Shown piece after piece: positions 1-64,000 of a DNA stretch of 64,000 bases. The position numbers and the translations under genes are program-made. The stretch covers positions 111,688 through 175,687 of the forward strand of contig WSYC01000006.1 in the NCBI GenBank assembly GCA_009773635.1. The letters run 5' to 3'. Position 1 is the stretch's first letter; every line of letters begins with the position of its first letter. A model generated the notes under the pieces. The model was not told the origin of the DNA, ran no database searches, and saw nothing but the letters and a program-made list of their open reading frames with translations. The stretch comes from Beijerinckiaceae bacterium. GTDB lineage: Bacteria; Pseudomonadota; Alphaproteobacteria; Rhizobiales; Beijerinckiaceae.

Positions 1-50
1 ATACAGAAAAATGAACAAAATCCATCACGGGAATTTGTAAGGGATCACCC

Positions 51-800
51 ATGCTTGAAATTCGCAATCTCCACGTCGAAATCGACGGCAAGAAAATCCT
101 CAACGGTCTCGATCTCACGGTGAAGCCGGGGGAGGTTGCGGCGATCATGGGGCCGAACGGCTCCGGCAAATCGACGCTGTCCTATGTCATCGCCGGCAAG
201 GAAGACTACGAGATCACCGAAGGTGATATCCTCATCAATGGCAATTCCATCCTTGAGATGGAAGCCAACGAGCGCGCGGCGGCGGGCATTTTCCTGGCGT
301 TCCAGTATCCGCTGGAAATTCCGGGTGTCGCGACCATGACCTTCCTGAAGGCGACGATGAACGCACAGGCGAAAGCGCGCGGCGAGGCGGAACTCTCCCC
401 CGGCGATTTCATCAAGGCGGTGCGCGGCGCGGCAGCAAAGCTCGGCATCAACCCGGATATGCTCAAGCGGCCGCTGAATGTCGGCTTCTCGGGCGGCGAG
501 AAGAAGCGCATGGAAATCCTCCAGATGGCGCTGCTCGACCCTTCCTATTGCATCCTTGATGAGACCGATTCCGGCCTTGATATCGATGCCTTGCGCATTG
601 TCGCTGAGGGCGTGAACGCGCTGCGCTCCAAGGGGCGCGGCATGCTGGTCATCACGCACTACCAGCGCCTGCTCGATCATATTGTGCCGGATGTCGTGCA
701 TGTCATGGCGAAGGGCCGCATCGTGAAATCCGGCGGGCCGGAAATCGCGCTGGAGCTGGAGAAGAACGGCTACGCCGAATACACCGATCAGGCGGCTTGA
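51..800 (+). CDS. sufC: SufC, Fe-S assembly ATPase
   Basis: This is the ABC-type ATPase of the SUF pathway. In the known family SufC works in the cytoplasm with SufB and SufD as a scaffold that builds Fe-S clusters under iron or oxidative stress. The 249-residue protein shows a Walker A motif GPNGSGKST at residues 34-42, the SufC signature SGGEKKRME, and a Walker B region with LDETDSGLDIDAL. These are hallmarks of SufC rather than a transporter ATPase, and no membrane partner is encoded nearby. The length is normal. An AAGGGA ribosome site lies upstream of the ATG. sufB is expected just before the window but only 50 non-coding bases are visible. Confidence 0.96.
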   Translation: MLEIRNLHVEIDGKKILNGLDLTVKPGEVAAIMGPNGSGKSTLSYVIAGKEDYEITEGDILINGNSILEMEANERAAAGIFLAFQYPLEIPGVATMTFLKATMNAQAKARGEAELSPGDFIKAVRGAAAKLGINPDMLKRPLNVGFSGGEKKRMEILQMALLDPSYCILDETDSGLDIDALRIVAEGVNALRSKGRGMLVITHYQRLLDHIVPDVVHVMAKGRIVKSGGPEIALELEKNGYAEYTDQAA

Positions 801-802
801 AC

Positions 803-2089
803 ATGAGCGCTGTCACCAGAATGCGGACGCCGGCTGAGGCGGCGTTGATTGAGCGGTTCGCGGCAGAAAAAGCCACGCTGCCTGGCGCAGCGGAAGCCCG
901 TGCAGCCGCATTTGCGCGCTTCGAGACGGCGGGCCTGCCGTCAAAGCGGGTCGAGAGCTATCACTACACGGATGTCCGCGCGCTGATGCGCACGGTGGCG
1001 CCGGATTTTGCTGGCAAGGCCGACGGGATGCGGCAACCGGAGACGGATGAACCCCGGATCAGCTTCTTCAACGGGGTGCTGCATTCGGTTTCGAACCTGC
1101 CGCCAGGGGTGAGCTGTGAGGCGCTGGCTTCAGCGCTGGCCAGTGGCACGGCACGTCTTGGCGTTGCCATGGGGCAGGCGAGCGACGCTGTTGTTGATCT
1201 CAACACCGCTTTTGCGCGCGAGGGCGTGGCGATCCGTGTTGCGGCGGGAATAACGGTTCCGGGCATCCTCCATATCAGCTTGACCGACGCGATGGCTGCG
1301 GCGATGCCGATCAGCAGCCGCCCGCGCGTGATCGTCGAGGTTGGTGCGGGCGCATCGCTCTGTCTGATGGAGAGCATCACCGGCTCTGATGGCATCGCCT
1401 ATCAGGTCAATTCGGTCGTCGAGCTCCTCGTCGGCGATGGCGCGAAGGTCGAGCATATCCGCGTCAACCTGGCCGGTGACAAGGCGCTCGTGCTCTCGAC
1501 GCTGGCGGCGACGCTTGGCGCGGAAAGCGAACTAATGTCGCTGAATTTCACCTCGGGCGGTGAGGTTTCCCGTCATCAGAGCTTCATCACCTATGCCGGC
1601 GAGAATGCCAAGCTGCGCCTCAACGGGGTGACGATGCTCAACGCGCGCCAGCACTGCGACAATACGCTGGTGGTCGACCACGCTGTGCCGCATGGGGAAA
1701 GCCGCGAGCTGTTCCGCGCCGCGATCGACGGCGAGGCGCAAGGCGTCTTCCAGGGCAAGATCATCGTTCGCCCGCACGCGCAGAAAACTGACGGGCAGAT
1801 GGCGTCGAACGCGCTGCTGCTTTCGGATGACGCTGCGATGAGCAACAAGCCGGAGCTGGAAATCTTCGCCGATGACGTGGTCTGCGCGCATGGCGCGACC
1901 TGCGGCGCGCTCGACGAGAACCAGCTCTTCTACCTGATGGCGCGCGGGTTGCCGCGTGCCGAAGCCGAGGCGCTACTGGTCGAGGCGTTTCTTGACGAAG
2001 CGCTCGATGCAGTGAGTCACGAGGGTTTGCGCGAGGCGCTGGCCGCCAAGGTCAGTGTCTGGCTCAGTTCGAGGAAGACCGCGGCGTGA
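803..2089 (+). CDS. sufD: SufD, Fe-S assembly scaffold subunit
   Basis: This 428-residue protein is the SufD partner of SufC in the SufBCD scaffold. The C-terminal half carries the SufB/SufD beta-helix core, with family-typical stretches such as RHQSFITYAGENA, HGESRELFR and FQGKIIVRPHAQKTDGQMASNALL. The C-terminal helix region includes DVVCAHGATCG and YLMARGLPRAEAE. I chose the ATG two bases after the sufC stop; a TTG six bases earlier is in frame but overlaps the sufC stop and is less likely. The last codons overlap the next gene by four bases (GTGA), which implies translational coupling. Confidence 0.95.
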   Translation: MSAVTRMRTPAEAALIERFAAEKATLPGAAEARAAAFARFETAGLPSKRVESYHYTDVRALMRTVAPDFAGKADGMRQPETDEPRISFFNGVLHSVSNLPPGVSCEALASALASGTARLGVAMGQASDAVVDLNTAFAREGVAIRVAAGITVPGILHISLTDAMAAAMPISSRPRVIVEVGAGASLCLMESITGSDGIAYQVNSVVELLVGDGAKVEHIRVNLAGDKALVLSTLAATLGAESELMSLNFTSGGEVSRHQSFITYAGENAKLRLNGVTMLNARQHCDNTLVVDHAVPHGESRELFRAAIDGEAQGVFQGKIIVRPHAQKTDGQMASNALLLSDDAAMSNKPELEIFADDVVCAHGATCGALDENQLFYLMARGLPRAEAEALLVEAFLDEALDAVSHEGLREALAAKVSVWLSSRKTAA

Positions 2090-2775
2090 GCGCGGAGCGC
2101 TACCAGTCACCCGTCTGGGATGACGTGATGCGGGTCTGGTCGGACCCGGTCGGCGTCGCCGAGGCAGGCCTGCGCGACGGGCGTAGTGGCGCGGACTGGT
2201 GGCGCGTGCTTGTGCTTTATGCACTGATGCTCGCCTTCTCCTACACGATGCACACCCGCCTCGGGGCGGATAAATTGTGGGACAGGCTGCTGGGGCCCGG
2301 CGCATCCGAACCGCTGGACCCTTCGGTGGAGATGTTTGTCCAGAGCGGGGCCTTCGTCTGGTTCGCCTGCATCATGCTGTTCCAGTGGCTGGCGCTGCCG
2401 CGTGTGTCCGGCTGGTTCGGCGGGAGCCGCTCCCGACATGATTCAACACTCGCGTATTACCTGATGTTTTGCGTGGCTTTTTTGCCGTCTTTCCTCACGC
2501 CGGTTGTCGATCTCGCGGCCTTGTTCATCCAACGGCTGGTGCCTCCAATGGGCAGCATTCTGATGGCGACTGCGATGGTTGTCATCCTGTCGGCGATGTT
2601 CCATCAATGCACGCGCGTCACAGGCCGTGTGCTTGGTCTTCATACCTATCTGCGCAGTTTTTCGGTCCTGATTGTCTCGACGGGGATCGGCATGCTGGCA
2701 TCGCTGCTGCTCTTCATGATGATCGCTGTCCCGATCTTTGTTTTCATGCCGTCCTTGCTGGATATTACCCAATGA
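2086..2775 (+). CDS. YIP1-like membrane protein within the suf operon
   Basis: A 229-residue integral membrane protein with about five hydrophobic segments, near residues 36-53, 83-105, 121-145, 152-172 and 195-222. The spacing and overall look fit the bacterial YIP1 family. It starts with a GTG that overlaps the sufD stop and ends in an ATGA overlap with sufS, so it is locked into the suf operon on both sides. Its role is unknown. Its position suggests a membrane function linked to Fe-S assembly or iron, which is inference only. I recall similar YIP1 genes between sufD and sufS in other alphaproteobacteria. Confidence 0.8.
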   Translation: MSAERYQSPVWDDVMRVWSDPVGVAEAGLRDGRSGADWWRVLVLYALMLAFSYTMHTRLGADKLWDRLLGPGASEPLDPSVEMFVQSGAFVWFACIMLFQWLALPRVSGWFGGSRSRHDSTLAYYLMFCVAFLPSFLTPVVDLAALFIQRLVPPMGSILMATAMVVILSAMFHQCTRVTGRVLGLHTYLRSFSVLIVSTGIGMLASLLLFMMIAVPIFVFMPSLLDITQ

Positions 2776-3995
2776 CCCTCGATATTGCCAAAATCCGCGC
2801 CGATTTCCCCGCACTCGCGCTCGAGCCCTACGGCAAGCCGCTGGTCTACCTCGACAATGCGGCCTCGGCGCAGAAGCCGCGGCAGGTGCTGGACCGGATG
2901 CGAACAGCCTATGAAACAGAATACGCCAATGTGCATCGCGGGTTGCATTATCTCGCCAACGCCGCGACCGATGCTTTCGAGGCTGCGCGCGAGAAGGTGC
3001 GGGGGCATCTCAACGCCGCCTCCACCGACGAGATCATCTTCACGAAGAACGCGACCGAGAGCCTCAACCTTATCGCCTCGTCGCTTGGCCGGCATCTCTA
3101 CCTCGGCGAAGGCGACGAGATCGTGCTCTCGATCATGGAGCATCATTCCAACATCGTGCCCTGGCACTTCTGGCGCTCGCGCGCCGGTGCCGTCATCAAA
3201 TGGGCACCGGTGGATGCGGAGGGCAACTTCCTTCTTGATGAGTTTGAAAAACTGCTGACGTCGCGCACCAAGGTGGTCGCGATCACGCAGATGTCGAACG
3301 CGCTGGGCACTATCGTGCCCGTTAAAGAGGTCATCCGCCTCGCGCATGCGCGCGGCATCCCGGTAGTGGTCGATGGCTCTCAGGCGGCGGTGCACCTCGA
3401 GATCGACGTGCAGGACCTCGATGCCGATTTCTACATTTTCACTGGCCACAAGCTTTATGGCCCCTCGGGCATCGGCGCGCTCTACGGCAAGCGCGAATGG
3501 CTGGAGCGACTGCCGCCCTTCCTTGGCGGCGGTGAAATGATCCGGGAAGTGACGGAAACATCTGTCACCTTCGCCGATCTGCCGCACCGGTTCGAGGCGG
3601 GCACGCCGCCGCTCGTGCAGGCGATCGGGCTCGGCGCTGCGATCGATTACGTGAACGGCATCGGCAAGGCGGCGATCCGGGCGCATGAAGACGCGCTGCT
3701 GAAATACGCGACAGAACGACTCTCCGCGATCAATTCGATCCGCATTCTCGGCACGGCGCGGGACAAGGGTGCAATCCTCTCGTTCAGCCATGCCAATGCC
3801 CATGCGCATGACATCGCAACCGTGATCGACCGCTCGGGCGTCGCGGTTCGGGCGGGGACGCATTGCACCATGCCGCTGCTCAAACGCTTCGGCGTCAGCG
3901 CTACCTGCCGCGCGAGTTTTGCCCTATATAACACCTTTGAGGAGGTCGACCGGCTCGCCGAAGCGCTGATCCGGGCCGACAGGCTCTTCAGCTGA
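2772..3995 (+). CDS. sufS: SufS cysteine desulfurase
   Basis: A PLP-dependent class V aminotransferase-fold enzyme that takes sulfur from cysteine for Fe-S assembly. The 407-residue protein shows YLDNAASAQKP near the N-terminus, the histidine-rich EHHSNIVPW stretch, the PLP lysine in FTGHKLYGPSG (Lys227), and the catalytic persulfide cysteine in RAGTHCTMPL (Cys365). This arrangement is that of SufS (group II) rather than IscS. The open frame extends far upstream, but the ATG overlapping the previous stop gives the standard family N-terminus. No sufE is visible in the window. Confidence 0.96.
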   Translation: MTLDIAKIRADFPALALEPYGKPLVYLDNAASAQKPRQVLDRMRTAYETEYANVHRGLHYLANAATDAFEAAREKVRGHLNAASTDEIIFTKNATESLNLIASSLGRHLYLGEGDEIVLSIMEHHSNIVPWHFWRSRAGAVIKWAPVDAEGNFLLDEFEKLLTSRTKVVAITQMSNALGTIVPVKEVIRLAHARGIPVVVDGSQAAVHLEIDVQDLDADFYIFTGHKLYGPSGIGALYGKREWLERLPPFLGGGEMIREVTETSVTFADLPHRFEAGTPPLVQAIGLGAAIDYVNGIGKAAIRAHEDALLKYATERLSAINSIRILGTARDKGAILSFSHANAHAHDIATVIDRSGVAVRAGTHCTMPLLKRFGVSATCRASFALYNTFEEVDRLAEALIRADRLFS

Positions 3996-4015
3996 ACAGG
4001 AACGGACGCTCGACC

Positions 4016-4411
4016 ATGACTGCGGAGACTTCACTGATCGACGCCGCCAAGCCGGAGGACAAGGCCGCTGCGACTCCCGCGCCGGGCACCCTTTCCCCCG
4101 AGGAGTTGGACGCGCTCACCGACAGCATCATCACGGCGCTCAAAACGGTCTATGATCCTGAAATTCCGGCCGATATCTATGAACTCGGGCTGATCTACCG
4201 CATCGATATTTCCGATGAGCGCTTCATTACCATCGACCTGACCCTCACCGCGCCGGGCTGCCCGGTAGCCGGCGAAATGCCGGGCTGGGTGGAAACAGCG
4301 GTGCTCGGCGTGCCGGGCGTATCCGGCTGCAAGGTCGTCATGACCTTCGATCCGCCCTGGGACCAGAGCCGGATGTCGGACGAGGCGCGCGTCGCACTCG
4401 ACATGTGGTGA
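4016..4411 (+). CDS. sufT: SUF-associated DUF59 (MIP18/SufT-like) protein
   Basis: A 131-residue protein of the DUF59 / MIP18 family, whose members take part in Fe-S cluster maturation or carriage. The first 35 residues are Ala/Pro/Glu-rich and probably disordered. The domain follows, with KTVYDPEIPADIYELGLIY and then APGCPVAGEMPGW, which holds the conserved cysteine. It starts 20 bases after sufS and belongs to the same operon. The symbol sufT is used for this family in some genomes; the family assignment is firm, the exact role less so. Confidence 0.88.
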   Translation: MTAETSLIDAAKPEDKAAATPAPGTLSPEELDALTDSIITALKTVYDPEIPADIYELGLIYRIDISDERFITIDLTLTAPGCPVAGEMPGWVETAVLGVPGVSGCKVVMTFDPPWDQSRMSDEARVALDMW

Positions 4412-4483
4412 GACGACGCACGGAGCCGCGTCGCCCTCTCGGCGAGTTTGCGGCCGACGACAATTGCCGAAGGAATCATTTCA

Positions 4484-5227
4484 ATGTTCAGACCCTATGC
4501 CATTGCCATTTTTTTCGGGCTTGCGGCGATCACCCAGCCGGTGCTCGCGCAACAACCGATCTGCGACAATATGCTGCCGGAGATCGAGGATAACGCCGTT
4601 GCGCCCGGCAGGATCCTGTCGCGCGAGGCCCGTGTTCATTTCTATGAATCCCGCTCGGATACAAAGAAGATCTGCCCGACGGAAGCGGACGCCTGCAAGC
4701 GCAAGGGCTTTCTGGTTTCGGGCGATGATATCCTGATCGGCCCGGCGTTCGGCCGCTTCTTCTGCGTCGGTTATATCGCCCCGAGCGCCCGCAAGGTGAA
4801 AGGCAAGTTCCCGGAGACCACGGGGTTTGTCCTCGCGAAGGACGTCGAGCGCCTGCCGCCGCTCGAGTCGAAGGCAGCGGATTGGCTCGGTACCTGGAGC
4901 CGTGCCGCCGAAGCTGAAATCACGATCACGCAGGTTGCCGGCGGCAAGCTCCGCTTCAAGGGCGAGGCCTCGCTGGGCGCGCTCGATGAAGAGCGGGCAA
5001 AGCGCGGCGCGGTGCGGACCGGCGAATTCGAGGGCGAGGCCGCCCCGAAATGGGGTGCGGTCGGCATCGGCCCGAAAGGCTTCAGCGCCGAAAAACCCTT
5101 CGGCAAGGAGCAGGACGAGTGCAAGGTGAAGCTTCGCCAGCTCGGCCGCTATCTCGCGGTGGAGGACAACGGCGCCTGCGGCGGCATGGGTGTCACGTTT
5201 TCGGGCATCTATGTCCGGCTGAAATGA
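4484..5227 (+). CDS. Exported protein of unknown function
   Basis: A 247-residue protein with a clear signal peptide (FRPYAIAIFFGLAAITQPVLA, cut before QQP). Four cysteines appear early (PICDN, KKICPTEADACKRKG) and one pair late (DECK, NGACGG), which fits disulfides in the periplasm. There is no motif I recognise. I chose the ATG at 4484 because GAAGGAA lies just upstream and the signal peptide begins there; the frame is open to a TTG at 4448. It follows the DUF59 gene by 72 bases and could be the end of the suf transcript. Confidence 0.75.
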   Translation: MFRPYAIAIFFGLAAITQPVLAQQPICDNMLPEIEDNAVAPGRILSREARVHFYESRSDTKKICPTEADACKRKGFLVSGDDILIGPAFGRFFCVGYIAPSARKVKGKFPETTGFVLAKDVERLPPLESKAADWLGTWSRAAEAEITITQVAGGKLRFKGEASLGALDEERAKRGAVRTGEFEGEAAPKWGAVGIGPKGFSAEKPFGKEQDECKVKLRQLGRYLAVEDNGACGGMGVTFSGIYVRLK

Positions 5228-5824
5228 TCAGCTCCGGCAGCTTGCCTCGGTGCCTTGCGTGCCTGTGCTGCCGCGCAGGGCATCGAAATCGCGTTTCAGC
5301 AGGCCAACGATGACGTCATCATGCCAGATGCCGCCGATCAGTGCGCTCTCGCGCTCCAGCCCCTCTCGGATGAATCCGACCGCTTCGTAGGCACGGATGG
5401 CGCGGGTGTTGAACGCCAGCACGCGCATCGAGAGTTTGTGAATGCCGAGTGTATCGAAGGCGAATTCGGCAATCGCCCGGATGGCTTCCGTGCCCAGCCC
5501 CTTGCCGAGCGCTTCGGGATCGAGAATTCCGATGATGAGCCCGGCGCGCTTGTCGGCTTCGACGACATTGTCGAGCAGGATTTCACCGATCGCGCGGCCG
5601 AGCCACTCGATGACCCATGCCGCTGGATGGCTGGCGATGCTCTCGACCCAGGCTTTTGCCTGCTCCTCGGTCAGCGCGGAGAGCCCGCGCGTATCGGCCC
5701 CGAGCATGCGATAGATTTCGGGGTCGCGTCCCAGCGAATGCCGGTCGGCGATATCGCTCGGGATCGGCCGGCGCAGGGTGAGCCGGGCGGTTGTGAGGAC
5801 GGGGAGAGGCGAAGGCAGAATCAT
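5228..5824 (-). CDS. GNAT-family N-acetyltransferase (RimJ/RimL-like)
   Basis: A 198-residue GNAT acetyltransferase. The N-terminus has the RimJ/RimL-type start TARLTLRRPIPSDI, and the acetyl-CoA loop reads GKGLGTEAIRA, followed by HKLSMRVLAFNTRAIRAYEAVGF, the typical C-terminal half of the fold. The substrate could be a protein N-terminus or a small molecule and cannot be told. The frame is open upstream to 5935, but the ATG at 5824 gives the normal family start. It is convergent with the upstream exported-protein gene (stops abut) and divergent from sufA. Confidence 0.87.
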   Translation of the reverse strand: MILPSPLPVLTTARLTLRRPIPSDIADRHSLGRDPEIYRMLGADTRGLSALTEEQAKAWVESIASHPAAWVIEWLGRAIGEILLDNVVEADKRAGLIIGILDPEALGKGLGTEAIRAIAEFAFDTLGIHKLSMRVLAFNTRAIRAYEAVGFIREGLERESALIGGIWHDDVIVGLLKRDFDALRGSTGTQGTEASCRS

Positions 5825-6038
5825 GCGATACTCTGGAGCTGGAGGTATCACACACCATCGCCCTCTCGATTTTTTAGCAAGAATTCTTAGGTATTGTGCA
5901 CAGAGACATACACCCTTCTGCCATGAACGGATCATCGTCGGATGAAATTGAACGGTTCATGGTGCAAGGAATGCGCTATACGTCTTCGACGGATGCCCCA
6001 TCCGGGCCTTGAACCCGGAATGCAGGAGAATGACCGAT

Positions 6039-6476
6039 ATGACCTCGATCGAGACCGCCTCGTCTTCCAAGCCGACTGTGGCCGCGCCGCGTCCACGGTT
6101 CAAAGTGATGTCGCTCAGCGATGCTGCCGCGACGCGCATTCGCGACGTGATCTCCGCCGCCGAAACGCCCATCGTCGGGGTTCGCGTCGGGGTCAGGAAC
6201 GGCGGCTGTGCCGGCATGTCCTATACGATGGACTACGCGACGGCGCGAAATCCGCACGACGAGGTGATCGAGGAGAAGGGCGTGACCGTCCTCATCGATC
6301 CCAAGGCCGTGCTGTTCCTGCTCGGCACCGAAATGGATGTGAAGACTGATAAATTCGCCTCGACCTTTGTGTTCAACAACCCGAACCAGACGTCCGCCTG
6401 CGGCTGCGGCGAGAGTGTTGCCATTACGCCCGCCGCGCCGGGTCTCCTGTCCATCAAGGATCGAGATGGCGGCTGA
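6039..6476 (+). CDS. sufA: SufA / HesB-IscA A-type Fe-S carrier
   Basis: A 145-residue A-type carrier that passes assembled Fe-S clusters to target proteins. The HesB fold follows a 30-residue Ser/Pro-rich leader. Cluster ligands are visible as the cysteine in RNGGCAGMSY and the pair in SACGCGES, matching the family's C-x(n)-CGC pattern. I chose the ATG at 6039, about 10 bases after AGGAG; an ATG at 6030 is only one base from that site. Proximity to sufCDS suggests SUF function, though the opposing acetyltransferase gene separates it from the main operon. Confidence 0.92.
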   Translation: MTSIETASSSKPTVAAPRPRFKVMSLSDAAATRIRDVISAAETPIVGVRVGVRNGGCAGMSYTMDYATARNPHDEVIEEKGVTVLIDPKAVLFLLGTEMDVKTDKFASTFVFNNPNQTSACGCGESVAITPAAPGLLSIKDRDGG

Positions 6477-6855
6477 TCCCGAATGGCTGATCGACCTGTT
6501 CGAACCCTTCGGCGTCGTCCGTCTCAAGCGGATGTTTTCAGGCTACGGCGTTTATGCCGGGGATTTCTGCATCGCGCTGGCGCTCAACCCCGGCCTCTGC
6601 ATGCGGGTCGATGACGAAACGCGGGCCGCCTTCGAGGCCGCCGGCGCGCTGCCCTTCACCTACGCCAAACAGGGCAAGACCATCACGGTCCAGAAGTGGT
6701 GGCGGTTGCCGGACGAGATGGTCGACGACCCCGACGAGATTGCACGCTGGGCGCAGTTGTCGCTGGAGGTCGCCCGCCGCCTGCCGCCGAAGAAGAAGCG
6801 GCCGCCGAAGAAGCTGTCGCCGAAGAGCAGGGCGGTCATCGCAAAGGGCGCATGA
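6466..6855 (+). CDS. TfoX N-terminal-domain protein
   Basis: A 129-residue protein with the TfoX/Sxy N-terminal domain, recognised by LFEPFGVVRLKRMFSGYGVY and the later GKTITVQKWWRLP. The C-terminus is a Lys/Pro-rich basic tail (PPKKKRPPKK). In gammaproteobacteria Sxy/TfoX controls competence with CRP; in alphaproteobacteria such single-domain proteins have no settled role. The start overlaps the end of sufA by 11 bases in another frame, so the two are probably co-transcribed. Confidence 0.85.
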   Translation: MAADPEWLIDLFEPFGVVRLKRMFSGYGVYAGDFCIALALNPGLCMRVDDETRAAFEAAGALPFTYAKQGKTITVQKWWRLPDEMVDDPDEIARWAQLSLEVARRLPPKKKRPPKKLSPKSRAVIAKGA

Positions 6856-6862
6856 TATCCGA

Positions 6863-6954
6863 TGTCATTCCCGACGCCCGGAGGGCGAGCGGGAATCCAA
6901 GCGGGTGAGGAAGTCTGGATTCCCGCTCCTCACTTCGCTCGGTCGGGAATGACA
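6863..6954. repeat. Palindromic intergenic repeat, copy 1
   Basis: A 92-bp element bounded by perfect 13-bp inverted ends (TGTCATTCCCGAC and its complement) with an inner inverted pair AGCGGGAATCC / GGATTCCCGCT. It fills the gap between the TfoX gene and the convergent helicase gene. A second copy lies at 23634-23731. Such REP-like elements are common in Hyphomicrobiales. The folded RNA could also act as a transcription end or stabilising hairpin. Confidence 0.85.
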
Positions 6955-6960
6955 GGCAGC

Positions 6961-8610
6961 CTACTTCTTGCCGATCGTCGGAGCCCGCATCAGGAAGCCG
7001 GGCAAGGCATCGCCAAACCCCTTCGGCGTTGGCCCATCGTCATCACGCTGGCGGCGCGGCGCGTTGTCTCTGCGCGGCTCGGCGGCATGGGCCGGGCGTT
7101 CGCTGCGGGCAGGCCGGTCTTCACGCGCAGGCCGGTCTTCACGGGCAAGTCTTGACTCGCGCGCAGGCCGTTCGGCCCTCGGCGCGCGGTCTTCCCTCGG
7201 TGCCCGTTCTTCTCTTGGTGCCCGGTCTTCTCTTGGAGCCCGCTCGGGCCTCGGTGCCCGGGGCGGGCGGGGCGCGACGGGTTCGAGATCGGCCTCGCCG
7301 CCGCTGACAGCATCGAGGATCTTCTGCTCCTTGGCGGTGCGCACGTGTTCGCGTTCCTCGCCGCGCCGGGGTGCCGGGCGGCGGGATTTTTCGCGCTCGC
7401 GGCCGGAGTCGCGGCCACGCCGGGCAGGGCGGTCATCCTCGCCTTCCTCGCGCGGAGGCAGGGTGGAGAGATCACCTGATTCCCATTCGATCGCGATGCC
7501 GGCGAGCTTCTCGATCGCCTGGAGGTATTTCTCATCGCCGCGCGCGACGAGCGTGAAGGCGGCACCAAGCCGCCCTGCGCGCCCCGTGCGGCCGATGCGG
7601 TGGACGTAATCCTCCGCGTGATGCGGGATATCGAAGTTGAAGACGTGGCTGACATCGGGGATGTCGAGCCCGCGTGCCGCGACATCCGAGGCCACGAGCA
7701 GGGTCAGCTCGTTCTTGCGGAAGGCGTCAAGCGCGTTCATGCGCGAGCGCTGGTCCATGTCGCCATGCAGCGCACCGACCGAGAAGCCGTATTTCTGCAA
7801 GCTGCGATACAGCGTCGCGACCTCGCTCTTGCGGTTGCAGAAGATGATGCCGTTCTTCAGAACGCCCGGCCCCTCGATGGCCTGCGCCTCGCGGATGAGG
7901 CGGCGGAGCGTCTCGCGCTTCTCGTAATCCTTGCCGTAGGTCGCGACGAGGCGCTGCGTGATCGTGGTGGTCACCGAGGAGGGGCGTGCGACCTCGATCA
8001 CCACCGGATTGGTGAGGAACTGGTCGGTGATGCGCTTGATCTCCGGCGGCATGGTGGCCGTGAAGAAAAGCGTCTGCCGCGTGAACGGGCACAGGCCGGC
8101 GATGCGCTCGATATCGGGGATGAAGCCCATGTCGAGCATGCGGTCGGCTTCGTCGATCACGAGGATCTCGATGCCGGTCAGCAGCAGCTTGCCGCGCTCG
8201 AAATGGTCGAGCAACCGGCCCGGTGTCGCGATCAGCACATCCGCGCCGCGGGTGATTTTCGCGTCCTGATCGGCGAAAGAGACGCCGCCGATCAGCAGGG
8301 CGACGTTGAGCTTCTGGTTCGGGGCGTATTTGACGAAGGCTTCCTCGACCTGCGCGGCGAGTTCGCGCGTCGGCTCAAGGATCAGCGTGCGTGGCATGCG
8401 GGCGCGGGCGCGGCCCTGCTCCAGCAGCGAGAGCATCGGCAGGGTGAAGGCAGCGGTCTTGCCGGTGCCGGTCTGGGCGATGCCGAGAACGTCCTTGCGT
8501 TCAAGGACATGGGGGATTGCCTGCTCCTGAATCGGGGTCGGCTGCGTGTAGCCGGCGGCGGTTACCGCATCGATCACCCGTTGGGAAAGGCCAAGTTTGG
8601 AAAAGGACAT
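6961..8610 (-). CDS. rhlE: DEAD-box RNA helicase, RhlE type
   Basis: A 549-residue ATP-dependent RNA helicase. Motifs appear in order: the Q-motif region around residue 27, AQTGTGKT (45-52), PTRELA, TPGRLLDH, DEAD (153-156), FTAT in place of SAT, RGLDIPDV and HRIGRTGR. This set and the N-terminus SFSKLGLS match RhlE, which acts in ribosome assembly and RNA turnover, often in the cold. The C-terminal ~150 residues are low-complexity, rich in Arg, Pro, Ala and Glu, with a six-residue repeat (APREDR-like), probably an RNA-binding tail. The ATG at 8610 fits family starts; another lies three codons upstream at 8619. Confidence 0.94.
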   Translation of the reverse strand: MSFSKLGLSQRVIDAVTAAGYTQPTPIQEQAIPHVLERKDVLGIAQTGTGKTAAFTLPMLSLLEQGRARARMPRTLILEPTRELAAQVEEAFVKYAPNQKLNVALLIGGVSFADQDAKITRGADVLIATPGRLLDHFERGKLLLTGIEILVIDEADRMLDMGFIPDIERIAGLCPFTRQTLFFTATMPPEIKRITDQFLTNPVVIEVARPSSVTTTITQRLVATYGKDYEKRETLRRLIREAQAIEGPGVLKNGIIFCNRKSEVATLYRSLQKYGFSVGALHGDMDQRSRMNALDAFRKNELTLLVASDVAARGLDIPDVSHVFNFDIPHHAEDYVHRIGRTGRAGRLGAAFTLVARGDEKYLQAIEKLAGIAIEWESGDLSTLPPREEGEDDRPARRGRDSGREREKSRRPAPRRGEEREHVRTAKEQKILDAVSGGEADLEPVAPRPPRAPRPERAPREDRAPREERAPREDRAPRAERPARESRLAREDRPAREDRPARSERPAHAAEPRRDNAPRRQRDDDGPTPKGFGDALPGFLMRAPTIGKK

Positions 8611-8802
8611 GAGCACCATGGATCGTCAATCGCGAGCGGCCAGACAATCAGGGCCGACTCTTCATGCCCTCGAAAGGGCGGACGATGGTGCGGTTAAGCG
8701 GGAATCCGCCTGAAAATGCAAGATTAATCTTCAAAACACCGCGCTATTCCGGCGGACAAAGTAAAGGCCCGCTGCAAACAGTGCATCTTGCGGGTGCTTA
8801 CC

Positions 8803-9081
8803 CTAGTTCTTGCAGGGATCGATGCGGACGCCGGCTGGCTTGCTGATCGAACCGGTGGTGACGCTCTCATCCAGCACCGAACGCGTGACCGTATAGGTGC
8901 GCGTGCCGGCTGGTGGCGTATTCGCCGAAATGCGCTGGGCCTGATCCGGCACCAGGGCTGAAATCAGCGCGACAAGGCTTTGCGCCGCGATGAAGGTGAA
9001 GGCCACCAGCCCGGCCGAAAGCAGAAGATAGCGCCGGACAAGGCCGTGCTCTCCGGTGATGAACGACATCAATTCTCGCAT
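8803..9081 (-). CDS. Small single-pass membrane protein, unknown function
   Basis: A 92-residue protein with one strong transmembrane segment (about residues 19-42, LLLSAGLVAFTFIAAQSLVAL) and a C-terminal, probably periplasmic tail ending in a cysteine near the terminus (DPCKN). It could begin at the second Met (MSFITGEHG). It has no family I recognise. The compact start and hydrophobic segment make it more likely real than not. It lies alone between the helicase gene and the Spy-like gene. Confidence 0.6.
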   Translation of the reverse strand: MRELMSFITGEHGLVRRYLLLSAGLVAFTFIAAQSLVALISALVPDQAQRISANTPPAGTRTYTVTRSVLDESVTTGSISKPAGVRIDPCKN

Positions 9082-9262
9082 GCGGCACCCGTTTGTTCAC
9101 GTGAAGCAAGCGTAAACAAAGGTGTTTAAGATTTCATGATCACCCGCCACCGGCGGGCAACCTTGCGGTTCTCTGGCCGGAACATTGCCAAGCTTTAAGT
9201 TGAATTCAGCCGCGACCATGCCCTTATTTCCACCGGGCTGACGATGAATGTGGAGACTTGAG

Positions 9263-9856
9263 ATGAGTGAGAAGAAACCGTTTTTTGGCAGCGCGACGTC
9301 GAAATTGCTGCTTGCCGGCGCTGCGATCCTGACCATCGGCGTCGGTGTCGGCATTGCCGATTGGGCCCGTGGTGATGGCGGCCGCTGGCATGGCCGCGGA
9401 ATGATGCAGGATCGCGGTGCCGGCATGCAGCGCATGTGCGAACGCGATCCCCTGAAGTTCGAGGGCGTTGCCCGGGCTTTCCTGAAGGCGGATCTGGACC
9501 TGACCCCGGCCCAGAACACCGAACTCGACAAGCTGGCAACCGGGCTCGTTCCCGCGCTCAAGGAGTTGCGCGACGAGGTCTGCAACAACTTTGCCGGCAG
9601 CGGCACGACGACTGCGCCGGATCGGCTGGAAAAATTCGCCCGCGTGCTGCGCAAGGCGGCCGACACCGCCGAGAAGGCCGTTGCGCCGGCGAAGAGCTTC
9701 TACGTGAGCCTCGATGACAAGCAGAAGGCGCGCATCGAGGAGCTTTCCAACCGCAAGGGGCGGTTCGGGGGCGGACATGGTCCCGGCGGGTTCAATGGCC
9801 CCGGCGGGCTTGATGGCCCTCCCGGCATGCGCGGCCCGGGTCGCCCGATGCCGTGA
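9263..9856 (+). CDS. Spy/CpxP-like periplasmic protein (LTXXQ motif)
   Basis: A 197-residue protein with an N-terminal hydrophobic anchor or signal (KLLLAGAAILTIGVGVGIADWA), then a helical domain with the LTXXQ-type motif LTPAQNTELDKL. The C-terminus is rich in Gly, Pro and Arg with a GPGG-like repeat. Members of the Spy/CpxP group are periplasmic chaperones or stress sensors that also respond to metals. The ATG at 9263 has GGAG seven bases upstream; an earlier in-frame ATG at 9248 lacks one. A strong terminator follows. Confidence 0.78.
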   Translation: MSEKKPFFGSATSKLLLAGAAILTIGVGVGIADWARGDGGRWHGRGMMQDRGAGMQRMCERDPLKFEGVARAFLKADLDLTPAQNTELDKLATGLVPALKELRDEVCNNFAGSGTTTAPDRLEKFARVLRKAADTAEKAVAPAKSFYVSLDDKQKARIEELSNRKGRFGGGHGPGGFNGPGGLDGPPGMRGPGRPMP

Positions 9857-9882
9857 GGGCACCGGCCCATCACCGGAAGAGA

Positions 9883-9911
9883 AAAGGGCGCCCTGTGGGG
9901 CGCCCTTTTTC
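9883..9911 (+). terminator. Rho-independent terminator
   Basis: An inverted repeat AAAGGGCGCCC / GGGCGCCCTTTTTT with a short TGTG loop lies 26 bases after the Spy-like gene stop and ends in a run of T. It would also partly serve the convergent chemotaxis receptor gene. Confidence 0.9.
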
Positions 9912-9933
9912 ATGCTCTCGCGTGTCTTCGCGC

Positions 9934-11646
9934 TCAGGCGGCCCTGACCTCGTGCAGGAACCAATCGACCTTCTGGCGCATCATCTGGCCCTGGTGTGCC
10001 AGTTCCTCGGAGGCGCTGAGCACCTGGCTCGCAGCGGCGCCGGTATTGGCCGCCGCCTCATTGACGATGGCGATGCTTTCCGCGGCATGGGCAGTGCCTT
10101 GCGCCACCTGCTGCACGTTCTCGGCGATGCCCTGCGTCGCCTGGCTCTGTTCCGTGACGGCGGTTGCGATGGAGGCGGCGACCTGATTGATCTCCTCGAT
10201 CATCCGGGTGATCTCGCGCATGGCATCGATCGAGTCGGTTGAGGCGGTCTGGATCGCCTGAACATGCTCATTGATGACATCGGTCGCGCGGCTGGTCTGG
10301 CTGGCGAGTTCCTTGACCTCGGAGGCGACGACCGCAAAGCCCCGGCCGCTCTCTCCGGCGCGGGCGGCCTCGATGGTGGCGTTGAGCGCCAGCAGGTTCG
10401 TCTGCGCCGCAATCGAGCGGATGAGATCGACGACTTCGATAATGGCTTTCCCGGCAAGGTTGAGGCGCATGACGGTTTCATCCGTTGCGCGGGCCTTGGT
10501 GGCGGCCTCCGAGGCGAAGCGGGATGATTGCTCGGCCTGGCGGCCGATTTCGGTGATCGACATGGCCAGTTCGTCGCCGTTGGACGAGAGCGTCTGCACG
10601 CTCTGCGATGCCTGATGTGAGGCGGCTGCCACAAGCGTTGATTGCTCGCTGGTGGTTTGCGCCACTTCCAGCATCATCTTGGCGGAGGCTTCGAGTTCGG
10701 CCGACGTTGTCGCCACCGAAGCGACGATGCTCATCGACGAGTGCTCGAACTCCGCGATGAGTTCCTCGACCTTCAGGGCGCGCTCGTGCCGGGCCTTCTG
10801 ATCGGTTTCGGCTTCGAGCCGCAGGCGCTGGCGCTCGACACCGGCCTCCTGGAAGGTCAGGAGTGTTCGGGCCATTTCGCCAAGCTCATCGCGGCGATCG
10901 GTGCCCCTGATCTCGATGCTGGCCAACAGGCTGAGCCGGTTCGTGCCGAGGTCCTCCGCCCCGACTGTATATCTGGCAAGGTTATTCATCGTGATGATTG
11001 CGCGTCTCAACGGGCGGGATATGCCAAACAGCGCAAAATATACTGCCCAGCCGGCGGTCAGCATAGCCAGCGTGATGAGCGCAAACAGCACGATCCTTGT
11101 AGTCGCTGCCGTCTCCATGCTGGCGGCATGCACCTCCCGGGTCTTGGCGATCTGGAGGTTGATCAACTCGCCGATCACCTTTGCGACCGGGTCGAGCTGG
11201 GAATACATCTTGACCTCGACAAAATTGACTAACCCTATCCGGTCGTTCTTCTCAAGAAGCTCGGTCAGGGTAGTGATCGCGCCGCGGGCCTGCGCAAATG
11301 CCTCCTTGCCGGCCTCGATCCGAGCGCTCTCATCGGCATCGATGACGCCGGCGATATACTGGTTCCACAGGCCGTCAATCTCGGTCAACGCCGCGCGCAT
11401 GCCCGGCGCCACCTCCTTGAAGCTTGACCAGCCGGAGCGCGCCTTGTGCGCCGCGTCGACCACGCGGACGCTGAAATGATCGCCGATGATTTTGAGGTCG
11501 CGCAGCGGGATGATGCGCCGGTCGTGGATGCCCGAGAGGGCTGATACTTCCCGCGACTGTGCCAGCCAAGCGACGCCAGCCAGCAGGATAACACCGACCA
11601 GCAGAGCAAGCGTCGTCGCGACAATTTTTGATGAAGTTGTTTGCAC
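9934..11646 (-). CDS. Methyl-accepting chemotaxis protein
   Basis: A 570-residue chemoreceptor. TM1 is at about residues 8-29, followed by a periplasmic helical sensor region of about 150 residues resembling the four-helix-bundle MCP domain, TM2 at about 184-206, a HAMP region, then the long coiled-coil signalling domain. The CheA/CheW-binding hairpin tip is clear ([20 protein letters not shown], from about residue 413). I chose a GTG start because GGGAGA lies seven bases upstream; the frame stays open 20 codons further without a good site. The ligand is unknown and no other chemotaxis genes are near. Confidence 0.92.
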
Positions 11647-11771
11647 GGCAAGTTCTCCCAATAAGGATATTGCAGTGCACAATTGATTATAGAATCCTAA
11701 TAACAAGAAAACAGAAAAGCGATGTCAAATAAAATTCATAATCAATACTTTTTAGCCAAAGAAATTTACAA

Positions 11772-13880
11772 CTAGACGTCGATCAGCTCATCAGCAAAAG
11801 CCGCACGCTCCTGGATGAAGGCGAAGCGCGCCTCGGGCTTGTTGCCCATCAGCCGCTCGACGCAATCGTCGGTCCCCGCCTTGTCGTCCGCGATCACGTT
11901 GACCCTGAGCATCAACCGCTTCTTCGGGTCCATCGTGGTTTCCTTGAGCTGCGCCGGCATCATTTCGCCGAGGCCCTTGAACCGCCCGATCTCGGGCTTC
12001 TTGCCCTTGAAAACGGTCGCCAGCAGCCGCTCTTTCTCGGCCTCGTCGCGAGCGTAGACGGATTTGCCGCCATGCTTGAGTACGAACAGCGGCGGAATCG
12101 CGAGATAGAGATGCCCGTTCTCGATCAGCTTCGGCATCTGCCGGTAGAAGAACGTGATCAGCAGCGAGGCGATATGCGCGCCGTCGACATCCGCGTCGGT
12201 CATGATGACGATCTTGCCGTAGCGCAGTTCTTCCTCGCGGTAGTGGCTGCCGGAGCCGCAGCCGAGCGCGAGCATCAGGTCCGCGAGCTGCTGGTTGGCG
12301 GTGAGCTTGTCGCGGGTGGCGTTGGCGACGTTGAGGATCTTGCCGCGCAAGGGCAGGATGGCCTGCGTCTGCCGGTCACGCGCCTGCTTGGCGGAGCCGC
12401 CGGCCGAATCGCCCTCGACGATGAAGAGTTCGGTATCGCCCTGCGCGTTCGAGGTGCAATCCGCGAGCTTGCCCGGCAGGCGCAGCTTGCGCACGGCGGT
12501 CTTGCGCTGCACGTCCTTTTCGGCGCGGCGACGCAGCCGGTCCTCGGCGCGGTCGACCACAAAATCGAGCAGTTTGAGCGCCTTGATCGGGTTACCCGTC
12601 AACCAGTGGTCGAAAGCATCGCGGATGGCGGCATCGACGATGCGGCTCGCCTCGGTGGTTGCGAGCTTGTCTTTCGTCTGGCCGACGAATTCCGGCTCGC
12701 GGATGAAGACCGAGAGCATCACGGCAGCGCCGGTCATCACGTCGTCGGTTGTCAGCACGGCGGCGCGCTTGGCCTGTCCGATACGTTCGGCATGATCCTT
12801 CAGGCCGCGCAAGAGCGCGACGCGCAACCCGCTCTCGTGCGTGCCGCCGTCACCGGTCGGGATGGTGTTGCAATAGGAGGAGACGATCCCGTCGTCGTGC
12901 ATATACCAGGCGATCGCCCATTCGCAGGCGCCATGACCCTTCTTGTCGAGCTTGCCGGCGAACATCTCGTCGACAACCAGCGCCTTGCCCTCGATCTCGC
13001 GGGCGAGGTAGTCGGCGAGGCCGCCGGGAAAGCGCAGCACGGCCTTCTCCGGCGTATCCCCGGATGCCGGCAACAGGTTCGGCGCGCACGACCAGCGGAT
13101 TTCGACGCCGCCGAAAAGGTAGGCTTTCGAACGTGCCATGCGATAGAGCCGGGCAGGGGAGAAATTCGCGCCGGTCTTGAAGATCTCGGCATCGGGCTTG
13201 AAACGCACCTTCGTGCCGCGCCGGTTGCGCACGGGGCCGACAAGTTCGAGCCCGCCCTGTGGCAACCCGCGGGAGAACACCATCCGGTAAAGCTGTTGTT
13301 CGCGCGCGACCTCGACCTCGACGCGTTCGGAGAGCGCGTTGACCACGGAAATCCCGACGCCGTGCAGGCCGCCGGAGGTCTCATAGGCCTTGCCGTCGAA
13401 CTTGCCGCCGGCGTGCAGCGTGCACATCACGATTTCGAGCGAGGACTTGCCGGGGAATTTCGGGTGCGGATCGACCGGGATGCCGCGGCCGTTATCGGTG
13501 ACCGAGAGGTAGCCATCGGCATCCAACTCGATCTCGATGAAGCTCGCGTGGCCGGCGACGGCCTCGTCCATCGAGTTGTCGAGCACTTCGGCGAAGAGAT
13601 GGTGCAGCGCTTTTTCATCGGTGCCGCCGATATACATGCCGGGCCGGCGGCGCACCGGTTCCAGCCCTTCGAGAACCTCGATCGAGGAGCCGTCATAACC
13701 ATCCCCGGAGACGGGGGCGACGGCAGCCTTCGGCGCGGGTGTGGCGGCGGCAACTGGCGCTGCTGCTGCCGGCTTGGGCACAGCGGCAGGCGCAGCCGCT
13801 TTCGTCTCGCGGACCATGTCCTGGGCCGCCTTTTCGAGCTGGCCGAAGAGATCGTGTGCCGGAGAAGAATTGGACGCCAT
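11772..13880 (-). CDS. parE: DNA topoisomerase IV subunit B (ParE)
   Basis: A 702-residue type II topoisomerase ATPase subunit that separates linked daughter chromosomes with ParC. After an Ala/Pro-rich N-terminal extension (about residues 30-75) come the GHKL ATPase motifs LEPVRRRPGMYIGG and VLDNSMDEAVAGH, then the transducer domain, and the TOPRIM domain with EGDSAGGSAKQARDR (near residue 488) and TDADVDGAHI (near 560). The length and the missing GyrB insertion favour ParE over GyrB. The ATG at 13880 is supported by the normal MASN start; the upstream open frame has no family similarity. It abuts an AT-rich gap before the receptor gene. Confidence 0.93.
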   Translation of the reverse strand: MASNSSPAHDLFGQLEKAAQDMVRETKAAAPAAVPKPAAAAPVAAATPAPKAAVAPVSGDGYDGSSIEVLEGLEPVRRRPGMYIGGTDEKALHHLFAEVLDNSMDEAVAGHASFIEIELDADGYLSVTDNGRGIPVDPHPKFPGKSSLEIVMCTLHAGGKFDGKAYETSGGLHGVGISVVNALSERVEVEVAREQQLYRMVFSRGLPQGGLELVGPVRNRRGTKVRFKPDAEIFKTGANFSPARLYRMARSKAYLFGGVEIRWSCAPNLLPASGDTPEKAVLRFPGGLADYLAREIEGKALVVDEMFAGKLDKKGHGACEWAIAWYMHDDGIVSSYCNTIPTGDGGTHESGLRVALLRGLKDHAERIGQAKRAAVLTTDDVMTGAAVMLSVFIREPEFVGQTKDKLATTEASRIVDAAIRDAFDHWLTGNPIKALKLLDFVVDRAEDRLRRRAEKDVQRKTAVRKLRLPGKLADCTSNAQGDTELFIVEGDSAGGSAKQARDRQTQAILPLRGKILNVANATRDKLTANQQLADLMLALGCGSGSHYREEELRYGKIVIMTDADVDGAHIASLLITFFYRQMPKLIENGHLYLAIPPLFVLKHGGKSVYARDEAEKERLLATVFKGKKPEIGRFKGLGEMMPAQLKETTMDPKKRLMLRVNVIADDKAGTDDCVERLMGNKPEARFAFIQERAAFADELIDV

Positions 13881-14029
13881 GGGTTCCCGTTGCCTGCCAG
13901 AAGGTGAATCCGCCTCGCGCGTGATTCGCTCTTCTTCACTATGCCACACATCGGGATGAGGGAAGGCTGGGGATGGGCGCAGCGGGCGCTCATCCCCAAC
14001 TGGCGTATCAAGGGATGTTGACGCGCGCC

Positions 14030-14995
14030 TTACAGCTTGATTTCGACAAAGCTCGGACAATGATCACTGGCTTCGGTATGGTTGGGGCCGATCGTGGCAA
14101 ATCGTTTTCCAGTGTACTGTTTGCATTTGGTCGAAAGCCCTTCCCGGAAAATACCTGTCTTGACCACATCCAGTGCGGGGTCAGTCAGGATATAGTCGAG
14201 GCGGCTGACGGTATTCTCGGAATCGTAGAAATGGGTCCAGAGATCTTTGCTGTCGGCCATCCCGTCGAGAAGTGGGCCTGCGGTGAGGGCATCGAGCGAT
14301 TTGTCATAACTCTTTTGCTTCGTGTCGATATTCAGATCGCCAAGAACGATCGGCTTGCGCTTGATCTTGCGCAGGTCGTCGACCAGTTCGCTGACACGGT
14401 CCGCCTGCGCCTTGCGCCGCTCAATGGAGGACTTGTTGCGGTCCTGCGCCTTGAAGTGATTGACGAGAAGCGTGATCTCCGCCTTGCCAACAGCCAGATC
14501 GATTTCCAGACAATCGCGGGAAAACACGGCGTTCTCGGTAAAATAGCCAAATCCTGCACGCGAATCCCGGATAACGGGCTTCTTTGGGTTGACCGGATCG
14601 TCGATATGCGTACGAAACCCGGTAATCCGGATATCGGCGCTCCGCTTGATCATGATCCCGACATCAATCGCGCGCGGGTCGTTCCCGTCGATTGAAAACA
14701 CCGTTTCATACATATTGGAGAGATAGTCGCTGTTGAAATTCCGCAGCGCATAGATGTTCTCGATCTCCTGAACCGCGATAATGTCGGCATCGATCGATTC
14801 AATCGCAAGGGCAGTATTGTTTCGCTGGATGGTGGTGGTGGACTCCGCGACAAGATCGCCCTTCCGCGAGGCGACAGAAGCAACGCCAACCGCCATCAGG
14901 AAATTTTCGTAACCCTTCCCGCCCCAGGGGCCGTCGAGAAACGCATATCGATTGAAGAGATTCTCAAGATTGAAAGTTGCTACACGCACGTTCAT
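14030..14995 (-). CDS. Endonuclease/exonuclease/phosphatase (EEP) family protein
   Basis: A 321-residue protein of the EEP superfamily (DNase I, exonuclease III, inositol phosphatases). Catalytic motifs are intact: ATFNLENLF at the start, the metal-binding glutamate in VQEIEN, LVNHFKAQ, GDLNID, and a final SDHCP. It has no signal peptide, so a cytoplasmic role is likely. The ATG at 14995 has GGAGG five bases upstream; a TTG start four codons earlier overlaps that site. Substrate cannot be told. Its base composition is slightly lower in GC than the neighbours. It lies downstream of and parallel to the PhoX-like gene. Confidence 0.88.
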   Translation of the reverse strand: MNVRVATFNLENLFNRYAFLDGPWGGKGYENFLMAVGVASVASRKGDLVAESTTTIQRNNTALAIESIDADIIAVQEIENIYALRNFNSDYLSNMYETVFSIDGNDPRAIDVGIMIKRSADIRITGFRTHIDDPVNPKKPVIRDSRAGFGYFTENAVFSRDCLEIDLAVGKAEITLLVNHFKAQDRNKSSIERRKAQADRVSELVDDLRKIKRKPIVLGDLNIDTKQKSYDKSLDALTAGPLLDGMADSKDLWTHFYDSENTVSRLDYILTDPALDVVKTGIFREGLSTKCKQYTGKRFATIGPNHTEASDHCPSFVEIKL

Positions 14996-15135
14996 CTTTG
15001 CCTCCAAATTGTTGCATGGCGCTATAATTGTTGCATTTTTTCACTTTCTGTGAGGCGGTTTTCTTTCTGGACGACAGCGTGTGTGATTTTGCATCGAACT
15101 TCAAGCACACACGCCGATTCTTTGTATTTGGTCGC

Positions 15136-17037
15136 TTACACGCCGATTTTGCCGCCACCCTTCCTGGTGATCGCCACGATCGAGGGGCGCGGCGGCATGT
15201 CGGGCTGGAAATCAGGCCAGCGCGTGGCCGGATTCTCGAAGGTGCCCGAGCCTTCCGGCGCATTGTCCTCGGCTTCGCCCGGATGCTGGATGGCGACGAA
15301 GAAGGTCGTGTCATCCGGCGTGAAGCACGGCCCGCAGAGTTCGGCACCGTTCGGGCAGCGGAAGAAGTGCTTGGAGGTGCCGCGCGCGGGCCCTTCCGTC
15401 TCCATCGCCCACACGCCATCGGCGCGGCCCGTGCCCTTCGGCGAGTTGCCGTCGGTCGCGACCCAGAGGCGGCCCATGCTGTCAAACGCGCAGTTATCGG
15501 GCATGCCGAACCAGCCGTCCTTGGTCGTGGCCGGATTGAAGCTCGCGCCTTGCTCCGGCTTGGCGGGATCGCCGCACTTCACGAGGATGCTCCAGCTGAA
15601 CGTCGTCGCGGCGTGATCGTTATCCGGCGCCACCATCTCGATGATGTGGCCGAAGCGGTTGTTGCCGCGCGGGTTCGCAGCATCCACCTGATCATCCTTG
15701 CGGCGGGAATTGTTGGTCAGCATCACATAGACCTTGCCGGTCCTGGGGTTGACCTCGATTTCCTCCGGGCGATCCATCCTGGTTGCGCCGAGCGCGTCGC
15801 CAGCGAGACGGGCGTAAATGAGCACGCCCGCCTGATCGGCAAAACCGTTCTCGGCCGTGAGCTTGCCCTGACCATGCACGAGCGGCATCCATTCGCCCGA
15901 GCCATCGGCGTTATACTTGGCGACGTAGAGCGTGCCCTTGTCGAGCAGGTCCATGTTGGCGGCGCGGTTGTTGGCGTCGAACCGGCCCTCGGAGACGAAC
16001 TTGTAGACGTAGTCGAAGCGCTCGTCGTCGCCGAGATAGGCAACCGCGCGGCCATCCTTGTTGATGGTGACGCCGGCGCCCTCATGCTTGAAGCGGCCGA
16101 GCGCGGTGCGCTTCTTCGGCGTCGAGACCGGATCGGTGGGGTCAATCTCGACGATCCAGCCGAAGCGGTTGATCTCGTTGGGCTCCTTGGCAACGTCGAA
16201 GCGATCGAAATACTGGGCCCAGTTGTACTGGTTGCCCGGCGCGCCATAGCGCTTGAGCACCTTCTCGTTGGCACCCTCGGCCTTGCCCCAGAAGTTGCCG
16301 TTGAAATTCTCCTCACCTACGAGCCAGGTGCCCCAGGGGGTCTGGCCGCCGGCGCAGAGATTGAGCATGCCGAGCACCTTGGTGCCCGTGGCGTCCGTAC
16401 CGGTCTTGAGCAGGGCGTGCCCGGCGGCAGGACCGGTGATCACCATCTGTGTCTGCGCGGTGATGCGGCGGGCGTATTTCGAACCCTTCACTACACCCCA
16501 CTTGCCGTTTTCGCGCTTGACCTCGATCACGGAGCCGCCGATGGCCATCATCTCGATCTCGGCGATTTCCTTGGTCATACCGGCGAACTTGGCCTTGCCT
16601 TCCTGGCGGCCGAGCTTGGGGAACATCAGTTCCTCATTGGTGTATTCGTGGTTCACCGCCAGCACGCCGTGCCCGGAGGAGCCGTTGATCGGGTAATAGC
16701 CGATGAAATCATTATTGTAGCCGAATTGCCTGGCCTGCGCGGCGGCAGTTTGTTTCGCAGGGTCGAAGGCCGGCGCATCCGCCAGAACCGGGTCGCCCCA
16801 GCGGATCAGGACATCGGCGTCATACCCTTCGGCAACGTGATGCTTCTCGTCCGAGCCGGCGGCAATTTCCTTGAAATTGAAGCTCGGCGTGGTCGCGCCT
16901 TGCGCCTGCGCCGCACCGGCTGTCAGCAGCGCCAGCGGGGAGGTTGTCGCAGTGAGCGCCGCAGCGCCGGCGAGCCCGGACAGCAATGTGCGCCGGTTCA
17001 GCGGAAGGCATGATTGTGTTTGCGTGGTGTCGGACAT
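15136..17037 (-). CDS. PhoX-like (DUF839) alkaline phosphatase, Tat-exported
   Basis: A 633-residue protein of the PhoX/DUF839 family, calcium- and iron-dependent periplasmic phosphatases that release phosphate from esters. The N-terminus is a Tat signal (NRRTLLSG, then a hydrophobic Ala-rich stretch ending AAQAQG). Family segments include NNDFIGYYPI, NHEYTNEELMFP, GNNRFGHIIEM and FRCPNGAELCGPCFTPDD. Tat export fits a cofactor loaded in the cytoplasm. A weak PHO-box-like site lies upstream. The EEP gene downstream on the same strand could act in the same scavenging process, which is inference. Confidence 0.9.
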   Translation of the reverse strand: MSDTTQTQSCLPLNRRTLLSGLAGAAALTATTSPLALLTAGAAQAQGATTPSFNFKEIAAGSDEKHHVAEGYDADVLIRWGDPVLADAPAFDPAKQTAAAQARQFGYNNDFIGYYPINGSSGHGVLAVNHEYTNEELMFPKLGRQEGKAKFAGMTKEIAEIEMMAIGGSVIEVKRENGKWGVVKGSKYARRITAQTQMVITGPAAGHALLKTGTDATGTKVLGMLNLCAGGQTPWGTWLVGEENFNGNFWGKAEGANEKVLKRYGAPGNQYNWAQYFDRFDVAKEPNEINRFGWIVEIDPTDPVSTPKKRTALGRFKHEGAGVTINKDGRAVAYLGDDERFDYVYKFVSEGRFDANNRAANMDLLDKGTLYVAKYNADGSGEWMPLVHGQGKLTAENGFADQAGVLIYARLAGDALGATRMDRPEEIEVNPRTGKVYVMLTNNSRRKDDQVDAANPRGNNRFGHIIEMVAPDNDHAATTFSWSILVKCGDPAKPEQGASFNPATTKDGWFGMPDNCAFDSMGRLWVATDGNSPKGTGRADGVWAMETEGPARGTSKHFFRCPNGAELCGPCFTPDDTTFFVAIQHPGEAEDNAPEGSGTFENPATRWPDFQPDMPPRPSIVAITRKGGGKIGV

Positions 17038-17082
17038 TTGCGGAGCTCCCTGCTTGATTCCTGCCCGTTATCGAACTGTCGC

Positions 17083-17100
17083 ACGACGTGAATATGACGG
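17083..17100 (-). promoter_or_regulatory. Possible PHO box upstream of the PhoX-like gene
   Basis: On the minus strand this 18-base stretch reads CCGTCAT, four A/T-rich bases, ACGTCGT. It resembles a PhoB site of two 7-bp half-sites (CTGTCAT spaced by four). The first half matches well (6 of 7), the second only 3 of 7. It lies 46 bases before the start codon. The context (a phosphatase) makes it plausible; the sequence alone is weak. Confidence 0.3.
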
Positions 17101-17188
17101 TGGGATGGCGCGTCTGTTAAGCTCGCTTTCACCTTGTTCGCAGTATCTTGCGAGGATTGAAAACAAGTTGCCATTCTGGAGCCTTCCC

Positions 17189-17413
17189 ATGACGTCGCCG
17201 CGCCTCAAGACCCTCGAAAACTGCGCCCAGGCGACCGGGTGTGCGTTCGGCTTCGTGGAGGCGGATTTCGAGGTTCGTTATGTGGCGCCGGCGCGCCCGG
17301 GGCGCATGATCGCGCTGTTTGTCGCCATGGGCGGCAGCGCCGTTGCACTGGCGCATCATTTTGGCTGGACGAGCGTCGTGGCCTCGCTCGGAGGCTGGCG
17401 CGGTTCGGTTTAA
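17189..17413 (+). CDS. Small hypothetical protein
   Basis: A 74-residue ORF with a ribosome-binding site (CTGGAG) seven bases before the ATG. The C-terminal half is hydrophobic (MIALFVAMGGSAVALAHHFG), so it may be a small membrane protein. No family is recognised. It sits between the divergent PhoX-like gene and the convergent acetyltransferase gene, and no other gene explains this gap. The larger upstream extension of the frame is antisense to the PhoX-like gene and is rejected. Confidence 0.5.
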   Translation: MTSPRLKTLENCAQATGCAFGFVEADFEVRYVAPARPGRMIALFVAMGGSAVALAHHFGWTSVVASLGGWRGSV

Positions 17414-17443
17414 CCCGCACCGGTTCCGGCATCGGGCCGGTCA

Positions 17444-17905
17444 TCACCCGATGACGAGCTTCATGCCCTGGTGGGTAGCCACAAAGCCCAGCCGTTCGTA
17501 GAGCCTGAGCGCGCTGTCCCGGGATTTGTCGGTCGTCAGCTGCACCAGTCCGCAGCCGCGGGCCTGACAGCGCCCGATGGCCCATCTGATCATCGCCGTG
17601 CCGAGGCCATTGCCACGCCTGTCCGAGGCAATCCGCACATTCTCGATCTGCCCGCGCCAGCGTCCTTTGTGCCCAAGGCCGGGGATGAAGGAGATCTGAA
17701 GGTAGCCGACAATGGTTTCCTCGATCTCCATCACCAGCGCATACTGGTTCGGATCACGATCAATCGCCGCGAAAGCCGAGAGATACGCCTGATCGAGCGG
17801 CTGCCGGATATCCTCGCGGCGTGCGCCCAGTTCATCATCGGCAAGCAATTTGACGATGATGGGGAGATCGTCGTGGACGGCGCGGCGAAAATTCGGACGA
17901 TGCAT
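17444..17905 (-). CDS. GNAT-family N-acetyltransferase
   Basis: A 153-residue single-domain GNAT enzyme. It has RRAVHDDLPIIVKLLADDELG at the start, ENVRIASDRRGNGLGTAMIRW holding the acetyl-CoA loop, and the C-terminal SRDSALRLYERLGFVATHQG. The length is normal for the family. The substrate is unknown. It is not closely related to the RimL-like enzyme at 5228-5824 as judged by motif wording. Confidence 0.88.
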   Translation of the reverse strand: MHRPNFRRAVHDDLPIIVKLLADDELGARREDIRQPLDQAYLSAFAAIDRDPNQYALVMEIEETIVGYLQISFIPGLGHKGRWRGQIENVRIASDRRGNGLGTAMIRWAIGRCQARGCGLVQLTTDKSRDSALRLYERLGFVATHQGMKLVIG

Positions 17906-18030
17906 GTCAGCACGCTGCTCAAAAAATCAGATGGATCGCACATAGTCGCCGTAGGGCCGGTAGTCCATTCCGAATGAAAAAATGCAATATCCTAGGTTAT
18001 CAGTCCGTGAAGCGCGCGGGAACCGGGGCG

Positions 18031-18063
18031 ATAAAAAAAAGGGCGCCCGAAGGCGCCCTTTGT
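18031..18063 (-). terminator. Rho-independent terminator after glnA
   Basis: Read on the minus strand, AAAGGGCGCC, loop TTCG, GGCGCCCTTTTTTTT forms a strong GC stem with a TTCG tetraloop and a T run. It lies about 35 bases past the glnA stop. The stem sequence is nearly the same as the one at 9883-9911. Confidence 0.93.
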
Positions 18064-18097
18064 CGTCTGCCGATCGCCCGCCAGCGGCGAGTTCCGA

Positions 18098-19507
18098 TCA
18101 GAGGCTGTAATACATCGAGAATTCGACCGGGTGCGGCGTCATCTCGAAACGCATCACGTCCTGCATTTTCAGCTCGATGTAGCTGTCGATGAAGTCGTCG
18201 GTGAACACGCCGCCGGCCTTGAGGAAGCCGCGATCCTTGTCGAGCGAGGCGAGCGCTTCACGCAAAGAGCCGCAAACGGTCGGGATCTTCTTGAGCTCCT
18301 TCGGCGGCAGATCGTAGAGATCCTTGTCCATCGGCTGGCCCGGATCGATCTTGTTGGCGATGCCGTCAAGACCGGCCATCAGCATCGCCGAGAAGGCGAG
18401 GTAGGGGTTCGCCATCGGGTCGGGGAAGCGGACTTCGACGCGCTTGGCCTTCGGCGAGTTCGTCCACGGAATACGGCAGGAGGCCGAACGGTTGCGGGCC
18501 GAATAGGCCAGCAGCACCGGGGCTTCATAGCCCGGGACGAGACGCTTGTAGGAGTTCGTCGACGGATTGGTGAAGGCGTTGAGCGCCTTGGCATGCTTGA
18601 TGATGCCGCCGATGTAGTAGAGGCAGAGCTGGGAAAGCCCGGCGTACTTGTCGCCTGCCATCATCGGCTTGCCGTTCTTCCAGATCGACTGGTGGACGTG
18701 CATGCCCGAGCCGTTGTCACCGTAAACCGGCTTCGGCATGAAGGTCGCCGTCTTGCCATAGGACTGCGCCACATTGTGGATCGCGTACTTGTAGATCTGC
18801 ATGTGGTCGGCCATCGTCACGAGTGTGCCGAATTTCATGCCGAGTTCGTGCTGGGCCGAGGCCACTTCGTGGTGGTGCTTCTCGACCAGAACGCCCATCG
18901 ATGCCATGGCAGCGAGCATTTCGCCGCGCATGTCCTGCGAGGCGTCCTGCGGCGGAACCGGGAAATAGCCGCCCTTGGTGGCGATGCGGTGACCGAGGTT
19001 GCCGCCTTCATAGTCAGCGTCGCCGTTGATCGGGAGTTCCGAGGCGTCGAGCTTGAAGCCGGTGTTGTAGGGGTCGGCCTTGAACTTCACGTCGTCGAAG
19101 ATGAAGAACTCGGCTTCCGGGCCGAAGTAGGCGGTGTCGCCCACGCCGGTCGACTGCATGTACATCTCGGCACGCTTGGCGATGCCGCGCGGGCAGCGCG
19201 AATAGGGCTCGCCGGTGGCCGGCTCGAGCACGTCGCAGTTCAGAACCAGCGTCGAGGCGGCGAAGAACGGGTCGAGATGCGCGGAAGCCGGGTCGGGCTT
19301 GAGCATCATGTCGCTCTCGTTGATGGCCTTCCAGCCCGCGATCGACGAGCCGTCGAACATCACGCCTTCTTCCAGCGCATCCTCGTCGACGATGGTGACG
19401 TCGAAGGTCCAGTGTTGCCACTTGCCGCGCGGATCGGTGAAGCGGAAATCGACGTACTTGACGTCATTTTCCTTGATGAACTTCAAAACATCCTTTGCCG
19501 TCTTCAT
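18098..19507 (-). CDS. glnA: Glutamine synthetase type I
   Basis: The 469-residue GS-I enzyme makes glutamine from glutamate, ammonia and ATP as a dodecamer. It shows the start [32 protein letters not shown], the metal-site stretch [24 protein letters not shown], and [17 protein letters not shown] in the ATP-binding region. The adenylylation site is kept (DLYDLPP, Tyr398), so control by GlnE is expected. It follows glnB by 110 bases on the same strand, the classical alphaproteobacterial glnBA pair. A hairpin-forming repeat lies in the spacer (19543-19571). Confidence 0.97.
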
Positions 19508-19542
19508 ACGCGTCGTGTCCTTTGTTGTTCGACGTTGGCTCT

Positions 19543-19571
19543 GAGTTCCAAAACCTGGAGTTGGAGAACTC
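19543..19571. repeat. Inverted repeat in the glnB-glnA spacer
   Basis: GAGTTCCAA and its near-complement TTGGAGAACTC (two extra bases) face each other over a short gap, in the leader of glnA about 35 bases before its start codon. There is no T run, so it is not a normal terminator. It may be an RNA hairpin that sets the relative expression of glnB and glnA, or a protein site. Confidence 0.45.
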
Positions 19572-19617
19572 GGCGGTTTTTCTAGATCAGGGTATCGGAG
19601 TTCGGCCTTGATGCGGA

Positions 19618-20001
<384 letters not shown>

Positions 20002-20099
20002 TCACACCACGAAAGCGCGAAATTCGTCAATAGCCGCATGTCGTTTTGCACGCCCTGACGCATGACAAACAGCACGTCGGATTAAAACATCGCCACAAT

Positions 20100-20134
20100 G
20101 CACAAAAAATAATCATAACGGTTTTTATTTGTGC
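20100..20134. repeat. AT-rich palindrome upstream of glnB
   Basis: Two 13-base arms (GCACAAAAAATAA and TTTTTATTTGTGC) match as inverted copies at 11 of 13 positions around a 9-base centre. It sits 40 bases past the stop of the cupredoxin-fold gene and about 145 bases before glnB, both on the minus strand. It stands out from the GC-rich surroundings. It may be a regulator site or an RNA 3' structure. Confidence 0.5.
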
Positions 20135-20173
20135 TGCGTGTTCGGCGCCGCTGCCGGACTATCAAGGCCGCAT

Positions 20174-21724
20174 TCATGTCACCTCGAACCAGGTCGAAAC
20201 GCCAGTGGCGAAATGCTCGGCGATGGTCGAGCGAATAGCCCATTTTCCGGGATTATCCGCGATCAGCGCGATGCGTGCCGTCGCATTCGGCACGAGGTAG
20301 AGCGTATCGAGAAAATACGGCTCCCAGCCATCGTCGAACGGGTGGAGCAGACGGAAGGCATGACCGTGCACGGCCAGCACCTGCGGCCAGCTGGTCCGGT
20401 TCATCAGTGCCATCACCAGCACCTTGCCGCGCTTGAGGCTCGCCACCGGCTTGCCGGCGAACCCGGCGTTACGGCCATCGTTGATGCGGAAAATCGCCCG
20501 CGCGTCCGGGAACCGCGCCGTCAGTGCCGGCAGCTCGGCCTCGGCGGGCTGGAGACCGATGCCGCCGGTAATGGTGAGATCGATGCGCGTCGCATCCTGC
20601 AGGCGGATCGCGGGCGGCAGGCCCGGATCGGGCAGGGCGGCGAGCTTGTCTTTCGCGGGCAGGGGCTCGCCGGCGGTCTTGTAGGAGAAGATGGGGATGC
20701 CGGCGGCGACCTTGGCCTCGATGGCGCCGTCCTTGCCCGCTTCGGGCGGCGCTTGCAGCACCATCTCGATCCGCGAGGCCGGCGCGAGGATCACGGTGCG
20801 CTTCAGGGGATCGAACGGCTGGCAGGGGGTCGAATCGATCGAATAGACCTCGGCGGTGAAGCCACTGACCTTGAGCGGAATGACGCGCGCATTCGAGACA
20901 TTGACCATGCGGATGCGCAACCGCGCGCCGGGACGGACGGTCATCGTGCCCGGCGCGGGGCCGGCATTGGCGGCAAGCGTGTTGCCGAGCCGCCCGACAC
21001 GGGTCGAATCGCGCCGGTCGAGAAAATCCTCCGCCAGCACGCCCTTGTCGTCGAGCCGCCAGTCGCTGACCGCGAGCACGAGATCATGGTCGAAGGGCGG
21101 CGGGTTCTTCTCCTCGACAATCACCACGCCGTGGAGGCCGCGCGCGTTCTGCTCGGCGATCATGTCCGGCAGGCAGGGTGAAAGGATGAAGGTGCCGGTC
21201 TGGCTGGCAGGCACGACGATCGTTGCCTTGCTGCCCGGTGCGATGGGCTGGCTCGTCAGGCCCGGCACGCCATCGAAGGCATTGAGGCCGCGCAAGCCAC
21301 GCAGATGGAAGGCGGTCGGCCGGGCAAGCGCGTTCTCGATCTCGAGGGCGAAAGGCTCACCCTCCTTGCCGCGCAGGACGGTGAAGGCCGATTCGATCGG
21401 CTTGCCGTCGGCGGCGAGTTCGACAAGGCGGAACAGGGTCGATTCCGGTTGCTCCGGGCTGCCGAGCCGCTTGCGTAGCGCCTCCGCGCGCAGGCGGACC
21501 GTGCGGGCCGGCACGATGGGGGAGGGCTGGGCGGGTTTTCCCGCCCCCTTCGTGCCGGCGGCAGGAGCGGCGCGCGGCTGGCCGAAGGCTGGCAGCGGAG
21601 CAAGCAGGACCGCTGAAACCGCCATGAGCGCAGCCCGGCGGGTCGTCACGAATCCGGCCGAACCCGGCGGATTGGCGGGGGGCATGGGGGGCAGGGTCGT
21701 CGTCTTCCGCACGCTTCTCTCCAC
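20174..21724 (-). CDS. Multicopper-oxidase-fold protein lacking copper ligands, Tat-exported
   Basis: A 516-residue protein with a Tat signal (TTRRAALMAVSAVLLAPLPAFG) and three cupredoxin-like domains in the order of multicopper oxidases. The four copper-binding histidine motifs are eroded: the first reads AFHLRGLRG instead of HWHG, the second lacks its HxH (LSPCLPD), the third keeps only VHGHAFRLL, and the final HCHxxxH is replaced by IRSTIAEHF. The blue-copper cysteine is gone. It therefore resembles FtsP/SufI-type proteins in being a non-enzymatic cupredoxin scaffold. The GTG start is uncertain; no clear ribosome site is seen. Confidence 0.8.
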   Translation of the reverse strand: MERSVRKTTTLPPMPPANPPGSAGFVTTRRAALMAVSAVLLAPLPAFGQPRAAPAAGTKGAGKPAQPSPIVPARTVRLRAEALRKRLGSPEQPESTLFRLVELAADGKPIESAFTVLRGKEGEPFALEIENALARPTAFHLRGLRGLNAFDGVPGLTSQPIAPGSKATIVVPASQTGTFILSPCLPDMIAEQNARGLHGVVIVEEKNPPPFDHDLVLAVSDWRLDDKGVLAEDFLDRRDSTRVGRLGNTLAANAGPAPGTMTVRPGARLRIRMVNVSNARVIPLKVSGFTAEVYSIDSTPCQPFDPLKRTVILAPASRIEMVLQAPPEAGKDGAIEAKVAAGIPIFSYKTAGEPLPAKDKLAALPDPGLPPAIRLQDATRIDLTITGGIGLQPAEAELPALTARFPDARAIFRINDGRNAGFAGKPVASLKRGKVLVMALMNRTSWPQVLAVHGHAFRLLHPFDDGWEPYFLDTLYLVPNATARIALIADNPGKWAIRSTIAEHFATGVSTWFEVT

Positions 21725-21882
21725 AAGGCCGGTATCCTGCTGACCGGGAGCGCACGCTCGCCGAAGCTTTGATCCACCCTGTGTTTGGGGCTCTTCGCCG
21801 CGCCGTCAAGAGAGGGGAGCACAACTTTCACCGGCAGAGCTGTCCTTGTGGCGGTGAAATGCCTTGTGCCTCATGCAGATTT

Positions 21883-21911
21883 TTGCTGCGAAGGAAAAAA
21901 ACCGTGATATA
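21883..21911 (+). promoter_or_regulatory. Candidate promoter for tRNA-Leu
   Basis: TTGCTG and GATATA are separated by 17 bases and lie about 85 bases before the tRNA-Leu gene, in a short A-rich region. This fits a housekeeping sigma factor promoter. The rest of the 273-base gap between the cupredoxin-fold gene and the tRNA holds nothing else I can name. Confidence 0.4.
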
Positions 21912-21997
21912 GACCCGCCGCGCAAGCGGCAGGTTGGTTTTCCACGCGATCCTGCTGCGGGCTCCACATCTGGTCTACTGATCCGGGTGGAAATCTG

Positions 21998-22082
21998 GCG
22001 GGCGTGGCGGAACTGGTAGACGCGCCGGATTTAGGTTCCGGTGACGAAAGTCGTGGGGGTTCGAGTCCCTTCGCCCGCACCA
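21998..22082 (+). tRNA. tRNA-Leu (anticodon UAG)
   Basis: An 85-base tRNA with a perfect 7-bp acceptor stem (GCGGGCG with CGCCCGC), a D arm with GGTAGACGC, the anticodon stem CCGGA/TCCGG enclosing TTTAGGT (anticodon TAG), a long class II variable arm, the T arm GTTCGAGTC, and an encoded CCA end. The long variable arm confirms Leu. Confidence 0.97.
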
Positions 22083-22231
22083 GACGGCAAGACGCCAGAT
22101 GTCGCTTCGGAGCACTCGCTTCCGGGGCAGCTTGGACGGACATTCAACGCGCGCTTCCGGCGGGCAAAGGACACGAAACGGGGCAAAAGCCCATATGGGC
22201 CTCAAGCCCGGATTTGACATCAAGGTTCATC

Positions 22232-23626
22232 ATGCAGGTTACCCAAACCCTCGCCGAAGGGCTCAAGCGCCAGTTCAAGGTGGTCGTTAGCGCCGCTGAC
22301 CTGAATTCCCGCTTCGAGACGGAGCTCGAGAACATCCGCGGCAAAGTCAACCTCAACGGTTTCCGTCCGGGCAAGGTGCCGACCGCCCATCTCAAGCGCG
22401 TCTATGGCAAATCGGTCATGGCCGATGTCGTGCAGAACACGGTGAACGATGCCAACAAGCAGATCGCCGATGAGACCTCGGGGCGCTTCGCGGCCGAGCC
22501 GAAGGTGAACTTCACCGAGGATCAGGCCATCATCGACAAGGTTCTCTCCGGCCAGGCCGATCTCGATTTCTCGGTCGATGTCGAACTCCTGCCGACGATC
22601 GAGATCGTTGATCACTCCGGCGTGGCCGTCGTCAAGGAAGTTGCGGAAGTGCCTGCAGCCGATGTTGACGAGGCGATCCAGCGCATGGCCTCGGCCAACC
22701 GTCCGTTCAGCCCGCGCGGCGAGAAGGAAAAGGCCAAGGACGGCGACAAGCTGACGATCGATTTCGTCGGCACGCTTGATGGTGTTCCCTTCGAGGGCGG
22801 CACCGGCGGCGATGTCGATCTCGTTCTCGGCTCGGGGCAGTTCATTCCCGGCTTCGAGGAGCAGCTCATCGGCGCCAAGACCGGCGACCAGAAGACCGTC
22901 AGGACCATGTTCCCCGAGAACTATCAGGCAGAGCATCTGGCCGGCAAGGCGGCCGAGTTCGCCGTCACCGTCAAGGCTGTGCAGGCGCCGGGCGACCTCG
23001 TGATCGATGACGAACTCGCCAAGCAGTTCGGCCTCGACGACGTCGCCAAGCTGCGTGAAGCGGTCAGGGAATCGATGGGCGAAGAGCTCAAGGAGCAGAC
23101 CCGCCAGAAGATGAAGCGCCAGCTTCTCGATGGTCTCGACAAGCTCTACACCTTCGATCTGCCGGCGACGATGCTGGAAGAAGAGTTCAACGCCGTCTGG
23201 CGTCAGGTGACGGCAGACATGACCCGCGCCGGCCAAAGCTTCGGCGATGGCGAGGAAGAGACCGCGCGGGCCGAATATCGCGCCATCGCTGCCCGCCGCG
23301 TCCGCCTCGGCCTCGTGCTCGCTGAAATCGGCCAGAAGGCCGAGATCAAGATCGAGGATGCCGAGATCACGCAGGCGCTGGTTGCCCGCGCGCGCTCGTT
23401 CCCCGGCCAGGAAAAGCAGGTCTTCGAATACTACCGCAAGAACCAGCAGGCCCTCGCCGAGCTCCGCGCCCCGCTGTTCGAGGAAAAGGTCGTCGATCAC
23501 CTCCTCGCCGGCGTGAAGGTGACGGAAAAGAAGGTGACACGCGCCGAGCTGATGGCCGACGATGAGCCGGAAGCCACTGAAAAGGCGGAAAAGCCGAAGA
23601 AGGCGAAGGCCAAGAAGGCTGAGTAA
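22232..23626 (+). CDS. tig: Trigger factor, ribosome-bound chaperone
   Basis: A 464-residue chaperone and peptidyl-prolyl isomerase that binds nascent chains at the ribosome exit. The N-terminal ribosome-binding domain carries GFRPGKVPTAHLKRVYG (the signature loop), followed by the FKBP-type PPIase domain (KDGDKLTIDFVGTLDG, VLGSGQFIPGFEEQLIG) and the C-terminal helical arms. The last 30 residues are Lys/Glu/Ala-rich. The ATG at 22232 gives the standard start MQVTQTLAEG. It heads the conserved tig-clpP-clpX-lon block, here interrupted by a repeat and benE. Confidence 0.97.
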   Translation: MQVTQTLAEGLKRQFKVVVSAADLNSRFETELENIRGKVNLNGFRPGKVPTAHLKRVYGKSVMADVVQNTVNDANKQIADETSGRFAAEPKVNFTEDQAIIDKVLSGQADLDFSVDVELLPTIEIVDHSGVAVVKEVAEVPAADVDEAIQRMASANRPFSPRGEKEKAKDGDKLTIDFVGTLDGVPFEGGTGGDVDLVLGSGQFIPGFEEQLIGAKTGDQKTVRTMFPENYQAEHLAGKAAEFAVTVKAVQAPGDLVIDDELAKQFGLDDVAKLREAVRESMGEELKEQTRQKMKRQLLDGLDKLYTFDLPATMLEEEFNAVWRQVTADMTRAGQSFGDGEEETARAEYRAIAARRVRLGLVLAEIGQKAEIKIEDAEITQALVARARSFPGQEKQVFEYYRKNQQALAELRAPLFEEKVVDHLLAGVKVTEKKVTRAELMADDEPEATEKAEKPKKAKAKKAE

Positions 23627-23633
23627 CACATTG

Positions 23634-23731
23634 TGTCATTCCCGGCGGCAGCTTTGCTGACGGGCGGGAATCCACTCGTTAGGCTTTTGTCTGGATTCCC
23701 GCTCGCGCACCCCGGTGCGTCGGGAATGACA
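23634..23731. repeat. Palindromic intergenic repeat, copy 2
   Basis: A 98-bp element with the same outer ends as the copy at 6863-6954 (TGTCATTCCCG / CGGGAATGACA) and the same inner pair (GCGGGAATCCA / TGGATTCCCGC). The centre differs. It lies just past the tig stop. Two copies in 64 kb with conserved arms and variable loops indicate a dispersed family. Confidence 0.85.
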
Positions 23732-23759
23732 ACAGGCCCCTGATTGCCAAACCATTCAT

Positions 23760-23792
23760 GCCGCCCCATCGTGGGCGGCGTTTTCATTTTCC
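23760..23792 (+). terminator. Rho-independent terminator after tig
   Basis: GCCGCCC and GGGCGGC pair around a 5-base loop, followed by GTTTTCATTTT. It lies after the palindromic repeat and just before benE, and shows that the upstream ATG at 23758 is not the benE start. Confidence 0.75.
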
Positions 23793-23808
23793 GGACGAGA
23801 TTCGCACC

Positions 23809-25014
23809 ATGACAGGCACACCGGCGCCGGCTTCAACCGGCCATAGGCATTTTGCGGCTGATCTTTCGTCGCAAGGAGCGATTCAGGGGCTGATCGTTGC
23901 CATCGTCGGCTATGCGAGCTCGGTCGCGGTTGTCATCAAGGGGCTGACTGCTGTCGGCGCGAGTGAGGCCGAGATTGCCTCCGCGCTGCTGTTCGTCGGG
24001 CTGACCATGGGGGTTGCCTCCATCATCCTGAGCATGCGCAGCCGGATGCCCGTGAGCGTCGCCTGGACGACGCCGGGCATGGCACTGCTGGCGGCTACAG
24101 GGGCGGTGGCGGGTGGATTTCCGGCGGCCGTGGGCGCCTTCATCCTCGTCGGCTTGCTGGTGATTGTTGCGGCGTTCTGGTCGCCGCTCGCACGGCTGAT
24201 CGCGGCGATCCCGAAGTCCATCGCCAACGCGATGCTGGCTGGCGTTCTGCTCAAACTCTGCCTCGCGCCGTTTGTGGCGCTGAAGGAGCTGCCACTGACC
24301 GCGCTCACCATTCTTGGCGTCTGGCTGGTGATGATGCGCTTTGCCCGGCTCTGGGCGGTTCCGGCGGCGGTTCTCGTCGCGCTCGGCGCGATCCTCGTGC
24401 AGGGCGGGGCGGCCAATATCGGTGGTTTCCATCTGCCGCAGCCGCTTGTCATCGCGCCGCGCTTCACGGTTGAAGCGCTGTTCGGCCTCGCGCTGCCGCT
24501 GTTCGTCGTGACGATGGCCTCGCAGAACATCACCGGGCTCGCCGTGCTCTCGACCTTCGGCTTCCGGCATCCGATGCGGGAGGGCCTGTCCGTGACCGGC
24601 GGGCTCTCGGCCATTTCCGCGATCTTCGGCGCGCCGACGATCAATTACGCCGCCATCACGGCAGCGCTCTGCGCCGGGGCCGAGGCGCATCCCGATCCGG
24701 CACGGCGTTACATCGCGGCGGTGTTCTCCGGCATCGGTTACATCCTGTTCACGCTACTGGCGGCGATTGCAGCGGCGCTCGTGCTGCACGCCTCTCCCAT
24801 CCTGATCGAGGCGGCGGCGGGCCTCGCGCTGATCGGGGCTTTCGGTGGGGCGATCAAGGCCGCAACCGAGGACGAGGCCGAACGGCTGCCCGCGCTGCTG
24901 ACGTTTCTGGTCACGGCCTCCGGCCTGTCGCTGTTCGGCATCGGAGGCGCGTTCTGGGGCCTCGTTCTCGGCTGGAGCGTGCGTGGACTGTTCCGTTTTG
25001 AGATCCGGCGCTGA
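23809..25014 (+). CDS. benE: BenE-family benzoate/H+ symporter
   Basis: A 401-residue inner-membrane transporter with about 11-12 hydrophobic segments. BenE-type stretches are visible: FSSQGAIQGL-like start (LSSQGAIQGLIVAIVGYAS), SVAWTTPGMALLA, AIPKSIANAMLAGVLLKLCL and VVTMASQNITGLAVL, and GAPTINYAAITAALCAG. Members of this family move benzoate or related aromatic acids, but no aromatic degradation gene is near, so the substrate is open. It is flanked by terminators and does not belong to the tig-clp transcript. Confidence 0.88.
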   Translation: MTGTPAPASTGHRHFAADLSSQGAIQGLIVAIVGYASSVAVVIKGLTAVGASEAEIASALLFVGLTMGVASIILSMRSRMPVSVAWTTPGMALLAATGAVAGGFPAAVGAFILVGLLVIVAAFWSPLARLIAAIPKSIANAMLAGVLLKLCLAPFVALKELPLTALTILGVWLVMMRFARLWAVPAAVLVALGAILVQGGAANIGGFHLPQPLVIAPRFTVEALFGLALPLFVVTMASQNITGLAVLSTFGFRHPMREGLSVTGGLSAISAIFGAPTINYAAITAALCAGAEAHPDPARRYIAAVFSGIGYILFTLLAAIAAALVLHASPILIEAAAGLALIGAFGGAIKAATEDEAERLPALLTFLVTASGLSLFGIGGAFWGLVLGWSVRGLFRFEIRR

Positions 25015-25180
25015 CCGCCCGGTTTTTGCAAGGCGGCGCAAGGTTTCACACGATTCGTGAACCACTTCGCGCTACCTCTCGGCGGCTACCCTTTTCAGAC
25101 AGGGATTCGATCTCTATCTGATGAGGGTGAAAACCATCAGATTCGGCGACCCCCGTCGCCCCAGACACCCCGAGGCGGCG

Positions 25181-25816
25181 ATGCGCGATCCGATTGAAAC
25201 CTACAATTCCCTTGTCCCGATGGTCATCGAGCAGTCGAGCCGCGGCGAGCGGGCCTTCGACATTTTCTCGCGCCTCCTGCGCGAGCGCATCATCTTTCTG
25301 AACGGCCCGGTCGAGGATGGCATGGCGAGCCTTGTCGTCGCGCAGCTCCTGTTCCTCGAAGCCGAGAATCCGAAGAAGGAAATCTCGATGTACATCAACT
25401 CGCCCGGCGGCGTGGTGACATCGGGTCTCTCGATCTACGATACCATGCAGTTCATCCGCTGCCCGGTCACGACGCTGTGCATGGGGCAGGCGGCCTCGAT
25501 GGGCTCGCTCCTCTTGACGGCCGGCGCCAAGGGGCATCGCTTTGCGCTGCCAAACGCCCGCATCATGGTGCATCAGCCCTCCGGCGGCTTCTCCGGTCAG
25601 GTGACCGATATCCTGATCCACGCGAAAGAGGTCGAGAACCTCAAGCGCCGCCTCAACGAGATCTACGTCACGCACACCGGGCAGGATTACGAGACGATCC
25701 ACAACGCGCTCGAGCGTGACAACTTCATGACCTCGGAAGCGGCGAAGGAGTTTGGCCTGATCGATCAGGTCGTCACCAAGCGCACCGAAGAGCCGGAAGC
25801 GCCGAAGCCGCTTTGA
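25181..25816 (+). CDS. clpP: ATP-dependent Clp protease proteolytic subunit
   Basis: A 211-residue serine protease that forms the barrel of ClpXP/ClpAP. The catalytic triad is visible as Ser106 (GQAASMGS), His131 (MVHQPSGG) and Asp180. The N-terminus [20 protein letters not shown] is the usual family start; an upstream in-frame ATG at 25121 would add 20 Arg/Pro-rich residues with no family support. It precedes clpX by about 300 bases. Confidence 0.97.
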
Positions 25817-25873
25817 TCTCAAGCGCCGCTTCGATCCGAGGCTTGAGCCGCCGCGGCGGGTGGCCCGATATTG

Positions 25874-25923
25874 ACCCGTTCAAGCGCTCGTGACCCAAAA
25901 CGGAGCGTCTGGGCGGGTTTTTT
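25874..25923 (+). terminator. Probable terminator after clpP
   Basis: An outer pair ACCCG/CGGGT and an inner pair AGCGCTC/GAGCG form an imperfect stem followed by a run of seven T, about 60 bases past clpP. It suggests that clpX also has its own promoter in the remaining ~200 bases, but I could not pick a convincing -35/-10 pair. Confidence 0.5.
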
Positions 25924-26122
25924 CGTGGCCCGTGTCTTGCAACGGCTGCACAAGGTATTACCCTTGACGTGCCGGATGCACTCAAACTGTCCGGGATTAA
26001 CGTTTCTTTCGTTTCCCGGGCCCGATAGTGTCCCAGTGAAAATAGGCGCCCTTCAACCGGTGCCGAAGCCGGAGGCGGCGTGGTGATTGGCCGCAAGACC
26101 TTCCGGACTTAGGAGATAGGCG

Positions 26123-27388
26123 ATGAGCAAGACCGCAAGTGGCGATTCGAGGAGCACGCTCTACTGCTCGTTCTGTGGCAAGAGCCAGCACGAAGTGCGT
26201 AAACTCATCGCGGGTCCGACGGTGTTCATCTGCGATGAATGCGTCGAGCTGTGCATGGACATCATCCGCGAGGAATCCAAAACCCTCGTCAAGGCCAAGG
26301 ATGGCGTGCCGACCCCGAAGGAAATCGCCAAGATCCTCGACGATTACGTCATCGGCCAGTTCTACGCCAAGCGCGTGCTCGCGGTAGCGGTCCACAACCA
26401 CTACAAGCGCCTCAACCACGCGACCAAGCACAACGATATCGAGCTTGCGAAGTCGAACATCCTGCTCGTCGGCCCGACCGGTTGCGGCAAGACCTATCTC
26501 GCCCAGACGCTGGCGCGCATCCTTGATGTGCCCTTCACGATGGCGGATGCGACGACGCTCACCGAAGCCGGTTACGTCGGCGAAGACGTCGAGAACATCA
26601 TCCTCAAGCTGTTGCAGGCGGCGGATTACAATGTCGAGCGCGCCCAGCGTGGCATCGTCTACATCGACGAAATCGACAAGATCAGCCGCAAGTCGGACAA
26701 CCCCTCGATCACGCGCGACGTGTCGGGTGAGGGTGTGCAGCAGGCGCTGCTGAAGATCATGGAAGGCACGGTTGCCTCCGTGCCGCCGCAGGGTGGGCGC
26801 AAGCATCCGCAGCAGGAGTTCCTGCAGGTTGACACGACGAACATCCTCTTCATCTGCGGCGGCGCCTTCTCGGGCCTCGAGAAGATCATCTCGCAGCGTG
26901 GCAAGGGCACCTCGATCGGCTTCGGCGCCAAGGTCGAAAGCCCGGATGACCGCCGGGTTGGCGAAGTGTTCCGCCAGGTCGAGCCGGAGGACCTGCTCAA
27001 GTTCGGCCTGATCCCGGAATTCATCGGTCGTCTGCCGGTGATCGCAACGCTCGAGGACCTCGATGAGGACGCGCTCAAGCGCATCCTGACCGAGCCGAAG
27101 AACGCGCTCGTCAAGCAGTATCAGCGCCTGTTCGAAATGGAGGACGTGGAACTCACGTTCAACGAGGAGGCGCTCTCGGTGGTCGCCCGTCGTGCCATTG
27201 AGCGCAAGACCGGTGCGCGCGGCCTGCGCTCGATCATGGAAGGCGCGCTGCTCGATACGATGTTCGATCTGCCGGGCCTTGATGGTGTCGAGCAGGTTGT
27301 TGTCGGGGCCGAGGTCATCGAGGGTAAGGCCAAGCCGCTCTATATCTACGGCGAGCGCAAGGAAGAACCGGAAGCCGCCAGCGCGTAA
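26123..27388 (+). CDS. clpX: ClpX, unfoldase subunit of ClpXP
   Basis: A 421-residue AAA+ unfoldase that feeds substrates to ClpP. The N-terminal zinc domain has Cys15, Cys18, Cys37 and Cys40 (CSFC, CDEC). The Walker A is GPTGCGKT (117-124), the pore loop GYVGEDVEN, the Walker [11 protein letters not shown], and the ClpP-docking IGF loop (TSIGFGAKV). A ribosome site AGGAGA lies upstream. In alphaproteobacteria such as Caulobacter, ClpXP controls the cell cycle, so this is probably essential. Confidence 0.97.
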
Positions 27389-27738
27389 GCGCTGGTTCCC
27401 GCCACAGGATTGCTGTCCCGCCGGCCGCCGCCGTCCAAATTGGCACGGGACAGGTGTGGCTTTGCTGCCTCACCGGATTGTGAAGCGTTATTCCCCCTGC
27501 GGTGTCATGGTGCTGGCCTTGCAAGCGGGACGAATCAACACCACTTTCATGTTCAACTCGGTATCGATGGGGCGCCGCAAGGGCCCATCCGGCGTTTCGC
27601 GCCAGAAGGCGGAAACAGGAATCCCGCAAGGGGGTTGATGCTGCCAACCTTTCCCGGTCTGAGCGCCGGGGGTCGTGCCCATCCTTCGCAAGCCTGACGG
27701 CTTCGCGATACGGGGCGGCCAGAGATGAGGATACTGCT
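27389..27738. other. clpX-lon intergenic region
   Basis: A 350-base gap on the path from clpX to lon. Short open frames occur in several registers but none has a good start, family likeness or hydrophobic segment. The last 20 bases hold the lon ribosome site (GATGAGGA). A heat-shock promoter for lon would be expected here; I see no convincing match. Confidence 0.5.
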
Positions 27739-30189
27739 ATGAGCGCTGACAAGAAGCGTCCCCTCCCGGCTCCCGGCACCACGGAAGTGGTTCCCGTACT
27801 GCCGCTGCGAGACATCGTCGTTTTCCCGCACATGATCGTTCCGCTCTTTGTGGGCCGCGAAAAATCGATCAAGGCGCTCGAAGAGGTCATGAAATCCGAT
27901 CGCCACATCCTGCTGGCGACGCAGTTCAATGCGACCGAGGATGACCCGGCCGAAGACCAGATCTACCAGATCGGCTCGCTCGCCACCGTCCTCCAGCTTC
28001 TGAAGCTGCCCGATGGCACCGTGAAGGTGCTCGTCGAGGGCGTGAGCCGCGCCAAGCGCCTGAAGACGGTCGAGAACGACCAGTTCCTCGAAGCCGAGGT
28101 CACGGTTATTGCCGAGGATTACGGCGAGCCGGTCGAGACCGAGGCGCTCGCCCGCTCGGTGACATCCGAATTCGAGGGCTATGCCAAGCTCAACAAGAAG
28201 GTTTCGCCAGATGTGGTCTCCACGATCGGCGGCATCGAGGATTACGCCAAGCTGGCCGATACCATTGCGAGCCATCTCGCGGTGAAGATCGCCGACAAGC
28301 AGGCGGTGCTCGAGATCATCCAGGTCGCCAAGCGCCTCGAGAAGGTTCTCGGGCTGATGGAAAGCGAGATTTCGGTCCTGCAGGTCGAAAAGCGCATCCG
28401 CACGCGCGTCAAGCGCCAGATGGAGAAGACCCAGCGCGAATATTACCTCAACGAGCAGATCAAGGCGATCCAGAAGGAGCTCGGCGACGAGGATGGCAAG
28501 GACGAGTTGGCCGAACTCGAGGACAAGATCGTCCGCACCAAGCTCTCCAAGGAAGCGCGCGACAAATCGATGCACGAGTTGCGCAAGCTCAGGCAGATGT
28601 CACCGATGTCCGCCGAGGCGACGGTGGTGCGCAACTACCTCGACTGGATGCTCTCGCTCCCCTGGGGCAAGCGCTCGAAAGTGAAGAAGGACTTGCGCCT
28701 CGCGCAGGAAGTTCTCGACGCCGATCACTACGGGCTCGACAAGGTCAAGGACCGCATCGTCGAATACCTCGCCGTGCAGACGCGCGCGAACAAGCTCACG
28801 GGGCCGATCCTGTGCCTCGTTGGCCCGCCGGGCGTCGGCAAGACCTCGCTCGGCAAATCGATCGCGAAGGCGACCGGGCGCGAATTCGTCCGCATGAGCC
28901 TTGGCGGCGTGCGCGATGAAGCCGAAATCCGTGGCCATCGCCGCACCTATATCGGCTCGATGCCGGGCAAGATCATCCAGAGCCTGCGCAAGGCAAAGAC
29001 CTCGAACCCGCTGTTCCTGCTCGATGAAATCGACAAGATGGGCCAGGATTTCCGCGGCGATCCGTCCTCGGCGCTGCTCGAGGTGCTCGATCCCGAGCAG
29101 AACACCACGTTCAATGATCACTACCTTGAGGTCGATTACGACCTCTCGAATGTCATGTTCGTGACGACGGCGAACACGCTGAACATCCCCGGCCCCCTGA
29201 TGGACCGGATGGAGATCATCCGCATCGCCGGCTACACCGAGGATGAAAAGGCCGAGATTGCCCGCAAGCATCTCATCGCCAATTCGCTGAAGAAGCATGG
29301 CCTTGATGACAAGGAATGGTCGATCACGCCGGAGGCCCTGCAGCTTCTGGTGCGGCGCTACACGCGCGAATCCGGTGTCCGCAATCTCGAGCGCGAGATT
29401 TCCAACCTCGTCCGCAAGGCGGTGAAGGAAATCCTGCTTGCCGCCGGTACCGACAAGCCGGTGAAGAGCGTCAAGATCGACGATGCCAAGGTCGAGGAAT
29501 ACCTCGGCCCGGCGAAATATCGCTTCGGCATGGCGGAAACCGAGGATCAGGTGGGCGGTGTGACCGGCCTCGCCTGGACCGAGGTTGGGGGCGAGCTCCT
29601 CACCATCGAAGGCGTGATGATGCCCGGCAAGGGCAAGATGACCGTCACCGGCAACCTCAAGGACGTGATGAAGGAATCGATTTCGGCGGCGGCGTCCTAT
29701 GTCCGTAGCCGGGCGATCGATTTCGGCATCAAGCCGCCGCTGTTCGACACGCGCGACATCCATGTCCACGTGCCCGAAGGCGCGACGCCGAAGGACGGCC
29801 CGTCCGCCGGCATCGGCATGGCGACCGCCATCGTCTCGGTGATGACCGGCATCCCCGTGAAGCGCGACATCGCCATGACCGGCGAAATCACGCTGCGCGG
29901 CCGTGTGCTGCCCATTGGCGGCCTCAAGGAAAAGCTGCTGGCGGCGCTGCGCGGCGGGATCAGGACCGTCCTCATCCCCGAGGATAACGTCAAGGATCTC
30001 GCGGACATCCCGGCCAACGTGAAAAACGGCATGGAAATCATCCCGGTCTCGCGGATGGATGAAGTGCTCAAGCACGCGCTGACGGCTCAGCCCGTGGCGA
30101 TCACCTGGGATGAGGAAGATGCCAAGGCCGCAGCCGCCAAGCCGGCAGCAAAAGAGGACGAAGACGCGCTGGCCGCCCGCGCGCACTGA
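27739..30189 (+). CDS. lon: Lon ATP-dependent protease
   Basis: An 816-residue LonA protease that degrades misfolded and regulatory proteins. The N-terminal substrate domain opens with [21 protein letters not shown], the AAA+ module has [13 protein letters not shown] and LLDEIDKMG, and the C-terminal protease domain carries the Ser-Lys dyad: Ser689 in PKDGPSAG and Lys732 in GGLKEK. The last 25 residues are Ala/Asp/Glu-rich. I chose the ATG at 27739; the frame is open 79 codons further upstream without family likeness. A terminator follows. Confidence 0.97.
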
Positions 30190-30213
30190 GCAGGCCTCTT
30201 TGGCGATGACCAT

Positions 30214-30245
30214 CAAACGCTCCGGGAAACCGGGGCGTTTTTCTT
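30214..30245 (+). terminator. Rho-independent terminator after lon
   Basis: AAACGCTCCGG, loop GAAA, CCGGGGCGTTTTT: a GC stem with a GNRA-type loop and a T run, about 25 bases past the lon stop. Confidence 0.9.
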
Positions 30246-30304
30246 GTCAGGCACCCGGGGCGCGTGCCACACTGCGGCATATTTCGTGAATTTGGGGGCT
30301 GCTG

Positions 30305-30994
30305 GTGCTGGGTCTGGTGTCAAGAAATCGCGGTTTTTCGGTGCTTCTGGCGGGATGGGCCGGTCTTGCCTTCGGGGCTTCGGCCTCTGCGATGAGCTAT
30401 CAACTCATCGATGCCGATCTGCCCAGCTGCAAGGGGGCATGCCCCAAGGTCATTTTTGCCTCCGGCACGATCGGTCAGAACGAGTATCTGCAGTTCGCCA
30501 GTTTCATCGAAGAGGCCAGCAAGAAGGTCAAGCTGTCGAGCCTGCTGCTGATTGAATCGCCCGGCGGCTTCCGGGGCGGTGCGGCCGGGCTCGGCGTGCT
30601 GCTGCGCAAAACCAAGATGAAGGTGATGGTCGGACGGCCGACCGGGGCGGTTGTTACGGCCACCTCGGGTCTCACGGGCGCCACCTGTGCTTCGGCCTGC
30701 GTTCTGGTGCTGGCGGGCGGCGTCTCGCGCTCCTACGTGCCCGGCAGCCGCATCGGCGTGCATCGCTCGCATACCGGGCAGGACGTGCTGGACCCGATCA
30801 CCCGGCAGAAGGTCAACGGAACGGTGAACCACGATGCCAATGTCGATCAGCACACCCAGTTTTTCAAGCTGATGGGCATCGATCCCGCGCTGGCGCAGGT
30901 CATCAACGCCACGCCGGCGGAAACGATGCGCTGGCTCAATGCCGATGAGCTCAAGCGCTACCGGGTCACGACCGCTGCGCCCTCGACGCGGTAG
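30305..30994 (+). CDS. Exported ClpP/crotonase-fold protein (first of two)
   Basis: A 229-residue protein with a signal peptide (GFSVLLAGWAGLAFGASASA) and a ClpP-like fold. IESPGGFRGGAAGLG matches the oxyanion-loop region of ClpP/SppA proteins, the candidate nucleophile is Ser130 in ATCASACV, and the candidate histidine is His153 in IGVHRSH. Two cysteines flank the serine. It may be a periplasmic protease; the substrate is unknown. The GTG start has GGGGG about eight bases upstream. A paralogous gene lies at 34134-34853. Confidence 0.75.
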   Translation: MLGLVSRNRGFSVLLAGWAGLAFGASASAMSYQLIDADLPSCKGACPKVIFASGTIGQNEYLQFASFIEEASKKVKLSSLLLIESPGGFRGGAAGLGVLLRKTKMKVMVGRPTGAVVTATSGLTGATCASACVLVLAGGVSRSYVPGSRIGVHRSHTGQDVLDPITRQKVNGTVNHDANVDQHTQFFKLMGIDPALAQVINATPAETMRWLNADELKRYRVTTAAPSTR

Positions 30995-30998
30995 AACG

Positions 30999-32480
30999 TC
31001 AGGCCTCGGCTTCGTCCTCCGCCGCCTGCTTGCGCACGACCGTGACCGTGCAGGCCGCTTCCGCGACGACAGCAGTGGAGACTGAGCCGAGATAGCGGCG
31101 CACACCGCCGGAACCGCGCGCGCCCACCAACAGATGGTCGACGTGGTTGTTCCGGGCAAACGTCAGCAAGGCCTCGGCGGGATCGGGTGATTCCAGCACA
31201 TGGAAGGTGATCCGCTCGGGCGGGAGTCGCATTTCGGCGGCCCAGTTCTTGAGTTCGACGAGGCGTTTGACGTGGATCGAGGTGCCATCATCCTCCATCA
31301 GCGTATCGAGGCCGACGCGCGCCGTTTTCAGCACGTTGACGCAGGCGAGGCGGGAATCGGGCGATGTAACCAGCAGCCGCGAGACGAGATCGCGCAAGGC
31401 TTCGGCCAGCGGCACACCCTCGGATGACAGATCCACCGCCACCATCATGATCGGCGCGGTCGAGGCGTGGCGATAGCTTTCCAGCCGGGAGAGGGGGGCC
31501 TTGTCGTAGGGATTGAGGCGCCCGGCCAGCATGTTCTTCAGCCAGTGCGTCTTTTCGCGCGTCGCGCGGTCGGTCAGGGTGACCTGCTCGGGGTGGCGGA
31601 GTTCGAAGGCGAGCTGCCGCGCTGTGGGGTAGCGCCGCTCCGGTTTGACGTCGAGGCAGCGCAGGATGATCTCCTGGAGATAATCCGGGATGTCCTTGCG
31701 GATGAGGCGCGGCGGGGTCGGGGCCTCGTAGAGCCGGCGGATCAGCGCCTTGGTGGTGTGCTTCGGATTGCCGAACGGGCGCTCGCCGGTCGCCAGCGTA
31801 TAGAGCAGCACGCCGAGCGCGAACTGGTCGGAGCGGGGTTCCTCGCGCAACTTGAGCACCTGTTCGGGCGCGATATAGGGCGCGGTGCCCATCGGCACGC
31901 GGAATTCCTCGGCCAGCAAATCCGGCAGCTTGAGATGGCGCGACAGGCCGAAATCGATGAAGACCGCTTCGCCGCCATGTCTTTCTGACGCATTTTCGGG
32001 CGCAAAACCGGGGTCCACTTTTGCTGAAAATGCTTTTGTGGGCCGAAACATGATGTTCGAGGGCTTGAGATCGAGGTGGATCACATCCTGCGCGTGCAGG
32101 CTCGCAAGCGCTGTCGCGATCTTCGCGCCGAGATCGATGACCTCGGCCAGCGGGATCGGCGCTTCCTTGAAGCGCTTGAGCAGGCTTTCGCCGTCGATGC
32201 GCTCCATCACGATGTAGGGCTGGATCGAAAAATCGCCGAGACCGTAGATTTTCGGCACATGCGGGCCGGCAAGCCGCGGCAGGATCATCTGCTCCTGCTC
32301 GAAACCGACGATCATCGTGGGGTCGTCGCCATCGAGGATCAGCGGGATTTTCATCACCAGCGGCGCTTCGATACCGTCCTTGGTCACTTCCCAGATCTCG
32401 GCCATGCCGCCCTGATGGATTTTCTTGCCGATGACGAAGCCATCGAGCGTTGTCCCGGTCTGGAGTTGCATACGGCCCAA
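30999..32480 (-). CDS. Ser/Thr protein kinase fused to a universal stress protein domain
   Basis: A 493-residue fusion. The Hanks-type kinase domain (about 10-290) has IHQGGMAEIW as glycine loop, VMK (Lys44), HLDLKPSN (135-142, catalytic Asp137, with Leu for the usual Arg), DFGLS (176-180) and APE (TAPYIAPEQ). The C-terminal part (about 335-490) is a UspA domain with the nucleotide-binding end GARGSGGVRRYLGSVS. Residues 150-164, between catalytic loop and DFG, are encoded by an inserted palindromic repeat. No transmembrane helix is visible. It lies 18 bases after the phosphoesterase gene on the same strand, so the two form an operon. Confidence 0.9.
   Translation of the reverse strand: MGRMQLQTGTTLDGFVIGKKIHQGGMAEIWEVTKDGIEAPLVMKIPLILDGDDPTMIVGFEQEQMILPRLAGPHVPKIYGLGDFSIQPYIVMERIDGESLLKRFKEAPIPLAEVIDLGAKIATALASLHAQDVIHLDLKPSNIMFRPTKAFSAKVDPGFAPENASERHGGEAVFIDFGLSRHLKLPDLLAEEFRVPMGTAPYIAPEQVLKLREEPRSDQFALGVLLYTLATGERPFGNPKHTTKALIRRLYEAPTPPRLIRKDIPDYLQEIILRCLDVKPERRYPTARQLAFELRHPEQVTLTDRATREKTHWLKNMLAGRLNPYDKAPLSRLESYRHASTAPIMMVAVDLSSEGVPLAEALRDLVSRLLVTSPDSRLACVNVLKTARVGLDTLMEDDGTSIHVKRLVELKNWAAEMRLPPERITFHVLESPDPAEALLTFARNNHVDHLLVGARGSGGVRRYLGSVSTAVVAEAACTVTVVRKQAAEDEAEA
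31990..32033. repeat. Palindromic repeat inserted in frame in the kinase gene
   Basis: A 44-base imperfect palindrome with ends GCATTTTC / GAAAATGC, containing GCAAAACC and CCACTTTTGC. It resembles a repeat I recall as very common between genes in Hyphomicrobiales. Here it is read through on the minus strand as AFSAKVDPGFAPENA without breaking the frame, and sits in a loop between two kinase motifs. Confidence 0.8.
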
Positions 32481-32498
32481 GATCGGCTCCTTTGAAGA

Positions 32499-33239
32499 TT
32501 AACGTCCGCGCAGGAGGCGGGTTGCCAGGGGCTCCGGCAGGCCGGCCTCGCGCACCTTGCGGCAGGTGGTGAAATGATCATAGGGAACGCGCTCGAACTG
32601 GATCGACTGGCGCTTCAGATCGAGAATGGCGAAGGCCGCTGCCGTGCTGCCATCGCGCGGCTGGCCGACAGCGCCGATGACCCCCAGCCAGACGAAGCTC
32701 TTAGCGAGCGGGATTTCAAACCCGGTGATCGGCTCATGGCCGATGGCGACGCCAAGGCCGGTCAGCCGCCAGAGCTGCGGCTTGTGGACATGGCCAACGA
32801 AGGTGAACCGCGCATCCGTTGCGCGCAGCGAGCGCTCGGCCTCCTGCGGCCCGGTGATATATTCCCAGCCCCGTGGTGATCGCGCGCTGGCGTGCACGAA
32901 CAGCGCATCGCCGACCCGCAGCGTTTCCGGCAGGCCGGAGAGAAAGCGGCGGTGTTCGGCATCGAGCCTGCCGCGTGACCAGTCGATCGCGGCGCGGGCG
33001 ATGGAATTCATATCGCTGGAATCGCCCTCGATCGCGGCGTCATGGTTGCCGATAACGCCCAAAGCGCCCCTTTCGACCAGTTCCATCGCCTTTTCGGTAC
33101 AGAAAGCCGGGTCCGGCCCGTAACCGACGATATCGCCGAGGAGCGCGACCTGATCGATCCTGTGCTTGTCGAGCCGGGCAAGCACGGCTTCAAACGCCTC
33201 GCGATTGGCGTGAATATCAGCAAGAAGCGCGATGCGCAT
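32499..33239 (-). CDS. Calcineurin-like metallophosphoesterase
   Basis: A 246-residue phosphoesterase with all metal-binding motifs: ALLADIHAN (Asp8, His10), LLGDIVGYGPDP, VIGNHDAAIEG, FVHASARSPRGW and GHVHKPQ. It is close to the small YfcE/ApaH-like group; possible substrates are phosphoproteins, nucleotides or phosphodiesters. I chose the ATG at 33239, with GGGAGGGAAC upstream; the frame is open for 28 more codons without likeness. It is the first gene of a two-gene operon with the kinase-stress fusion, so it may oppose that kinase, which is inference. Confidence 0.9.
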   Translation of the reverse strand: MRIALLADIHANREAFEAVLARLDKHRIDQVALLGDIVGYGPDPAFCTEKAMELVERGALGVIGNHDAAIEGDSSDMNSIARAAIDWSRGRLDAEHRRFLSGLPETLRVGDALFVHASARSPRGWEYITGPQEAERSLRATDARFTFVGHVHKPQLWRLTGLGVAIGHEPITGFEIPLAKSFVWLGVIGAVGQPRDGSTAAAFAILDLKRQSIQFERVPYDHFTTCRKVREAGLPEPLATRLLRGR

Positions 33240-33594
33240 TCCGATTGTTCCCTCCCGGTTTCTGTGGCCCTGTTCTTTCCGGGCTTGTGCCGCGCTGCCG
33301 CGTGCCCGGTGTCCGTTGCGCACCCCCGCGCGCGTTGTCCGGCGCGGTCCTTCTTGCAGGTTCCTTCTGACACGCTGAAAAACCGACGTCGTTGACCTGC
33401 ATCAGCCAAAATGTATCACGCGGCGGGCAGGGCAAGGATTGGTCTTTCGGCTGGGTTGCCGCCGGCTCTTTTCAATGTCGTGACGACAACCTTCGGCAAT
33501 CACGGTCTTCAGGCCGGGGAAGAGCTTGCCAAGGGATTCGAGTTGGTGTTTACGCTTCCCTCCGCTGGTGAAGCTGGTGAAGCTGAAACAGAGC
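33240..33594. other. Intergenic region between phosphoesterase gene and tRNA-Val
   Basis: A 355-base gap that should hold the promoter of the minus-strand phosphoesterase-kinase operon and that of tRNA-Val. I see no protein gene with a credible start, and no promoter pair strong enough to call. Confidence 0.5.
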
Positions 33595-33670
33595 GGGCGA
33601 TTAGCTCAGTTGGTAGAGCGCCTCGTTTACACCGAGGATGTCGGGAGTTCGAGTCTCTCATCGCCCACCA
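33595..33670 (+). tRNA. tRNA-Val (anticodon UAC)
   Basis: A 76-base tRNA: acceptor stem GGGCGAT/ATCGCCC, D arm TAGCTCAGTTGGTAGAGC, anticodon stem CCTCG/CGAGG around TTTACAC (anticodon TAC), T loop GTTCGAGTC, and encoded CCA. Confidence 0.97.
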
Positions 33671-33733
33671 TTCACCGCGCGGGCATCCTGATGCCTCCGG
33701 CGCGGGGTATCACCCTTCTGCGAGAGCCAGTCC

Positions 33734-33949
33734 TCAATAGTGAGGTGGGGGTGGCTCGACGCCATCGCGGGGAGGACCGAGGGTCTGCACTTCATCCCGC
33801 ATGCGCGCGATCTGACGCTCCAACGCATCGATCTTGCGCCATTGCGTGGTGATCACATCGTTCAGTTCGGCGATCAGCCGGTCCTGATGCGCGAAATGCG
33901 TTTCGAGTGCGTCGAGGCGCGCAGCGTGGTCTAGGGAGGTGCCGGTCAT
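33734..33949 (-). CDS. slyX: SlyX family protein
   Basis: A 71-residue coiled-coil protein of the SlyX family, recognised by RLDALETHFAHQDRLIAELNDV and the Pro-rich end PPRDGVEPPPPHY, which is a family hallmark. The function is unknown in any organism. The start ATG at 33949 follows GGAATATCACA. It lies alone, convergent with the tRNA-Val gene. Confidence 0.88.
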   Translation of the reverse strand: MTGTSLDHAARLDALETHFAHQDRLIAELNDVITTQWRKIDALERQIARMRDEVQTLGPPRDGVEPPPPHY

Positions 33950-34008
33950 TGTGATATTCCTTGTCACGGTTCGACATACCGGATCTGCATGCCTGTTGCG
34001 CGAGAACG

Positions 34009-34038
34009 TGATTGCAGGCAAGAATTTGATTGCAAGCA
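34009..34038. repeat. Short direct repeat upstream of the second ClpP-like gene
   Basis: TGATTGCAGGCA (34009-34020) and TGATTGCAAGCA (34027-34038) are 18 bases apart from start to start and differ at one base, about 100 bases before the ATG of the ClpP-like gene. Two near-identical 12-base sites could bind a regulator. The spacing is not a multiple of a helical turn. Confidence 0.35.
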
Positions 34039-34133
34039 TGCCTTGTGAACTTTTCGGAAACCTCGTTCCTTCACCATACGCCTCGCCGCCGATGTAGGGT
34101 GGTGCGTTCGTGTAAAAGGGGTCTTGTGGATCC

Positions 34134-34853
34134 ATGCGTAACTTTGCTGGTGTCAACCGCCTCGCGCGGTGTGTCGGTTTCGGAGGCTTTGTCCTCGCTT
34201 CGGTTGTCGGGGGTGTCTCGACCCTGAAGGCCATGGAATTCTCGATTTTCCCGCTTGAAGCCCGCTGCGATGAGCGCGAATGCCGCCGCGTTGTCGTTGC
34301 CGAGGGTGAAATCGGCAGCGATGCGCCGGCGCAATTCGCGCGCTTCCTGCGGCAGGAGCTCCAGGTTCCCGGCCTGCACGCGATGGTGTTTCTCAATTCC
34401 CCCGGCGGCAATGTCGAAAGCGCCTTGCAGCTCGGCGCGCTGCTGCATGATGCCGGAGCGGCTGTGGTCGTGGGGCGGCCGACGGCGACACCGCCGACAA
34501 CCAAGCGGCGTGCGACCTCGGTGGGCACGCTCAGCGTCGTGCCGGGGCATTGCGCGTCTGCCTGCGTTTACGCCCTGATGGGCGCGAAAAAGCGCGTCGT
34601 TCCGTCCGGTGCGCGCGTCGGCGTGCACCGGATGTCGGCGCGGATGGTCTCGCGCGATCCGGCGAGCGGGAGCACGCTCAACAGCCGGATTTTCGCCGGC
34701 TCGACCGAGATCAACGCCCTGCGGTCCTATGTGTCCCGTGTTGGTGGCAGCCAGGATCTGATCAGTCTCGCTGAATCGGTGCCGCATGACCAGATCCGCA
34801 TCCTCTCGGGGGCCGAGGTCAGGAAATACCGCCTTGGTGCGCCCTCGCTGTGA
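34134..34853 (+). CDS. Exported ClpP/crotonase-fold protein (second of two)
   Basis: A 239-residue paralogue of the protein at 30305-30994. It has a signal-like N-terminus (residues 10-33), the LNSPGGNVESALQLGALLHDAG region, the candidate nucleophile Ser142 in GHCASACVYAL, and His165 in VGVHRMS. The CASAC and GVHR motifs and their spacing (23 residues) match the first copy exactly. It is translationally coupled (GTGA overlap) to the following exported propeller-like protein, which may be a partner or substrate. Confidence 0.75.
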   Translation: MRNFAGVNRLARCVGFGGFVLASVVGGVSTLKAMEFSIFPLEARCDERECRRVVVAEGEIGSDAPAQFARFLRQELQVPGLHAMVFLNSPGGNVESALQLGALLHDAGAAVVVGRPTATPPTTKRRATSVGTLSVVPGHCASACVYALMGAKKRVVPSGARVGVHRMSARMVSRDPASGSTLNSRIFAGSTEINALRSYVSRVGGSQDLISLAESVPHDQIRILSGAEVRKYRLGAPSL

Positions 34854-35692
34854 GCGGCATTTGCGTGCGGCGCTTCGCACAGGCGGCGGGTCTGATTGCC
34901 GTCACTCTGCTTGGGAGCGCACGCGTTGGTGCGGAGCCGGCCATAGAGGGCATGCGCCCTGCTTATAATACCGCCCCGGTTTCGGATGTGCCGAACGCAC
35001 AAGCGATATCGAGACATCGCTGGGCACCGGGGCTTGATGCGGGCTATACGCCGCAAGGACTGGTCGTGGCCGGCGGCCGTGTCCGCATGGTCGGTTACGG
35101 GCCGGGTGGGTGCCGGATTTTCGACGTGAACGGCGCACCCGCCATCGCAGTGCCCGGCTGCAAGCACGGCGGCGGGCTCGCGGCGACAGGTGGACGGCTG
35201 ATCGTTATCGACACGCGCGCGCTCTTCGTTGTTTCCGGCGGGCGCGTCACCCGGCAGATCACGCTCACCGGCGCGTTGCGCGGCTCATTCGGCGAGGCCG
35301 ACAGCCAGGACCTCTGGATCGGCTCCTACGAGCGGGACGGGCAGGGCGGGCTCTGGCGCATTCCGCTCGCCAAACTGTCACAGGACTCGCTCTCCGAGGC
35401 AGATGCGGCTGCGACGCTCATCATCCCCGCCCGCGCGCAAGGCATGACCTTCCGGCGTGGTGAGTTGTGGCTTACCTTCTCCGGCTCGACCTTCGGTCGC
35501 CTTTCCCGAATCGATCCTTCGACCGGGGCGGAGATCGCGCGTTACGACATGCCGGCGGGCATCGAGGATCTCGGCACCGATTCATCCGGGTTGATCTGGG
35601 CTGTCTCGGAAGCTGGCGCGAAGAAATACACCGGCTGGAAAACCAATTTTCCGCTGATTTTCGCCATCAATCCGGCCTTGCTGAAAGAGTGA
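34850..35692 (+). CDS. Exported beta-propeller-like protein of unknown function
   Basis: A 280-residue protein with a signal peptide (FAQAAGLIAVTLLGSARVGA). The rest has repeated beta-strand blades with Gly-Gly turns (GLVVAGGRVRMVGYG, GGLAATGGRLIVIDTRALFVVSGGRV, DLWIGSYERDGQGGLW, GELWLTFSGSTFGRLSRID), consistent with a SMP-30/Vgb-like propeller. No catalytic motif is recognised. The GTG start overlaps the stop of the ClpP-like gene. Confidence 0.7.
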   Translation: MSGICVRRFAQAAGLIAVTLLGSARVGAEPAIEGMRPAYNTAPVSDVPNAQAISRHRWAPGLDAGYTPQGLVVAGGRVRMVGYGPGGCRIFDVNGAPAIAVPGCKHGGGLAATGGRLIVIDTRALFVVSGGRVTRQITLTGALRGSFGEADSQDLWIGSYERDGQGGLWRIPLAKLSQDSLSEADAAATLIIPARAQGMTFRRGELWLTFSGSTFGRLSRIDPSTGAEIARYDMPAGIEDLGTDSSGLIWAVSEAGAKKYTGWKTNFPLIFAINPALLKE

Positions 35693-35814
35693 TGTTTCAG
35701 CCCCGGTTTAGGGCGTGCATTTTCTTGCATCGCGAGGGCCAGTGTCGCTTGACAAGCGTTATCCCCTTCGCGTAACCCTGCCGCCTCGCCGGGGACACCC
35801 GGCAAAGAATGGAT

Positions 35815-35891
35815 GCGGGCGTAGCTCAGTTGGTTAGAGTGCCGGCCTGTCACGCCGGAGGTCGCGGGTTCGAGCCCCGTCGCCCGCGCCA
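35815..35891 (+). tRNA. tRNA-Asp (anticodon GUC)
   Basis: A 77-base tRNA: acceptor stem GCGGGCG/CGCCCGC, D arm TAGCTCAGTTGGTTAGAG, anticodon stem CCGGC/GCCGG around CTGTCAC (anticodon GTC), T arm GCGGGTTCGAGCCCCGT, discriminator G and encoded CCA. Confidence 0.97.
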
Positions 35892-35963
35892 TTTCCTTCC
35901 CTTCCATGAACAGGGGCAGGATCAGTTCACGATGCTGATTTTGCAAACCCCGGGAAGGGTAAC

Positions 35964-36836
35964 ATGTCTGATTCCAACAAGGGCTTTTTGCTCGGCTTGC
36001 TCGGCGTCGCGCTGTTTGCGCTGACGACGCCGGTCACCAAGCTTGCGACCGCGACCGCGGGCTTCAACGGGCTTTCGCCGGTTTTCATCACCTTTGGCCG
36101 CGCGGCCGCAGCCGGGCTTCTGGCGATCATCTATCTCCGGGTCGTCGGCGCGCCGGTGCCGCTCCGGCGGCAGATCATCCCGCTTCTTCTCGCGGGAATG
36201 GGGATCGTGATCGGCTTCCCGCTGTTCATGGGGCTTGCCGTTCAATACGTCGATGCGATGCACGCGGCGGTGATCGCTGGAGCCTTGCCGCTCGGAACCG
36301 CGATGCTGACGGCGCTCTGGATGCGCGAGCGCGCCTCGATGCCGTTCTGGCTGCTGGCCGTGCTCGGTTTCCTGCTGGTGCTGCTCTACGCCTGGCTTGA
36401 GGGGGGCGAGGGCGGCTTCGTGCTGGCGGACGGATTGCTGCTGCTGGCGATGGCCTCGGCGAGCATCGGCTACGTGCTTGGCGCACGGATGAGCCTTGAG
36501 ATGAAGCCCGAGCATGTCGTCAGCTGGATTCTCGTGCTCTATCTGCCGCTGACTATGCCGGTAGCCTATGCCTTCCGGCCAACGGCGACCGTCGAGCCGG
36601 TCGCCTGGGCGGGCTTTGCCTATGTCGCCATCATCTCGATGTGGCTCGGGTTTTTTGCGTGGTATCGCGGCATGGCGCTTGGCGGCGCGCTGCGGGTCAG
36701 CCAGGTGCAGCTCATTCAGCCGTTTCTCTCGATGCTCTTCGCGATTCCGCTGCTCGGCGAGCGGCTGACCCCGCTCTCCGGCTTCTTTTGCCTTGCCATC
36801 ATCGCGACGGTGGCGCTCAGTCGCAAGGTGAAGTGA
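35964..36836 (+). CDS. DMT-family (EamA) transporter
   Basis: A 290-residue inner-membrane protein with about ten transmembrane helices in two repeated EamA halves. Typical stretches are ALTTPVTKLATA with FITFGRAAAAGLLAI in the first half and AYVAIISMWLGFFAWYRGMALGG with SQVQLIQPFLSMLFAIPLLGE in the second. Members export amino acids, metabolites or drugs; the substrate is unknown. The ATG has GGGAAGGG upstream. Confidence 0.9.
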   Translation: MSDSNKGFLLGLLGVALFALTTPVTKLATATAGFNGLSPVFITFGRAAAAGLLAIIYLRVVGAPVPLRRQIIPLLLAGMGIVIGFPLFMGLAVQYVDAMHAAVIAGALPLGTAMLTALWMRERASMPFWLLAVLGFLLVLLYAWLEGGEGGFVLADGLLLLAMASASIGYVLGARMSLEMKPEHVVSWILVLYLPLTMPVAYAFRPTATVEPVAWAGFAYVAIISMWLGFFAWYRGMALGGALRVSQVQLIQPFLSMLFAIPLLGERLTPLSGFFCLAIIATVALSRKVK

Positions 36837-36904
36837 GGGCGCTTCTGATCGTTTGCTGAGCGAGCGGAAGGCCTCCTTGTCGTCAGGATCGGAGTTCGCC
36901 CGCC

Positions 36905-37465
36905 ATGACCAGCCAGATCGACGGTCTGATTGACAAGATCAGGGAGCTTGAAGACGTGCTTGAAGCCGAGTTTGCCAAGCGAAGTGCTGGTTTGCGCTTC
37001 GGCCTTGAGCATGGCCGTGTGGTGTTCGAGGAAGAGCTGCGCCGCCGGCATCTTGAGCTCAAGACAAACGTGTTCCGCTACATTACGCGGGCACGTCTGG
37101 TCGTGATCCTGACTGCGCCCGTCATTTACGCGCTGATCATCCCGTTCGTGCTGCTCGATCTGTTCGTGAGCGTCTATCAGGCGATCTGTTTTCCGGCCTA
37201 TGGCATCGAGAAGGTGCGTCGCGCGGATTACTTCGCATTTGACCGGCAGCATCTGGCGTATCTCAACGCCATCGAGAAGCTGAACTGCGCCTATTGTTCC
37301 TATGGTAACGGGCTGATCGCATATGTCCGGGAGATCGCGGCCCGAACCGAGAGGCACTGGTGCCCGATCAAGCACGCCCGCCGCGTGATCGGCACGCATC
37401 AACACTACCGGGAGTTCGCCGATTATGCCGATGCCGACGCGTTTCGTGCGCGTCGGCCGGAATGA
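36905..37465 (+). CDS. Conserved-looking membrane protein, unknown function
   Basis: A 186-residue protein with a charged helical N-terminus (about residues 1-55, coiled-coil-like), two adjacent hydrophobic stretches (about 66-98, VVILTAPVIYALIIPFVLLDLF) and a C-terminal soluble part with NCAYCSYGNGLIAYVREIA and RHWCPIKHARR. The three cysteines and nearby histidines could bind a metal. I have seen this motif set in proteobacterial hypothetical proteins but cannot name a family. Ribosome site is weak. Confidence 0.7.
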   Translation: MTSQIDGLIDKIRELEDVLEAEFAKRSAGLRFGLEHGRVVFEEELRRRHLELKTNVFRYITRARLVVILTAPVIYALIIPFVLLDLFVSVYQAICFPAYGIEKVRRADYFAFDRQHLAYLNAIEKLNCAYCSYGNGLIAYVREIAARTERHWCPIKHARRVIGTHQHYREFADYADADAFRARRPE

Positions 37466-37482
37466 GGCTGCGCCCGGTGTGG

Positions 37483-37893
37483 CTACTTCCGCCACTCCTC
37501 GATGCCGACGACCTTGGCACCCGTATAAGCCCAGAAGGCTTTGTAGCCCGGCGTCCCGTCCTCGGTGACGAGCAGCATCACGCCGCTCTGGCCGTTGCCG
37601 GAGAAATTGGCGGCGATGATCTTGCCATCACCGATGCCGAAGCCGGTCCAGGTCTGCGAGCCGATCCGCCAGACGATCCGCCAGGTGTTTTCGCCGGTCT
37701 GGGTGAGGGAGGAGGAGCCGGTATAGCTGCCCCCTGTGCCTTCCTGCCCTTTGACCCGGTAATCGCCCGCGCCTTGCGCGGCAGCAGGCAGCGCGAACGC
37801 GATGCTGGCGGCGAGGAATGCGCCGGCAGCCACAAGACGGGCAGCTGCAGGACGAGGCTGGCACCTGCTGGAAGAGAGAGCAAAATTGGACAT
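37483..37893 (-). CDS. Exported hypothetical protein
   Basis: A 136-residue protein with a signal peptide (LVAAGAFLAASIAFALPAAAQG). The mature part is about 95 residues of beta-rich sequence: GGSYTGSSSLTQTGENTWRI, QTWTGFGIGDGKIIAANFSG, and an end EEWRK. It resembles small secreted fibronectin- or lipocalin-like proteins, but I recognise no family. It faces away from the nuo operon. Confidence 0.7.
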   Translation of the reverse strand: MSNFALSSSRCQPRPAAARLVAAGAFLAASIAFALPAAAQGAGDYRVKGQEGTGGSYTGSSSLTQTGENTWRIVWRIGSQTWTGFGIGDGKIIAANFSGNGQSGVMLLVTEDGTPGYKAFWAYTGAKVVGIEEWRK

Positions 37894-38237
37894 TCAATTT
37901 CCCCGGAACGGTTCTGGTGAAGGGTGGTTGGTCGGCACGCACAGGAAGCACAGCAGGCAGGAAACGGCTGGTGGCGTTCTGCCCGGCGCCAGCACGAATC
38001 GGCGGCACCATGAACAATCCTAGCGTGCGCTTTCGGCCCGCGTCATGTCGAATTGTGGCCATGGCGACGGCGGGAAGGACGTGATCCACAGCTTGGCACC
38101 AGACAAAACCCGGCGCGGGCGATCACCTCTGCCGCGCTGCGACAAAAACCTTCAGCAAAAGGTCGGGTATTGGCGCCTCGCTGCTTGCGCAACCCGGACG
38201 GCTCCATTAATCGGAGGGAACACTCTGGGGAAGCTCC
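37894..38237. other. Upstream region of the nuo operon
   Basis: A 344-base gap between two divergent transcription units. It must hold the promoter of the 20-kb nuo operon. One possible pair is TTGCGC and TAATCG with 17 bases between them (from 38185), about 25 bases before the nuoA start, but it is weak and very close. No protein gene is seen. Confidence 0.4.
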
Positions 38238-38603
38238 ATGCAAACGCTCCTTGTCGACTATCTCCCGCTCGTCCTCTTCATTGGCCTCAGCGCAGTGATC
38301 GGTCTCGCGCTGCTCATCGCGCCGTTCGCGGTGGCGCACAAGAACCCCGATCCCGAGAAGGTTTCGGCGTATGAGTGCGGCTTCAACGCCTTCGATGATG
38401 CGCGCATGAAGTTCGATGTGCGGTTCTACCTCGTCGCGATCCTCTTCATCATCTTCGATCTCGAAGTCGCTTTCCTGTTTCCCTGGGCCGTCGCGCTGAA
38501 GGACGTCGGGGCGTTCGGCTTCTGGTCGATGATGGTGTTCCTCGGCGTTCTGACCATCGGCTTCGTCTATGAATGGCGCAAGGGCGCGCTGGAGTGGGAT
38601 TGA
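38238..38603 (+). CDS. nuoA: NADH-quinone oxidoreductase subunit A
   Basis: A 121-residue membrane subunit of respiratory complex I, which couples NADH oxidation to proton pumping. Three transmembrane helices are visible, and the conserved loop [20 protein letters not shown] plus [21 protein letters not shown] identify NuoA. Length is normal. It is the first gene of the operon; nuoB starts four bases after its stop. Confidence 0.97.
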
Positions 38604-38607
38604 GACC

Positions 38608-39171
38608 ATGAACACGCTCGTAGCTCCCCAGCCGAAAGGCATCCTCGACCCCGCGACCGGCAAGCCTTTCGGCGCGACCGATCCGTTCTTCGTCGAGATC
38701 AACAACGAACTCGCCGACAAGGGCTTCCTCGTTACCGCGACCGACGATCTCATCAACTGGGCCCGCACCGGCTCGCTGATGTGGATGACCTTCGGCCTCG
38801 CGTGCTGCGCGGTGGAAATGATGCAGCTCTCGATGCCGCGCTATGATGTCGAGCGCTTCGGCTTTGCGCCGCGCGGTTCGCCCCGCCAGTCGGACGTGAT
38901 GATCGTCGCCGGCACGCTCACCAACAAGATGGCCCCCGCGCTCCGCAAGGTCTACGACCAGATGCCGGAACCGCGTTACGTCATCTCGATGGGCTCCTGC
39001 GCCAACGGCGGTGGCTATTATCACTACAGCTATTCGGTGGTGCGCGGCTGCGATCGCATCGTGCCGGTGGATATCTACGTGCCGGGCTGCCCGCCGACGG
39101 CGGAAGCGCTGCTCTACGGCGTGCTGCTGCTGCAGAAGAAGATCCGCCGCACGGGCACGATCGAACGGTAG
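38608..39171 (+). CDS. nuoB: NADH-quinone oxidoreductase subunit B
   Basis: A 187-residue subunit holding cluster N2, the electron donor to quinone. The four ligands are visible: the tandem Cys66-Cys67 in LACCAVEM, Cys131 in MGSCANGGG and Cys161 in VPGCPPTAE. The ATG at 38608 follows nuoA closely; an in-frame upstream start would overlap nuoA. A palindromic repeat separates it from nuoC. Confidence 0.97.
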
Positions 39172-39184
39172 GAAATAGACAGGC

Positions 39185-39310
39185 CGTCATGGCCGGGGCA
39201 TAGCCGTTCTCCAAAGACGGCGTTCTTTCAGAACACCTATGGCCCGGCCATCCACGACTTGAAGACAGGTAGTTTAGTCGTGGATGCCCGCTACACGGGC
39301 GGACATGACG
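39185..39310. repeat. Composite palindromic repeat between nuoB and nuoC
   Basis: A 126-base element of nested inverted repeats: outer CGTCATG/CATGACG, an inner pair GGCCGGGGCATAG / CTATGGCCCGGCC (12 of 13), and ATCCACGAC/GTCGTGGAT (perfect 9 bp). It occupies nearly all of the nuoB-nuoC gap. The phrase around GTCATGGCCGGG is one I associate with dispersed repeats in Bradyrhizobium-like genomes. The folded RNA may affect mRNA stability between the two genes. Confidence 0.8.
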
Positions 39311-39326
39311 AGCGGAGAGGGGCGCG

Positions 39327-39962
39327 ATGTCCGAAGCACTGCACATTCTCGCGGCGCATATCGAAAAGGCCCTGCCGGGCAAGGTGACCGGGCACGAGAT
39401 CGCCTATGGCGAACTCACGCTTCACGCCGAGGGCGCGGCGATCGTCGATGTCGTGAAGTTCCTGCGTGACGACGCCGATTGCGGCTTCCTCAACCTCACC
39501 GACATCTGCGGCGCGGATTATCCGGCGCGCGCAAAGCGCTTCGATGTCGTCTACCACTTCCTGTCCCCGAAGCACGTGCGGCGCATCCGCATCAAGGTTC
39601 AGACGGATGAGGTAACGCCGGTGCCCTCGATCACAGGGGAGTTTCCGGGCGCGAACTGGTTCGAGCGCGAAGCCTACGACATGTATGGCATGCTCTTTAC
39701 CGATCACCCGGACCTGCGCCGCCTGCTGACGGATTACGGCTTTCAGGGCCACCCCTTGCGCAAGGATTTCCCGCTCACGGGCTACGTCGAGGTCCGCTAC
39801 GACGATGCCGAGAAGCGCGTTGTCTACGAGCCGGTGAAGCTCAATCAGGAATTCCGCAATTTTGACTTCCTCAGCCCGTGGGAAGGGACGGATTACGTTC
39901 TGCCGGGTGACGAGAAGGCGAAGGGGGGAGGCCATGTTGGCCTTATTAGTAGGATATCCTGA
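39327..39962 (+). CDS. nuoC: NADH-quinone oxidoreductase subunit C, with altered C-terminus
   Basis: A 211-residue subunit of the peripheral arm. The family signature is intact ([42 protein letters not shown]), and so is the usual C-terminal [25 protein letters not shown] normal stop would follow here; compared with the duplicated tail at 40266-40340 one extra base (a run of six G) shifts out the TAG, so the protein reads on for about 12 residues ([12 protein letters not shown]) and overlaps the next gene by 29 bases. Function is probably unaffected because the end is a flexible tail. Confidence 0.94.
39855..39923 (+). repeat. Direct repeat of the nuoC 3' end, copy 1
   Basis: The last 23 codons before the nuoC read-through. 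They match 40266-40334 at 61 of 69 bases; six of the eight differences are synonymous. This is the copy inside functional nuoC. Confidence 0.9.
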
Positions 39963-40248
39963 CCTGCTTTTTCTTGTCCTACCCGGCTTGGCAGGATTTT
40001 TCTTTGCCTTTGGAACATCCAGTAAGTTTGGTAAAAATTGGCGCATACTTGCTATGTTGTTGAGTATCATACCGGCAGGCTTTTTGCTTTTGATTGCGAT
40101 TCTCGGCGTCGCCTTGGGTGGAGGTCTTAGCGCTGCGTTGATCATACTAGCAATTTATGAGCATAGTGTTGTTCCTGCATTTCTGGGGTGGGGACTTACT
40201 GCGTTGATGTTGAAGTATGTTGTTTCGATAGACAGGAAATTCGAATGA
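39934..40248 (+). CDS. Small low-GC membrane protein between nuoC and nuoD (first)
   Basis: A 104-residue very hydrophobic protein with about three transmembrane helices ([40 protein letters not shown], and a third near the C-terminus) and a short charged tail (SIDRKFE). A GGGGGAGG ribosome site lies four bases before the ATG. GC content in sampled lines is about 42-48%, far below the flanking nuo genes. It overlaps nuoC at its start and the 31-codon chimera at its end (ATGA). No family is recognised. It could be an acquired membrane peptide, an effector, or a complex I-associated factor. Confidence 0.75.
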
Positions 40249-40340
40249 TCGAACAACTCAACGTGCGCAATTTTGACTTCCTCAACCTGTGGGAAGGCAC
40301 TGACTACGTGCTGCCCGGTGACGAGAAAGCGAAGGCATAG
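40245..40340 (+). pseudogene. 31-codon chimera of nuoD start and nuoC end
   Basis: An open frame [10 protein letters not shown] followed by a nuoC tail ending GDEKAKA. Its first ten codons resemble the nuoD start [10 protein letters not shown] (24 of 30 bases), and the rest duplicates the nuoC 3' end (61 of 69 bases). It overlaps the preceding gene by ATGA and stops three bases before the next ATG, so it is probably translated by coupling. I read it as the junction scar of a tandem duplication rather than a functional gene. Confidence 0.75.
40266..40334 (+). repeat. Direct repeat of the nuoC 3' end, copy 2
   Basis: Second copy of the nuoC tail, 411 bases downstream of the first. This copy keeps the stop codon (GCATAG) that nuoC has lost. 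Confidence 0.9.
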
Positions 40341-40343
40341 GCC

Positions 40344-40685
40344 ATGCTGGAATGGCTTCTCTTTCCTATGAGTCTCGGAGGAACGAGTTTCCCCATCTTC
40401 CTTTTTGGTGGGTTTGCTTTTCTGCTTGGGTTGTTTTTCAAGTTCGCGCTCGTGTGTGGAGCCTCTGTCGGAGCGGTTTCTTTGACGGCAAGCCTCTTGC
40501 TCTATGTATTGTGCTTTCCGTTGGTGATCGGACTGTTCGCTGGCGGTGTGCTGGTGAAGGATTTGGTGAGCGAGTCCTTAATTGTGGCTTACGCGCTTAT
40601 ACAGGGCGCGGGTGGAGTGCTGGGATGGTGGGCCGGAAAGCTTCTGTCGCCGTCGCTTCGTCAGAAAGGTGAACAGGTTCAATGA
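40344..40685 (+). CDS. Small low-GC membrane protein between nuoC and nuoD (second)
   Basis: A 113-residue hydrophobic protein with about three transmembrane helices ([41 protein letters not shown], and [18 protein letters not shown]) and a basic C-terminus (RQKGEQVQ). GC in a sampled line is about 43%. It starts in the same GGCCATG context as the first small gene and ends in an ATGA overlap with nuoD. The size, topology and upstream context suggest a diverged paralogue of that gene, though direct sequence likeness is slight. No family recognised. Confidence 0.75.
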
Positions 40686-41875
40686 CCGAACAACCGAATA
40701 TGCGCAATTTCACGATCAATTTTGGCCCGCAGCATCCGGCGGCGCACGGCGTGCTGCGCCTCGTGCTGGAGCTGGATGGCGAGATCGTCACCCGCACCGA
40801 TCCGCATATCGGGCTCCTGCATCGCGGCACTGAAAAGCTGATCGAGGCCAAGACCTACCTTCAGGCGGTGCCGTATTTCGACCGGCTCGATTACGTCGCC
40901 CCGATGAACCAGGAGCATGCCTACGCGCTGGCGGTCGAGAAGCTCTTGGGCATCACCGTGCCGAAGCGCGGCCAGCTCATCCGCGTGCTCTATTCGGAAA
41001 TCGGCCGTATTCTCAGCCACATCCTCAATGTCACCACGCAGGCGATGGACGTCGGCGCGCTCACCCCGCCGGTCTGGGGTTTCGAGGAGCGCGAGAAGCT
41101 GATGATCTTCTACGAGCGCGCGTGTGGTGCCCGCATGCACGCGGCCTATGTGCGCCCCGGCGGCGTGCATCAGGACCTGCCGGATGACCTCATCGACGAT
41201 ATCGATGCCTTCTGCGAGCCGTTCCTCACCTTCTGTGACGATCTCGAAGGCCTTCTGACGGATAACCGCATCTTCAAGCAGCGCAATGTCGATATCGGCA
41301 TCGTCAACCTTGATGATTGCTGGAAGTGGGGCTTCTCGGGCGTGATGGTGCGCGGCTCCGGCGCTGCGTGGGATTTGCGCCGCTCGATGCCTTACGAGTG
41401 CTATTCGGAGTTCGATTTCGACATCCCGATCGGCAAGAACGGCGATTGCTACGACCGCTACTGCATCCGCATGGAAGAGATGCGCCAGTCGATCCGCATC
41501 ATGAAGCAGTGCATCGCCAAATTGCGCGGCCCGGATGGCAAGACGCCGATCTCATCGCTCGATGGCAAGATCGTGCCGCCGAAGCGCTCCGAAATGAAGC
41601 GCTCGATGGAAGCGTTGATCCACCACTTCAAGCTCTACACCGAGGGCTATCACGTGCCTGCCGGTGAGGTTTATGCCGCCGTGGAAGCGCCGAAGGGCGA
41701 ATTCGGCGTCTATCTTGTCGCGGATGGCACCAACAAGCCGTATCGCTGCAAGGTGAAGGCACCGGGTTTTGCCCATCTTTCGGCGATGGATTTCATGTGC
41801 AAGGGCCACATGCTCGCGGATGTCTCCGCGATTCTGGGCTCGCTCGATATCGTGTTCGGGGAAGTCGATCGGTGA
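40682..41875 (+). CDS. nuoD: NADH-quinone oxidoreductase subunit D
   Basis: A 397-residue subunit that, with NuoB, forms the quinone-binding pocket. It opens with [28 protein letters not shown], the universal NuoD start with the quinone-site histidine, and continues with [25 protein letters not shown]-like [17 protein letters not shown], and ends with [12 protein letters not shown], also typical. Full length and intact despite the disturbed region before it. Confidence 0.97.
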
Positions 41876-42183
41876 GGCGCGGGGCGACATGGCCAAGGGT
41901 CATGCTGCCCGTTTCCGTCCGCCTGCGACCATGCCGGGTCTGGCCTTTTGCCTGAGAAGCCGGTGCTCCTGTCGCGATGTTGCCGGACTGCCGCCGCTGT
42001 CACGCGGCGCTGCTGCGCCTGAAACCGGAGGCCATGTGTGGATCACCCGAATGTCGGGTGTGATGATCTGAGTTTTTAGCGTTTCCAGACTTGCTCCAGC
42101 CGGTGAGGGTGGTAAGACCCGAACATTGCCGCGCTGCGGTAGATCTGGCTTCGAGTCCGATTGAGCGCGTTCGAGGAAGAAAG
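41876..42183. other. nuoD-nuoE gap with a small doubtful ORF
   Basis: A 308-base gap inside the operon, unusually long. A 60-codon frame begins at 41889 (MAKGHAARFRPPATMPG) after a GGGGCG stretch but has no family likeness. A terminator-like hairpin lies at 42042-42077. Otherwise nothing is recognised. Confidence 0.5.
42042..42077 (+). terminator. Terminator-like hairpin inside the nuo operon
   Basis: ATCACCCGA and TCGGGTGTGAT pair with a two-base bulge around a 3-base loop, followed a few bases later by GAGTTTTTA. Placed in the nuoD-nuoE gap, it could reduce read-through or mark an mRNA processing site. The T run is offset nine bases from the stem, so full termination is unlikely. Confidence 0.35.
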
Positions 42184-43401
42184 ATGTCGTCACGCCGCCT
42201 TGCTCCTGATGCTGTCCAGCCCGCTTCTTTCGCGTTCGACAAGGCCGGGAAGGCCATGGTCGAGACCTGGATTGCGAAATATCCCGCCGGTCGACAGGCC
42301 TCCGCCGTCATTCCGCTGCTCTGGGAAGCCCAGAAGCAGGCGGGCGGCTGGCTGCCCCGCGCCGCGATCGAGCATGTGGCCGAAGTGCTCGGCATGCCGA
42401 ACATCCGGGTGCTGGAGGTCGCGACCTTCTACACCATGTTCAACCTTGAGCCGGCTGGTACGCATTTCATCCAGCTGTGTGGCACGGTGCCGTGCCACTG
42501 CATGGGTGCGCAGGACCTCAAGAAAGTTCTGAAAGACAAGATCGGCGCCGAGCATCACGTGACGGCGGACGGCAAGTTTTCCTGGCTTGAGGTCGAATGC
42601 CTCGGCGCCTGCTGCAACGCGCCGATGGTGCAGATCAACGATGATTATTACGAGGACCTCACGCCCGAGAGCCTTGCTAAACTGATCGATGATATGGCCG
42701 CCGGCAAGCCGGTCAAGATCGGCCCGCAGAACGGGCGCAAGGCTTCGGAACCGAAGGACAGCATCAAGACGCTCAAAGATGCCGCGCTGTATGACGGTTC
42801 GGCGGTCGGATCATGGAAGAAGGCCTTCGACGAGCGCGTCGCCGCGCAGAAGAAGGCCAAGGAAGAGGCCGCCAAGGCCGCTGCTGAAGCGGGCAAGGCC
42901 ACCGGGGGCGCTCCGGCGGCGGCCCCTGCTGCGCCTGCGCCTGCTGCGGTCAAAGCGTCCGAGCCGAAAGCTCAAGCAGAGCCCAAGGTGAAGGTGGTTG
43001 CAGCCAAGGCTGAGCCTAAAGCCAAGGCCGAGCCAAAAGCTGGGTCAAAGCCCAAAGCCGCCCCCAAAGCCAAGGCCGCTCCGGCTCCTTCTGCCGCTGA
43101 ACCGGCTCCTGTGGGCGATGAATTTAAGCCCGAACTGCTCAAGGCCGCGCGGGGCGGCAAGGCCGATGATCTTGAACTGATCTGGGGCGTCGGCCCCAAG
43201 CTCGGCAAGATGCTGAACGGCATGGGCGTGTTCCATTTCGACCAGATCGCCAAGTGGTCTAACGAAAACCTCGCCTGGGTGGATCAGAACCTTGGAGCCT
43301 TCAAAGGCCGTGCCGTGCGGGACGACTGGATCGGGCAATCGAAGAAGCTGGCGACCGGCTGGCGGCCCGAGAATGCCGTTGGCGATAAACCGGTGAAATG
43401 A
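42184..43401 (+). CDS. nuoE: NADH-quinone oxidoreductase subunit E with C-terminal HhH-like extension
   Basis: A 405-residue protein. Residues 1-190 are the thioredoxin-fold NuoE with its 2Fe-2S ligands Cys99, Cys104 (LCGTVPC) and Cys139, Cys143 (CLGAC). A Lys/Ala/Pro-rich linker follows (about 245-335), then a 65-residue domain with DLELIWGVGPKLGKMLNGMG, a helix-hairpin-helix resembling the FEN1-like domain found in some alphaproteobacterial NuoE and ribosomal proteins. Classical NuoE is only about 170-220 residues. The stop overlaps the following lipoprotein gene by ATGA. Confidence 0.95.
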   Translation: MSSRRLAPDAVQPASFAFDKAGKAMVETWIAKYPAGRQASAVIPLLWEAQKQAGGWLPRAAIEHVAEVLGMPNIRVLEVATFYTMFNLEPAGTHFIQLCGTVPCHCMGAQDLKKVLKDKIGAEHHVTADGKFSWLEVECLGACCNAPMVQINDDYYEDLTPESLAKLIDDMAAGKPVKIGPQNGRKASEPKDSIKTLKDAALYDGSAVGSWKKAFDERVAAQKKAKEEAAKAAAEAGKATGGAPAAAPAAPAPAAVKASEPKAQAEPKVKVVAAKAEPKAKAEPKAGSKPKAAPKAKAAPAPSAAEPAPVGDEFKPELLKAARGGKADDLELIWGVGPKLGKMLNGMGVFHFDQIAKWSNENLAWVDQNLGAFKGRAVRDDWIGQSKKLATGWRPENAVGDKPVK

Positions 43402-43967
43402 GGCCAGCGCGCATGTTCGTTTCCCCCGCTCAGGCTGATCGTGCAGCCGGCTCGTTCGAGCCGGACCGCGCACGCCTGCTGGCGGGGCTGCTGGTTGCCG
43501 GTGGTTTGTCGCTTGGCCTCGCGGCCTGCGGCGGTGAAGTTGCCAAGAAGGTCGCCTTCGATGGGGCCGAGCACGCGGCCTATATCGCCAAGGGCAAGGC
43601 GAGCATTGACGGCGAGGGCTTTCTGCGCCGGCCCAACGGCTGGCTGGCGCGCTGCTCCGGCGGCGTTGTCTATCTCGTGCCGGCGACGCCGTATTTCCGC
43701 GAATGGGTCGAGGTCTATCGCGCCGGCAACCGGATCGCGAATTCGAGCCAGCTTAACGAGAGCCATTCGAAGGCGATCCGCAAGACCCAGTGCACCATGC
43801 AGGGCCGGTTCCAGTTCGCCGATCTGCCGGCGGGCAAGTGGATCATCGTCACCCGCGTGACCTATGATGGCAACGAGTGGAACAGCGATTCCACCCTCGT
43901 TGCCGAAGTTGAAACCAGACCCGGGGAAACCGCGACAGCGATCCTCTCCAACCCGAACCGGATTTAG
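43398..43967 (+). CDS. Putative lipoprotein between nuoE and nuoF
   Basis: A 189-residue protein with a lipobox LSLGLAACG at about residues 37-45, preceded by a hydrophobic stretch and an unusually long N-terminal lead; a later start at the second Met is possible. The mature part includes [29 protein letters not shown] and [23 protein letters not shown], which looks like a carboxypeptidase-regulatory-like beta-sandwich. Its start overlaps the nuoE stop and nuoF begins four bases after it. The role in relation to complex I is unknown. Confidence 0.75.
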
Positions 43968-43971
43968 CGGC

Positions 43972-45273
43972 ATGCTTCACGATCGCGACCGCATTTTTAC
44001 CAATCTCTACGGCCTGCATGACGCGGGCCTCAAGGGCGCGCTCAAGCGCGGCAACTGGGATGGCACCAAGCATATCCTTGTCATGGGGCGCGACTGGATC
44101 ATCGACGAGATGAAGGCATCGGGCCTGCGTGGGCGCGGCGGCGCCGGCTTCCCGACGGGCATGAAATGGTCCTTCATGCCGAAGGTGAACGACGGTCGCC
44201 CGCATTATCTCGTTGTGAATGCGGATGAATCCGAGCCCGGTACCTGCAAGGACCGCGAGATCATGCGCCATGATCCGCACCTTCTGATCGAAGGTTGCCT
44301 GCTCGCTTCCTTTGCGATGGGCGCGCATGCGGCCTATATCTACATGCGCGGCGAATATATCGCCGAGCGCCACGCGCTCCAGAAGGCGGTCGATGAAGCC
44401 TACGCTGCCAAGCTCGTCGGCAAGGATAACATCCACGGCTATCCCTTTGATATCTATGTGCATCATGGCGCCGGCGCCTATATCTGCGGTGAGGAAACCG
44501 CGCTCCTTGAAAGCCTCGAGGGCAAGAAGGGCCAGCCGCGCCTCAAGCCGCCGTTTCCGGCGAACATGGGGCTCTATGGCTGTCCGACGACGGTCAACAA
44601 CGTCGAATCCATCGCGGTTGCCGGCACGATTCTGCGGCGCGGCGCGGCGTGGTTCAATTCGATCGGCCGGCCGAACAATGTCGGCACAAAACTCTTCTGC
44701 GTTTCCGGCCATGTGAATACGCCGTGTAACGTCGAGGAGGCCATGGGCCTGACGTTCCGCGAGCTGATCGACACGCATTGCGGCGGCATCCGCGGTGGTT
44801 GGGATAACCTCAAGGCGGTCATTCCCGGCGGCTCCTCGGTGCCGATGGTGCCGGCGCACGAGATCATCGATGCGCCGATGGATTTTGACACGCTGCGCGG
44901 GCTCAAATCTGGCCTCGGCACAGCGGCAGTGATCGTGATGGATAAATCCACCGATCTCGTCTCGGCGATCGCGCGGCTCGCGCACTTCTACAAGCACGAG
45001 AGCTGCGGGCAGTGCACACCGTGCCGCGAAGGCACCGGCTGGATGGCGCGCGTCATGGCCCGCATGGCCGAAGGCCGTGCCCACAAGCGCGAGATCGACA
45101 TGCTGCTTGATGTCTCGACCCGCATCGAAGGCCATACGATCTGCGCCCTCGGCGATGCCGCGGCATGGCCAATCCAGGGCCTGATCCGGCATTTCCGCCA
45201 CGAGATCGAGGCGAAAATCGACCAGTATTCGGCCAATCCGCACGGAGAACCCGTGCGCGTCGCGGCGGAGTGA
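43972..45273 (+). CDS. nuoF: NADH-quinone oxidoreductase subunit F
   Basis: A 433-residue flavoprotein that oxidises NADH. FMN/NADH-site motifs are intact: [49 protein letters not shown], and the N3 cluster ligands in [15 protein letters not shown]. It starts at the ATG at 43972. The stop overlaps the next start by one base, so the DNA methyltransferase gene is directly coupled to it. Confidence 0.97.
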
Positions 45274-46001
45274 TGCGGATGGACGCAGAGCTTCAGGCGG
45301 GTCTTGATCGAGCAAAGAAAAGCCGCCGTACCGTCAAGAACGGTGCGGCGAGCAATGATCTTGTCCTGAGCGCTTATGCGGAGGGGAATGACGATGTTTT
45401 CCCGCGTATTCTCGATCTTTTTGTCAAGCCCGGGAGTGTCGTCGCGGATGTGACCTACGGGCAAGGTGTCTTCTGGCGGAATGTTCCTGAAGATAAATAT
45501 ACACTGCTGGCGAGCGATCTTTCCGGGGGGGTTGATTCACGTGCACTTCCCTATCGCGATGGCGAGATTGATTGCGTTGTTCTCGACCCGCCCTATATGC
45601 ACACACCCGGCGGCAGTGCGCACAGCGTGCACCGACCATTCGAGGCCTATTACAAGAATAATGTCACGGGCAACCGAACGGCTTCGAAGTATCATGAAGC
45701 GGTGCTCGATCTTTATTTTGACGCCGGCAGGGAAGCGAGTCGCGTTCTCAGGCTGGGGGGTGTCTTTATCGTCAAATGTCAGGATGAGGTTTGCTCGAAC
45801 AGGCAACGGTTGACCCATGTCGAACTTATTAACGGGTTCGAAAAGATGGGTTTCAAGACCGAAGATCTGTTTGTTGTTATGCGGAACAACAAGCCGGGCG
45901 TCAGTCGTGTGATCAAACAGGTGCACGCCCGGAAAAACCATTCCTATTTCATTGTGCTCTGGAAGCCGAAATCGAAATCCCAAGTCTGGAAGCGATCATG
46001 A
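45273..46001 (+). CDS. DNA methyltransferase-like protein (DPPY motif)
   Basis: A 242-residue SAM-dependent methyltransferase. A motif I-like loop (VADVTYGQGVFW, 57-68) precedes VVLDPPYMH with DPPY at 105-108, the hallmark of N6-adenine or N4-cytosine DNA methylases. GGVFIVKCQDEV may be motif V/VI-like and the last part is basic. GC is visibly lower than in nuoF. It begins one base into the nuoF stop and overlaps the nuclease-like gene by ATGA. Together they look like a compact restriction-modification pair. An RNA target cannot be excluded. Confidence 0.8.
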   Translation: MRMDAELQAGLDRAKKSRRTVKNGAASNDLVLSAYAEGNDDVFPRILDLFVKPGSVVADVTYGQGVFWRNVPEDKYTLLASDLSGGVDSRALPYRDGEIDCVVLDPPYMHTPGGSAHSVHRPFEAYYKNNVTGNRTASKYHEAVLDLYFDAGREASRVLRLGGVFIVKCQDEVCSNRQRLTHVELINGFEKMGFKTEDLFVVMRNNKPGVSRVIKQVHARKNHSYFIVLWKPKSKSQVWKRS

Positions 46002-46501
46002 ACCAGATCGATCCAGTTCAGCTCATGCTTGATGTCATCAAGGAGAATTCCCCCAATTCGGCCTGGGTTGGTTCTCCTCTTGAATCGTTCCGCAGTGTTG
46101 CCAATACCAATCGTGGCGATATAGGCGAAGAGTTTGTCGCTAGGTATTTGAAATTTTTGGAACTGGATGTTGTTAAAGCGCCCTCTCGCAATCGAGAATG
46201 GGATGTCGAGATTTTGGGGCAGAAGCTTGAGGTCAAGACTGCTTCACAAGACAGCAGCGGATATTTTCAATTCAATCACATCCGGTTGGATCGGAAATAT
46301 GGATATTTGCTCTGTCTTGCAGTCCGTCCATCGGAGCTTTTGTTTGGTTTGTGGTCAAAGGGGGAAGTTGCGGAAGGCATTGCCGGCACCCTCGTCCGAA
46401 TGGCTGAAGGACAAAGCATTACCTTCAAGTTGACCAAGAATCCTGTCCAGCTAGAACCGGTTCAGAATTTGGCGAATGCCTTGCGAAAGAGGCTTGGGTA
46501 A
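45998..46501 (+). CDS. PD-(D/E)XK-like endonuclease
   Basis: A 167-residue protein with the likely restriction-nuclease core: GDIGEEFVARYL (Glu44/45), then Asp69 in REWDVEI and Glu78-Val-Lys80 in LEVKTAS, giving D-X8-E-X-K. This spacing is typical of the PD-(D/E)XK fold. Sampled GC is only about 37-40%, against about 75% in a sampled nuoF line. The start overlaps the methyltransferase stop by four bases. The order methylase then nuclease is common in type II systems. Its target sequence is unknown. Confidence 0.7.
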   Translation: MNQIDPVQLMLDVIKENSPNSAWVGSPLESFRSVANTNRGDIGEEFVARYLKFLELDVVKAPSRNREWDVEILGQKLEVKTASQDSSGYFQFNHIRLDRKYGYLLCLAVRPSELLFGLWSKGEVAEGIAGTLVRMAEGQSITFKLTKNPVQLEPVQNLANALRKRLG

Positions 46502-46502
46502 C

Positions 46503-46979
46503 ATGATCAGACTCCTCATTTTGGCTGCCCTTTCGGCTGTAACGGTTGCCGGCTGTTCCTCGACCCCGAGCGCCCCGCCGCCGGTCGCGACGCCCGCGCC
46601 GCGGGTGGGCACGGCGCTGACAATGGCAATCAATGCGCCGGTGCTCACCGTGCGGGAAACCATTGTTACCCGGGCGCGCCAGCGCGGCACAGCGGCGAAG
46701 CTCGCCGATGCGCGCTCGGTGGTGTTGGAGCGGTCGCTGGCAGATACGCCGGCTGCGCTGGCCGAACAGTGCGGCGCGCACAAGCCGGGGCGGATCGTGC
46801 GGATCGTGCTCTCGACCATCGCGCGTGGCGCAAGAACTGAAGTCTCGGAGCGCCGCTTCATCGTGGATACCGATGGCGGCAACTGTCCGGTGACGCTGAC
46901 GGATGTGGAAGCGGCCGATGGAACACGATCCCTGGCCGACCTCAAGGCGCAAGCCGAGAGCCAGGGCATTCAGCGATAA
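46503..46979 (+). CDS. Small putative lipoprotein
   Basis: A 158-residue protein with a classical lipoprotein signal (LILAALSAVTVAGCSS, lipobox VAGC at about residues 15-18), a Pro/Ala-rich tether, and a mature domain with two cysteines (EQCGAHK, GGNCPVTL). No family is recognised. It starts two bases after the nuclease stop; GC returns to the local high level, so it may not share the origin of the preceding pair. Confidence 0.75.
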   Translation: MIRLLILAALSAVTVAGCSSTPSAPPPVATPAPRVGTALTMAINAPVLTVRETIVTRARQRGTAAKLADARSVVLERSLADTPAALAEQCGAHKPGRIVRIVLSTIARGARTEVSERRFIVDTDGGNCPVTLTDVEAADGTRSLADLKAQAESQGIQR

Positions 46980-46992
46980 GGCGGCGAAGGGT

Positions 46993-47745
46993 ATGTCATT
47001 GAACCTTGCGGTGTTGGCGGAAGAATGGGGAAGGGGAACGCTGCGCGATCCTCTCCAGCATTTCCGCGCGCGCACGCGGCGGCACTGTCCGTGCTGCGGG
47101 TTCGACGGCCATTTCGTGTCCTCCGGCTGGAACGGGCAGGAGGCGTTCCGCTGCCCGAACTGTTCGTCGCGTCCGCGCGACCGGCAGATCGCACTGATCA
47201 TCGAGCGCAGGAAGATCGACCTCATGAAGGCGCGCGTCCTGCATTTCGCGCCGGAATGGCCGTTGTTCCGCAAGCTCAAGGACAATCCGGGCTATGTCGG
47301 CGGCGACATCATCCAGCGTCGCAACGCGAATGCCGTGGTGGACATCACGAAAATCCAGTTCGAGGACGCGAGCTTCGATTACCTTGTGTGCAACCACGTG
47401 CTCGAGCATGTGCCGGATGACGCAACCGCGATCGCCGAGTGCTATCGGGTGATGAAGCCGGGCGGGCTCGGCTTCTTCTCCGTGCCGATCTCGGGCGCGG
47501 CGGAGACATGGAATCCGCCGGCGGATATGCCAAAGGACGAGATCGAACGCCGTTGCGGCTGGGATCATGTCCGGCTTTATGGGCGGGACTTTGGCGTGAT
47601 TCTCGCGCGGGCCGGCTTCGCGGTGACGGAAGTCACCTTCGATGCGGCTGACAGGGAGGCCTACAGCCTCCTTGATGAAACGATGTATGTGGCAACGAAG
47701 GGCGGTCGGGACTTCAACTGGCCCGATCGCGGAGCGGTAGCATGA
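46993..47745 (+). CDS. Zinc-ribbon class I SAM methyltransferase
   Basis: A 250-residue protein. The N-terminus has a zinc ribbon (Cys32-x2-Cys35 and Cys54-x2-Cys57, CPCC and CPNC). A type 11 methyltransferase domain follows, with VLHFAPEWPLFRKL as motif I, the acidic VVDITKIQF, FDYLVCNHVLEHVPDD, and PGGLGFFSVPI. The substrate may be a small molecule, lipid or protein. Its stop overlaps the nuoG start (ATGA). It differs strongly from the DPPY methyltransferase upstream and probably has a separate role. Confidence 0.82.
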   Translation: MSLNLAVLAEEWGRGTLRDPLQHFRARTRRHCPCCGFDGHFVSSGWNGQEAFRCPNCSSRPRDRQIALIIERRKIDLMKARVLHFAPEWPLFRKLKDNPGYVGGDIIQRRNANAVVDITKIQFEDASFDYLVCNHVLEHVPDDATAIAECYRVMKPGGLGFFSVPISGAAETWNPPADMPKDEIERRCGWDHVRLYGRDFGVILARAGFAVTEVTFDAADREAYSLLDETMYVATKGGRDFNWPDRGAVA

Positions 47746-49805
47746 CCAAAATCCTCGTCGATGATGTCGAAGTCGATGTCCCCCCGCACTTCACGCTGCT
47801 GCAGGCGGCCGAAGCGGCCGGGGCGGAAGTGCCGCGCTTCTGCTTCCACGAGCGGCTGTCGATCGCCGGCAATTGCCGCATGTGCCTCGTCGAGGTGAAG
47901 GGCGGGCCACCCAAGCCACAGGCGAGCTGCGCGATGAACGTGCGCGACGTGCGCGGCGGGCCGGATGGTTCGCTGCCGCAGATTTTCACGAAATCGCCGA
48001 TGGTCAAGAAGGCGCGCGAAGGGGTGATGGAGTTCCTGCTCATCAACCACCCGCTCGATTGCCCGATCTGCGATCAGGGCGGCGAATGCGACCTGCAGGA
48101 TCAGGCGATGGCCTATGGCAAGGATGCCACGCGCTATTCGGAATCGAAGCGCGCCGTTGAGGACAAGTACATCGGCCCGCTGGTGAAAACCGTGATGACG
48201 CGCTGCATCCACTGCACGCGCTGCGTCCGCTTCACGACCGAGGTTGCGGGCATCACCGAGCTTGGCCTGCTCGGCCGCGGCGAGGATGCCGAAATCACCA
48301 CCTATCTCGAGAAGGCGATGACCTCCGAGATGCAGGGCAACGTGATCGATCTCTGCCCGGTCGGCGCGCTGACCTCGCGCCCCTACGAGTTCAACGCCCG
48401 TCCGTGGGAGTTGCAGAAGACCGAGAGCGTCGACGTGATGGATGCGATCGGCTCCGCGATCCGCGTCGATACGCGTGGACGTGAGGTGATGCGCGTCATG
48501 CCGCGCCTCAACGAGGCCGTGAACGAGGAGTGGATCTCCGACAAGACCCGCTTCATCTGGGATGGCCTGAAAACACAGCGGCTTGACCGGCCGTATGTCC
48601 GCGAGAACGGCAAGCTGCGCCCCGCGACATGGGCAGAGGCGTTTGCCGCCATCGCCGCGAAGGTGAAGGCCGCGAAGCCGGAGCGCATCGGTGCGCTCGC
48701 CGGCCAGCTCGCCGGTGTCGAGGAGATGTTCGCGCTCAAGGGCCTGATGGCTGCGCTGGGCTCGGGCAACATCGATGCGCGTTATCCCGGCTCGCCCCTG
48801 CATCCGGCCAACGGGCGCGCGAGCTACCTGTTCAATTCCACGATTGCCGGCATTGAAGAAGCCGATGCCATCCTGCTGATCGGTACCAATCCGCGTAAAG
48901 AGGCAGCGGTGCTGAATTCGCGCATCCGCAAGCGCTATCTCAAGGGCAAGGTGCTGATCGGCGTGATCGGCGAACAGGCGGATCTGAGCTATCCCTACAC
49001 TTATCTCGGTGCCGGGCCGGAAAGCCTTCAGGCGCTGGTCGATCATGCGCCAGCGAAAGCCGAAAAGCCGATGTTCATCATCGGGCAGGGGGCGTTAAAC
49101 CGGCCGGATGGCGCGGCGATCCTTGCAATGGCGGCGAAGGCCGCTGCCGCGATCGGCGTCGTCAAGGACGGCTGGAACGGCTTCAACATCCTCCACGCCG
49201 AAGCGGGCCTTATTGGTGCGCTCGATCTAGGCTTTGTGCCTGCTGAAGGTAGCCTCGACACGGCTGCGATGCTGGCGCCGGGCGCGCTGGACGTGCTCTT
49301 CAACCTTGGCGCGGACGAGATCGATGTGCCGGAAGGTGCCTTCGTGGTCTATCAGGGCACGCATGGCGACCGGGGTGCGCATCGGGCGGATGTCATCCTG
49401 CCGGGCGCGGCCTACACCGAAAAATCCGTGACCTACGTCAACACCGAAGGCCGCGTGCAGATGACCAACCGTGCGGGCTTCCCGCCGGGCGATGCCCGCG
49501 AGGATTGGGCCGTTCTGCGCGCGCTCTCCGAAGCGCTCGGTAAAAAGCTGCCTTATGACAGCCTCGCCCAGCTCCGGGCCGCGCTTTACGCCGCGCATCC
49601 GCATTTTGCCGCCCTCGACCAGATCGCGGCGGGCGCAGCAAAGGACATCGAGAAGCTCGCCAAGCTGAAAGGCAAAGCGGGCAAGGCGCCGTTGATCAGC
49701 CCGGTGAAGGCCTTCCACCTCACCAACCCGATCGCGCGGGCTTCGAAGATCATGGCGGAATGTGCGGCGCTCGCTGCCGGTTCCGCCAAGGTCGCGGCAG
49801 AGTAA
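47742..49805 (+). CDS. nuoG: NADH-quinone oxidoreductase subunit G
   Basis: A 687-residue subunit carrying several Fe-S clusters. The N-terminal ferredoxin domain has [21 protein letters not shown] and the second cysteine-bearing SCAMNV; next are [15 protein letters not shown] and [11 protein letters not shown] for the 4Fe-4S clusters, then a molybdopterin-oxidoreductase-like region without a cofactor. Length is normal for alphaproteobacteria. Confidence 0.97.
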
Positions 49806-49816
49806 GGAGCGGTAAC

Positions 49817-50989
49817 ATGGTCGACATCACGCCCTCTGCCCCGAAAAAGAAAACCAGCTGGCTGCCGCTGATCCTCGGCGGCATCGCACTCGTCGCTCTC
49901 ATCGTTGCGGCCTATGTCGCCGTTGTGGTGCTGCGCTATCTCTGGGTCGAGACGACCTGGTTCATCCCGGCGCTGATCATCGTCGTGAAGAGCCTCGCGC
50001 TGCTCGTGGCGCTGCTGGTCCTCATCGCGTTCTTCCTCTTGGCGGACCGCAAAATCTGGGCGGCGGTGCAACTGCGGCGTGGCCCGAACGTGGTTGGCCC
50101 CTTCGGCCTGTTGCAAAGCTTCGCGGACCTCCTGAAATTCGTGTTGAAGGAGCCGGTCATTCCGGCCGGCGCGGACAAGGTGTTGTTCCTGCTCGCACCG
50201 TTCCTGACCTGCATGCTCGCGCTCGCGGCCTGGGCGGTGGTGCCGGTGGCGGAAGGTTGGGCGATCGCCGATATCAACGTCGGCGTGCTCTATATCTTCG
50301 CGATTTCGTCGCTCGGTGTTTACGGCGTCATTATCGGCGGCTGGGCCTCGAACTCGAAATATCCGTTCCTCGGCGCGCTGCGCTCAGCGGCGCAGATGGT
50401 TTCGTATGAAGTCTCGATCGGTTTTGTCATCATCACCGTGCTGATGGTGGTCGGCTCGCTCAACCTCACCGATATCGTTCAGGCGCAGGACAAGGGCGGC
50501 CTTGCGGCGGCGCTGGGGATGCCGTGGTTCACGATGCTGAACTGGTTCTTCATCCCGCTGTTCCCGATGTTCGTGATTTTCTTCATCTCGGCGCTGGCGG
50601 AAACCAACCGCCCGCCGTTCGACCTGCCGGAAGCCGAGTCGGAACTCGTCGCGGGCTTCATGTCGGAATACGGCTCGACGCCGTATCTCCTGTTCATGCT
50701 TGGCGAATACGTCGCGATCATGACGATGTGCGCGTTGACCGTGATCCTCTTCCTTGGAGGCTGGACGCCGCCACTCAGCATCCCGCCGTTCACCTGGATC
50801 CCCGGCGTGGTCTGGTTCATCGGCAAGGTCAGCTTCGTGTTCTTCATGTTCGCGATGGTGAAGGCGATGGTGCCGCGCTACCGCTACGACCAGCTCATGC
50901 GTCTTGGGTGGAAGGTTTTCCTGCCGCTCAGCCTTGCGGCGGTGGTGATTGTTGCGGGGGTGCTCCAGCTCACCGGCTGGTACAGGTAG
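49817..50989 (+). CDS. nuoH: NADH-quinone oxidoreductase subunit H
   Basis: A 390-residue membrane subunit that completes the quinone channel. It has about nine helices and the family stretches [40 protein letters not shown], and [24 protein letters not shown]. The N-terminal 40 residues hold an extra hydrophobic segment ([23 protein letters not shown]), common in alphaproteobacteria. The start has AAGGAGCGG upstream. Confidence 0.97.
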
Positions 50990-50998
50990 GAGCGTGCG

Positions 50999-51214
50999 AT
51001 GATGATGCTGGGTGCCGTTATCGGCGGGTTGGTCGGGCTGGCGTTCGCGCTGCTTCAGGTGAAGCTGCTGCGGATCTATGCCCGTGGCAAGTCCGAGGAA
51101 GTGGCGCAGCGCGCCTATGATGCCGTGGACCAGCTGAAGCTCACCAGCTTCTTTGGTCTGCCCCTGATTTTTGCGGTGATTGGCACGATGCTCGCCAATC
51201 ACTGGTATCCATAA
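50999..51214 (+). CDS. Small membrane protein between nuoH and nuoI
   Basis: A 71-residue protein with two transmembrane helices (residues 3-22, [20 protein letters not shown], and about 52-67) and a charged middle ([20 protein letters not shown]). AGGAG lies about eight bases before the ATG. It sits nine bases after nuoH and 13 before nuoI. No such gene is part of standard nuo operons. GC looks similar to the neighbours, so it may be an old resident. Confidence 0.7.
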
Positions 51215-51227
51215 GAGGAGCGCGGGA

Positions 51228-51716
51228 ATGTCACTCGCTCAGGCCGCCAAGGGCCTTCTCCTGAAGGAATTCGTCTCGGCTTTCTTTTTGACGATGCGCT
51301 ATTTCTTCAAGCCGAAGCCGACGCTGAACTACCCGTTCGAGAAGGGGCGCACCAGCCCGCGCTTCCGGGGCGAGCACGCCTTACGTCGCTATCCGAACGG
51401 CGAGGAACGCTGCATCGCCTGCAAATTGTGCGAGGCGATCTGCCCGGCGCAGGCGATCACCATCGAGGCCGGTCCGCGTCGCAATGACGGCACGCGCCGC
51501 ACGACCCGTTATGACATTGACATGACCAAGTGCATCTACTGCGGCTTCTGTCAGGAAGCCTGCCCGGTCGATGCCATTGTCGAGGGGCCGAATTTCGAAT
51601 TCGCGACCGAAACGCGCGAGGAGCTGTTCTACAACAAGGACAAGCTGCTCGCGAACGGGGCGCGCTGGGAACGTGAAATCGCGCGCAATATCGCGATGGA
51701 CGCGCCGTATCGCTGA
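51228..51716 (+). CDS. nuoI: NADH-quinone oxidoreductase subunit I
   Basis: A 162-residue ferredoxin-like subunit with two 4Fe-4S motifs ([15 protein letters not shown] and [15 protein letters not shown]), clusters N6a and N6b. The start [29 protein letters not shown] is the family N-terminus; I chose the ATG at 51228, with GAGGAGCGCGGGA upstream. Confidence 0.97.
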
Positions 51717-51726
51717 GGGGAAAGCC

Positions 51727-52386
51727 ATGAACGTCGTTACCCTCTTCTTCTACCTGTTCTCGGGCATCCTCATCGCCTCGGCGGTGATGGTCGTGTCGTC
51801 GCGCAATCCGGTGCACGCCGTGCTGTTCCTCATCCTCGCGTTCGTGAACGCGGCGGGGCTCTTCCTGCTGATGGGGGCGGAATTCCTCGCGATGATCCTC
51901 GTCGTCGTTTACGTCGGCGCGGTCGCGGTGCTGTTCCTCTTCGTCGTGATGATGCTCGACGTCGATTTCTCGGAACTCCGGCAGGGCTTCCTGCAATACC
52001 TGCCGATCGGGGCGGTGATTTCGGCGATCTTCTTTCTCGAACTCGCGCTGGTCGTCGGCACCTGGCAGCTCGCGCCCGAGGCGCTGGTGATGAAAAAGGC
52101 GGCCGCCGCCGCGCCGGTGGATGCGATGAACGCCCGTGCGCTGGGTCGGGTGCTCTACACGGAATACGTCTACTTCTTCCAGGCGGCGGGCTTGATCCTG
52201 CTGGTGGCGATGATCGGGGCGATCGTGCTCACCTTGCGCGAGCGCGTCGGAGTCAAGCGGCAGGATGTGATGGTGCAGAATGCGCGCGGCAAGGCGAGCG
52301 CCATGGCGGTGGTCTCGGTTCAGCCGGGGCAGGGTGTTTCGGGTGCCGGCGTTCAGCGCGCCGACGCCGCGAAACTGGAGGGTTGA
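51727..52386 (+). CDS. nuoJ: NADH-quinone oxidoreductase subunit J
   Basis: A 219-residue antiporter-module membrane subunit with five helices. The key stretch LLMGAEFLAMILVVVYVGAVAVLFLFVVMMLD, with its conserved pi-bulge region, identifies NuoJ. The C-terminal 45 residues are soluble and Val/Gly/Ala-rich, an extension typical of alphaproteobacteria. The frame extends upstream inside nuoI and is rejected there. Confidence 0.96.
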   Translation: MNVVTLFFYLFSGILIASAVMVVSSRNPVHAVLFLILAFVNAAGLFLLMGAEFLAMILVVVYVGAVAVLFLFVVMMLDVDFSELRQGFLQYLPIGAVISAIFFLELALVVGTWQLAPEALVMKKAAAAAPVDAMNARALGRVLYTEYVYFFQAAGLILLVAMIGAIVLTLRERVGVKRQDVMVQNARGKASAMAVVSVQPGQGVSGAGVQRADAAKLEG

Positions 52387-52389
52387 GCG

Positions 52390-52698
52390 ATGACAATCGG
52401 GCTTTCACATTACCTCGTCGTGGCGGCGATGCTGTTCACGCTCGGTGCCTTCGGCATTTTCGTGAACCGCAAGAATGTCATCGTCATCCTGATGTCGATC
52501 GAGCTGATCCTGCTCAGCGTCAACATCAATCTCGTCGCGTTCTCGACCCATCTCGGCGATCTCACCGGGCAAGTGTTCGCGCTCTTCGTGCTGACGGTTG
52601 CAGCGGCCGAGGCGGCGATCGGGCTGGCGATCCTCGTCGTCTATTTCAGAAACCGCGGTTCTATCGCGGTTGAAGACATCAACGTGATGAAGGGCTGA
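52390..52698 (+). CDS. nuoK: NADH-quinone oxidoreductase subunit K
   Basis: A 102-residue membrane subunit with three helices and the conserved glutamates in [20 protein letters not shown] and [14 protein letters not shown], needed for proton pumping. It starts three bases after nuoJ. Confidence 0.97.
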
Positions 52699-52705
52699 GG
52701 GCACA

Positions 52706-54793
52706 ATGGCTCAGGCAATCGTTTTTCTGCCGCTGCTCGGCTTCATCCTTGCGGGTATCGCGAGCCTGCTCGCGCATCGCGCGGCCTCAGCGAAGGACGT
52801 GCTGGCCTTCGGCAATGCCGACCATTCGGCGCAGGCCGGGCACGCAGCCCATGCACATGATGACCATGGCCATGATGACCATCACGCCCCCGAGGTCTCG
52901 CCGCATTCCGAAGGCGTTTCGCGCTTCGCCGAGGTGATAACGACCGGCTTTCTCGCGGTTTCCTGCGTGCTGGCGTGGACGATGTTTTTCCAGATCGCCG
53001 TTGGCGGCGCTGCCCCCGTGCGCGTGCTGGTCGCGGACTGGATCCATGTCGGTGGCTTCGTCGCCGATTGGGCCTTGCGCATCGATACGCTGACGGCGGT
53101 GATGCTGGTGGTGGTGACCTCGGTCTCGATGCTCGTGCACCTCTATTCCGTCGGCTACATGCACGAAGACGCAGGCAGGCCGCGCTTCATGGCGTATCTG
53201 TCGCTCTTCACCTTCGCGATGCTGATGCTGGTGACCTCGGACAACCTCGTCCAGATGTTCTTCGGCTGGGAAGGCGTGGGCCTCGCTTCGTATCTGCTGA
53301 TCGGGTTCTGGTACAAGAAGAAGTCCGCCAATGATGCCGCGATGAAGGCGTTTATCGTCAACCGCGTCGGCGATTTCGGCTTTGCGCTCGGCATTTTCCT
53401 CGTGTTCTGGGTGTTCGGCGCGGTCGCCTATGACCCGATCTTTGCGGGCGTTGCCGGCAAGGCCAAGGAGAGCGTAATCTTCCTTGGTTACAAGGTGCCG
53501 ATGATCGAGCTTGCCGCATGCCTCCTGTTCATGGGTGCGATGGGCAAATCCGCGCAGTTCCTGCTCCACACCTGGCTCCCCGATGCGATGGAAGGCCCGA
53601 CCCCGGTTTCCGCCCTCATCCACGCCGCGACGATGGTGACGGCCGGTGTCTTCATGGTCGCGCGGCTGTCGCCGATCTTTGAATATGCGCCGTTCGCGCA
53701 GAGCGTGGTGCTGATCGTCGGCGCGACGACGGCGTTCTTCGCCGCGACCGTCGGCCTCGTGCAGAACGACATCAAGCGCGTGATCGCCTATTCGACCTGC
53801 TCGCAGCTCGGCTACATGTTCGTCGCGCTCGGTACCGGTGTTTACGGCGCGGGCATCTACCACCTCTTCACGCATGCCTTCTTCAAGGCGTTGCTGTTTC
53901 TGGGGGCCGGCTCTGTCATCCACGCGATGCACCACGAGCAGGACATCCGCAAGATGGGCGGGCTTGCCAAGAAGATCCCGTTCACGGCGGCGATGATGGG
54001 CATCGGCACGATCGCGCTGACCGGGTTTCCGTTCACGGCGGGCTTCTATTCCAAGGATGCGATCATCGAGGCGGCTTACGTCGCCCACCAGCCGGGGCAT
54101 GTCTATGCCTTCATCTGCGTGGTGCTCGCGGCCTTCATGACCTCGTTCTACTCGTGGCGCCTCTATTTCCTGACCTTCATGGGTGAGACTCGCGCCGACA
54201 AGCACACCTACGACCACGCGCACGAAAGCCCGCTGGTGATGCTGATCCCGCTCGGCGTGCTGGCGGCTGGCGCGATCCTTGCCGGTTTCCCGTTTGTCGA
54301 GAAGTTCATCGGCCATGACTACGAGAGCTTCTGGAAGGGCGCGATTTTCATGGGCGCGGACAACCATACGCTCCATGACATGCACGACCATTCCAAGCTG
54401 CCCTCATGGGTGCCGTGGACGCCGTTCGTGATGATGCTTGCCGGCTTCGTGCTCGCGTATTGCTTCTATCTGAAGTGGCCGGAGTTGCCGAAGGGTCTCG
54501 CGGAGCGTCACCCGGCGCTCTACCGGTTCCTGCTGAACAAGTGGTATTTCGACGAACTCTATGACCTGATCTTCGTGCGCCCGGCGCGCTGCCTCGGCAC
54601 CTTCCTGTGGAAGAAGGGCGACGGCATGGTCATCGACGGCTTCGGCCCGGATGGTGTTTCGGCGCTGGTGCTCAAGATCACCGGACGTGCGGTGAAGCTG
54701 CAGACCGGCTTTGTCTATCACTATGCCTTCGCCATGCTGCTCGGCGTCGCGGGCTTCGTCACCTGGTATCTGTTCTCGGGGGGAGCGCACTGA
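52706..54793 (+). CDS. nuoL: NADH-quinone oxidoreductase subunit L
   Basis: A 695-residue proton-pumping antiporter-like subunit. The conserved core is intact ([66 protein letters not shown]) and the C-terminal lateral helix is present ([16 protein letters not shown]). Between TM1 and TM2 (about residues 39-68) there is a histidine- and aspartate-rich stretch ([15 protein letters not shown]) that could bind metal; it is not in well-studied NuoL proteins such as that of E. coli. Confidence 0.96.
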
Positions 54794-56238
54794 TGTTCGG
54801 CTTCGGCATTCTTTCCGGGCTTCTCGTCCTCCCGCTCGTTGGCGCCGCCTTCGTGCTTCTCCAGAAGGGCGATGAAGCCGGCCTGCGCAATGCACGCTGG
54901 GGTGCGTTCTGGGCGACGATCGTCACGTTTTTGCTCAGCCTTGTGGCATTGGCGCGTTTCGAGAACGCGAAATCCGGTTTCCAGCTCGTCGAGCGGATGG
55001 CCTGGCTCGGTGACACCATCGTCTACCAGCTTGGCGTCGACGGCATCGCGATGCCCTTCGTCATCCTGACAACGTTCCTGATGCCCTTCTGCATCGCGGC
55101 CTCGTTCTTCTCGATCAGGGATCGCGCCAAGGAATATTACGCGCTGTTCTTGGCTCTCGAAACGCTGATGATCGGCGTCTTCACCTCGCTCGATCTCGTG
55201 CTGTTCTACGTGTTCTTCGAGGCCGGGCTGATCCCGATGTTCCTGATCATCGGCATCTGGGGTGGCGCGCGGCGCATCTACGCGAGCTTCAAGTTCTTCC
55301 TCTACACGCTCTTAGGCTCGGTGCTGATGCTGCTCGCGATCATGGCGATGTACTGGACCGTGGGCACGACGGATATCGTCAAGCTCTTGGCGTTCAAGTT
55401 CCCGTCCTCGATGCAATACTGGCTGTGGCTGGCGTTCTTTGCGTCCTTCGCGGTGAAGATGCCGATGTGGCCGGTCCACACCTGGTTGCCGGACGCACAC
55501 GTCGAGGCACCGACAGCGGCTTCGCTGCCGATGTTTCCGGAGGCGAGCGTCTATTTTGCGAACATGGTGTTCGCGCTCTCGGCGATTGCCATCATCTACA
55601 CCTCGCTCGTCGCGATGATGCAGGAGGATATCAAGAAGTTGATCGCCTATTCCTCCGTCGCCCACATGGGCTTCGTGACGATGGGGCTGTTCACGCTGAA
55701 CAGCCAGGGCGTGCAGGGCGCGGTGTTCCAGATGGTCAGCCACGGGCTTGTCTCCGGCGCGCTCTTCCTCTGCGTCGGTATCGTCTATGACCGCATGCAC
55801 ACACGCATGATTTCGGCCTATGGCGGACTCGTGAACCGGATGCCGCTTTATGCGCTGGTGTTCCTGCTGTTCACGATGGCGAACGTTGGCCTGCCGGGCA
55901 CCTCCGGTTTTGTCGGCGAATTCCTGACGCTGCTCGGCTCCTACAAGGCGAACACCTGGGTGGCGTTCTTTGCCACCACGGGCGTGATCTTGTCTGCGGC
56001 CTATGCGCTCTGGCTGTTCGCGCGGGTTGTTTACGGCAAGCTCGAGAAGCATGAGCTCGAAGCCATCCCGGATCTCGATGCCCGCGAACTGGCGCTGCTG
56101 GTGCCTTTGGCGCTGCTCGTCATCTATTACGGCGTTCAGCCGAACGCCATTCTGTCCATGAGCCAGGCCAGCGTCGATGCGCTGCTGGCGGCGATGAAGG
56201 CCGGGCTTGGCGGCAAACTTGCCGTTCTGGCTCAGTAA
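54793..56238 (+). CDS. nuoM: NADH-quinone oxidoreductase subunit M
   Basis: A 481-residue antiporter-like pumping subunit, 14 helices expected. Family motifs are visible: [23 protein letters not shown] with the key glutamate, [30 protein letters not shown] with the key lysine, and [16 protein letters not shown]. Its ATG shares one base with the nuoL stop. Confidence 0.97.
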
Positions 56239-56249
56239 GGGAAACAATC

Positions 56250-57689
56250 ATGAACCAGATCATTTCCCCCATTCCGGCCTTCGGCCCCGCGCTGCCGGAA
56301 ATCGTGCTCTCGGTCGCCGCCCTCGGGCTGGTGCTGCTCGGCGCCATCAAGGGCGATGGCGCGAAGAAGCTGATCGACATGATCGCCATCGCCGCGCTGG
56401 TGATTGCGGGCTTCATCCTGCTCGAAGGCACCGGCCGGGTCTCGACCTTCAACGATGCCTTCGTCGTCGATGGTTTCGCCCGTGCGATGAAAATCCTGAC
56501 GCTTACCGGCTCCATCGCCGCGATTGTGCTGTCCTCGCGCTTCCTCGTCGAGGAGAAGCTTGCGCGCTTCGAATACACGATCCTCATCCTGCTCGCGACC
56601 GTGGGCATGATGATGATGTGCTCGGCGAATGAGCTGATCTCGCTCTATCTCGGTGTCGAATTGCAGAGCCTTGCGCTCTATGTGGTCGCGGCCTTCCACC
56701 GCGATAACGTGAAATCCTCGGAAGCGGGCCTCAAGTATTTCGTGCTCGGTGCGCTCTCCTCCGGCATGCTGCTCTATGGCATGAGCCTCGTGTACGGCTT
56801 CACCGGTTCGGTGACCTTCCCGACGATCGCCAAGGCGGTGACCGGCGGGCACGGCTCGGGCGTCATGATCGGCCTCGTGTTTATCGTTGCAGGCCTCGCC
56901 TTCAAGATGAGCGTCGTGCCGTTCCACATGTGGACGCCGGACGTTTATGAAGGTTCGCCGACGCCGGTCGCGGCTTTCTTCGCGACAGCGCCGAAGATGG
57001 CGGCGGTCGCCATGACCACCCGCATCCTGATTGATGCCTTCCTCCCGATCATGAAGGACTGGCAGCCGATCATCGCGTTTGCGGCCATCATGTCGATGGT
57101 GCTGGGGGCGTTCGCGGCCATCGGGCAGAACAACATCAAGCGGCTGATGGCCTATTCCTCGATCGGCAACATGGGTTATGCGCTCGTCGGCCTCGCCGCC
57201 GGCACGGTGCAGGGCATCGAGGGCGTCGTGATCTTCATGACGATCTACCTTGCGATGACGCTTGGCGTGTTCGCTGTCATCCTCGCCATGCAGGTAGGGG
57301 GCAAGCGGCTCGAGAGTGTCTCGGATCTCGCCGGCGCGTCGCGCACCAATCCGGGGCTCGCCTTCGTGATGGCGGCGCTGCTGTTCTCGCTGATCGGGAT
57401 TCCGCCGCTCGCCGGGTTCTTCGGCAAGTTCTATGTCTTCGCCGCCGCAATCGAGGCGAAATTGTTCGCGCTCGCGGTGATCGGCATCGTCGCCAGCGTC
57501 GTCTCGGCGTTCTACTATCTCCGCATCATCAAGGTGATGTATTTCGACGCACCGGCCCCGGCCTTCCAGCAGGCGGGGATTGAAATCCGTGGCGTCATGT
57601 GGGCCTCGGCGGCCTTCGTGGTGCTGTTCGTCGTCATCGCCAATCCGATCCGCTCGATGGCGGCAGCCGCTGCCAAGTCGCTGTTCTGA
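56250..57689 (+). CDS. nuoN: NADH-quinone oxidoreductase subunit N
   Basis: A 479-residue antiporter-like pumping subunit and the last nuo gene. Motifs include LISLYLGVELQSLALYVVAAF, SSEAGLKYFVLGALSSGMLLYG, FKMSVVPFHMWTPDVYEGSPTPVAAFFATAPK and IKRLMAYSSIGNMGYALVG. Normal length. birA starts 31 bases later and is probably co-transcribed. Confidence 0.97.
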   Translation: MNQIISPIPAFGPALPEIVLSVAALGLVLLGAIKGDGAKKLIDMIAIAALVIAGFILLEGTGRVSTFNDAFVVDGFARAMKILTLTGSIAAIVLSSRFLVEEKLARFEYTILILLATVGMMMMCSANELISLYLGVELQSLALYVVAAFHRDNVKSSEAGLKYFVLGALSSGMLLYGMSLVYGFTGSVTFPTIAKAVTGGHGSGVMIGLVFIVAGLAFKMSVVPFHMWTPDVYEGSPTPVAAFFATAPKMAAVAMTTRILIDAFLPIMKDWQPIIAFAAIMSMVLGAFAAIGQNNIKRLMAYSSIGNMGYALVGLAAGTVQGIEGVVIFMTIYLAMTLGVFAVILAMQVGGKRLESVSDLAGASRTNPGLAFVMAALLFSLIGIPPLAGFFGKFYVFAAAIEAKLFALAVIGIVASVVSAFYYLRIIKVMYFDAPAPAFQQAGIEIRGVMWASAAFVVLFVVIANPIRSMAAAAAKSLF

Positions 57690-57720
57690 TGCCTCTGCCG
57701 CCTGATCGAACGGAAAGCCG

Positions 57721-58545
57721 GTGACCATTTTTCCTGATCATGCGGCGGATATGGAATTGTCGCAAACGGCAGCCGCTGCCGGGTTCCAGCTTCTGCACGT
57801 CACCCGTGCGGAATCGACCAATGTTGCCGCCTTGCGCGCTGTTGAGGCGGGGGCGGACCGGTTCTGGGTCGTCGCTGACGAGCAGAGCGCGGGGCGGGGG
57901 CGCCATGGCCGCACCTGGCAATCGCCGCCCGGCAATCTCTATGCGAGTGTGGGGCTGAACGCGCCGTGCCCGCCGGCATCAACGCCGTTGCTGGGGTTCG
58001 TCGCGGGGCTGAGCCTTGCCGAGGCGATCCTGGCGCTGGCACCTGATCTTGCCGGCGCGTTGCATCTGAAGTGGCCGAATGACTGCCAGCTTGATGGCGC
58101 GAAGCTCGCCGGCATCCTGCTCGAAGGCACGAGCCTTCCGGGCGGGAAAACCGGCGTCGCGGTTGGCATCGGCGTCAACATCGCGCATTTCCCCGAGGGG
58201 CTCGACCAGCGCGCGACCGCGCTGGCGCTGCACGTGGATGGGATCGATCCTGCTTCATTGTTCGAGGCGCTTTCGACCCGCATTGCGGCCAATCTGGCGC
58301 TGTTTGGCGCAGGTGACGGGTTCGCCGCCATCCGCGAGGGCTGGCTGCGCCATGCCTTGCCCTTGGGAACCAGATTGCGCGTTCGCCTGCCGTCGGGCGA
58401 GCGCCACGGAGCCTTTGCCGGGCTCGACGAGACGGGGCATCTCCTGCTTGAAACCAACGGCGTCACGGAGACGGTCATGGTCGGGGATGTTTTCCCCGTC
58501 ACGGACGTGCTTTCGCCCGAAGCCGCATTGAGGACCGTTGGATGA
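57721..58545 (+). CDS. birA: Biotin-[acetyl-CoA-carboxylase] ligase
   Basis: A 274-residue biotin protein ligase that joins biotin to carboxylases. Motifs: ESTNVAALRAVEAG, the biotin loop GRGRHGRTWQSPPGNLYAS, LKWPNDCQLDGAKLAGILLEG, and GIGVNIAHFP. It lacks the N-terminal DNA-binding domain of E. coli BirA, so it is a ligase only (group I). The GTG start is the simplest; an ATG ten codons in is possible. The stop overlaps rnj by ATGA. The link nuoN-birA-rnj is common in this order. Confidence 0.94.
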   Translation: MTIFPDHAADMELSQTAAAAGFQLLHVTRAESTNVAALRAVEAGADRFWVVADEQSAGRGRHGRTWQSPPGNLYASVGLNAPCPPASTPLLGFVAGLSLAEAILALAPDLAGALHLKWPNDCQLDGAKLAGILLEGTSLPGGKTGVAVGIGVNIAHFPEGLDQRATALALHVDGIDPASLFEALSTRIAANLALFGAGDGFAAIREGWLRHALPLGTRLRVRLPSGERHGAFAGLDETGHLLLETNGVTETVMVGDVFPVTDVLSPEAALRTVG

Positions 58546-60218
58546 AAGCCCAGAACCAGACAGACAATCTCGTTTTCGCTGCCCTCGGGGGCCTGGGCGA
58601 AATCGGGATGAACATGGCGCTTTACGGCGTCGGCACCACCAGGAAACGGCAATGGCTGATGGTCGATTGCGGCGTTGCCTTCGCGGGCGAGGATCTTCCG
58701 GGCGTCGATCTCATTTTCCCGGACCCCGGCTTCATCGTCGCGGAACGCAAGAACCTTCTGGGTATCATCATCACGCATGCACATGAGGATCATTTCGGGG
58801 CGCTGGCGGATTTGTGGCCGCGCCTTGGCGCGCCGGTCTACATGACGCCGTTTTCCGCGAACCTGCTGGAAGCACGGAGGTTGTCCGAGCCGGGCGCGCC
58901 GCGCATTCCGGTGCGCGGTATTTCCCAAGCGAGCCGCTTCACGCTCGGGCCCTTTGATATCGAGACCATTCCGGTCGCGCATTCGATCCCGGAGTCGATG
59001 GCACTCGCCATCCGCACCGCGCATGGCACCGTGCTGCATACCGGCGACTGGAAGATCGACGAGACGCCGATTGTCGGCCTGCCGACGGATGGCAATCGCC
59101 TGAAGGAAATCGGCGACGAGGGCGTGCTCGCGCTCGTCTGCGACAGTACCAACGTGACGCGCGAGGGCATTTCGCCTTCCGAAACCGAGGTGCGCGAAAG
59201 CCTGCGCCAGCTCATCCTGAGTGCGAAGGGCAGGGTGGCGGTGACGACCTTCGCCTCGAACGTCGCCCGCATCCGCTCGGTGGCGGAAGCGGCGGCGGAG
59301 GCGGGCCGCGAAGTGATCCTCGTCGGGCGCGCGATGGACCGGGTGAAGGATGTCGCGGCCGAACTCGGCATGCTCGACGGCATCGCGTCCTTCCGTTCTG
59401 CTGACCGCTTCAAGACGCTGGCGCGCGACAAATGCGTGCTGCTGCTCACCGGCAGCCAGGGCGAGCAGCGCGCGGCGTTGGCGCGGGTCGCGGAAGGCGA
59501 GCACCCGGAGGTGACGCTCGCTGCCGGTGATACCGTGGTGTTTTCCTCGCGCACCATTCCCGGCAACGAGAAGGGCGTCGGCAAGATCGTCAACAGCCTT
59601 GCCAAAATGGGCGTTGAGATCATCACCGATCGCGATGCGCTGGTGCATGTCTCCGGCCATCCGCGCAAGGAAGAGCTGCGCCGCATGTACGAGTGGATCC
59701 GCCCGCAGATCGCGATCCCCGCGCATGGCGAGGCGCTGCATCTTACGCTGCACCGCGAATTCGCGAAGGCGATGGGCGTGAAGGAGGTCATCCGCGCCTT
59801 CAACGGCGACCTTGTCAGCCTCGCGCCCGGTGAGGCCGCAATCATCAATCAGGTGCCGAACGGCCGGCTCGTCAAGGACGGCAACTTCATCATCCCCGCT
59901 GCGGATGCGGCGATCACAGAGCGGCGCAAGCTGAGCTTCGGCGGCCTCGTCACCATCGCACTGGGGCTCGATGATCGCGGTGTGATCGTCACCGATATCG
60001 GCGTTGAAATCGTCGGCTTGCCGAAGGAGGACGACGAGGGCGAGCCGATGGTCGAGCATATCCGCGATATCGTGGATGAAGTGTTCTCGTCGCTGCCCAA
60101 GGCCAAGCGGCGTGACCCGGAGGCGTTGCGGATCGCGATCGAGCGCGGCGTGCGCGCGGGGGTTTCGGAAATCTGGGGCAAGAAGCCGGTGACCAAGGTC
60201 TTCGTGCTCGAGGTCTGA
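58542..60218 (+). CDS. rnj: Ribonuclease J
   Basis: A 558-residue metallo-beta-lactamase / beta-CASP RNase that matures and degrades RNA by 5'-exo and endo cleavage. Metal ligands are visible in THAHEDHFGAL (His79, His81, Asp83, His84), followed by VAHSIPESMA, LHTGDWKIDETP, CDSTNV, GSQGEQRAAL and VHVSGHPRKEEL. Length and motif order are standard. It is coupled to birA by a 4-base overlap. Confidence 0.96.
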   Translation: MKAQNQTDNLVFAALGGLGEIGMNMALYGVGTTRKRQWLMVDCGVAFAGEDLPGVDLIFPDPGFIVAERKNLLGIIITHAHEDHFGALADLWPRLGAPVYMTPFSANLLEARRLSEPGAPRIPVRGISQASRFTLGPFDIETIPVAHSIPESMALAIRTAHGTVLHTGDWKIDETPIVGLPTDGNRLKEIGDEGVLALVCDSTNVTREGISPSETEVRESLRQLILSAKGRVAVTTFASNVARIRSVAEAAAEAGREVILVGRAMDRVKDVAAELGMLDGIASFRSADRFKTLARDKCVLLLTGSQGEQRAALARVAEGEHPEVTLAAGDTVVFSSRTIPGNEKGVGKIVNSLAKMGVEIITDRDALVHVSGHPRKEELRRMYEWIRPQIAIPAHGEALHLTLHREFAKAMGVKEVIRAFNGDLVSLAPGEAAIINQVPNGRLVKDGNFIIPAADAAITERRKLSFGGLVTIALGLDDRGVIVTDIGVEIVGLPKEDDEGEPMVEHIRDIVDEVFSSLPKAKRRDPEALRIAIERGVRAGVSEIWGKKPVTKVFVLEV

Positions 60219-60240
60219 TTCAGCATCGGGGGAGTTCAGG

Positions 60241-60651
60241 ATGATCGGAAGGCTCAACCACGTCGCCATCGCGGTGAAGGATATCGCCAGCGCTTCCGCG
60301 CTCTACAGCGATACGCTGGGGGCGAAGGTGTCGCCGGTGCAGGACCTGCCGGAGCACGGCGTGCGGGTGGTGTTCGTTGAACTGCCGAACACCAAGATCG
60401 AGTTTCTCGAACCGCTTGGTGCGGCATCCCCGATCGCCAAGTTTCTGGAGAAGAACCCGGATGGCGGCATGCACCACATCTGCTATGAAGTCAGCGATAT
60501 CCGCGCGGCGCGGGACAGGCTGGTCGCGGCGGGTGCGCGCGTGCTGGGCGATGGCGAGCCGAAAATCGGCGCGCATGGCAACCCGGTGCTGTTCCTGCAC
60601 CCGAAGGATTTCTTGGGCACGCTGACGGAGCTTGAGGAAGTCCCCGCCTGA
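60241..60651 (+). CDS. mce: Methylmalonyl-CoA epimerase
   Basis: A 136-residue enzyme of the VOC fold that interconverts the two methylmalonyl-CoA epimers in propionyl-CoA breakdown. It has LNHVAIAVKDIASASALY with the metal-binding histidine, IEFLEPLG, GGMHHICYEVSDI with the second histidine, and GNPVLFLHPKDFLGTLTELEE at the end with the active-site glutamates. Length is normal. It follows rnj by 22 bases. Confidence 0.94.
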   Translation: MIGRLNHVAIAVKDIASASALYSDTLGAKVSPVQDLPEHGVRVVFVELPNTKIEFLEPLGAASPIAKFLEKNPDGGMHHICYEVSDIRAARDRLVAAGARVLGDGEPKIGAHGNPVLFLHPKDFLGTLTELEEVPA

Positions 60652-60690
60652 GGGGTCGCAGCGGCTGGATAACGGAAGAGGGCAGGCACG

Positions 60691-60918
60691 ATGAGCATCG
60701 GCAGTTCGGTTGCGATCTTTTTCGTCATCTGGTGGACGACGCTGTTCGCGGTGTTGCCGCTCGGCGTGCGTTCGCAGCTTGAGGCCGGTGACGTCTCGCC
60801 TGGCTCGGACCCTGGTGCGCCGGCGAAGACCCGGTTTCTCAGGATTGTGCTGATCAACACCGTCGTAGCGATTGTGTGTTTCGTGATTTTCCAGCAGTTC
60901 CTGCTGCCATTGATCTGA
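60691..60918 (+). CDS. DUF1467 family membrane protein
   Basis: A 75-residue protein with two transmembrane helices (residues 8-28 and 50-73) and the loop RSQLEAGDVSPGSDPGAPAKTRFLRI, typical of DUF1467. In alphaproteobacteria this gene sits between mce and proS with high regularity; its function is unknown. Terminators follow. Confidence 0.88.
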   Translation: MSIGSSVAIFFVIWWTTLFAVLPLGVRSQLEAGDVSPGSDPGAPAKTRFLRIVLINTVVAIVCFVIFQQFLLPLI

Positions 60919-60958
60919 GAACAGCGAATCTATCTTTTCCGTCGTGCGAGACTGCAAA

Positions 60959-60976
60959 GCAGAGCCTCGACTCTGC
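60959..60976. repeat. First of two hairpin units GCAGAGCCTCGRCTCTGC
   Basis: An 18-base hairpin unit with GCAGAG/CTCTGC arms. A near-identical unit (one base different) occurs at 61001-61018 within the terminator. The duplication gives two successive stem-loops past the DUF1467 gene. Confidence 0.7.
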
Positions 60977-60997
60977 CAATAGAGTCGCGAAAAAGAA

Positions 60998-61040
60998 AAA
61001 GCAGAGCCTCGGCTCTGCTTTGAAATTTTGCTTTTTCATT
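60998..61040 (+). terminator. Rho-independent terminator after the DUF1467 gene
   Basis: AAAGCAGAGCC and GGCTCTGCTTT form an 11-bp perfect stem with a two-base nominal loop, followed by GAAATTTTGCTTTTTC. It probably ends the long nuo-birA-rnj-mce transcript. Confidence 0.8.
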
Positions 61041-61418
61041 TTTGGACGGCCGGACGACGCGTCTTTTGGGGCATCATCCTGAGGGGTATGTTCTGATTGC
61101 TTATCCTGCCACCTTGATGGTGACCCGGAACCCCGCCTGACGCGACAACCCTTAGAGACTCAAAAAGCTTGAGTCTTCATGCGCTGCAACATTCCTGTTT
61201 TAGAATGTGACCGTCTTTGCGCCGCCCCACGTTCCGCGTTCCGGATGCCCATGGCACCGGCATGCGAGAGGCTTCACAGGCCATTTTACCGCATTTGCAA
61301 GCCGGTCGAAGTATGACAGAAGCTGAATCGGGCAGGCGAGGCCAACAGAGGATGTCAGGCCTTGCTTTTGCCGCTATGCCATCGGACTTGCTGACCGTTC
61401 GCCTTTTTCGGAGCCACC
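61041..61418. other. Upstream region of proS
   Basis: A 378-base gap. It holds a perfect 8-bp inverted repeat AGACTCAA / TTGAGTCT with a 5-base centre at 61156-61176, without a T run, so more like an operator or RNA leader hairpin than a terminator. A short frame from 61217 overlaps proS and is rejected. No promoter is called with confidence. Confidence 0.5.
61156..61176. promoter_or_regulatory. Perfect inverted repeat upstream of proS
   Basis: AGACTCAA, AAAGC, TTGAGTCT: a perfect 8-bp dyad about 240 bases before proS. It could be an operator for a dimeric regulator or a leader hairpin. No known consensus is recognised. Confidence 0.4.
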
Positions 61419-62741
61419 ATGCGTCTTTCCCGTTTTTTCCTGCCCACCTTGCGCGAAACGCCCAAGGAGGCCGAAATCGTCTCGCATCGCCTTGCGCTCC
61501 GGGCAGGGCTGATCCGGCAGGAATCAGCAGGGATTTACGCCTGGCTGCCGCTGGGCTTGCGCGTTCTCAACAAGATCTGCGCCATCATCCGCGAGGAGCA
61601 GAACCGCTCCGGCGCGGTCGAATTGCTGATGCCGACGATCCAGTCCGCCGATCTCTGGCGCGAATCGGGCCGTTATGACGCCTATGGCAAGGAGATGCTG
61701 CGCATCACTGACCGCCACGAGCGCGAGATGCTGTTCGGGCCGACGAACGAGGAAATGATCACCGAAATTTTCCGCGGCTCTGTGCGCTCCTACAAGAGCC
61801 TGCCGCTGAACCTCTATCACCTCCAGTGGAAATTTCGCGACGAAGTGCGCCCGCGCTTCGGCACCATGCGTTCGCGCGAATTCCTGATGAAGGACGCCTA
61901 TTCCTTCGATCTCGATCAGGCCGGCGCTGTTCATGCCTACAACCGCATGTTCGTGGCTTACTTGCGCACCTTCGAGCGCATGGGTCTCAAATCGATCCCG
62001 ATGCGTGCCGATACCGGCCCGATCGGCGGCGATCTCAGCCATGAATTCATCATCCTCGCCTCAACCGGCGAGAGCGGCGTCTTCTGCCACAAGGATTATC
62101 TCGATTTTCACGTGCCGGGCCCGGAGACGGATTTCGACTCGGTCGAGGATCTCGCCGCGATCGTTGCGAAATGGACGTCGCTCTACGCCGCGACCGAGGA
62201 TATGCACGATGAGAAAGCTTTTTCGGCGGTGCCCGAGGCGGCGCGTGTTTCCGCGCGCGGCATTGAAGTCGGGCATATCTTCTATTTCGGCACCAAGTAT
62301 TCCGAACCGATGAAGGCGGTTGTCGCCGGGCCGGATGGCAAGGATGTGCCGGTGCATATGGGCTCCTACGGCATCGGCCCGAGCCGGCTCGTGCCTGCGG
62401 TCATCGAGGCGAGCCATGACGAGGCCGGCATCATCTGGCCGGATGCGATTGCACCGTTCGATGTCGCGATCCTCAATCTCAAGCCGGGCGACAGCGCGAC
62501 CGATCGTGTTTCCGGCGAACTCGAAGCCGCGCTTGCGGCGCGCGGGCTCGAAGCGCTGGTCGATGACACCGATGACCGGCCGGGCGGAAAATTCGCGACC
62601 GCCGATCTCATCGGGCTGCCGTGGCAGATCATCGTCGGCCCGAAGGGGCTTGGCGAGGGCAAGGTCGAGCTGAAGCGTCGCGCCACGGGCGAGCGCGTCA
62701 CGCTCTCGCCGGCGGATGCCGTCGCACGGATCGCCGGGTGA
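61419..62741 (+). CDS. proS: Prolyl-tRNA synthetase (short alphaproteobacterial form)
   Basis: A 440-residue class II synthetase that charges tRNA-Pro. Motifs: [75 protein letters not shown] (motif 2), [19 protein letters not shown] (motif 3), and the anticodon-binding C-terminal domain. The inserted editing domain of long bacterial ProS (about 570 residues) is absent, as is typical for alphaproteobacteria. Start at ATG 61419, after CGGAG. Confidence 0.96.
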
Positions 62742-62751
62742 GGCGGAAATC

Positions 62752-64000
62752 GTGAACATCAAATCCCTGTTTTCCTCCTTCGAGTGGACGGTGGCATGGC
62801 GCTACCTGCGTGCGCGCCGCCGTGACGGTTTCATCTCGGTGATCGCCGGGTTTTCCTTCCTCGGCATCATGCTGGGGGTGGCGACGCTGATCGTCGTGAT
62901 GGCCGTGATGAACGGCTTCCGGCAGGAGTTGATGGGCAAGATCCTTGGGGTCAATGGCCACGCCTTCATCCAGCCCTACGGCGATGGGTTGAAGGAGTAC
63001 GAGTCGATCGCCGCACGGGTGAGCCGGGTAAAGGGCGTCACGCTGGCTGCGCCGATCATCGAGGGGCAGGTGCTGACGGCCTCGCAAACCGCGACCTCCG
63101 GCGCGCTGGTGCGCGGGGTGCGCGAGACGGACCTCAAGCAGTTCAAATCGGTCGCCAAGAACATCTCGGACGGCACCCTTGACGGGTTCGACGGCTCGGA
63201 AAAGATCGCGATCGGCCGGAGGCTGGCGGGGTATCTCGGCGTCGGTGTCGGCGACAAGATCAAGCTGCTCTCGCCCAAGGGGCCGTCGACGCCGTTTGGC
63301 TCGGCCCCGCGGCAGAAATCCTACGAGGTGGCGGCGCTGTTCGAGGTCGGCATGAGCGAGTTCGATGCGAGCTTCGTCTTCATGCCGCTCGCCGAGGCAC
63401 AGCTCTATTTCGATCAGGAAGGCCAGGTCGCGATGATCGAGGTTTTCGTCGAGAACGCCGACAAGATGGATGATTACGCCCCGCTGATCCGCGAGGCCGT
63501 GGGCAAGCCGCACGGGCTCACCGACTGGCGCTTCCGCAACCGCACCTTCTTCGGTGCGCTGGAAGTGGAACGCAACGTGATGTTCCTTATCCTGACGATG
63601 ATCGTGTTGGTTGCCGCCCTCAACATCATCTCCGGCCTCACCATGCTGGTGAAGGACAAGGCGCGCGGCATCGCCATTCTGCGGACCATGGGTGCGACGC
63701 GCGGCTCGGTTCTCGCGATTTTCGTGATGACCGGAGCGGCGATCGGCGTCGGCGGCACGCTGTTCGGCTTCCTCCTTGGCCTCCTGATCGCGGCGAATGT
63801 CGAAAGCCTCCGGCAGGTAGTTTCCTACCTCTCCGGGGCGCAGATATTTCCGCCGGAGCTTTATTTCCTCTCGAAGCTGCCGGCGGACGTGCGCCCCTCG
63901 GAAGTCGTGGTGATCGTCGTGATGGCGCTGGTGCTCTCGCTGCTGGCGACGCTCTATCCGGCGTGGCGCGCAGCCAGGCTCGACCCCGTCGAAGCCTTGC
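62752..64000 (+). CDS. lolC: LolC/LolE lipoprotein-releasing permease, cut by the window end
   Basis: The first 416 codons of the membrane subunit of the LolCDE system, which releases lipoproteins from the inner membrane to LolA. It has the start FEWTVAWRYLRARRRDGFISVIAGFSFLGI with TM1, the periplasmic MacB-like domain, then MIVLVAALNIISGLTMLVKDKARGIAILRTMGATRGSVLAIF and a last helix before PAWRAARLDPVEAL. Only a few residues are missing. The start is a GTG 10 bases after proS. lolD is expected next. It matches the local supply of lipoproteins only by coincidence. Confidence 0.93.
   Translation, partial: MNIKSLFSSFEWTVAWRYLRARRRDGFISVIAGFSFLGIMLGVATLIVVMAVMNGFRQELMGKILGVNGHAFIQPYGDGLKEYESIAARVSRVKGVTLAAPIIEGQVLTASQTATSGALVRGVRETDLKQFKSVAKNISDGTLDGFDGSEKIAIGRRLAGYLGVGVGDKIKLLSPKGPSTPFGSAPRQKSYEVAALFEVGMSEFDASFVFMPLAEAQLYFDQEGQVAMIEVFVENADKMDDYAPLIREAVGKPHGLTDWRFRNRTFFGALEVERNVMFLILTMIVLVAALNIISGLTMLVKDKARGIAILRTMGATRGSVLAIFVMTGAAIGVGGTLFGFLLGLLIAANVESLRQVVSYLSGAQIFPPELYFLSKLPADVRPSEVVVIVVMALVLSLLATLYPAWRAARLDPVEAL

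Follow-up and report, generated by a model that had tools for sequence, protein, structure and literature searches.

Between nuoC and nuoD, in the complex I operon of a member of the Beijerinckiaceae (contig WSYC01000006.1 of assembly GCA_009773635.1), resides a reading frame of 31 codons that begins like nuoD and ends like nuoC. The frame separates two small ORFs, called here orfA and orfB, and raises the question of how the head of a downstream gene was joined to the tail of the gene upstream, and of where the two enclosed ORFs came from. The stretch of DNA analysed, 64,000 nucleotides long, is referred to as the window, and positions are given along it. A preliminary description of the sequence had proposed that an ancestral nuoC-orf-nuoD unit was duplicated by unequal crossing-over, orfA and orfB being diverged copies of one gene. 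The relevant features are the following.

39327-39962, forward strand: nuoC, 211 codons (Pfam PF00329, E 1.9e-45)
39855-39923, forward strand: native nuoC tail, starting with CGCAATTT, identical to 40266-40334 at 61 of 69 bases
39934-40248, forward strand: orfA, predicted helical membrane protein, 104 codons (GC 0.44, GC3 0.44)
40245-40340, forward strand: nuoD-head::nuoC-tail chimera, 31 codons, in ATGA overlap with the orfA stop
40245-40273, forward strand: copy of the nuoD head inside the chimera, ending in CGCAATTT (22 of 27 bases from the ATG; 0 of 500 shuffles)
40266-40334, forward strand: copy of the nuoC tail inside the chimera (61 of 69 against the native tail)
40344-40685, forward strand: orfB, small membrane protein, 113 codons, akin in sequence to the lone insert of the relatives L012 and L016
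40682-41875, forward strand: nuoD, complete, 397 codons (Pfam PF00346, E 2.1e-119)

The chimeric frame extends from the ATG at 40245 to the TAG at 40340. The first 21 bases plus the octamer CGCAATTT correspond to the nuoD head; from CGCAATTT onward the frame corresponds to the nuoC tail. The octamer starts at 39855 in the nuoC tail, at 40266 in the chimera and at 40703 in the nuoD head, where it spans 40703-40710. Counted by eye, 24 of the first 30 bases are those of the nuoD start, and the match over the first 27 was equalled by none of 500 codon-shuffled heads. Local alignment of the chimera to the nuoC tail scores 105 (29 at most in 200 shuffles). Eight tail codons are changed, six of them synonymously, the other two from S to N and from P to L. 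NCBIfam NuoC models, the only ones to match, recognize the frame (E 9.8e-9 and 2.7e-5), and the Pfam search gave no match for it. The figures of the preliminary description are correct, as is its placing of the fusion point in microhomology common to the nuoC tail and the nuoD head; the frame hardly belongs to an unrelated conserved family. The start/stop coupling that it had noticed is equally present: ATGA overlaps mark the orfA stop at 40245 and the orfB stop at 40682, where nuoD starts, and the chimera TAG is followed by GCC and by the orfB ATG (TAG-GCC-ATG). The head of the downstream gene is fused to the tail of the upstream one, and the joint lies within sequence common to both parents. 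This composition supports the view that the 31-codon frame is a recombination scar, formed within the microhomology CGCAATTT.

The genes around the scar are also altered. nuoC lacks the usual stop and has 12 extra codons, which run out of frame over the orfA start; in 14 of 14 congeners the native stop is found at most one codon past the aligned end of the nuoC tail. Ahead of orfA, the altered bases AAGGGGGGAGGCCATG resemble, by eye, a stronger ribosome site. GC3 is low in orfA (0.44) and orfB (0.58) compared to nuoB, nuoC and nuoD (0.81-0.88). Scanning of 39300-40800 revealed no promoter-like site, and three terminator-like sites against 1.9 expected. Elsewhere in the operon, the nuoB-nuoC spacer (39172-39326) contains a dispersed repeat with palindromic parts, which has 15 matches in its own genome, itself included; nuoD and nuoE are spaced by about 300 bases (41876-42185), and a 189-codon ORF, lipoprotein-like by eye, resides between nuoE and nuoF (43398-43967).

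A second NuoC tail of the chimera type is present in no other genome among those searched. The 31-residue peptide has a match in 369 of 397 genomes of the family, and two matches in that of the window only (1 of 397). In an order-wide draw of 377 genomes, which overlaps the family set of 397, a match was found in 346, and two only in the genome of the window and in G719. The two G719 matches are parts of open frames 231 and 275 aa long, on contigs C65 and C71 of an assembly 86% complete and 4% contaminated. Searching its own genome with the 506 bases 39855-40360 gave no further meaningful match.

The nuoC-nuoD junction is an insertion hot spot for small genes, which differ across lineages. Among the named loci of the order, which are the best 80 of 572 and include five genus members on the same contigs as the genomes numbered with G, gaps of at least 200 bp separate nuoC from nuoD in 36 of 80, nuoB from nuoC in 5 of 80, and nuoA from nuoB in 0 of 80. 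Over all the loci compared, 165 of 184 junctions are distinct; the nuoC-nuoD gap measures at least 200 bp in 65 of the 165, and 100-199 bp in 7 more. The 72 inserts of at least 100 bp, of which only representatives were searched against Pfam, were sorted into GFA (26), IVP (23), unclassified (9, window included) and smaller groups (14). Most of the cargo is unrelated (GFA, 23S-IVP, DUF2059, small membrane proteins), and lineages seem to exchange it. L015 and L069, which belong to different lineages, carry distantly related soluble ORFs at this site (27-35% identity, E 4e-8).

Within the genus of the window, 15 junctions could be read in 17 genomes; G003 was dropped for having no NuoD match, G009 for matching at a contig edge only. 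Nine of the 15 hold an insert; the cargo, of about seven types, is scattered over the tree. Six (L003, L004, L005, L007, L008, L009) are empty, with only 10-16 bases between the tail and nuoD. The inserts in the relatives are as follows.

L006: membrane ORF
L010: IVP-type protein
L011: DUF2059 plus a second ORF
L012 and L016: membrane ORFs
L013 and L014: DUF2059
L015: soluble ORF

In the nuoC+nuoD tree the window is sister to L008, which is empty, L015 and L016, and L012 falls inside the DUF2059 group; the orfB-like gene, found in the window, L012 and L016, is scattered. Relatives hold different single cargo at the same junction, as a stacking of alleles presupposes. GCGAATA-rich repeats, direct as well as inverted, border the IVP-type insert of L010, which in this respect resembles a small mobile unit. 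The comparison of junctions suggested in the preliminary description revealed relatives with one unit (L012, L016) and relatives with none. The same description held that a lone ORF free of nuoC or nuoD remnants would count against its account. L012 and L016 do carry an orfB-like gene by itself and free of remnants; since this is how the locus should have looked before the event, the test was badly chosen.

Alignment scores relate orfB to the lone insert ORF of L016: 0 of 500 shuffles reached the match in four settings, and 0 of 422 decoys the global score of 57. Relation to the L012 ORF is weaker (4 to 98 of 500 shuffles, 0 of 422 decoys). The L016 gene did not recover orfB by tblastn at E 0.01. 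The insert ORFs of L012 and L016 are identical at 31 of 110 residues, at a nuoC+nuoD dS of 0.75, and the family thus evolves fast; by simple arithmetic, about 36% identity might be expected at dS 0.60. No detectable likeness links orfA to orfB, in protein or in DNA. BLASTP gave E 0.86, and the profile comparison that had been advised a probability of 0.1; the DNA score, 49, was equalled by 101 of 500 codon shuffles, and the global score, 22.5, was reached by 11 of 422 decoys. orfA resembles the L016 ORF in hydropathy (r 0.66, 2 of 434 decoys). Both this likeness and the orfA-orfB score are hints only, because ten pairs were compared, and kinship of orfA to the orfB family is thus no more than faintly hinted at.

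Searches elsewhere gave little. orfA has no Pfam, PHROGs or PADLOC family and a weak NCBIfam match only (E 0.056); orfB has none in PHROGs or PADLOC. No convincing relatives of either were found in 328 family genomes each, and none in the plasmids and viral contigs searched; the single-sequence search with orfB also missed L012 and L016, so that failures of this kind weigh little. The few matches at E 0.0007-0.009, which mostly fell within long open frames, were attributed to chance likeness of membrane helices. A three-sequence profile retrieved from 397 genomes of the order the window and three weak matches only. A match of orfB to MTA/SAH nucleosidases (PDB, E about 0.003) was discarded as compositional, those enzymes being soluble. 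Single-sequence structure models of the two ORFs are helical, with low pTM (0.33 and 0.41). orfA alone was found at 0 of 15 genus junctions, and convincingly in none of the 328 family genomes (one genome per species).

A second case of a copied nuoD head may be found in L011. The second insert ORF of this relative begins with ATGACCCTGAAACCTGACATGCGCAA, identical at 21 of 27 bases from the ATG to its own nuoD head (0 of 500 shuffles in the anchored test). The copy directly follows the DUF2059 gene, and the true nuoD is then complete; in L013 and L014 the DUF2059 relatives have nuoD next. The resemblance to nuoD breaks off at the codons where it also does in the window. In a gapped scan the match was reached by 1 of 200 shuffles, which is not significant over 92 tests. 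The second L011 insert is likely headed by a nuoD-head copy. In a scan of at least 72 inserts no others stand out for the nuoD head, and the window alone does so for the nuoC tail. When a source for the second L011 insert was sought in 129 genomes, a good match came from its own genome alone.

The tail copies differ by a dS of 0.60 (interval 0.19-1.94); for nuoC+nuoD, dS measures 0.56 between window and L008, and 0.66 between window and L016. The tail copies differ about as much as species do, which was counted for the joining of two alleles. When the state most frequent among 14 congeners is taken as ancestral, nuoC itself accounts for two of the eight differences, neither of which alters the protein, and the chimera for the remaining six, of which four are synonymous. 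Two or fewer amino acid changes among six have a P of 0.03 under neutrality (one-sided, uncorrected). CCC at tail position 50, one of these six, is found only in the chimera, L015 and L016; it could have been inherited from a donor, and the constraint signal would then weaken. The open frame of the chimera proves little, because the chance of no stop arising in ten changes is 0.69. The preliminary description had taken the mostly synonymous changes as a mark of age or selection; the excess is there, and it hints only weakly at constraint on the chimera.

We favour, with a probability of about one half, an origin by unequal recombination at CGCAATTT, through which the cargo of two alleles, one nuoC-orfA-nuoD and the other nuoC-orfB-nuoD, would have been stacked, the scar acting as a putative translational relay. 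In an ancestor of the strain, a molecule ending with nuoC-orfA-nuoD would have recombined out of register with a related nuoC-orfB-nuoD, the crossover joining the nuoD head of the first (codons 1 to about 9) to the nuoC tail of the second. The product, nuoC-orfA-(nuoD'::nuoC')-orfB-nuoD, would hold both cargo genes and a complete nuoD. One side of the recombination was presumably anchored in nuo homology, the other in a few bases, and a piece of nuoD would thereby have been left before the new cargo, the complete gene after it. The parents were presumably different alleles, brought together by transformation or other transfer. The orfA parent allele is hypothetical, for orfA by itself was seen in none of the genomes searched. 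Ribosomes leaving orfA probably restart on the chimera at the ATGA, terminate at the TAG and, after 3 bases, initiate again on orfB, so that no untranslated stretch would lie upstream of nuoD; the chimera may serve, or at least be tolerated, as such a stop-start relay.

Duplication in tandem of one nuoC-orf-nuoD unit at CGCAATTT in this lineage, with ORFs diverged past recognition and tails still alike, would give the same joint and the same order of parts, and is a possible, if less probable, origin. The chimera tail is best placed beside the nuoC of the window (AU 0.68), and GAC and TTT near the joint are common to the native tail and the chimera, as duplication in a single lineage would give. 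The L016 lineage is also allowed (AU 0.53), which, like the CCC common to the chimera, L015 and L016, counts for two alleles; the 69 bases cannot name the donor, because 10 of 27 placements survive. The fast evolution of the orfB family, as seen between L012 and L016, goes along with duplication, as do the length of orfA, similar to that of the family, its low GC3 and the faint hydropathy likeness. Against it, orfA and orfB are less alike than orfB and the L016 gene, at a similar dS of 0.66, so that two alleles are preferred to duplication with divergence; orfB is nearer to the L016 gene than to orfA, whereas a late duplication would predict the opposite. Simulated pairs were as unlike as orfA and orfB in 0 of 200 cases at 0.45 changes per site, 6% at 0.8 and 91.5% at 1.2, by which neutral divergence of 0.45 is rejected, and 0.8 nearly so. 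The interval of the tail dS leaves room for very fast divergence. In the account first proposed, the scar and the single nuoC-orf-nuoD unit of relatives are borne out; the descent of both ORFs from one gene is a hypothesis.

A further scenario, in which one unit was duplicated in tandem and an unrelated gene then took the place of one of the ORF copies, much as single inserts are replaced at this site, is improbable: cargo does turn over inside the genus, but one more event is needed, and no intermediate was seen. The joining of two different alleles is the simpler account, because the site takes unrelated genes in many relatives. A match by chance, a fault of assembly or membership in some other conserved family of small proteins can hardly account for the frame. 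The double tail is known from one genome, of which no second assembly was seen; yet the matches are far beyond those of shuffles, the copies differ at 8 of 69 bases and cannot be a misassembled exact repeat, the chimera is interior to a contig of 358,744 bases, and NuoC models alone match.

The scar is real and unusual, its kind of origin is already known, and the turnover at the site is of more interest than the scar itself. We tentatively suggest, as a reading less probable than not, that nuoC-nuoD may be a long-lived cassette-exchange locus in the complex I operon of Hyphomicrobiales: cargo would be swapped via the nuo flanks and sometimes stacked, nuoD codons 8-10 would be a repeated breakpoint (window, L011), and scars would be kept as short translated relays holding operon translation together. 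The locus preserves, in readable form, the addition of a gene to a conserved and co-translated operon that stayed intact. The hot spot makes testable, by comparison of close species, how cargo genes enter core operons, and the scar offers a simple test case for translational relays. A literature search for inserts between nuoC and nuoD found no direct precedent, the passages of PMC9696053 and PMC8115037 included.

The locus shares with tandem duplication or unequal crossing-over at microhomology the joint in a short common word and the part order of an out-of-register exchange, and differs in that orfA and orfB cannot be recognised as copies of each other. 23S rRNA intervening-sequence proteins (PF05635) are frequent cargo of nuoC-nuoD in relatives (23 of 72 inserts), whereas neither orfA nor orfB is a member by Pfam. 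In alphaproteobacterial nuo/nqo clusters, unidentified reading frames may be found between complex I genes. The window also has extra ORFs among such genes; in its genus, by contrast, they vary between species and come with a recombination scar. Homology-facilitated illegitimate recombination in transformation has one end in long homology and the other at few bases. The nuo genes would be the long homology in the window, where the donor and the transfer route, in contrast, are hypothetical. In CDI and Rhs systems variable cargo is swapped between conserved flanks, and older cargo is left, displaced, by a partial copy of the flank. The window has no recognised toxin or immunity gene, and its host operon is that of complex I, but variable cargo resides here too between conserved flanks, beside a partial flank copy.
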